In this document: positions 1 through 24,398 of the stretch, piece by piece
Layout of the letters: each line of letters opens with the position of its first letter
How positions within the stretch are numbered: the stretch's first letter is position 1
DNA from: a virus
Length of the DNA stretch: 24,398 nt
Virus record (IMG/VR): IMGVR_UViG_3300031658_000120
Span: 1 to 24,398 of that record
Direction: 5' to 3' (one strand)
Position numbers and translations under genes: made by a program
Notes under the pieces: model-generated
Database searches by the model: none
What the model saw: the letters and a program-made list of their open reading frames with translations, nothing else
Told to the model about the DNA's origin: nothing

Positions 1-88
1 TTATTAATTCTGTAATTGGTTGGTTTTCTCTATGTATTATGCTTTGTGGTTGTCCTAACTCACATATTTCAATTATTCTGTTTTTCAT
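1..88 (-). CDS. Partial small ORF at left edge, unknown function
   Basis: A reading frame starts with ATG at 88 and stays open to the window edge, giving at least 29 residues beginning MKNRIIEICELGQ. It lies 45 bases after the stop of the Cys-rich 37-aa gene, in the same frame, and belongs to the small-gene operon that starts at promoter P1. The frame is open further upstream to that stop, so a GTG start is also possible. No family is recognised. The call rests only on the open frame, strand and operon context, and the C-terminus lies outside the window. Confidence 0.45.
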   Translation of the reverse strand, partial: MKNRIIEICELGQPQSIIHRENQPITELI

Positions 89-133
89 CTTACTTTGTTT
101 TAAATTTATCACAACTACGTTTACACAAATCCG

Positions 134-247
134 TTACAACATACTCGCTTCGTGACAAGCTCCGCTGCATACTCCAGCATTGTCTATCGGTGTTCCGCAT
201 TCTGAGCATTCGTGTTCTTTATATTCTGGCGGTGTGTCCCAATTCAT
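134..247 (-). CDS. 37-aa Cys-rich mini-protein, zinc-knuckle-like
   Basis: The protein has the pattern C-x2-C (Cys14, Cys17) followed by C-x3-C (Cys27, Cys31) in a short acidic context (EHECSECG and GVCSGACHEA). Four cysteines spaced this way could bind one zinc ion, as in small treble-clef or ribbon proteins. The ATG overlaps the previous stop as ATGA, which indicates translational coupling and fixes the start. Small proteins of this look are common in accessory regions of Bacteroidetes phages. Zinc binding is inferred from spacing alone, and no function is known to me. Confidence 0.7.
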   Translation of the reverse strand: MNWDTPPEYKEHECSECGTPIDNAGVCSGACHEASML

Positions 248-351
248 AGTGTTGTTATTTTAGTTATCCAAGTTTCTGTGTCTCTCCAATGTTCTACTAT
301 TATGCCAGTTCTTAGTCTGACTACTTTTATTAGTTTATGTTTATTAGTCAT
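244..351 (-). CDS. 35-aa basic small protein, unknown function
   Basis: This short ORF begins with ATG eight bases before the end of the upstream 62-aa gene and ends in an ATGA overlap with the Cys-rich gene downstream. It is basic at the N-terminus (MTNKHKLIKVVRLRTG) and carries two tryptophans in its second half (EHWRDTETWITK). It has no signal peptide or membrane segment. The tight overlaps on both sides are the main evidence that it is real. No family is recognised. Confidence 0.65.
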   Translation of the reverse strand: MTNKHKLIKVVRLRTGIIVEHWRDTETWITKITTL

Positions 352-532
352 CTTTTATAAGTGTTAGGTTGAGGTAATCTGCAACGTAGTTAATATGCTT
401 CTGAGTAGTTTGGCTCCAATATCCTAGCTGGTATATCTCGCTGCCTTTTATGTGTGCTACTATTGTTGAGTAACTCCATACGTCGTTTCCTTGTATTTTT
501 AAATTCTGCTTATACTTTGGTAATGTTCTCAT
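344..532 (-). CDS. Conserved small phage protein (62 aa)
   Basis: The 62-residue protein contains VWSYSTIVAHIKG and GYWSQTTQKHINYVADYL. This combination, an SY.T.VA segment and then WS.TT.KHINYVA, recurs from memory in small proteins of Bacteroidetes phages, where it has no assigned role. It looks like a compact alpha/beta domain with no catalytic signature. It overlaps the 103-aa gene upstream by 23 bases and the 35-aa gene downstream by 8, so the four genes form a coupled operon downstream of promoter P1. Confidence 0.8.
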   Translation of the reverse strand: MRTLPKYKQNLKIQGNDVWSYSTIVAHIKGSEIYQLGYWSQTTQKHINYVADYLNLTLIKDD

Positions 533-821
533 CTTCTGTTTCGATTTTAGTTAGTATATTTTCTCTGTAAATTTGTTCTGTTAGTATATGTTCTCTGTAA
601 ACTTGTTCTAGTTGTTCTACTATTTTTATGACGTTGCCTTTAATGCCGAAGTATCTTTTGACATCTCCTATCTTCCAGCTTCTGTGTGGTCTAATGCCCT
701 TAGAGTATAGCTTAACATCTCTAATGCTTATTATTAGGTTATACACCCCCCTTGACATATAGCCGTTATTAAAACTGATAAATTCTTTTGATTCTAATTG
801 GTACTGTGTTTCTTGTGTCAT
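510..821 (-). CDS. Small phage protein with a 10-residue tandem repeat (103 aa)
   Basis: First gene after promoter P1, with its ATG about 35 bases below the -7 element and an AGGAG-like stretch in the leader. Residues about 48-70 (RSWKIGDVKRYFGIKGN) resemble a helix-turn-helix-sized segment seen in small proteins of Bacteroidetes phages. DNA binding is possible but not shown. The C-terminal part has a near-perfect tandem duplication (EQVYREHILT then EQIYRENILT) that comes from a 30-bp DNA repeat. The tail is acidic. As a promoter-proximal small gene it may be an early host-takeover or regulatory factor, which is inference only. Confidence 0.8.
   Translation of the reverse strand: MTQETQYQLESKEFISFNNGYMSRGVYNLIISIRDVKLYSKGIRPHRSWKIGDVKRYFGIKGNVIKIVEQLEQVYREHILTEQIYRENILTKIETEDENITKV
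550..609 (-). repeat. 30-bp in-frame tandem duplication inside the 103-aa gene
   Basis: Two adjacent 30-bp units, 550-579 and 580-609, differ at only two positions. Thirty bases is ten codons, so the duplication keeps the frame and doubles a ten-residue segment of the protein. The near identity suggests a recent event. Confidence 0.85.
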
Positions 822-854
822 TTCTTCTGTTTTTAGTTAGTACTCCTTGTTAAT

Positions 855-899
855 GTAATATACGAAAAATAAACCTTATAAACAAATATTTAATAACTT
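855..899 (-). promoter_or_regulatory. Promoter P1, Bacteroidetes type
   Basis: On the minus strand a TTTG (-33 element, 886-883) is followed after exactly 20 bases by TATATTAC (-7 element, 862-855). This fits the Bacteroidetes consensus TTG / TAnnTTTG, with a weaker -7 than the other two copies. The upstream flank AAGTTATTAAATA and the TTTATAAG after TTTG are shared with promoter P2 at 8224-8268. It lies just after the terminase gene, with no terminator visible between them, and would drive the small genes at 821-1. Confidence 0.75.
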
Positions 900-903
900 T
901 TAT

Positions 904-2067
904 TTAGTGCAATGTATACCTACCAAAATTAGGGGATGATAATATTGAGTATGTAGCATATCTCGAGCTATCGATTATATGATTCCATTTATCCTCTGGC
1001 GTATTTACCAATGTACCACCCTTGTCCTCTTTCCATTTATAGTTTCTAAACTCTGTAATTGCGTTAGATGAGGTTGACAATATATGTATCTTGTATCTCT
1101 TCAACAAGTCGATACCAGCATTAACACTATCACGACCTTTAATACTAGGTAGAATATTATGACCCATTTTCCTAAGTTCAGAAATAAGTCTTGGCTCTGC
1201 GCTATCTGCATAGATAGGCTTACTTGATAACTCTTCATTTCTTAGGAAGTCATTTATGTCACTCGTTGTCATCTGTGTTTTATATAGATGCTCTTCTAAG
1301 TATAGGTTTCTGTCTTTAGTATAAACAGATACAAAGGTTGTCGGGTCATTCGTATATCCAAAGTCCATTCCGTATGCAATTAGTTCTGCATCTTCTGGTA
1401 TTACATTAACCTCAACATAAGAAAAAATAGTACTCTTGCTTGCAGCCCTTTCGCCAAGACCATAGATTTGCCAGTACTGCTCGTCTGTATCTTTTAGTAA
1501 CTCAATTTCTTTTTTAATACTTTCGCCTACAAAGGGATTGTCAAGGTAAGTTGTCTTAAAGAATGAGCAGTCCTCTCTTGGTATTACCTTATCATATATC
1601 CAATGGTATTCATCAGAGGGGTTAAAATCTAATATAATTTTTTCGTTTGTTCTAAAAATTAATTGTTGCCAATCTTCAAAGTATAACTCGTTGCCCTCAT
1701 TTATAAAAAGCAAATCTCTTTTACGACCTCTAATTTTCTGAGGCTGGTCTAATGATATAAACTCGATGAGGTTGCCAAACAGATAGTATTCTGAGTTAGA
1801 CTTATTATGAAACTTTTCTGAGTACAAGTTGTGCTCTTGCAGTATGCTCATAAAATCTCTAAGTGTGGTTGCTCTAAGACTAGGAAATGACTTTCTGCAT
1901 ACAGTAACTACCTTGTCGGTATTGTTAGTGCAGTACTGAAAAATTATCCATAGAATTATATTGTAGGTTTTACCAGACCTTGTACCGCCTTGTTCAACTA
2001 CAATCTTAGTTTGTGACTCCAGCAAATGCTGGTATACCACATTAGTCTTTATTTTTAATTGAGTCAA
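904..2067 (-). CDS. terL: Terminase large subunit
   Basis: The 387-residue protein is the ATP-driven DNA-packaging motor and headful/cos nuclease. The N-terminal ATPase shows Walker A GGTRSGKT (residues 27-34) and a Walker B-like strand with acidic residues, DLLFINEGNE (118-127). The C-terminal RNase H-like nuclease shows its three acidic stations: GMDFGYTNDPT (Asp235), YADSAEP (Asp288), and a C-terminal D-x-WNHIIDSSRY (Asp359/Asp366). The order and length match the Terminase_3/XtmB-type large subunits, so the gene looks complete. Its ATG lies 26 bases inside the end of the small-subunit gene. Unusually, it is the last gene of the replication-side operon rather than next to the portal. Confidence 0.97.
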   Translation of the reverse strand: MTQLKIKTNVVYQHLLESQTKIVVEQGGTRSGKTYNIILWIIFQYCTNNTDKVVTVCRKSFPSLRATTLRDFMSILQEHNLYSEKFHNKSNSEYYLFGNLIEFISLDQPQKIRGRKRDLLFINEGNELYFEDWQQLIFRTNEKIILDFNPSDEYHWIYDKVIPREDCSFFKTTYLDNPFVGESIKKEIELLKDTDEQYWQIYGLGERAASKSTIFSYVEVNVIPEDAELIAYGMDFGYTNDPTTFVSVYTKDRNLYLEEHLYKTQMTTSDINDFLRNEELSSKPIYADSAEPRLISELRKMGHNILPSIKGRDSVNAGIDLLKRYKIHILSTSSNAITEFRNYKWKEDKGGTLVNTPEDKWNHIIDSSRYATYSILSSPNFGRYTLH

Positions 2068-2413
2068 TTATCTCTATTTGAAAGTTAGTTGGCATACCCT
2101 CTGCTCCAGTTATTTCTTGTCGCTCTATGTAGCCTCTGTTTTTTCCTTTAGTCTTTAAGAAAAATATAGTTGCAGTTGTATTTCCGCTTTGGATCTGTTC
2201 GTGTAATTTGCTCTCAGCAAAGTCTAATGCTATATTCTCTATGTCTTCAACCTCTCTTTTAAAATCGCTATCTTCATTAAGCCACTTATAGTATGTGCTT
2301 CTTGGTGTTTCAGACTTCTTACAAGCCACAGTAACTACACCCAAGCTTTGCTCTAATGCTTTTAATAATGATTCCTTTTTTATGTGTCTACTTTTGTCTA
2401 TTGTATTATTCAT
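2042..2413 (-). CDS. terS: Terminase small subunit
   Basis: The 123-residue protein has an N-terminal helix-turn-helix (about residues 14-46: KESLLKALEQSLGVVTVAC and then TPRSTYYKWLNED), a helical middle with an FAESKLHEQI segment, and ATIFFLKTKGKNRGY. That last segment is typical of terminase small subunits in which a C-terminal arm follows the oligomerisation helices. It would recognise the packaging site and load TerL. The ATG overlaps the stop of the ParB-like gene upstream by 8 bases, and it overlaps terL downstream. Position and motif together make the call firm. Confidence 0.93.
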   Translation of the reverse strand: MNNTIDKSRHIKKESLLKALEQSLGVVTVACKKSETPRSTYYKWLNEDSDFKREVEDIENIALDFAESKLHEQIQSGNTTATIFFLKTKGKNRGYIERQEITGAEGMPTNFQIEIIDSIKNKD

Positions 2414-3047
2414 TATATTTCTTTTTTAATAAAATTTGTTTCTTTGTTTCCCAAGACCTATTATATTCTACATTGCTAAATAGCTTAGAAAAACCAGTTA
2501 TATGTTTTAGCTTTAAAAGTTCCTCTGCAGACATTCCTATCTCGTTGCATATGTCTTTATCTAGCCAGCCGTTTTCTAGCATACTAAAAACCATACTTGA
2601 CATACCAGTAACGCTATGCATACCTCTTGCCCTATTGTGTCTTACGGTACTTGCCATTCTGTCGTTTATATCCTTTTCAATAACAACGATAGGAATATAC
2701 CCTTTGTTTCTGTCTAGTATGTCTGGGTTTGTTTTAGCCGTGTAATACCTATGAAAGCCATCTACTATTACATACATCTTCATCTCTTCATCTCGTATTG
2801 TTACGATAGGTTGTGTATATCCATCGTGTTTTATTGACGTGTATAAAAGACCCATTTCTTTTTTAGCTACACTATTGGGGTTGTAGTCATTAGGCGTAAC
2901 CTCATCGATAGGCACCCATTTAACTCTATTAACTGGCTGACTATTTAAAGGAGAAATTTCGTGCATTAGTTGTTTAATGTCTTCTATGTTTTTTATAACA
3001 TCTCCATTGCTAAGTTCTTTTATTAGTATCTCTTTTATATTTTTCAT
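2406..3047 (-). CDS. ParB/IbrB-like nuclease-domain protein
   Basis: A 213-residue protein with a ParB N-terminal-type domain. Landmarks are NDYNPN (53-58), a helix ending in SIKHDGYTQPIVT (71-83), IVDGFHRYY (94-102) and RHNRARG (136-142). This set matches the IbrB branch, in which a ParB-like domain protein is encoded beside a PAPS-reductase-like IbrA, and here the IbrA-like gene is immediately upstream with a TAATG overlap. ParB domains of this type bind nucleotide (CTP) or DNA, and some act as nucleases. The C-terminal half is a helical domain with GMSAEELLKLKHITG, probably DNA-binding. What the pair does in phages is not established. A role in DNA modification or host regulation is inference. 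Confidence 0.88.
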   Translation of the reverse strand: MKNIKEILIKELSNGDVIKNIEDIKQLMHEISPLNSQPVNRVKWVPIDEVTPNDYNPNSVAKKEMGLLYTSIKHDGYTQPIVTIRDEEMKMYVIVDGFHRYYTAKTNPDILDRNKGYIPIVVIEKDINDRMASTVRHNRARGMHSVTGMSSMVFSMLENGWLDKDICNEIGMSAEELLKLKHITGFSKLFSNVEYNRSWETKKQILLKKKYNE

Positions 3048-4219
3048 TACAATAGGTCTTTTATGTATTTATTATATTTTCTGTTTATCTCTATGTTTGA
3101 GTCATCTATTTTATTATCTACATACTTTTTAACTGTATTAAAGTGCTGGCTAGTAGTAAAATTTATAAGTTTTGTAAAGTCCCAGTCACTAGATAAAATT
3201 GTATTTATTATCGTCTTGTAGAAGTCTGTCTTTATTAAATCATTTATAATGTATTTGTCATTTCTATTAATATGTTTAGTTACATTTTTCTTGTATTCAT
3301 CTTTAGGTATTAAATTTTCAAACAAATGCATTGCGTATTCTTGCCAATCATTAAACATATACGGCAATTCTTTTGGACACTTAAATGCATCGCTCTTTAA
3401 ATGCTTTATTGCATTACTGCCAGCAACCCTTGTACTAATTTTATTCCAAGTAACTGGCTCAATCTCTTGCACTAAAAGTAAGTTTTGTATTGACGTTTCG
3501 TGATGTAAATTAGAAATTCTCATATCTCTTGTGTTTACTCCGTGCTTATACATCTCATCGTAAATCTTACAATACTCTATATTGTTATCATATATGTATT
3601 TCCATATATCACTTATTTCCCAGTCGTATATTGGATAAAAAGTATAGTGACCTAGTTTCTCATTTAACTTCTTGCCCCAAGTTATATCCTTATATGTTAA
3701 TGCACTTGTCAGACTCATTAATCTTTTAGGTGCTTCTTGAGTTCTAACTCCAGCAAGGTAACAAGTTTTTTTGTCCTTAAAATCTACTTTAAATATTGCA
3801 CCAAATAAATCGTGAAATCTATCTGTCCCATATATATTTTCTTTAATACTTATAGGGTCTTTTTTATGAAGCCATTGATTTTCTTTTTTTATATCCCAGC
3901 AATACGAATATCTTTCTTTGCTAGACGCGTTGTTAGTTATTACTATTGGCATCTGAAACCACAAAGGCTCAACTCTGTCATCGTACATTATCTTTTTAAC
4001 ATAATCAATAGTGCCTTGCCACTCTGCTTCTTGGTCTATAAACAAAACCTTTAAAGGAAGCCTATTTCTTTTTTCTGCTATCTCAAGTGCAAGATGTAAT
4101 GTAACAGTACTATCTTTACCACCCGAGAAACCAACGACTATCTCTTCAAATTCATCAAAAAGATTTTCCATTCTTTTAATGGATGCATCATACACACTTA
4201 TGTTACTATAAAATTTCAT
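3047..4219 (-). CDS. PAPS-reductase-family protein, IbrA-like
   Basis: The 390-residue protein starts with an adenine-nucleotide alpha-hydrolase (PP-loop) domain whose SGGKDS motif is at residues 32-37. FIDQEAEWQGT, LAGVRTQEAPKR and FYPIYDWEISDIWKYI follow, as in PAPS reductases and DndC-like proteins. The part after about residue 230 (MRISNLHHE and the VTWNKISTRVAGSNAI region) resembles the C-terminal extension of IbrA (DUF3440). The family activates a substrate with ATP or PAPS, and in some members transfers sulfur. No Cys-rich iron-sulfur motif like that of DndC is obvious. It overlaps the glycosyltransferase-like gene as ATGA and the IbrB-like gene as TAATG, so the three are co-translated. 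Confidence 0.88.
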   Translation of the reverse strand: MKFYSNISVYDASIKRMENLFDEFEEIVVGFSGGKDSTVTLHLALEIAEKRNRLPLKVLFIDQEAEWQGTIDYVKKIMYDDRVEPLWFQMPIVITNNASSKERYSYCWDIKKENQWLHKKDPISIKENIYGTDRFHDLFGAIFKVDFKDKKTCYLAGVRTQEAPKRLMSLTSALTYKDITWGKKLNEKLGHYTFYPIYDWEISDIWKYIYDNNIEYCKIYDEMYKHGVNTRDMRISNLHHETSIQNLLLVQEIEPVTWNKISTRVAGSNAIKHLKSDAFKCPKELPYMFNDWQEYAMHLFENLIPKDEYKKNVTKHINRNDKYIINDLIKTDFYKTIINTILSSDWDFTKLINFTTSQHFNTVKKYVDNKIDDSNIEINRKYNKYIKDLL

Positions 4220-4797
4220 ATTGTAAAAAATTCTTTATTAAAAAATAAACCTTTTCTGTTGTTTGGATTGTTCGCGTTGCCAATCTCACTTTTAATTGTT
4301 AGGTTGTGTTGAACAAGGCTAGGTATATGACAAAAGGCTTTTATTTTTCTTTTCTTACAAACGTCACCGACAAACGTATCATCGTATTTTGTTTGCCTTG
4401 AAGCGTCAACCTCTTCTTTTAATATCTCAACAAATCTTTTACTAAAAACAACCCCTTGCATCATTAGAAATGGATTCAGCCTAACAATTGTTTCGCCTCT
4501 CGCGTGCGCCTCTTTGTTTGCTTTTCTTGGATTTGCATACAAACTTAAAATATCAATTTTTTCTCTTACCATTATTTGCTCTAAGTAATCTAAATTTTCG
4601 TGAAGATTATCTGTAATAATTATATCATCTTGTAAGTGAAGCCTATAATTCTCAAAAGGTATGTCTAGCATCTCTTTAAATGAATTAAAACACCCAGTGT
4701 AATTTTCATCAACGTGATAAATTATATCTTTAAAATCTTTAAAAATTCCTTTGGCATACTCTAGCCTACTTGGAACGCATTGAATCGTTGTTTTCAT
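4216..4797 (-). CDS. Putative GT-A-fold glycosyltransferase
   Basis: A 193-residue protein with features of small phage glycosyltransferases of the GT-A type: an early strand, the LHLQDDIIIT segment (53-62) as the metal-binding DxD-like site, SLYANPRK (85-92), a MMQGVVFSKRFV segment (112-123), and YDDTFVGDVC (138-147) as the likely acceptor/base region. HIPSLVQHN and SEIGN near the C-terminus fit the same fold. It would transfer a sugar from a nucleotide-sugar to DNA or a surface glycan; the substrate is unknown. ATGA overlaps on both sides tie it to the GNAT and IbrA-like genes. At fewer than 200 residues it is short, so a partial or streamlined fold is possible. Confidence 0.72.
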   Translation of the reverse strand: MKTTIQCVPSRLEYAKGIFKDFKDIIYHVDENYTGCFNSFKEMLDIPFENYRLHLQDDIIITDNLHENLDYLEQIMVREKIDILSLYANPRKANKEAHARGETIVRLNPFLMMQGVVFSKRFVEILKEEVDASRQTKYDDTFVGDVCKKRKIKAFCHIPSLVQHNLTIKSEIGNANNPNNRKGLFFNKEFFTI

Positions 4798-5234
4798 AAT
4801 TCATATTTTATCTTAGTAATTCCATTTTTATACTTTGCTATTTCTTTTGCTCCTATACTTAAATGAACACCAGTTGCCATTTTAGTTGTATTTGCAGACA
4901 CTTCTTTAATGCTGGGCATATTCTTTTTAAGGAATTGCAATCTGTATAGTGTAAGTTTTTTTAACAAACCTTGTCTTCTATATTCTTTTATAACATAAGC
5001 ACACTTTAAAACCGCGCTACTTGTCCCAATCTTTAAACCAAAAAAAGCAATAGGAGTCTTTTTGTTAAACACTACAAAAAACAATATGCTATCAATAAAC
5101 AGTAGACCCTCTTTTTTAGATCTGTTTACTAAATCTGGACATATAGAATTTATATTATATGTGGTTTCAATTCTTATCAAACTTTTGCTCTGTTTATTAT
5201 TCGAGTAGTTTCTAAAGGGTTGCCCATTGTCCAA
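4794..5234 (-). CDS. GNAT-like N-acetyltransferase
   Basis: The core has a strand ending in CAYVIKEYRRQGLLKKL, which fits motif A of the GNAT fold (Q/R-x-x-G-x-G/A acetyl-CoA binding, here RRQGLL). A helix follows, then a strand-like KEVSANTTKMATGVHLS segment and a final IAKYKNGITKIKYEL strand. GNAT enzymes move an acetyl group from acetyl-CoA to an amine. The ATG at 5234 overlaps the upstream gene by 58 bases, much more than its neighbours do. A TTG at 5180, overlapping that gene's stop as TTGA, would give a 128-residue protein starting LIRIETTYN and is a credible alternative. The target is unknown; in this cassette a modified base or glycan is possible. Confidence 0.75.
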   Translation of the reverse strand: MDNGQPFRNYSNNKQSKSLIRIETTYNINSICPDLVNRSKKEGLLFIDSILFFVVFNKKTPIAFFGLKIGTSSAVLKCAYVIKEYRRQGLLKKLTLYRLQFLKKNMPSIKEVSANTTKMATGVHLSIGAKEIAKYKNGITKIKYEL

Positions 5235-5452
5235 TACTTATAACCATTTAAATACAAGTATGTAAATTCTTTTTTGTGAAATTTTTCTTTTACTCCGTTA
5301 TTTCTAATGTAAACAACAATGTCTTTAAAGAGCTTTTCACTATGCCACTCATTTTTCTCAGACCATTCGTGTGGTATCGATGCCATAGTCTTAGCAAATG
5401 TAAATTGTGTTTTCCATAAAATCATTGTTACGGCTGCGCGAGTTAAATTCAT
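5177..5452 (-). CDS. Conserved phage protein with YWTMG/INRA motif (91 aa)
   Basis: The 91-residue protein contains HEWSEKNEWHSEKLFKDIVVY and ends in YLYLNGYKYWTMGNPLETTRIINRA. The combination of a Y-x-YW-x-MG turn and a terminal INRA, from memory, accompanies phage cassettes that encode small transferases and ParB proteins. It may be a separate domain that works with the GNAT protein whose gene overlaps its 3' end. There is no membrane segment or metal site. Its TAATG overlap with the ParB gene upstream supports the start. Function is unknown. Confidence 0.7.
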   Translation of the reverse strand: MNLTRAAVTMILWKTQFTFAKTMASIPHEWSEKNEWHSEKLFKDIVVYIRNNGVKEKFHKKEFTYLYLNGYKYWTMGNPLETTRIINRAKV

Positions 5453-5994
5453 TAGTTTTTATCGATATTAAATTCGTGAAAACATTTAGGACAAATACAT
5501 TCTATAAACTCTCTTGTCTTTTCATAATTTCTCTCATTAATTTCTAACTTCTTTTTCTCATAGTCATCGTCTGTCATTTGCTTGTAGGAGCTTTCGGGAT
5601 TTATGTTTGGGTTAAAATCATCTAAGTTAGGATTCCATACGTCCATACCCCAGTCTTGTAATTTTTCAGTGTCCCATACATTACCAAGCGTGTCCCAATC
5701 CCATTCTCCAAAACTAGAATTGTCTTTTATCATAAATTCTTTTTGTTGCTCCTTAGTTAGGCTCGTGGCTTTTATTATATGCAACTCTTTTATACCAACT
5801 TCCTTACAAGCTCTTAGCCTCATATTACCACCCAAAACAAACATATCTTTGTCAACTACAATAGGTCTTATGCTCAGCATCTCTGGAAAATCTTTTATGC
5901 TCTGTACAAGTTTTTTAAATTTTTCGTTTTTAATTACTCTTGGATTGTCTGGGTTTTCTTTTAACTCAGAGATATTTACCTTAGTTGTTTTCAT
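5452..5994 (-). CDS. ParB-domain protein with C-terminal Cys cluster
   Basis: A 180-residue protein whose first 90 residues form a ParB N-terminal domain: NPDNPR (14-19), a helix, IRPIVVDKDMFVLGGNMRLRA (42-62) and then GIKELHIIKA. Residues 91-118 (DNSSFGEWDWDTLGNVW) are the stretch that follows this domain in phage ParB-like nuclease/methylase-associated proteins. The C-terminus has C-x-C-x2-C (Cys166, Cys168, Cys171), which could be half of a zinc ribbon. It is the second ParB-type protein in the operon and differs clearly from the IbrB-like one. ATGA and TAATG overlaps link it to both neighbours. It may guide the downstream transferases to DNA, which is inference. Confidence 0.85.
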   Translation of the reverse strand: MKTTKVNISELKENPDNPRVIKNEKFKKLVQSIKDFPEMLSIRPIVVDKDMFVLGGNMRLRACKEVGIKELHIIKATSLTKEQQKEFMIKDNSSFGEWDWDTLGNVWDTEKLQDWGMDVWNPNLDDFNPNINPESSYKQMTDDDYEKKKLEINERNYEKTREFIECICPKCFHEFNIDKN

Positions 5995-6110
5995 TTTTTT
6001 GTTTTTAATTTTAGTATTTGTTTTCTAATCTTTTTTCTTGATTTACCACGTGGCAATATATCACATAGTTGTTGTAATTTTTGTATTATTTTTTTAGTGG
6101 ATATTTCCAT
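5991..6110 (-). CDS. 39-aa strongly basic small protein
   Basis: The ORF starts with ATG at 6110 inside the end of the DnaA-like gene and stops in an ATGA overlap with the ParB gene, so both ends are coupled. The protein is very basic in its second half (LPRGKSRKKIRKQILKLKTKK) with an amphipathic helix before it (IIQKLQQLCDILPRG). That fits a small nucleic-acid-binding helix. No family is recognised. Apart from its overlaps, the evidence is the clean frame with no other gene filling the gap. Confidence 0.6.
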   Translation of the reverse strand: MEISTKKIIQKLQQLCDILPRGKSRKKIRKQILKLKTKK

Positions 6111-6577
6111 TTCCAAGATTTTTTTAGCTGCGTTATATTTTCCATTACTTCATTAAATCTTTCTGACGGCACACCCTCGAAAAAATCATTAACGAAGTTA
6201 TAGTGAAATTCTAATTTTTCGTACTTGTCTTTTAAATTAATGTATGCTTCGGGCAAGTTCTCTGGAGTATCAAATAATTTTTCTAACTCTAAAAGTCTTG
6301 GGTTTCTGTTTCTATAGTCAAGGTATGTTTTCTCTAAATAAATTACGTTTGCGTGGTCCATATTTTTGCCGTTGTTTTTAAAATACTCTGAAATTCGTAC
6401 CCAAGGCATTTTCATTTTGTTATATAAAATGTAGACTAGCAAACTTCTAAGTTCAACATACTCACGTTTTCTTGTATTCTCGAAAAAATTTATGTCTGAC
6501 ATCTTTAAAAGTTTTTTGCCAATTTTATCAGCAATTTCTAAGTTGTTGATTATAGTATCTATTTTCTTTTTATTCAT
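6086..6577 (-). CDS. DnaA domain IV-like DNA-binding protein
   Basis: The 163-residue protein contains KREYVELRSLLVYILYNKM, a turn (PWVRISEYFKNNGKN), and MDHANVIYLEKTY. This follows the DnaA C-terminal helix-turn-helix domain, in which a long helix is followed by an HTH and the signature D-H-x-T/N-V that contacts the DnaA box. There is no AAA+ ATPase region. The protein is instead domain IV plus a helical C-terminal extension with a basic end (KKSWKWKYPLKK). It probably binds the phage origin or a host DnaA box. The gene overlaps the FEN exonuclease gene as ATGA. Confidence 0.65.
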   Translation of the reverse strand: MNKKKIDTIINNLEIADKIGKKLLKMSDINFFENTRKREYVELRSLLVYILYNKMKMPWVRISEYFKNNGKNMDHANVIYLEKTYLDYRNRNPRLLELEKLFDTPENLPEAYINLKDKYEKLEFHYNFVNDFFEGVPSERFNEVMENITQLKKSWKWKYPLKK

Positions 6578-7287
6578 TCTGTCCTAAGTTTTAATAGTAA
6601 GTAACACTCTGCATATTTTTCTTTAGCCTTACTTTTATATTTGTCTTTAAATAATTTGTATAATTTTCTTCTGTACTGAAATTCTGTAACACAATCTGCG
6701 TAGTACTTTTCTGAAAACTTAATTCCTTTGCCTTTAAAGTAATTGACATTATCTGCCGTGTCCCCTACGATACATTGTGAGTAGAAATTAAATAATGCTT
6801 CCTCTTCTGATATATCGTAAACAGTCCTATGCTTAAAGTGATAATTGTAAATTAATGCTGGAAACTGTTTGTAATCTTTGTCAATAGAAACTATCATTGC
6901 CTCGTCTCGTCCGTGTTCTTGTGTAATTTTATGCCAGTACCTTGCGACCATATCGTCTGTTTCTACTCCATAACCTACTATGCTATTATATTCTTTTTTA
7001 ACATAGTCGTGCATCGCTCCTAAGTGTGGAGGCAGATTACTGTAATCTCTATTTGCCTTGTATTTCTTTGTTATAAGGTTTCTAAAATTACCTCTGCTAC
7101 CACTAAAAGTTATAACCTTGTCAATATTATATTGCTCTTCTAGGTCATTAACTATGCGCATAAACTGCTCGTTAAATTTAACTATGCAATCTTCTAGGTT
7201 GTCAAAGTACATACTATCATCGGGTGTCTGTCGCTTCTTATAATTGCTGGCAAAAATAAGACTATCTGCATCTACTAATAAAATCAT
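6574..7287 (-). CDS. 5'-3' exonuclease, FEN/PIN fold
   Basis: A 237-residue flap-endonuclease-like enzyme that removes 5' flaps or RNA primers. The acidic metal-binding residues fall where expected: LLVDADSL (Asp6, Asp8), YGVETDDMVARY (Glu109, Asp111, Asp112), VSIDKDYKQFP (Asp136, Asp138), and GDTADNVNYFKGKGIK (Asp176, Asp179) with the helix-hairpin-helix-type GKG-I-K. The KYKANRDYSNLP segment matches the helical-arch strand of T5/T7-like 5' exonucleases. Length is close to that of small phage FENs. It is coupled to the 92-aa gene and the DnaA-like gene by ATGA overlaps, consistent with a replication role. Confidence 0.92.
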   Translation of the reverse strand: MILLVDADSLIFASNYKKRQTPDDSMYFDNLEDCIVKFNEQFMRIVNDLEEQYNIDKVITFSGSRGNFRNLITKKYKANRDYSNLPPHLGAMHDYVKKEYNSIVGYGVETDDMVARYWHKITQEHGRDEAMIVSIDKDYKQFPALIYNYHFKHRTVYDISEEEALFNFYSQCIVGDTADNVNYFKGKGIKFSEKYYADCVTEFQYRRKLYKLFKDKYKSKAKEKYAECYLLLKLRTE

Positions 7288-7562
7288 ATCTCTGTGAGTG
7301 TTTCTTTAATTAGTTTAAGATGCATTTTCTGCATTTTCTTTTGCTCCTTACAAACTTGACTAATAATAAATGGCAAATCTTTGTATAGCTGGTTAACCTC
7401 AAAGACTAGAGTGCTATCGTGCCCCCAGTTATTATAACCGATATATAATTCTCCATCGCTACAATGTAGGGTATGGGTTTCTCCTATATAGGTATGCGTT
7501 CTTGCTTCTTTAAGTTGAGCCTCTAAGGTGTCAATCTTTTCTTGTAGTTTCTTTTTAGTCAT
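7284..7562 (-). CDS. Hypothetical protein with N-terminal coiled coil (92 aa)
   Basis: Residues 1-21 (KKKLQEKIDTLEAQLKEAR) have the heptad pattern of a short coiled coil. A compact beta-rich middle (YIGETHTLHCSDGELYIGYNN and WGHDSTLVFEV) and a helix (KDLPFIISQVCKEQKKMQKMHLKLIKETL) follow. No catalytic motif is seen and the family is not recognised. It overlaps the 51-aa gene by 8 bases and the exonuclease gene as ATGA, so it is co-translated with replication proteins. Confidence 0.75.
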   Translation of the reverse strand: MTKKKLQEKIDTLEAQLKEARTHTYIGETHTLHCSDGELYIGYNNWGHDSTLVFEVNQLYKDLPFIISQVCKEQKKMQKMHLKLIKETLTEI

Positions 7563-7710
7563 CTGTTGTTATGTTTAGTCTTAGATAATTTCTGTTCTTT
7601 GCTTTTTTTACTTGGTAATTAATCGATATGTCTGATATAGACGTGTCAGACTTTGTATGGTACTCTATCTGCTCTTTTAATTGCTTCCAAGCTGCCTCGT
7701 TGACTATCAT
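7555..7710 (-). CDS. 51-aa hypothetical protein
   Basis: A short ORF with an ATGA overlap with the 65-aa gene upstream and an 8-base overlap with the 92-aa gene downstream. The N-terminus is helical (NEAAWKQLKEQIEYHT), then the chain runs through an alternating polar segment to an acidic end (NITTDD). No conserved motif is recognised. The overlaps at both ends are the main reason to accept it. Confidence 0.65.
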   Translation of the reverse strand: MIVNEAAWKQLKEQIEYHTKSDTSISDISINYQVKKAKNRNYLRLNITTDD

Positions 7711-7904
7711 ATACCTAAGTGTTTATTCATCTCTGTAAACTTGTCGATGCTCTTCTGTAAGTCTGCTTTAAACTCTGGCGCTAACTCCTTGAGGCAATTA
7801 GTTTCTTTGTCGTAATTTAAGAATGTCCTTGCTCTAAATGCTATCTGTAGCAATAGTTTGTACTCTGTTTTTCTGTCTTCTTCTAATTGTTCTAGTTTGG
7901 TCAT
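7707..7904 (-). CDS. 65-aa helical hypothetical protein
   Basis: A short, charged, probably all-helical protein (EQLEEDRKTEYKLLLQIAFRA and FKADLQKSIDKFTEMNKHLGI). It starts one base after the stop of the 59-aa gene and ends in an ATGA overlap. No domain is recognised. It is the second gene of the operon behind promoter P2. Confidence 0.75.
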   Translation of the reverse strand: MTKLEQLEEDRKTEYKLLLQIAFRARTFLNYDKETNCLKELAPEFKADLQKSIDKFTEMNKHLGI

Positions 7905-7905
7905 C

Positions 7906-8085
7906 TTATCTAGTTTTTATCCATTGAATTAATAAATTTTTTGCGGTCTTTTTGTCTAAGCCGAACTCTTCTTGTATGAAAGAGGTGGCTCCGAACATAT
8001 TTGTAATTCCGCTATCTCTTAATTGTTCTAAGAAAGTAAAAACGTCTTTCTCTAATTGTACGTGAAAATGGTCTGAATCTGTCAT
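7906..8085 (-). CDS. 59-aa small protein, first gene after promoter P2
   Basis: The ORF starts with ATG at 8085, 25 bases after the U-tract of the structured RNA, and ends one base before the 65-aa gene. The second half (TSFIQEEFGLDKKTAKNLLIQW) has the size and hydrophobic pattern of a helix-turn-helix. The first half (HVQLEKDVFTFLEQLRDSGI) is helical. Small proteins with this ending are, from memory, frequent in Bacteroidetes phages, but their role is unknown. A regulatory DNA-binding role is a guess from the pattern and the promoter-proximal position. Confidence 0.75.
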   Translation of the reverse strand: MTDSDHFHVQLEKDVFTFLEQLRDSGITNMFGATSFIQEEFGLDKKTAKNLLIQWIKTR

Positions 8086-8109
8086 TGTTATCTGTTTTAA
8101 ATGATTAAT

Positions 8110-8220
8110 AAAAAAAAAGCGAGCCGTAAAGTTGCTGAATCTTCCGAGGTATCAAACTCGACTCTTCGCTTACGTGGGACTTTTATCTTGAGGACTGCTC
8201 CGATACCCCGACTCGCTGGT
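8110..8220 (-). ncRNA. Structured leader or small RNA ending in a terminator
   Basis: About 110 bases lie between promoter P2 and the first gene of its operon with no ORF. The expected transcript starts near 8220. Its 5' AGCGAGTCG (8217-8209) pairs with CGGCTCGCT (8126-8118) over nine base pairs with one G-U, and eight Us follow at once (8117-8110). Inside this closing stem a second nine-pair helix joins 8207-8199 (GGTATCGGA) to 8156-8148 (TTTGATACC) with two G-U pairs. A further AAGCGA at about 8171-8166 could compete for the terminator arm. It may be a free small RNA or a transcription attenuator for the operon ahead of terS/terL. No known riboswitch, tRNA or ribozyme signature was recognised. 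Confidence 0.7.
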
Positions 8221-8223
8221 CTT

Positions 8224-8268
8224 TAAAGATACGACTTTTTATACTTATAAACAAATATTTAATAACTT
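8224..8268 (-). promoter_or_regulatory. Promoter P2, Bacteroidetes type
   Basis: Minus strand: TTTG (8255-8252), 20-base spacer ending in GTCG, then TATCTTTA (8231-8224). This is a close fit to the Bacteroidetes -33/-7 consensus. The upstream AAGTTATTAAATA flank and TTTATAAGTAT inside the spacer are shared with P1 and P3. The predicted start is at the first bases of the structured RNA. Confidence 0.85.
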
Positions 8269-8272
8269 ATTT

Positions 8273-8686
8273 TTAAAACTTATTCAAATTAATTCTTACT
8301 GCTTGATTTTCCTTAAGCAGATACACGTCTTTTAACATACGTTTCTTTGTGTAAAATGTAGTATCGGGGCAGTATTTCTTTTCTGTCTTTGGCATCTCTA
8401 AGGTGTTAAGCCAGTACATAAAATTACCTTTAGGGTCATTTACAAAATATATCTTTATAACTTCTTTGTCAATAGCCATAAGAGCATCGTACTTGTCCTT
8501 TTCTAGCATCTTGTCTTCGTAGTACTTGGTACGAAATTTCATCTCTATAACGCACTCTATGCCCTTGCTGGTTTTACCTTTTGCATCATAAATAGTATTG
8601 CCAGACCCAGTCCATTCTAAGTCCCAGCCGTCTACATTTAAAAGCATAACTACTGCTCTTTCCCATTCGTTTGCTTTATTGCCCAT
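8273..8686 (-). CDS. PD-(D/E)XK-type phage nuclease
   Basis: A 137-residue protein with the restriction-endonuclease-like core. A first helix carries GNKANEWERAVVMLLN (Glu7 and Glu9 as possible helix residues), GWDLEWTGSGNTIYDAKG gives the conserved Asp, and CVIEMKFRTKYYEDKMLE gives the E-x-K strand. The YYEDKMLEKDKYDALM helix follows. This matches small phage nucleases that process branched or mismatched DNA. The order of the motifs is clear, but the substrate cannot be told from sequence. Its ATG overlaps the end of the 69-aa gene, and it ends just before promoter P2, closing the P3 operon. Confidence 0.8.
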   Translation of the reverse strand: MGNKANEWERAVVMLLNVDGWDLEWTGSGNTIYDAKGKTSKGIECVIEMKFRTKYYEDKMLEKDKYDALMAIDKEVIKIYFVNDPKGNFMYWLNTLEMPKTEKKYCPDTTFYTKKRMLKDVYLLKENQAVRINLNKF

Positions 8687-8885
8687 TGTCCCATATAGTG
8701 TTAAGTTCTTTTATCCAGCTTTTTATTTTTCTTGGGTTGCAAGTACAAGGCTTGTGAAATTTATGATTGTAGTACTTTGCGTGGTGCTGACAAATAAGGG
8801 TATACTCTGTATCTGACAATGTATCTTTTTTACTGTCTCTAAATAATGACCAATCTTCATAATCTATTTTTTCAAACTTTACCAT
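8676..8885 (-). CDS. Small conserved protein with HH and CxC motifs (69 aa)
   Basis: The protein has a helix with CQHHAKYYNH, then FHKPCTCNPRKIKSWIKELN. Together these give His34/His35, His41 and Cys-x-Cys residues that could hold a metal ion. The pattern L..QHH..YYNHKF..PCTCN...I..WI..LN recurs from memory in Bacteroidetes phages without an assigned function. It overlaps the 52-aa CxC gene upstream and the nuclease gene downstream, and may work with them. Confidence 0.75.
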   Translation of the reverse strand: MVKFEKIDYEDWSLFRDSKKDTLSDTEYTLICQHHAKYYNHKFHKPCTCNPRKIKSWIKELNTIWDNGQ

Positions 8886-9037
8886 CTCTTAATTTTTATT
8901 TCATTTAACTTTTTTCTTCTGTCATCACAACCGCAGTCTGTACCCCAATGTTTATGATAGCTTTTTACTAGATACTTAATGCCAGTATATTTAGTGACAA
9001 AATGTATTGCATCTCCTATTAGTATTCTTGTTCCCAT
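8879..9037 (-). CDS. 52-aa small protein with CGC-DDRR motif
   Basis: The ORF begins with ATG at 9037 inside the end of the 138-aa nuclease gene (19-base overlap) and stops 7 bases into the 69-aa gene. The protein carries GTDCGCDDRRKKLNEIK, a motif seen from memory in many small Bacteroidetes-phage proteins, preceded by an ITKYTGIKYLVKSY-like helix. Cys-x-Cys followed by DDRR suggests a small metal- or nucleic-acid-binding tail. It is the partner of the 69-aa CxC protein by position. The role is unknown. Confidence 0.72.
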   Translation of the reverse strand: MGTRILIGDAIHFVTKYTGIKYLVKSYHKHWGTDCGCDDRRKKLNEIKIKRW

Positions 9038-9435
9038 ATCTTTGCTAGTCTTTGTGGTAGATTTCTGTGTAGCTTCTTAATTGGTTTTCTACTTGCGTAA
9101 TGCGTGTACTCCATTATCTTATTATACTCTGGTAGCTTTATAATGTCATCTATTGTTTCTGTAATGTTGAAGACAGATATGCCATTCTTGTCGCAAACGA
9201 TATATATAAATGTTTTACCTTTTACTTGTGAGCAGTGGTAATTTGTACTAAGTTTTAATGTTTCTATTAGTTTAGTGTCATATGCTGAAAACCTATGTTT
9301 TACTTCTACTATAACATTATCGCCCTCTAAATCGTATGAACTTAATGGATCTGTTACTCTCTTGATTTGAGACTTTCCTTTTTTATTCCACCAGTTTACT
9401 ACTGACATTTCTTGAGCCTCTAGTTCTGCATTCAT
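9019..9435 (-). CDS. PD-(D/E)XK resolvase-like endonuclease
   Basis: A 138-residue protein in which SSYDLEGDNVIVEVKHRFS holds the catalytic Asp and the E-x-K of the PD-(D/E)XK fold. An N-terminal helix (MNAELEAQEMSVVNWWNKKG) includes Glu residues. After a FIYIVCDKNG strand comes a basic C-terminus (RKPIKKLHRNLPQRL). This is the arrangement of small Holliday-junction resolvase-like nucleases. A second nuclease of the same superfamily lies three genes on, so the two may act on different structures. It overlaps the sigma-like gene as ATGA. Confidence 0.78.
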   Translation of the reverse strand: MNAELEAQEMSVVNWWNKKGKSQIKRVTDPLSSYDLEGDNVIVEVKHRFSAYDTKLIETLKLSTNYHCSQVKGKTFIYIVCDKNGISVFNITETIDDIIKLPEYNKIMEYTHYASRKPIKKLHRNLPQRLAKIWEQEY

Positions 9436-9938
9436 ATAGTTTTTTTAAGTTCTTTTTTTACTCTGTTGTATGTCCTAACTAGCGAAGCATAAGCTATGTT
9501 CGACTCCCTACTTAATTGAGCAATCTTAATGCCTTGATTTATTATATCAAAAACCTTTCTGTCGTACCAATACATTCTGTCTAGTTTGTTTAAGATTTTA
9601 TTGTAAGACTCATCATATTTAATAGGTTGGTCCGCAGTAAACAATTCTTTAAACTTGTACTTTACGTTTTGTAAATCTTCATCTATTGACACCATAGGCA
9701 TTTTAATATTTTTTTTTCTAAAATCATAGGCTATACTTTTTAATGTTTTATAGATGTAATAATAATTTATTTCATCTCCATACATTATGCTAGTGCCATC
9801 TTCTAATTTTGCTTTAATCTTAATGTACATATCTTGTACCGCATCCTCTGAGTTTTCTTTGCTAAGACCAAACGTCTGAACAATCTCAATCCAGACGTTG
9901 TTTTTTTTTGCAATTAAAATTAAAGTTTTGTTAATCAT
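9432..9938 (-). CDS. Sigma-70-like transcription factor
   Basis: The 168-residue protein has the two-domain plan of extracytoplasmic-type sigma factors. Residues 29-45 (NSEDAVQDMYIKIKAKLED) resemble the region 2 helix that binds the polymerase clamp. A basic helical segment (IYKTLKSIAYDFRKKN) matches the -10 recognition area, and residues about 118-163 (KLDRMYWYDRKVFDIINQG and the following helix pair ending in RTYNRVKKEL) match the region 4 helix-turn-helix. The middle linker is variable. It could redirect host RNA polymerase to phage late promoters; the shared late-gene element seen in this window is the obvious target. It overlaps the ATPase gene as TAATG. Confidence 0.72.
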   Translation of the reverse strand: MINKTLILIAKKNNVWIEIVQTFGLSKENSEDAVQDMYIKIKAKLEDGTSIMYGDEINYYYIYKTLKSIAYDFRKKNIKMPMVSIDEDLQNVKYKFKELFTADQPIKYDESYNKILNKLDRMYWYDRKVFDIINQGIKIAQLSRESNIAYASLVRTYNRVKKELKKTI

Positions 9939-10777
9939 TACCTTAGTGGGTCATATAAATCTGTTACTATTGTGGGCAATCCCTTTGCGTTAACCTCGAA
10001 ACTAAATGTATCAAATGAATATCCTCTGCTCCTACCACATTTTACGGTGGTCCAATCTCTATTTACTGTATTGGCTTCTAAGGCTATAATTGTTTCTGCC
10101 TTTTTTTCTAGTGCAGAGCCTAAGTGACCCGTACCTAGTTTTGTGCTTCCGAAATTTTGATGTATAATATTTATAATGTGGCAATTAAATTTTGTAGACC
10201 ATTTCATTAATTTTTGTGTTATTAGCGAGCATTCGTCTAAGTCGTTGACGTTTGATACTAAGTCTGCAATACCGTCTATTATAATTAATGACGGCTCTTT
10301 AATGTTTTCTGTTAGGTAATAATCTATAAAATCAATTCTCTCTTTATGCCCTATTGTTCTAAGTGCAAAAGTGTGATATTTGTCTGCTGGAATTTTACTA
10401 TCCATATCTAGCGGTCTGCGAAAAACCTTAGACGCGTGCCATAAACCTTGCTCGGTGTCGAAATGTACTAGGTCTCCGTTTTGTCTGTGACCTTTAATGT
10501 CTCCACCATAAATATTTGTACCGCTAAGATATGCGCTGGCTAATAATGAAACGAAAAATGTTTTCTTGGTTTTAGGGGGTGCCGTTATAACCGACAAGTT
10601 TCCGTATGTACCTAGTGCTACTGGTATTATTGTATCTCCGTTATCTGATTGTATCACTTTTTCTCCGTAGCTTAAACATACTGGTGGATATTCTTGTTTT
10701 TCTTTTATGTCTACTTTGCAATCGTACTCGATATACTGCATTAACATATTGTGTTCTGTGTCTGTTTTTTTAGTCAT
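9938..10777 (-). CDS. RecA-fold ATPase, RepA/AAA_25-like
   Basis: A 279-residue RecA/DnaB-type ATPase. The P-loop reads APPKTKKT (66-73), an atypical Walker A that keeps the Lys-Thr but replaces the glycines. The FDTEQG segment (106-111) supplies a catalytic acidic residue. Walker B is LIIIDGIADL (164-173), and HQN followed by GHLGSALEKKAET (206-229) fits the sensor/hinge region of RepA-like helicases and phage Sak4-like recombinases. It probably acts as replicative helicase or strand-annealing ATPase. It sits between the SSB-like gene and the sigma-like gene, with an internal hairpin just upstream. Which of the two roles applies is not resolvable here. Confidence 0.85.
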   Translation of the reverse strand: MTKKTDTEHNMLMQYIEYDCKVDIKEKQEYPPVCLSYGEKVIQSDNGDTIIPVALGTYGNLSVITAPPKTKKTFFVSLLASAYLSGTNIYGGDIKGHRQNGDLVHFDTEQGLWHASKVFRRPLDMDSKIPADKYHTFALRTIGHKERIDFIDYYLTENIKEPSLIIIDGIADLVSNVNDLDECSLITQKLMKWSTKFNCHIINIIHQNFGSTKLGTGHLGSALEKKAETIIALEANTVNRDWTTVKCGRSRGYSFDTFSFEVNAKGLPTIVTDLYDPLR

Positions 10778-10788
10778 TAAGTATATGT

Positions 10789-10815
10789 AAAAAGGTGCTA
10801 GTTTTATCTAGCACC
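10789..10815 (-). terminator. Hairpin with U-tract between SSB-like and ATPase genes
   Basis: GGTGCTAG (10815-10808) pairs perfectly with CTAGCACC (10801-10794) across a six-base loop, and five Us follow (10793-10789). It sits in the only sizeable gap inside the P3 operon and would reduce read-through into the ATPase and sigma genes. The U-tract is short, so partial termination or RNA processing is as likely as full termination. Confidence 0.65.
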
Positions 10816-10832
10816 CTTGATTAATATTTCTG

Positions 10833-11165
10833 TTAAAATGGTAAGTCATCTTCTATATGCTGGGTTTTAGTAACCGACTCAAACTTTGCCTCTTTTTCTT
10901 GTTTCCTTTCTTCGTCCTCTCTTTCTGCTAGTGTGACCTTGCCGTCTGTCCAAATAACTTGTCCGTTGCCTAGATAGTTTCGTGGAGCTTTGGCATCTCG
11001 CTCCTCTAATGTTTGACTATCCATAAATGCTACGTTATTACCAAACCTTGTTTCGTCTCCTACTGAGATTGTGAGGTTGTAATATACCGCGCCATCTTTG
11101 CCTTTGATAAATTTCTCTTTTGGCAATTTGTCTACTCTGATACTTCCTTTAATTAGTGTACTCAT
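10833..11165 (-). CDS. Single-stranded DNA-binding protein-like
   Basis: The 110-residue protein has the plan of a small SSB: a beta-rich OB-like core (KGSIRVDKLPKEKF, DGAVYYNLTISVGD and KVTLAE), a charged linker, and an acidic C-terminal tip ending DDLPF. Such a tip is the usual protein-interaction peptide of SSB. It would coat ssDNA for the annealing protein and the ATPase encoded on either side. It lacks clear sequence similarity to bacterial SSB beyond these features, so the family is inferred from length, tail and operon position. Start context: ATG at 11165, 15 bases after the 42-aa gene. Confidence 0.7.
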   Translation of the reverse strand: MSTLIKGSIRVDKLPKEKFIKGKDGAVYYNLTISVGDETRFGNNVAFMDSQTLEERDAKAPRNYLGNGQVIWTDGKVTLAEREDEERKQEKEAKFESVTKTQHIEDDLPF

Positions 11166-11179
11166 AATTTAAAATTTAG

Positions 11180-11308
11180 TTATTGTTTAGCGTTAATTTC
11201 TGTTATTTTTTTTACTGAATACCCATTGAGTAATAAAAGATTTTTAGCCTTTTTAACCTCTCTTTGTTTTATTCGGTAGTGCTCGAAAATTTCATTGCTT
11301 ATTTCCAT
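11180..11308 (-). CDS. 42-aa small protein between recombination genes
   Basis: The preferred start is the ATG at 11308, one base after the stop of the annealing-like gene. A longer frame reaches 11365 but would overlap that gene by 56 bases, so it is less likely. The protein is helical and basic (EHYRIKQREVKKAKNLLLL and SVKKITEINAKQ). No family is recognised. Position suggests it helps recombination or SSB, but that is inference. Confidence 0.6.
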   Translation of the reverse strand: MEISNEIFEHYRIKQREVKKAKNLLLLNGYSVKKITEINAKQ

Positions 11309-11309
11309 A

Positions 11310-11699
11310 TTATTTGCTCTTTTTAAAATCTTCTGACTCATCTTCGCCAAATACTCCGAGTTCATAGAAACCAGTTATTTTAAGTATCGCTCTTGATAGT
11401 GCCCTCTTTTCTGCCATTTCTGCTACGTACCAAGAGTTACAATTTCCGTCTGAGAAACCTTTGCCCTTAAGTGCCGACCCGAATGTTTCTATATTGGTTT
11501 TGTCTTTAGTTGCGTATGCCTTTATTACTGAAAAATCTTTCTCTGCTTTTAAAACTTCAAAAGTGATTTTAATGTTTTCTTTAGCTTGTATCTTTTCAAT
11601 ACCTTGCCTTGTAATAATAATATAGTGCTTGTGCTTATAAACATCTGTTTCTGTAAGTTCGTATTTTTTGTAAAGTTGTACTAATTTTTCTCTGTCCAT
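11310..11699 (-). CDS. Putative ssDNA-annealing or recombination protein
   Basis: The 129-residue protein has DVYKHKHYIIITRQGIEKIQ at the front and a conserved MAEKRALSRAILKITGFYELGVFGEDE block (95-121). The A-E-K-R-A-x-x-R-A-x-L segment is reminiscent of the Rad52/Erf/Sak group of phage annealing proteins, in which an Ala-rich helix precedes the closing strand. It lies directly upstream of the SSB-like gene, the usual partner. It is shorter than most Erf proteins, and the fold is inferred rather than seen. An alternative is a phage protein of unknown function that only shares that block. Confidence 0.55.
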   Translation of the reverse strand: MDREKLVQLYKKYELTETDVYKHKHYIIITRQGIEKIQAKENIKITFEVLKAEKDFSVIKAYATKDKTNIETFGSALKGKGFSDGNCNSWYVAEMAEKRALSRAILKITGFYELGVFGEDESEDFKKSK

Positions 11700-11845
11700 T
11701 TTAGTTGATTTTGTGCAATTTCTAAATTTGCCTCGATTAATTCTGTTTTATATCTGTATTCATCTATCTGTATCTCTAATGCTAATACCCTACTATGGTA
11801 ATATGCAATAAGACTTTGTGCGGTTTCTTGTGAGTAGCTAGTCAT
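11681..11845 (-). CDS. 54-aa coiled-coil small protein
   Basis: The ORF starts at ATG 11845, two bases after the previous stop, and its TAG lies 19 bases inside the annealing-like gene. It is almost entirely helical with a heptad-like run (LALEIQIDEYRYKTELIEA and NLEIAQNQL). No family is recognised. Clean spacing to both neighbours supports it. Confidence 0.65.
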   Translation of the reverse strand: MTSYSQETAQSLIAYYHSRVLALEIQIDEYRYKTELIEANLEIAQNQLKWTEKN

Positions 11846-12002
11846 TTGATATATTTAATAACGTAGACTTTGCGTTGTCTAGTTGTTTATAAAGAAAAAC
11901 TTGCTCGTATGCGTCTGAATATACTTCTGCTATTGCAATCTTTGCTTCTAGCTTTTTTATTAAATCGATTAAATCGTGTGTTTGGTTGTTAAAGGTTCTC
12001 AT
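11838..12002 (-). CDS. 54-aa helical small protein
   Basis: The ORF starts with ATG at 12002, five bases after the 89-aa gene, and overlaps the next ORF by 8 bases. It is predominantly helical (DLIDLIKKLEAKIAIAEVY and QVFLYKQLDNAKSTLL). It is the same length as the ORF that follows, but the two are not clearly alike. Function is unknown; overlap and spacing support it. Confidence 0.68.
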   Translation of the reverse strand: MRTFNNQTHDLIDLIKKLEAKIAIAEVYSDAYEQVFLYKQLDNAKSTLLNISND

Positions 12003-12007
12003 CTGTT

Positions 12008-12277
12008 TTATGATTTATTAGTTAAACATTGACATCTTAGTCCTTGTAGATATTTCATTCTAGTAGTAATTTGACCTACTGATAGCCAACCGATTACTTC
12101 ATTTTTCCTATCTGTTATTGTGCTTTTAATCTCAAAGCTTGTTTTTCCGTTTCCGTATTGTGTGGGATGACCGCCTACTACTGAGATGTATGTGCCGTTG
12201 TCGAATTTTAATCTCGCGTGTACTGCCTCTTTAAATACCGCGTGAGGTCTAAATATTAAATCTTTAAATGTTTTCAT
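12008..12277 (-). CDS. Conserved small phage protein, first gene of the P3 operon (89 aa)
   Basis: The ATG at 12277 is preferred over the longer frame reaching 12346, because the latter would start inside promoter P3 upstream of its transcription start. The protein has ARLKFDNGTYISVVGG, HPTQYGNGKTSFEI, and VIGWLSVGQITTRMKYLQGL. The beta-rich N.G-x-x-ISV then Y-G pattern is typical of a small Bacteroidetes-phage family without known role. It is the promoter-proximal early gene. Confidence 0.75.
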   Translation of the reverse strand: MKTFKDLIFRPHAVFKEAVHARLKFDNGTYISVVGGHPTQYGNGKTSFEIKSTITDRKNEVIGWLSVGQITTRMKYLQGLRCQCLTNKS

Positions 12278-12306
12278 TGTTCTGTGTTTTAAGTTATTAA
12301 TTTTCT

Positions 12307-12342
12307 TAAAGATACGAAAAATAATACTTATAAACAAATATT
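12307..12342 (-). promoter_or_regulatory. Promoter P3, Bacteroidetes type
   Basis: Minus strand: TTTG (12338-12335), 20-base spacer, TATCTTTA (12314-12307). The spacer begins TTTATAAGTAT and ends TCG as in promoter P2. It starts five bases after the terminator of the NinG gene, so the recombination/replication operon is newly initiated here. Confidence 0.85.
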
Positions 12343-12346
12343 GCAT

Positions 12347-12386
12347 AAAAAAAGAGCCAAAGTGCTTGGTACACCACTTGACTCTT
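12347..12386 (-). terminator. Rho-independent terminator after the NinG gene
   Basis: AGAGTCAAGTG (12385-12375) pairs with CACTTTGGCTCT (12364-12353) through 11 pairs with one G-U and one single-base bulge. A ten-base loop separates the arms, and a run of Us follows (12352-12347). It separates the late/NinG transcript from promoter P3. Confidence 0.82.
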
Positions 12387-12426
12387 TAATCATCTAATAA
12401 CTAAAACAGAATGCTAATGTACAAAA

Positions 12427-12819
12427 TTAAATGTTATAAACCAAATCTTTATAGTCATTTATCATTTCTATAATCTCAACATCTGATATTTTTAAAATCT
12501 GCCTAGACTTTCTTTGCAATTCTTCTGCGGTGTTTTTACCAAACTTTAAGTCTAAGTTTACACCAAATTTGTATTGTTCGCCATATCTAAAAACATTACA
12601 CCCAGCACATTGTACTTGACAATTAGTTTCATCCCACCTAGTTGAGTAATGCTTCCTACTCATAAAGTGTCCATTCTGTAATTTTTTCCAATGGTCTTTT
12701 TTACCGCAAGTAAAACAAGTTGCTATCTCATTAATAGAATTTTTCTGCCTTATATATTGGCTAAAAACTGCATCTAACTTTTTAATTAATTTGCTCCTTG
12801 TGGGTTTTTTAGATTTCAT
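12427..12819 (-). CDS. ninG: NinG-like HNH-type recombination nuclease
   Basis: The 130-residue protein has the NinG signature: CFTCG (Cys35, Cys38), an NGHFMSRKHYSTRWDETNCQ block (49-68) and QCAGCN (Cys71, Cys74). HNH-like metal binding by the cysteines and the G-H-F-x-x-R segment fit lambda NinG/Rap, which resolves recombination intermediates. I use the ATG at 12819 rather than the TTG six bases upstream, because it overlaps the end of the 42-aa gene in the style of its neighbours. It follows a 42-aa gene and precedes a terminator, so the two form a short unit. Confidence 0.87.
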   Translation of the reverse strand: MKSKKPTRSKLIKKLDAVFSQYIRQKNSINEIATCFTCGKKDHWKKLQNGHFMSRKHYSTRWDETNCQVQCAGCNVFRYGEQYKFGVNLDLKFGKNTAEELQRKSRQILKISDVEIIEMINDYKDLVYNI

Positions 12820-12937
12820 TATCAATAATCTTAATGAGGTTTCTTAACTCGCTTCTTTCAAGTACTCCAACAGATACATCGTTGATAATCAGTATGTAAT
12901 GGTCTTTATTTGTTTTAATACAACGAGTGCTTTTCAT
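12809..12937 (-). CDS. 42-aa small protein upstream of NinG
   Basis: The ATG at 12937 lies in a short palindrome, and the stop overlaps the start of the NinG gene by 11 bases. The sequence is MKSTRCIKTNKDHYILIIND and then a VGVLERSELRNLIKIID helix, a compact basic-then-helical design. No family is recognised. The overlap with NinG and the long non-coding stretch before it support a real start. Confidence 0.6.
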   Translation of the reverse strand: MKSTRCIKTNKDHYILIINDVSVGVLERSELRNLIKIIDNEI

Positions 12938-12949
12938 AGAATATCTATG
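12935..12949. repeat. Perfect inverted repeat at the start of the 42-aa gene
   Basis: CATAGA and TCTATG flank three bases on the minus strand (CATAGATATTCTATG), and the last three bases are the ATG start codon. It lies roughly 45 bases below the candidate promoter. It may be an operator or an RNA hairpin that hides the start codon. Six-base arms can also arise by chance in AT-rich DNA. Confidence 0.45.
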
Positions 12950-12993
12950 GTTTTTAGAAAAAAAAGTAATAACTTTAACAATTTTTAGTACAG

Positions 12994-13028
12994 TAAAGAT
13001 AGTAATATAATTAAAAAAAGTAATACAA
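12994..13028 (-). promoter_or_regulatory. Weak candidate promoter in the 142-base gap after the holin gene
   Basis: TTG (13028-13026) and TATCTTTA (13001-12994) are separated by 24 bases, longer than the 20 of the other promoters. The -7 match is good, the spacer poor. The 142-base gap 12938-13079 that holds it is otherwise very AT-rich with no ORF or terminator I can support. Confidence 0.35.
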
Positions 13029-13079
13029 AATAAAATACTACATATATAAAGATATTAAAATAAAGACTTAGAAATGTAT

Positions 13080-13535
13080 CTAATTCTTCTGAGATATGTG
13101 TTTGTACTTATTAATTCCTCTGCTACCAAAGTATGCTACATAGGTTGTAATTAAAAGAGATTTTAATAAATCAACCCACTCTGTAGAAACAAAAAATTCA
13201 ATCTCTAAGCTATCAAGTATAATAAGAAACAAACTTGACACTGTTAAAAATATAAGCATCAAGGGTCTTACATTCTTTGATAGCCAGCTATCGCTTGACA
13301 TATCTGACTCCCACCTTTTAGAAACCTCTTGCAACTCTGTTATATCCATTTTAAGCAATCCTAAAGCGTGTTCTTTATTGCTCGGTGTTATCTTATCATC
13401 TTTGCTTATAAGACTTCCTACTAGCTTTAAAATACCAGCATCGGGTACAACGTCACCTATTGACTCTAAAATTTTAGGTGCTTGATTAGTTAGAAATTTT
13501 CCAACCCTAGTATCTTTAAATTTCTTTTTAGGCAT
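13080..13535 (-). CDS. Holin, 3TM-type candidate
   Basis: The 151-residue protein has a soluble, charged N-terminal half and two hydrophobic segments: about 90-108 (RPLMLIFLTVSSLFLIILD) and 121-137 (VDLLKSLLITTYVAYFG). A basic tail (KYKHISQKN) follows. The NVRPLM sequence before the first segment and GSRGINKYK after the second resemble the 3TM holin family of Bacteroidetes and proteobacterial phages. It would form the hole that lets the upstream endolysin reach the cell wall. It is coupled to the one-TM 50-aa gene as TAATG, which completes a lysis cassette. Confidence 0.8.
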   Translation of the reverse strand: MPKKKFKDTRVGKFLTNQAPKILESIGDVVPDAGILKLVGSLISKDDKITPSNKEHALGLLKMDITELQEVSKRWESDMSSDSWLSKNVRPLMLIFLTVSSLFLIILDSLEIEFFVSTEWVDLLKSLLITTYVAYFGSRGINKYKHISQKN

Positions 13536-13687
13536 TATTTGTTTCTTTTATTCATTAAGTACCATTTATGACCAGTATAGCCAATAGTCAAAAGTAAAAG
13601 TGTAATCTTTAATGCAATATCAATATTAGTCATACTGAATAAAAATGTCCCTAAATTTATTAAAAGTGTTTTATAGTCTGTAATCAT
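13535..13687 (-). CDS. 50-aa one-TM membrane protein of the lysis cassette
   Basis: The ORF has TAATG overlaps with both the endolysin upstream and the holin downstream. It contains one hydrophobic segment, about residues 22-40 (IDIALKITLLLLTIGYTG), and a basic cytoplasmic-looking end (KWYLMNKRNK). A small one-TM protein between endolysin and holin genes fits an antiholin, pinholin or spanin-like role, but which is not shown. No lipobox or signal-peptide cleavage site is obvious. Confidence 0.75.
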   Translation of the reverse strand: MITDYKTLLINLGTFLFSMTNIDIALKITLLLLTIGYTGHKWYLMNKRNK

Positions 13688-14106
13688 TATTTTATTTTTA
13701 AAACTTGTTTTCTGTTTTTAACGCTATTAAAAGATACGTGCAACCATTTTGGGTTTATTCTTCCATATTCCCATATAAGCTGGTCAAATTCTAAATTGTC
13801 TTTTATCCAGTAAAACATTTCTAAATTAGTCTTTTTGCCCATACTTGTAATATCTAAGGCTTGACCTTTTAAGTGACTGCTGGTTTTACTTCCGTTGATT
13901 CCAGAATTAAGATCTGCAGACCTAAAAAAACTATTCACTTTTATTGGACCACCGACCCATTCTCTTAATGGCTCAAAAACTTCTTTTGCAATTAGTTTCA
14001 TATTTTCTAGTTGCTCATCGTCTGGCTCGTTTTCTATATTATGCTTTTTTGCATAGTTAGAATTTACTGCCTCTTTATAGGATATGTGTTTGCTTATTTT
14101 TTTCAT
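13687..14106 (-). CDS. M15-family endolysin (D,D-carboxypeptidase-like)
   Basis: A 139-residue zinc peptidase of the M15_3 type that cuts peptidoglycan peptide stems. The zinc ligands are visible as SSHLKGQALDI (His78, Asp85) and WLHVSF (His123). KVNSFFRSADLNSGINGSK (57-74) is the typical preceding strand and loop. No signal peptide is present, so release depends on a holin, which is encoded two genes on. The domain is the whole protein, without a cell-wall binding module. Overlaps with the fibre-like gene (shared ATG/TGA or near it) and the one-TM gene place it in the lysis cassette. Confidence 0.92.
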   Translation of the reverse strand: MKKISKHISYKEAVNSNYAKKHNIENEPDDEQLENMKLIAKEVFEPLREWVGGPIKVNSFFRSADLNSGINGSKTSSHLKGQALDITSMGKKTNLEMFYWIKDNLEFDQLIWEYGRINPKWLHVSFNSVKNRKQVLKIK

Positions 14107-14999
14107 TATTTCTTTTTTATAGGCTTTAATGGCTCTTCTATAGGCTCTTCTGATTCTGATTCTATTTTATAGTATGTAAGAATATTTTCTGTTACGTCTT
14201 CAGCATTTCTAGATTCATCGGGGTATATAATAAACTCAGTCATAAGCATATTTATAGCATCCCCAAAACCAAAATTAATAGGTTGTCTTAAAGCATTTGC
14301 TATTTGATATAAATTTAATTTATCTAATGGGTTTCTAAATGGTCCAAAGGTACTTCCTTCTGGACCATACTTTACTTTATTTTGAAAAATAGGGTTAAAT
14401 GAAAGCATTTGTAATCGGTCATCTTGCAAGTAACTTATTATTGGCTGAGATAATTGACCAGCATTATATAAAAGACTATTGCCGAACCTAGCTCTTTCTT
14501 GTTCTAGTGCATAAGCACCTACATTGTAAATTGTTAAATTATCTCTTTCGGGTCTCAAAAAGGTTGTTAATTCAATTTTATTGCCACTATCAAATTTTAT
14601 TGCTGGCAATCTATTTACAGAAAAGACATTACCCTCTTTTACAAGATATGGAGCACTTGGAAAGTCTGCAAGTAAAGTTTGGTCACTTCCAGCTTGGTCA
14701 TACCATTTAACAACCCTTAAAGTTTTACCTAGTCCAGCAAGGTAAATTCTGTCTGCAACTTGTGTTTCTATTAAATCAAAAGTTTTCTCTCCATTTGAAA
14801 CTTGTATTACATATTGCTCTAGTTTACTTGTAAGATTTCTAAGAGAATATGCGCTCACTGGCTCGCCAAACTTTTCAACAAATGACTCATCTCTTGGCTC
14901 TCCGCAACTAGCATAAGGTTTATAAACAATACCCCAGTTTATGTCATTGTCACATACTCCAGACCCCCACCAACTTTTAGTATAAATTTCGTTTGCCAT
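14106..14999 (-). CDS. Putative tail-fibre or adhesin protein with AbfB-like domain
   Basis: The 297-residue protein begins with NEIYTKSWWGSG and NWGIVYKPYA, a start seen from memory in receptor-binding or tail-associated proteins of Bacteroidetes phages. Residues about 48-135 (AYSLRNLTSKLEQY, VVKWYDQAGSDQTLL, APYLVKEGN, RLPAIKFDSGN) match the jelly-roll pattern of the alpha-L-arabinofuranosidase B/concanavalin-like family, with the WYDQ-G hallmark. It probably binds glycans rather than cutting them, because no catalytic pair is evident. The end is acidic then basic (EPIEEPLKPIKKK). It lies between connector-like genes and lysis genes. Confidence 0.6.
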   Translation of the reverse strand: MANEIYTKSWWGSGVCDNDINWGIVYKPYASCGEPRDESFVEKFGEPVSAYSLRNLTSKLEQYVIQVSNGEKTFDLIETQVADRIYLAGLGKTLRVVKWYDQAGSDQTLLADFPSAPYLVKEGNVFSVNRLPAIKFDSGNKIELTTFLRPERDNLTIYNVGAYALEQERARFGNSLLYNAGQLSQPIISYLQDDRLQMLSFNPIFQNKVKYGPEGSTFGPFRNPLDKLNLYQIANALRQPINFGFGDAINMLMTEFIIYPDESRNAEDVTENILTYYKIESESEEPIEEPLKPIKKK

Positions 15000-15076
15000 T
15001 ACTTTTTTGTTTTTTTAATCTTTTTTAAGAACAACTTTAGCTTGTCTATGTTGCTATTTTTTGGTTTGTAACTCAT
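14999..15076 (-). CDS. 25-aa highly basic mini-protein
   Basis: This ORF fits exactly between two virion genes: its ATG overlaps the previous stop as ATGA, and its stop overlaps the next start as TAATG. The peptide (SYKPKNSNIDKLKLFLKKI and KKTKK) is lysine-rich with an amphipathic helix. It may be a real small virion or assembly protein, or a coupling ORF that passes ribosomes to the fibre gene. No family is recognised. Confidence 0.5.
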   Translation of the reverse strand: MSYKPKNSNIDKLKLFLKKIKKTKK

Positions 15077-15582
15077 ATAACCCAGTTATTAAATGTAGCA
15101 TTGTAGCTAGGATAAATGTCATCGTTTACGTTGTTAGTATACTCTGGATATGTAGATTGATTAAAATTCATAAAATCTATAAATCTTCTTGAGTACCATT
15201 CTGCATTTGTTCTAGCGGTTTCAACAAGAAAATCTACTTCATTTTTACTTGCGGTTTCTGCGTTTTCAGAGGTGTGCTTGTAAACTCCACCATTCTTAAT
15301 TTGATAAGCTGCAAAAGGTATGTAATTACTTTGAGCATACCATATTAGCATACTTACTACAAATTCATCTAAAATAGTTTTCCAACGTGCATTTGCTGGT
15401 AAATCAATTCCAGCAACAATAGCAGCGGTTAAACCGTCATACATCTTTGTTCCTATAATCTGTTGAATATCGATTTCTTGTGACAATTTAATAAATTGAA
15501 TAAATTTGTCGGTGTCAACATTTCCGTCAATAATTGAATTTCTTACAAGGTCAGTTCTGTTTATAAATAATACTGTAGGCAT
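15073..15582 (-). CDS. Head-tail connector or completion protein candidate (169 aa)
   Basis: The 169-residue protein is mostly helical with KFIQFIKLSQEIDIQQIIGT, DEFVVSMLIWYAQSNYIPFA, and KNGGVYKHTSENAE. The pattern resembles the DUF6712-like group of head-completion proteins in Bacteroidetes phages: a helical bundle of about 170 residues whose gene is beside the portal. It would sit at the head vertex. The assignment rests on length, helix pattern and position, and is not certain. The 19-base gap to the portal gene has no special signal. Confidence 0.55.
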   Translation of the reverse strand: MPTVLFINRTDLVRNSIIDGNVDTDKFIQFIKLSQEIDIQQIIGTKMYDGLTAAIVAGIDLPANARWKTILDEFVVSMLIWYAQSNYIPFAAYQIKNGGVYKHTSENAETASKNEVDFLVETARTNAEWYSRRFIDFMNFNQSTYPEYTNNVNDDIYPSYNATFNNWVI

Positions 15583-15601
15583 ATCTTATTTTTTTTGGTT
15601 T

Positions 15602-17755
15602 TTAGTATGCACCTCTTCTTGGCATATTAATAGGTGCGGTTTCAGAATCTTTTGTGCCTCTTGGAGTTTTAAGATAACTTTCTGGTATTGTTCTAGTTTT
15701 TTTGTAATTATCTAAATTATCTGACGGCTCTGTATTTGTTTCTAGTCTATATAAAACACGCACCCATTTATGTCTGCAGTAAATACCGCCTTTAAACTTA
15801 AATAAATCATACGGCTTGCCTTTATGACCTAGCCTATCATTTACACCATCTCTAGACGCAGAATCAATACCCTCTAGTCTGTAAACAACACCGCTTTTTG
15901 ATAACCTCATCATATTACTACAAAACTCTCTTGATTCGTTGCCGTCTTCCATAGGCTTCCTAGAGCCTACTGCATACTTGTATCTTATTTTATAATTTTT
16001 AGAGTCTAAATAACTAAAGCCATTTGGGTTTGAATATATTTCATCTGCAAATTTTCTAAAGAAAGACTTTTTTTCTTTAATACATAGGTTTGCCCAATCT
16101 TCATTGCTTATGTCTTCATCAGTATTAATTTCATCTACTAGAAGCCATTCATCTCCAATAGTTTCGCCTTTTAGTTTTTCTAATATCTCAGCACCCATCT
16201 CGTCTGACAAAAATTCTTTGTTTAATGGTACACAATTCGGCACTTCCTTTCCATTTTTCTTTTTTGTACCTATCTGCTCATAGCCGTCCCAGCAAGGAGA
16301 TTTAAGTTCTTCGTGAGATACACAAGGCATATACCAAGTCTTGCCATCCTCTTCGTGTTCGTGATAACTTTCACAACCAATTGCTTTTGCTATTGCGATA
16401 GCCTCTTCTTTTGTTTCGTATGCGAGTTTTCCGTCAACCTCCTTTAAACTAATAGTTGACATCTTACTTTTTATATAGCCACATATTTTTTCAGCAGCCT
16501 CCGCTCCATATTCTTTTGTTTGCTCAGCAATACATTCGTCCCAAGGGTACTCTTCAAGACTAAACTTCTGCATTTCAACACCAGTTTCTTCTTCAATAGT
16601 TTCTTTGTCTTGTATTGTTTGGTCTACTTCTGTAAATTCAAGCGGTTGTAAGGTAGTAAAGTATAGGTTTAAGCTGATTTCATTGTAAGCTAGTATTTGG
16701 TCAAAAGAATCTATTAAAAGTTCTTGAAAAGGTCTTATAACGGTGTTATCCATTAACAAAGATGCAGTCTTAATTTCGTCTGCATTATTACCTAGTCCAG
16801 AGCCGTCCTTAATTCCTAAAAGCATAGGCGAAACTATCCTATGAGCAACCATTATTTTTGATGTACTCTCTTCTGACAAAAATTGATACTGACTATGAGC
16901 ATCACTTAATTGCACTGGTGTTATTTCTGCTTGGCTTTCTTTATTGTCATTAAAAGCTAGTATAAATTTACCAGCATTGCTTGTTCCAGAAAACTTTTGT
17001 GCAATCTTAGTTTCAATTAATTGTCGCTCTTGCTGGTTTGGTGTTCCGTTGTTAAAATTAATTAACATACTAGGTGCTAAACCATTTAAAATATTGTTGA
17101 GGTGGAAATTAGACACTTCCTCTTCTAATTCTGCGTACTGTAAACCACCTTGGTAATCTACTGGCGAGTAGTAATAGAAACCACTCTTGTATGGTTTGAT
17201 ATAATATATCTCGATGTTTTCTTTTGACATACCAAAAGCTGGTATTCTTAAAGGGTCATCACTTTTTTTAATATTTGGCCAATCATTAAAATAGTAGTAT
17301 GCTGGCACGTTGCCGTCTTCATCACATTTTTCGGCTCGTAAAGTTTCAATAGGCATATGCTCTAATTGCACTATCTTTGACCGATCTTTTGAATATATAA
17401 CTTGGATAGCACACTGACCCATAAGTTTAAGGTCATAAGAGCATCTTCTAACAACATCTTTTCTAAACAACGCAATCATCTGTGCATACTCGTTTGGTTT
17501 TCTGCTACTATCGGTAGCATTTAAACCTTTACCATAAATAGCTTGTGATATTCCATTTATAGCTGCGTTATTAGTAGGACTCCCATTATATCTGTCAATA
17601 AGATATTGAAAATAGTTGTTATCTTCGCCATACTCAATCCAGTCCTTACCATTAACTTCTTTAATCTCTGGAGATGTATATGTACTAAGATTTACAAAGC
17701 CAAACTCTGAAACCTTTGTCTTACTAAATTGCCCTTTACTGTTCCTTTTTTTCAT
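15602..17755 (-). CDS. Portal protein with long C-terminal fusion (717 aa)
   Basis: The N-terminal part, about residues 1-395, is a phage portal: IEYGEDNNYFQYLIDRYNGS, PTNNAAINGISQAIYGKGL, MAHRIVSP-type and LGLGNNADEIKTA-type segments (here APSMLINFNN and SGLGNNADEIKTASLL). It forms the dodecameric ring for DNA entry. The fusion follows: a WDECIAEQTKEYG...ICGYIKSK block (404-431), a Cys/His-bearing segment, GYEQIGTKKKNGKEVPNCVP (491-510), and a C-terminal domain (587-675) with RYKYAVGSRKP, SREFCSNMMRLS and GGIYCRHKWVRVLY. Similar modules occur from memory beside portals and prohead proteins of Bacteroidetes phages. At 717 residues it is far longer than most portals. Its ATG overlaps the 129-aa gene as ATGA. 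Confidence 0.85.
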   Translation of the reverse strand: MKKRNSKGQFSKTKVSEFGFVNLSTYTSPEIKEVNGKDWIEYGEDNNYFQYLIDRYNGSPTNNAAINGISQAIYGKGLNATDSSRKPNEYAQMIALFRKDVVRRCSYDLKLMGQCAIQVIYSKDRSKIVQLEHMPIETLRAEKCDEDGNVPAYYYFNDWPNIKKSDDPLRIPAFGMSKENIEIYYIKPYKSGFYYYSPVDYQGGLQYAELEEEVSNFHLNNILNGLAPSMLINFNNGTPNQQERQLIETKIAQKFSGTSNAGKFILAFNDNKESQAEITPVQLSDAHSQYQFLSEESTSKIMVAHRIVSPMLLGIKDGSGLGNNADEIKTASLLMDNTVIRPFQELLIDSFDQILAYNEISLNLYFTTLQPLEFTEVDQTIQDKETIEEETGVEMQKFSLEEYPWDECIAEQTKEYGAEAAEKICGYIKSKMSTISLKEVDGKLAYETKEEAIAIAKAIGCESYHEHEEDGKTWYMPCVSHEELKSPCWDGYEQIGTKKKNGKEVPNCVPLNKEFLSDEMGAEILEKLKGETIGDEWLLVDEINTDEDISNEDWANLCIKEKKSFFRKFADEIYSNPNGFSYLDSKNYKIRYKYAVGSRKPMEDGNESREFCSNMMRLSKSGVVYRLEGIDSASRDGVNDRLGHKGKPYDLFKFKGGIYCRHKWVRVLYRLETNTEPSDNLDNYKKTRTIPESYLKTPRGTKDSETAPINMPRRGAY

Positions 17756-18141
17756 ATTACAATATAATCGTTGTTAAAGCCGTTATACTCATCGTATTGA
17801 CCTTTGTTTAATTCGTAATGGTCTTGTGTGTTAAGTATTATTGCATCTTTTTGTGCCGTACAGAAAATTCTATCTTTATATATTACATTAGTTTTTAATG
17901 GGTCAGAGAAAATAGTCATATCATAAAAGTGCCCCTCTACCATATTTGTATAAGTGCTATTATATACAAAAAACTTATCTCTTATAATTTCAATATTACC
18001 TACACCACCAATTCTTGGCACTAAAGCATAGTCTACAACTACATTCGTGCTATCATCTCTAATAGTCATAAAAGCAGTAGTAACATACTCTCTAGGTATG
18101 CAAGTAAATTTATTTCCAGCTTGTGGTTTAAATAATATCAT
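17752..18141 (-). CDS. Putative virion structural protein (129 aa)
   Basis: The protein looks beta-rich (REYVTTAFMTIRDDSTNVVV, NIEIIRDKFFVYNSTYTN and EGHFYDMTIFSDPL), with IYKDRIFCTAQ and YELNKGQYDEYNGFNNDYIVI at the end. Proteins of this look are found, from memory, beside portals or in tails of Bacteroidetes phages; the exact role is unknown. It could be a connector or a minor tail protein. Its ATG is the final triplet of one of the three late-promoter-like elements, so it probably begins the portal transcript. Confidence 0.6.
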   Translation of the reverse strand: MILFKPQAGNKFTCIPREYVTTAFMTIRDDSTNVVVDYALVPRIGGVGNIEIIRDKFFVYNSTYTNMVEGHFYDMTIFSDPLKTNVIYKDRIFCTAQKDAIILNTQDHYELNKGQYDEYNGFNNDYIVI

Positions 18142-18174
18142 ATATATATAACGACAATTTACAGATTATTTACA
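18139..18174 (-). promoter_or_regulatory. Late-promoter-like element, copy 1 (portal unit)
   Basis: GTAAATA (18173-18167), 12 bases, then TCGTTATATATATATG (18154-18139), of which the last three are the start codon of the 129-aa gene. Sequence and spacing equal those at 20452-20488 and 21687-21723. The terminator of the previous gene lies about 10 bases upstream. Confidence 0.75.
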
Positions 18175-18183
18175 TATTAAAAC

Positions 18184-18218
18184 AAAAAAAAAGGGCATCT
18201 AACAAAAGAAACCCTTTT
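18184..18218 (-). terminator. Terminator after the tail-tube gene
   Basis: AAAAGGG (18218-18212) pairs with CCCTTTT (18195-18189); three inner pairs (TCT/AGA type) extend it. A long U-run follows (18188-18184 and beyond). It ends the tail-tube transcript just before the portal-unit late element. Confidence 0.72.
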
Positions 18219-18237
18219 AATATATAGTAAAAAAATA

Positions 18238-18786
18238 CTAGTTTGGTATAATGACATTTGCATCATCAACAGTTGGACCAACTTGACCAGCTCCAAATTC
18301 TAAAAATAAAGGTGCAGTTTCTTCCATACCCTCAAAGGTAAGTGTAAAACCAGATAAATCTCCAGCCGCTGCTCCAGTAACTATAGTTCCACCAGTAACT
18401 TCCATTCCATTCTCAATACCACAACCAAAGAAATTACCGTAGTAATCCTCAACAATTACATAAGGTCTTGCAACCGCAACAGTCTGTAATTCTGCCTGAG
18501 TACAAGGGTCAAGATATGTTAATGTTAGATTTAAAGTTTGAGTATAAAATGTAGTACCATTTTCTCTTGAAGATGTTACAGTAGTCTCAAGACTTGAGTT
18601 TCCTTTTACTTGATATCTAAGCCATTTTTCTGATGCTCCAGCAAAATAAACCAAGAGACTCTCACAAGATTCAGTATTATAAGTAACTTTATCAATGTCT
18701 CCAAAGTCTTTCAAGTACACATTTTTTATACCACCAAAGGCACTTTTACAAGGTAGTTTCCTACCAGAATTTAATAAACAAGGCAT
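18238..18786 (-). CDS. Major tail (tube) protein candidate
   Basis: The 182-residue protein is beta-rich with GDIDKVTYNTESCESLLVYF, VTSSRENGTTFYTQTLNLTL, CTQAELQTVAVARPYVIVED and GDLSGFTLTFEGMEETAPLF. The SGFTLTFEG-MEE ending is typical of phage tail-tube or major tail proteins, in which the final strand carries the F-x-G-x-E. Length fits that class. It is a single-gene unit between two terminators, as expected for a highly expressed structural protein. Tube assignment is inferred from composition, length and its place beside the capsid gene. Confidence 0.65.
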   Translation of the reverse strand: MPCLLNSGRKLPCKSAFGGIKNVYLKDFGDIDKVTYNTESCESLLVYFAGASEKWLRYQVKGNSSLETTVTSSRENGTTFYTQTLNLTLTYLDPCTQAELQTVAVARPYVIVEDYYGNFFGCGIENGMEVTGGTIVTGAAAGDLSGFTLTFEGMEETAPLFLEFGAGQVGPTVDDANVIIPN

Positions 18787-18802
18787 ATGCTTTTTTGTTT
18801 TA

Positions 18803-18839
18803 TAAAAAAAAGGGTACGCAGATATATTCTACATACCCC
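18803..18839 (-). terminator. Terminator after the major capsid gene
   Basis: GGGTATGTAGA (18838-18828) pairs with TCTGCGTACCC (18822-18812) over 11 positions with two G-U pairs, a five-base loop and eight Us (18811-18804). It limits transcription from the capsid gene into the tail-tube gene. No separate promoter was seen for the latter. Confidence 0.85.
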
Positions 18840-18860
18840 TTTAATTGATTAATTAATTGA

Positions 18861-19835
18861 TTATGCGTATTCTACAAGGTCAGAAGCAATTCCAAATTGT
18901 ACTGCACTTGTAAATCTCATTACCATTCTTACGTTGTTCGATGCATCCAAATCTCCCATATCTAACACGCGTACTTCTTGAGTAGAATTTAGTAACCCAG
19001 TTCCAAAGTATAGGTTGCTACGTTGTGCTACATACATTTTGTCAGCTCCTAAGCCTGGACAAACAAATATCTTCACTCCATTTACAGTAAGACTTCCGTT
19101 GTTCCACCATTGCGTACCCATATTAGCAACACCATTTGCTCCTAAACCATTAGCTGCAAAACCTCCTAGTGCTTGTACATATAATTTAGCTGCCTCTTGT
19201 CCAACGTATATAAATAAATCTTCTTTACCATAAAGTGCTGCTGGAATTGCATCTACAACTCTTCCAAGTTCAGTAATAATGTTAGCTGCCGTTAATGCTA
19301 CCGCTGCTACTTGTTGTCCAGCTGGAATGTCCCCAGCCGCTGCAGAAGCTGCGATTAGTTTTTGAAAACCATCGAATGAATTGTTAGTTGCGGCTGCAGT
19401 ATCTCCTTGCCAAATACATAGTTCAGTATTCTGAGCCACTTCGGCACTAACGTGTGCAATCATAAAGTCAGAAAACTTTGGTGGTAAAGTTTGACCTAAA
19501 CCGAATCCCATAGATTGTGCCTCCCAGTCGTTCACGAAATCATACTTACATAGTTGTAAGTTTACTTGCAGTTCTTTAGGCTCAATAATTCTTTCAGTTA
19601 ATGTGATAGTAGACGTTGGGTCAAAATCACAAGAAGCTGGCTTTACTAAAGCATCAGTTGCAAGTTTCTTAATTACTTCTTTAAAAGCAATATTTGCCTT
19701 TACTGTTAAACCGCCATCATCAATTGTTGATGCAGACAATAAAGCCGCTGCGATATATTCGCCAGCAAATTCTCCAGCATAAGTTGTCGTGATGTTAGTC
19801 GTTGTTCCCGCTAAATTTACGTTTCTTTTTTTCAT
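18861..19835 (-). CDS. Major capsid protein
   Basis: The 324-residue protein builds the icosahedral shell. It begins with a basic, beta-prone MKKRNVNLAGTTT, then has an Ala-rich helix region, RIIEPKELQVNLQLCKYDFV, DWEAQSMGFGLGQTLPP, and PAALYGKEDLFIYVGQEAAK. It ends with GVKIFVCPGLGADKMYVAQ and SAVQFGIASDLVEYA, all in line with HK97-fold capsid proteins of Bacteroidetes phages. Codons are rich in Ala/Gly with fewer rare patterns than the neighbours, as expected for the most abundant protein. It starts two bases after the scaffold-like gene and is followed by a strong terminator. Confidence 0.88.
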   Translation of the reverse strand: MKKRNVNLAGTTTNITTTYAGEFAGEYIAAALLSASTIDDGGLTVKANIAFKEVIKKLATDALVKPASCDFDPTSTITLTERIIEPKELQVNLQLCKYDFVNDWEAQSMGFGLGQTLPPKFSDFMIAHVSAEVAQNTELCIWQGDTAAATNNSFDGFQKLIAASAAAGDIPAGQQVAAVALTAANIITELGRVVDAIPAALYGKEDLFIYVGQEAAKLYVQALGGFAANGLGANGVANMGTQWWNNGSLTVNGVKIFVCPGLGADKMYVAQRSNLYFGTGLLNSTQEVRVLDMGDLDASNNVRMVMRFTSAVQFGIASDLVEYA

Positions 19836-19836
19836 T

Positions 19837-20454
19837 TTATTTATTTAATTTGTTTAGTACTCTATCTAGTGTTGTTGTAAATTGTCCTTTACCAAATTGC
19901 ACTTGTGTTTTTTGTGCAGTCTTTGCTTCTGGATTGTGTCTTATTGGTTTGCTTGAAGCAGACATCTCTTCTTTTTTCTTTTCGTCTTTTTCTTTGTCCT
20001 CGTATTTTTTCATATCTCCAAACTTCTTTTTAAGTTCTTCAATCTCAGATTTTACTTCTTCAATTACTGGAGAAATAACATCAACAACGGCTTCTATAAT
20101 TGCCTCAATTTCTGTAGCAACCTCTGCTGGTACTTCTGTTTCGATTGTTTCGTCTAGGTCTTCTGTTTCTTCTTTTTCTGATTCAGCCTCTTCTTTTGCT
20201 GGCACATCGTCTGAAACATCTCTAAGGTCTGCAATTACACCCTCTTCTTCAACAACTAAAAGTCTGCCGTCTTCGAGTATGTATTCTCCTACTGGCATAG
20301 CAACCTTTTCATCGTCTGTCATAATAAACACTTCATTACCTTTAGAAAACTCATCTGCACTAATTGTAGTGCCGTTCTCTAAATTTTGCTCTTCAAGTTT
20401 TACCTTCAAGTTTAAAAGTGTTCTAATTTCATTTAGCATTTTTGTATTTTTCAT
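19837..20454 (-). CDS. Scaffold-like acidic coiled-coil protein
   Basis: The 205-residue protein has a beta-like front (KVAMPVGEYILEDGRLLVVE), a long acidic/Ala-rich segment (ESEKEETEDLDETIETEV and PAEVATEIEAIIEAVVDVI), a lysine-rich coiled-coil (VKSEIEELKKKFGDMKKYE) and a basic end (TLDRVLNKLNK). Acidic, helical, charged and placed directly before the capsid gene, it fits a scaffolding protein that guides shell assembly. Its basic C-terminus would contact the capsid. A late-promoter-like element ends at its ATG. It is not similar to known scaffolds by sequence that I can name. Confidence 0.68.
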   Translation of the reverse strand: MKNTKMLNEIRTLLNLKVKLEEQNLENGTTISADEFSKGNEVFIMTDDEKVAMPVGEYILEDGRLLVVEEEGVIADLRDVSDDVPAKEEAESEKEETEDLDETIETEVPAEVATEIEAIIEAVVDVISPVIEEVKSEIEELKKKFGDMKKYEDKEKDEKKKEEMSASSKPIRHNPEAKTAQKTQVQFGKGQFTTTLDRVLNKLNK

Positions 20455-20488
20455 ATATATATAACGATTATTAATTTATTATTTACGT
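20452..20488 (-). promoter_or_regulatory. Late-promoter-like element, copy 2 (scaffold-capsid unit)
   Basis: GTAAATA (20486-20480), 12 bases, then TCGTTATATATATATG (20467-20452), the last three bases being the scaffold start codon. It is identical in core and spacing to the other two copies. It lies after the 53-aa gene, so it starts the scaffold and capsid transcript. Confidence 0.77.
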
Positions 20489-20493
20489 TTTCA

Positions 20494-20655
20494 TTATGTT
20501 TTTGTTATTACTCCGATGCCTTGCGCTATCATCGAGCCGTCACAACATTCGCTTGAATAGGTGTCTTTATCTGCGCATAGACAACCTCTGCCACCTCCGT
20601 CTGGAGATGTTCGGCTGGGTATAAAAGTTTTATTATTTTTGTTATTCCTTTGCAT
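20494..20655 (-). CDS. 53-aa Cys-rich protein with CLC...CCDGS motif
   Basis: The ORF starts with ATG at 20655, overlapping the stop of the 147-aa gene as TAATG, and fills a gap that would otherwise be empty. The protein reads GGGRGCLCADKDTYSSECCD followed by GSMIAQGIGVI. The C-x-C-x9-CC-D-G then A-Q-G-I-G pattern recurs from memory in short virion-region ORFs of Bacteroidetes phages. Four cysteines could bind zinc or form disulfides. It may be a small decoration or assembly protein; the function is unknown. Confidence 0.75.
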   Translation of the reverse strand: MQRNNKNNKTFIPSRTSPDGGGRGCLCADKDTYSSECCDGSMIAQGIGVITKT

Positions 20656-21098
20656 TACATTGATGCTATTTTATCTGCACTTTCTTTTTCGCCTCTATAA
20701 TTTTCTACAAACATTCTCACTTCATCTTCAAAATTTTTAATATCTTCAAATTGACTTTCTAACTCTGAAAATTCTTTTACTGTATTAGGGTCTACTCCTA
20801 AAGCTTCTGCGTTTGTAGCAAAGTCATCTAAAATTTCCTTAACAGTTTCAGAAGCATTAGAATCATAAAAGTCAGCTACTATTGAATCATATTCTTCTAC
20901 AAAAGCATCTGCGCTAATTTTTGCTTCATCTAAATAACTTTCAAAGAGTCTTGCAGAATTTATTGCATTAGATAGTTCATCAAGGTTTTGCCTATTTATT
21001 CCTAAAAAATTGGTTGCATATTTAATCTCTTCTACAGAGCTAAGACTTGTTTTTTGGTTTGGTAATTTATTGTAAACTGTATTTAATCTTGTTTTCAT
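20655..21098 (-). CDS. Helical protein upstream of scaffold (147 aa)
   Basis: The protein is acidic and predominantly helical: QNLDELSNAINSARLFESYL, DAFVEEYDSIVADFY, TVKEILDDFATNAEALGV, and ESQFEDIKNFEDEVRMFVEN. It has no recognised domain. Its position between the prohead protease and the scaffold-like gene suggests a head-assembly role, perhaps a second scaffold subunit or a protease partner. It starts six bases after the protease gene and is coupled to the 53-aa gene. Confidence 0.7.
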   Translation of the reverse strand: MKTRLNTVYNKLPNQKTSLSSVEEIKYATNFLGINRQNLDELSNAINSARLFESYLDEAKISADAFVEEYDSIVADFYDSNASETVKEILDDFATNAEALGVDPNTVKEFSELESQFEDIKNFEDEVRMFVENYRGEKESADKIASM

Positions 21099-21104
21099 AG
21101 TTGT

Positions 21105-21689
21105 TTATTTTATTATTTGTTTAATTTGACTTAGTAGTTGTTCAGCCATATCTTCGCTGATTTTATCTTTTGGTGCTTCCATTTTATCTGCAAAGTAGCC
21201 CTCGATTGAAAAGCCTTTTACTTTTTTAGTTTTTACAAACTCATTCCAAACCTCATCGTTATTCACTTTAACAGACCCCATCCAAGTTCCCAAAGGTACG
21301 TCCAATCCGTATAATGCAGACTTGTCTTTTTCTTTATCTTCTACTAGCCAGCTTTCAACTAAGGTTAAACCATTAAGTACCTCTGAGTGTTCTAAGGTAG
21401 AGTTGCTTTGATTGCCGTTCTGTAAAAATAGTTGTGATGCCTTACATATCGTTTCTTTGGAGAAATAAATGTAATACTCACCCTCTTCGCCTTGTCTATA
21501 TATTGGTTTATTAGGTATCAATAATGCCCCCATTAAGATTTTTTTCTCTTTGTCAACCTCTGCGAGTTTTATCTCTTGGTTTTTTAAAGCTACAAAATCA
21601 CTCTCTATTGCTGGACTTTCAACTATTGATATTGCTTCAACACCAGTTTCAAAATCCTCTTCATCTAAAATTAGTTCAATAATTTTCAT
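21105..21689 (-). CDS. Prohead serine protease, XkdF-like
   Basis: The 194-residue protein matches the XkdF-like protease group that matures proheads. It has an ETGVEAISIVESPAIESDFV strand region, ILMGALLIPNKPIYR, the catalytic-type His in TLEHSEVLNG (His101), and the nucleophile region VKGFSIEGYF (Ser161). VESWLVEDKEK and LGTWMGSVKV lie between them. The C-terminal helix (SEDMAEQLLSQIKQIIK) could bind scaffold. A late-promoter-like element ends at its ATG. It lies upstream of scaffold and capsid genes, its usual partners. Confidence 0.85.
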   Translation of the reverse strand: MKIIELILDEEDFETGVEAISIVESPAIESDFVALKNQEIKLAEVDKEKKILMGALLIPNKPIYRQGEEGEYYIYFSKETICKASQLFLQNGNQSNSTLEHSEVLNGLTLVESWLVEDKEKDKSALYGLDVPLGTWMGSVKVNNDEVWNEFVKTKKVKGFSIEGYFADKMEAPKDKISEDMAEQLLSQIKQIIK

Positions 21690-21723
21690 ATATATATAAC
21701 GACTTTTTTAATTGTATTTACGT
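21687..21723 (-). promoter_or_regulatory. Late-promoter-like element, copy 3 (protease unit)
   Basis: GTAAATA (21721-21715), 12 bases, then TCGTTATATATATATG (21702-21687), the last three bases being the protease start codon. It fits in the 42-base gap after the tape-measure gene. Core and spacing equal those of the two other copies. Confidence 0.77.
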
Positions 21724-21731
21724 TTTGATGC

Positions 21732-23453
21732 TTAAATACTTGCACCCTCTATAATATTTCTGTCTAATTCTTGTGCAGTGGTTATATCCCCACTTACAAC
21801 GTATGCCCTTGCTGGTCTTTCTGACTGCCCACCTATTGCATCTGCTAGCTGGTCTGTTCCACTCGCTCCTACTACGTTAAAGGCTGGGGCTTGTGAGCCA
21901 CCACCATTAGATGGCGAACTTGGACTTCCACCACCGCTATTAAAAGTTGTTTTAGCTATCGCTGCAATACTAGCTGCACCGGAGCCTAATGCTAAAGCCA
22001 ACGATGCAATTCCTATTGGATTTGGAGCTGCAAGTAGTCCTATTGGAGCTTGTGCTAAACTTGAAATTACCGCTTGTGAAGCATTAACTACCGCCATAGC
22101 TAAATTCATTTTCTTTTGTGCCTTAAATTGTCTTTTTGCTCTTTGTTCTTTTGACTTTTCATCTTGCGCTCCCTCTTGATTTTCTCTTGCAAATCTAGCT
22201 TTCTGCATACCAGCAATAGTGCTTAAGGCTTGAGCAGCCATATCTGCTATTTGTGAATATAGCGCAAATTTTCTATCCCTTTCGTCTTTGTCATCTTGTA
22301 TATCTTTTGCGTCTTGTTCGTCTTTTGTAAGTTTCGCTGCATCTGCATATTTTTTCTTTATTGCAGCTAATTCTGCTTCTTGTGCATCTGTTAAAACAGC
22401 TGTTTCCTCACCATATTCTTCAGCAGCATCTATTAGCGAAAAATACTTTGCACGTACAAGATTTTCCTCTTGAATTTGTTTGTCTAGTAATGAATCTAAG
22501 TAAGCATTTTCTAATTTTTCAATTTCTTCAAGAGTCTTTCTTTTTTGTTCTACCTCTGGGTCAACCTCTACCTTTTCTGTTTTTGTAGTTTTCTCATTTG
22601 CTTTCTTTTTTCTTTCTTGTTCTTTAAGTATAAAACCAGCTCTAGTGTTTTCGAGTTTTCTAAGTGACTCTTCTGTAGCTTTTATCGTTTCATCTCCTTT
22701 TTTAGCAACTTCATCGGGGTCAAATAACAATGATGAGGTCATATCTAAAAACCCTTCTGTTAAATTTGTGCCCTCTTCTAAAATTCCAAGTTTTGCTAAA
22801 CTGTTTGTAATACCATCTATTAGACCTAGTAAAACAACTATTGGAGATGTTAAAAAAGCAATAATTCCAGTAGCTATTTTTTTGTTTCGTTCCGCTGCCT
22901 CAACTTGGGCTTTTTTCTGCGACTTTTGTTGTTCTAATAAAATTTTACTATTAGCTATTGATTCGTCTGTTACTGCCATTTTCATAGCCAGTATCTCTTT
23001 TTCAGTCTTACCTTGTAACCTTAAAGTATTTTCCGTTTGGCCAATTATGTCAAGTTGTTCTTGATTAGCTGCTAGCGAATCTTCGGTTGCTTTTAGTTGC
23101 TTTGCTTGTTCACTACCTACTCCATCTACAAGACCCGAGATTTCGTCCCAGTATTCTACAATTAAAGCAAGCGCGACAACCGCTAAACCAATACCGCTAG
23201 ATATTAATGCGGTCTTCATAGCCTTACCACTTAACTTCGCAGCCTTTGCTACCGCTGCAAGTTTAGAGGCAATACCTCCAGTCTTTTTGTCTAATCCACC
23301 TAAGGCTGCACTACCTATCTGTTCCATACCAGACAGTTCTTTTTTAGTCTTTTTTACAGACTTTCCAGTTCTTTTAACTGCCTCATCTACTTTATTTATG
23401 TTTGCCTCTGCCTTGCTGGTTTTAGCAACTAATTCAAATTCAGCCTTTTGCAT
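21732..23453 (-). CDS. Tape measure protein
   Basis: The 573-residue protein has an N-terminal basic coiled-coil segment, a hydrophobic stretch about 81-100 (TALISSGIGLAVVALALIVE) and a second about 193-216 (IATGIIAFLTSPIVVLLGL). A long charged helix region follows, then an Ala-rich hydrophobic area (NASQAVISSLAQAPIGLLAA) and a C-terminus ARAYVVSGDITTAQELDRNI. That ending is typical of Bacteroidetes tape measures. It sets tail length; at about 1.5 Angstrom per residue it would give a tail near 85 nm, assuming the usual rule. It is short for the class. It is preceded by a 48-aa gene that overlaps its start by 14 bases. Confidence 0.85.
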   Translation of the reverse strand: MQKAEFELVAKTSKAEANINKVDEAVKRTGKSVKKTKKELSGMEQIGSAALGGLDKKTGGIASKLAAVAKAAKLSGKAMKTALISSGIGLAVVALALIVEYWDEISGLVDGVGSEQAKQLKATEDSLAANQEQLDIIGQTENTLRLQGKTEKEILAMKMAVTDESIANSKILLEQQKSQKKAQVEAAERNKKIATGIIAFLTSPIVVLLGLIDGITNSLAKLGILEEGTNLTEGFLDMTSSLLFDPDEVAKKGDETIKATEESLRKLENTRAGFILKEQERKKKANEKTTKTEKVEVDPEVEQKRKTLEEIEKLENAYLDSLLDKQIQEENLVRAKYFSLIDAAEEYGEETAVLTDAQEAELAAIKKKYADAAKLTKDEQDAKDIQDDKDERDRKFALYSQIADMAAQALSTIAGMQKARFARENQEGAQDEKSKEQRAKRQFKAQKKMNLAMAVVNASQAVISSLAQAPIGLLAAPNPIGIASLALALGSGAASIAAIAKTTFNSGGGSPSSPSNGGGSQAPAFNVVGASGTDQLADAIGGQSERPARAYVVSGDITTAQELDRNIIEGASI

Positions 23454-23586
23454 ATCTTAAATCTCTTTTAATTTGTTTGTAACCCTCTTTAAAGGTTTCT
23501 GCTAATTTATATTTGCCTTTTGCAATACGTATTAATTCTGTATCATCTTCTACTAATGGCAATAAGTCTAAAATATCTTTTATCAT
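23440..23586 (-). CDS. 48-aa small protein between baseplate and tape-measure genes
   Basis: The ORF starts with ATG at 23586, overlapping the previous stop as ATGA, and stops 14 bases inside the tape-measure gene. The peptide (KDILDLLPLVEDDTELIRIA and KYKLAETFKEGYKQIKRDLR) is helical with a basic end. Its position, just before the tape measure, resembles that of tail-assembly chaperone genes, but it is far too short to be one by itself and no frameshift partner is seen. Function is unknown. Confidence 0.65.
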   Translation of the reverse strand: MIKDILDLLPLVEDDTELIRIAKGKYKLAETFKEGYKQIKRDLRYAKG

Positions 23587-24398
23587 AATATTATATTGTT
23601 TAGTAATTCAAACTCAGTTTTACCAGTTGTTAGATCTGTTTTTAATGAGTTGATTTTATATGTCTGTTGATTCATTTCTATTAAATCGTTAAGCTGCAAG
23701 TTGTAATATATCTTCATAGGTAAATATGCGGTAACTTTTTTAAGCCTCATACTATTGTTAAACACCCCTTGTATATATTTTTTATACTCAGTTTCAAATA
23801 ACGTGTCCGTGAATTCGTTAGCTCCAGAGTTTGGCTCATTAGCTAGGTACTCATTTAATTCATTTTGAAAATTTATATTATGCTTATTTATAGCTGGGTC
23901 AAGAGTAAAACTATTTGACGGTATTATATAGTCTGTTATAGTTGTACCACTATTTACAAAAGCAGTATCTAATATTCTTATTGGAGTTGCGTTTTGCTGA
24001 ACAATTCCATAAAACAATAAGGGTTGACCGATATATGCTTGCTGGTTTTCATTAACAGAAAAACCCCATTGTATCTCTGTTGAAGAGGCTGGTACAATTA
24101 GTGGGTTTGCGTTATATAATCTTTCATACATCATATGCTCAAAAGGTAACTCTATTTTATATGGCTCACTAGGTGCATCAAAAATATCTCCATCTAAGGT
24201 AAATGACATAGACCCCCAGCCAGTATTATTTATTTGTTCAAATTGCTTCGCTAAAATAGTACCCAAACCTTTGTAGCTAAAGTTTACTTTACTAAATGGT
24301 AATGCCACGTCAGTAGTCGATTTTGTAGTGTCTAGGTATTTATCAATGTTATAAACCTTTGTGCTATCTGCGTAGTATTCATCTAACGACTTAATTAC
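23583..24398 (-). CDS. Tail/baseplate-type protein, 5' end cut by window edge
   Basis: The frame is open from the right window edge down to the TGA at 23583. A GTG at 24308 is only an internal codon: before it the frame reads SLDEYYADSTKVYNIDKYLD with no stop, so the true start lies outside. The visible 271 residues are beta-rich, with FSKVNFSYKGLGTILAKQFE and a C-terminal KTDLTTGKTEFELLN strand. That pattern fits baseplate or tail-tip hub proteins of Bacteroidetes phages in which such a strand closes a domain. The N-terminal domains are unknown. It shares an ATGA overlap with the 48-aa gene. Confidence 0.7.
   Translation of the reverse strand, partial: VIKSLDEYYADSTKVYNIDKYLDTTKSTTDVALPFSKVNFSYKGLGTILAKQFEQINNTGWGSMSFTLDGDIFDAPSEPYKIELPFEHMMYERLYNANPLIVPASSTEIQWGFSVNENQQAYIGQPLLFYGIVQQNATPIRILDTAFVNSGTTITDYIIPSNSFTLDPAINKHNINFQNELNEYLANEPNSGANEFTDTLFETEYKKYIQGVFNNSMRLKKVTAYLPMKIYYNLQLNDLIEMNQQTYKINSLKTDLTTGKTEFELLNNIIL

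Follow-up and report, generated by a model that had tools for sequence, protein, structure and literature searches.

A probable late promoter element abutting the start codons of virion operons in marine flavobacterial phages, likely read by a phage ECF-type sigma factor

Three virion genes in the window (the whole 24,398-nucleotide stretch of viral DNA analysed, IMG/VR record IMGVR_UViG_3300031658_000120) are each preceded by an identical two-block element that runs into the start codon, and related forms stand before the same operons in more than 100 related contigs and in the cultured Nonlabens phage P12024S. These elements are likely to be late promoters that are read by the phage's own ECF-type sigma factor and that give rise to leaderless or nearly leaderless virion mRNAs. 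The GTAAATA block would be the -35 box, contacted by sigma domain 4, and TCGTTAT (W-CG[T/A]TATA in relatives) would be an ECF-type -10 box, opened by sigma domain 2, with RNA synthesis beginning 12 bases past the C of CGT. The sigma factor, for which the sigma-like protein of Table 1 is the candidate, would be made early from a host-type promoter and would then steer the core RNA polymerase of the host towards the virion operons. We infer the sigma-DNA binding, the exact start base, the early sigma, the late timing and the leaderless translation.

The late elements of the window

A search of the whole window with GTAAATA-N12-TCGTTATATATATATG returned three perfect matches, all on the minus strand (Table 1), with no fourth even at three mismatches and none in 100 dinucleotide shuffles of the window. 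The initial annotation had described three exact copies, each closing with the start codon of a virion gene, with 12-base spacers that differ in sequence, and had proposed a genome-wide count; the copies and the differing spacers are confirmed, the count is exactly three, and only the end of the last copy needs correction, from 21723 to 21721. Its suggestion that TATATA may act as the -10 element is rejected, because the conserved, invariant part is CG[T/A]TATA. The -10-like core is CGTTAT, whose C stands at -12 when counted from the inferred start. The TATATATA run seen in the window clade is not kept in other relatives.

Table 1. Positions of late elements, genes, terminator and early promoters in the window
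Feature	Position	Strand	Remarks
Late element 1	18139-18173	minus	GTAAATA 18167-18173 (-35-like), TCGTTAT 18148-18154 (-10-like)
ATG of late element 1	18139-18141	minus	Start of 129-aa gene; inferred transcript start 18141
Late element 2	20452-20486	minus	GTAAATA 20480-20486, TCGTTAT 20461-20467
ATG of late element 2	20452-20454	minus	Start of scaffold-like gene, upstream of MCP-like gene
Late element 3	21687-21721	minus	GTAAATA 21715-21721, TCGTTAT 21696-21702
ATG of late element 3	21687-21689	minus	Start of protease gene
129-aa gene	17752-18141	minus	First gene of portal operon
Portal protein gene	15602-17755	minus	PHROG portal, E 2.8e-96; downstream of element 1
Scaffold-like gene	19837-20454	minus	Matches C-terminal part of phrog_24921; downstream of element 2
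Probable major capsid protein gene	18861-19835	minus	phrog_11320 (function unknown); scaffold operon
Head maturation protease gene	21105-21689	minus	Pfam Peptidase_S78_2, E 1.4e-12; downstream of element 3
Intrinsic terminator hairpin	18180-18230	minus	Immediately precedes element 1
Phage sigma-like gene, 168 aa	9432-9938	minus	Sigma2-like ~1-80, flexible linker, sigma4-like ~106-168
Host-type early promoter	12312-12338	minus	TTTGTTTATAAGTATTATTTTTCGTAT then CTTTA; upstream of block containing sigma gene
Second host-type early promoter	8229-8255	minus	
Third host-type early promoter	860-886	minus	

The genes downstream of the elements encode virion proteins. Homologues of the 129-aa gene lie directly upstream of the portal gene in relatives, and the probable major capsid protein (MCP) is named from its position and size. 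The label "scaffold" used in the initial annotation fits, in that phrog_24921 is matched in its C-terminal part by the scaffold-like protein and in its N-terminal part by the protease. These two matched halves (19837-21689) suggest that protease and scaffold are fused in other phages and split in the window. A 182-aa gene (18238-18786) lies between two terminator-like hairpins (18842-18808 and ~18230-18180) and is not preceded by a late element; it may therefore be expressed by read-through from the capsid operon.

The terminator upstream of element 1 folds at -15.1 kcal/mol over 18176-18240 (z -4.1), and equivalent hairpins precede the element in relatives. This arrangement bears on the possibility that the element is not a promoter but a translation signal, namely an AT-rich ribosome-binding element. 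The element does abut the ATG, and Bacteroidetes do not use Shine-Dalgarno sequences (PMC9723704), but it is found in front of only three of the approximately 44 window genes, its upstream block keeps a rigid distance of 19 bases, and the copy at the 129-aa gene comes directly after a terminator. On these three grounds the translation signal was rejected as barely conceivable.

Conservation in related phages

The exact window pattern is present in only 11 stretches in IMG/VR, all of them near relatives, and the first impression was that the element is specific to the window clade. This was overturned by a wider comparison based on the portal protein. Portal relatives were detected in more than 590 IMG/VR stretches, of which 80 were kept, most at 60-87% identity, and the regions upstream of their 129-aa-gene homologues were aligned, revealing a wider form of the element. 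Nearly all of about 64 portal relatives have TTTACAAATT-N12-ACGTTATATAAGTA-ATG or a close form upstream of the 129-aa homologue, usually directly after a terminator hairpin. Across relatives the element takes the form [CT]AAA, 14 bases, WCG[T/A]TATA, with -35 boxes such as ACAAAT, GCAAAA or TAAAA compared with GTAAATA in the window.

The operons headed by the element are those of the protease, the scaffold and MCP, the 129-aa gene and portal, and a 216-aa tail-region gene, and almost all large contigs have sites before these four genes. The 216-aa gene falls outside the window, some 7 kb upstream of the protease, but is present in the closely related contig G018, where a fourth GTAAATA-type copy precedes it, just past the window's edge. 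The spacing of the two blocks is strikingly rigid: in 183 of 304 sites from the fetched loci, [GA][CT]AAA lies exactly 19 bases before the W of WCGTTATA, compared with two sites at a spacing of 18 and three at 20. When 42 records were searched whole, 37 carried the bipartite pattern (1-5 sites each), for a total of 118 sites; the reversed pattern gave 9. All but one of the bipartite sites lay on the dominant (coding) strand of their own record. With the ATG correctly placed, 26 sequences contained 72 sites, compared with 0-1 in ten dinucleotide shuffles.

Among cultured phages, tblastn searches with window and P12024S proteins matched only P12024S/L. The P12024S portal is 38% identical to that of the window over 68% of the query, and the phage carries a variant, AAACAAA-N14-CGTTAATA, before seven late-region genes (gp01, gp05, gp08, gp35, gp41, gp44 and gp45); the copies at gp01, gp35 and gp41 deviate slightly from it, and gp05 is the 129-aa homologue. 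The CGTTATA pattern has no match in P12024S or in contigs G036 and G037, all three of which carry variants. The initial annotation had named absence of the element before the same genes in relatives as evidence against its proposal of a late promoter defining this phage group; the element is present there, and the comparative evidence supports the proposal.

In five contigs (G001, G003, G012, G016 and G031), ParB-like or TerS-like genes are also preceded by late-type sites, and in some of these the ATG is at offset 11, 17 or 20. This suggests that some members of the group have an additional late operon devoted to packaging.

Predicted start point and leader length

The position of the ATG was analysed in 95 dereplicated sites, with the offset counted as the number of bases from W to ATG. 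The offset is 13 in 56 sites, 14 in 18, 15-17 in 17 and below 13 in two; in P12024S it is 13 in six of the seven sites and 12 in the other. For the 19 sites with the ATG at 15 or beyond, the letters at the start step are not forced by the ATG, and a pyrimidine-purine step is nevertheless found at 12/13 in 16 of them, compared with one each at 11/12 and 13/14. Because the 10/11 step is also raised (11/19), this evidence for the start step is suggestive and not decisive. Taking position 13 as +1 places the C of CGT at -12, and for each of the three window elements the inferred start base is then the A of its ATG, so that their mRNAs would be leaderless; in relatives, 5' leaders of 0-4 nt are predicted. 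The leaderless or near-leaderless transcripts suggested in the initial annotation are thus supported by the spacing between -10 box and ATG and by the kept start step.

A late promoter with a conventional, longer leader, either because the start lies further upstream or because the annotated ATG is not the initiator, seems very improbable. Start codons are predictions, but the ATG lies 13-17 bases from the -10 box in four non-homologous genes and across many divergent phages, and this range is cut off sharply at the predicted start; the start step is kept at 12/13 even where the ATG is further on, and the distance from -10 box to ATG leaves no room for a leader. The rarity of leaderless mRNAs in the host phylum does count against the preferred explanation of leaderless late messages: they make up 5.5% of mRNAs in Flavobacterium psychrophilum (PMC9723704), and 3.7% of 5' UTRs in Bacteroides thetaiotaomicron are shorter than 10 nt (PMC7366714). 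A broader idea, which we put forward tentatively and consider somewhat doubtful, is that the whole virion programme is leaderless under the phage ECF-type sigma and possibly translated in a way that bypasses host initiation control, for example by intact 70S ribosomes.

A phage-encoded candidate reader

The late elements contain a CGT-type -10 box of the ECF kind in the form CG[T/A]TATA, and the phage encodes a sigma-like protein with an ECF layout in its predicted model, namely sigma2 and sigma4 domains joined by a flexible linker, with no sigma1.1 or sigma3. The AlphaFold model (pLDDT 86, pTM 0.47) has two confident domains and a weak linker. Its top PDB fold matches are ECF sigma factors, with Foldseek E-values no better than 1.4e-3 for this pair of domains joined by a floppy linker. 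Taken separately, the predicted C-terminal domain fits region 4 of sigmaE in complex with -35 DNA (2h27; 1.6 A over 63 residues), and the predicted N-terminal domain fits SigR region 2 (1h3l; 2.1 A over 71 residues).

The window protein alone has no Pfam or PHROG sigma match, which, like the Foldseek values, counts against it as the reader. A profile of 59 homologues matches region 2 of the ECF factors SigE and SigR (E 0.007-0.01), and 27 of the 59 match Pfam Sigma70_r2 at E<0.05, the best at 1.3e-8. The P12024S homologue, gp33 (L095:20595-21071), is annotated with Sigma-70 region 2 and scores 25.2 bits against Sigma70_r2, for which the curated cut-off is 24. PHROG family 31712, which includes gp33 and is listed as of unknown function, is probably a family of phage sigma factors. 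We propose that the sigma-like protein of the window reads the late elements.

The -10 box and the sigma-like protein change together among the relatives. In G036 and G037, the sigma is 44% identical to that of the window, and the readable late sites are CGATATA rather than CGTTATA. More broadly, 39/39 sites in 12 whole contigs with the sigma clade of G036 and G037 are CGATATA, and all 34 sites in 10 whole contigs with other sigmas are CGTTATA. Sigma region 2 is 0.47 identical between the -10 clades compared with 0.65 within the CGTT group, and the corresponding values for the region 4 helix-turn-helix are 0.71 and 0.74. A divergence of region 2 without a divergence of region 4 is in line with a changed -10 box and a common -35 box. 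The window clade has GTAAATA at all four genes, contributing four of the five such sites among the 95, and its sigma has YASLVRTY in the recognition-helix region compared with YYSLYNTY in relatives; because both sigma domains of this clade differ from those of relatives, region 2 included, its -35 change cannot be assigned cleanly to region 4.

An attempt to establish that the -10 type follows the sigma rather than the head genes failed, since the trees did not discriminate between them: the CGTT/CGAT switch is a single event on the sigma, protease and portal trees, and nearly so on the MCP tree. The covariation therefore shows that all late sites of one genome share a trans-acting reader, and not specifically that this reader is the sigma.

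This reader might instead be supplied by the host, as an ECF sigma or as sigmaA acting with a phage activator, to which we assign a small chance. Several ECF sigma factors and a class of CGT-type promoters are known in flavobacteria (PMC9723704), but no enrichment of the bipartite pattern was detected in 80 Flavobacteriaceae genomes, in which the specific pattern gave six matches compared with 17 for the control, a seventh match being a phage contig. In a flavobacterial MAG that contains a relative (L415), all five matches are on the phage contig, which is possibly merely co-binned. A host regulon of this type is therefore unlikely. The covariation of sigma and -10 box, as one phylogenetic event, is compatible with a host reader, and the phage encodes other DNA-binding candidates (a DnaA-C-like protein and two ParB_N proteins); on the other side, none of the large contigs examined lacks the sigma-like gene, even among those retrieved only through their portal, and the late element lacks the sigmaA box, as described below.

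Early promoters

The three early promoters combine TTTG with a TATCTTTA-like box, the arrangement of the Bacteroidetes sigmaA promoter. The TAnnTTTG sigmaA box is absent from all three window late elements, and a sigma-70 consensus scan detected promoter-like sites at chance level. It had been noted previously that the late element lacks TTTG, which is correct, and that it shares a TCG-TAT core with the early promoters; this likeness is probably superficial, as the late element contains neither the TTTG nor the TATCTTTA-like box and has instead a CGT box of the sort seen in ECF-type promoters of flavobacteria (PMC9723704).

Two further regions may be mentioned. Directly after the second early promoter is a stretch of about 110 nt (8098-8225, minus strand) closed by GCGAGUCG/CGGCUCGC and a U-run, which is a possible phage small RNA; it has no Rfam or tRNA match, and its fold is no better than those of shuffles (z -1.17). 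A PAPS-reductase-like gene (3047-4219) adjoins one ParB_N gene (2406-3047), and the second ParB_N gene (5452-5994) is near the large terminase; the region 2406-5994 is a possible DNA-modification or sulfur-transfer cassette.

Implications

Late gene control in marine Bacteroidetes phages is essentially undescribed in the literature searched, which covered few subscription journals and contained nothing relevant on flavophage late promoters or leaderless phage late genes. For hundreds of uncultured phages, the present analysis defines a specific regulon, names a candidate reader and predicts the exact start base. It also gives PHROG family 31712 a likely function, and P12024S, as a cultured phage with the element, allows immediate testing. 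The rigid pattern is usable as a late-operon marker in metagenomic phages, and the natural sigma/promoter variant pairs (CGTT, CGAT and CGTTAA) may be used for studies of -10 recognition. The systematic joining of start site and start codon in all late operons is, to our knowledge, new. The phage group is very common, marine and flavobacterial, and leaderless messages are predicted as its rule in a phylum where they are rare (4-6% of mRNAs; PMC9723704, PMC7366714).

Comparison with known systems

Late control by a phage sigma is of a known kind, represented by phiEco32 and phage 7-11, and features of that kind are found here: a shared element before the virion operons, and a phage sigma-family protein recognised by fold and profile. 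T4 late genes are likewise driven by a phage sigma-family protein, gp55, but T4 late promoters are single-block and require the sliding clamp, whereas the window elements have two blocks. In phiEco32, promoters for gp36 precede middle and late genes, which resembles the arrangement described here, and in phiEco32-type phages sigma and promoter diverge together between relatives (PMC8948821). The phiEco32 promoters are a single block, tAATGTAtA, with starts 6-8 bp downstream (PMC8948821), in contrast to two blocks at rigid spacing with the ATG at the start.

Phage 7-11 has bipartite promoters before late genes and host-type early promoters, as seen here, and its gp47 sigma redirects the host core RNA polymerase to GTAAtg-16-aCTA promoters (PMC8948821). 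The GTAA shared with the window element is a resemblance only; the -10 box here is CGTTAT/CGATAT, the spacing and the host phylum are different, and that study reports no leaderless design for phage 7-11 (PMC8948821). In the host phylum, the ECF sigma promoters of Flavobacterium psychrophilum SM6 are recognised by a CGT -10 box (PMC9723704), but these serve host genes (type IX secretion), and the phage pattern is not enriched in flavobacterial genomes. Bacteroidetes sigmaA promoters (TTTG ... TAnnTTTG), finally, resemble the phage early promoters and differ from the late element in their TAnnTTTG box.
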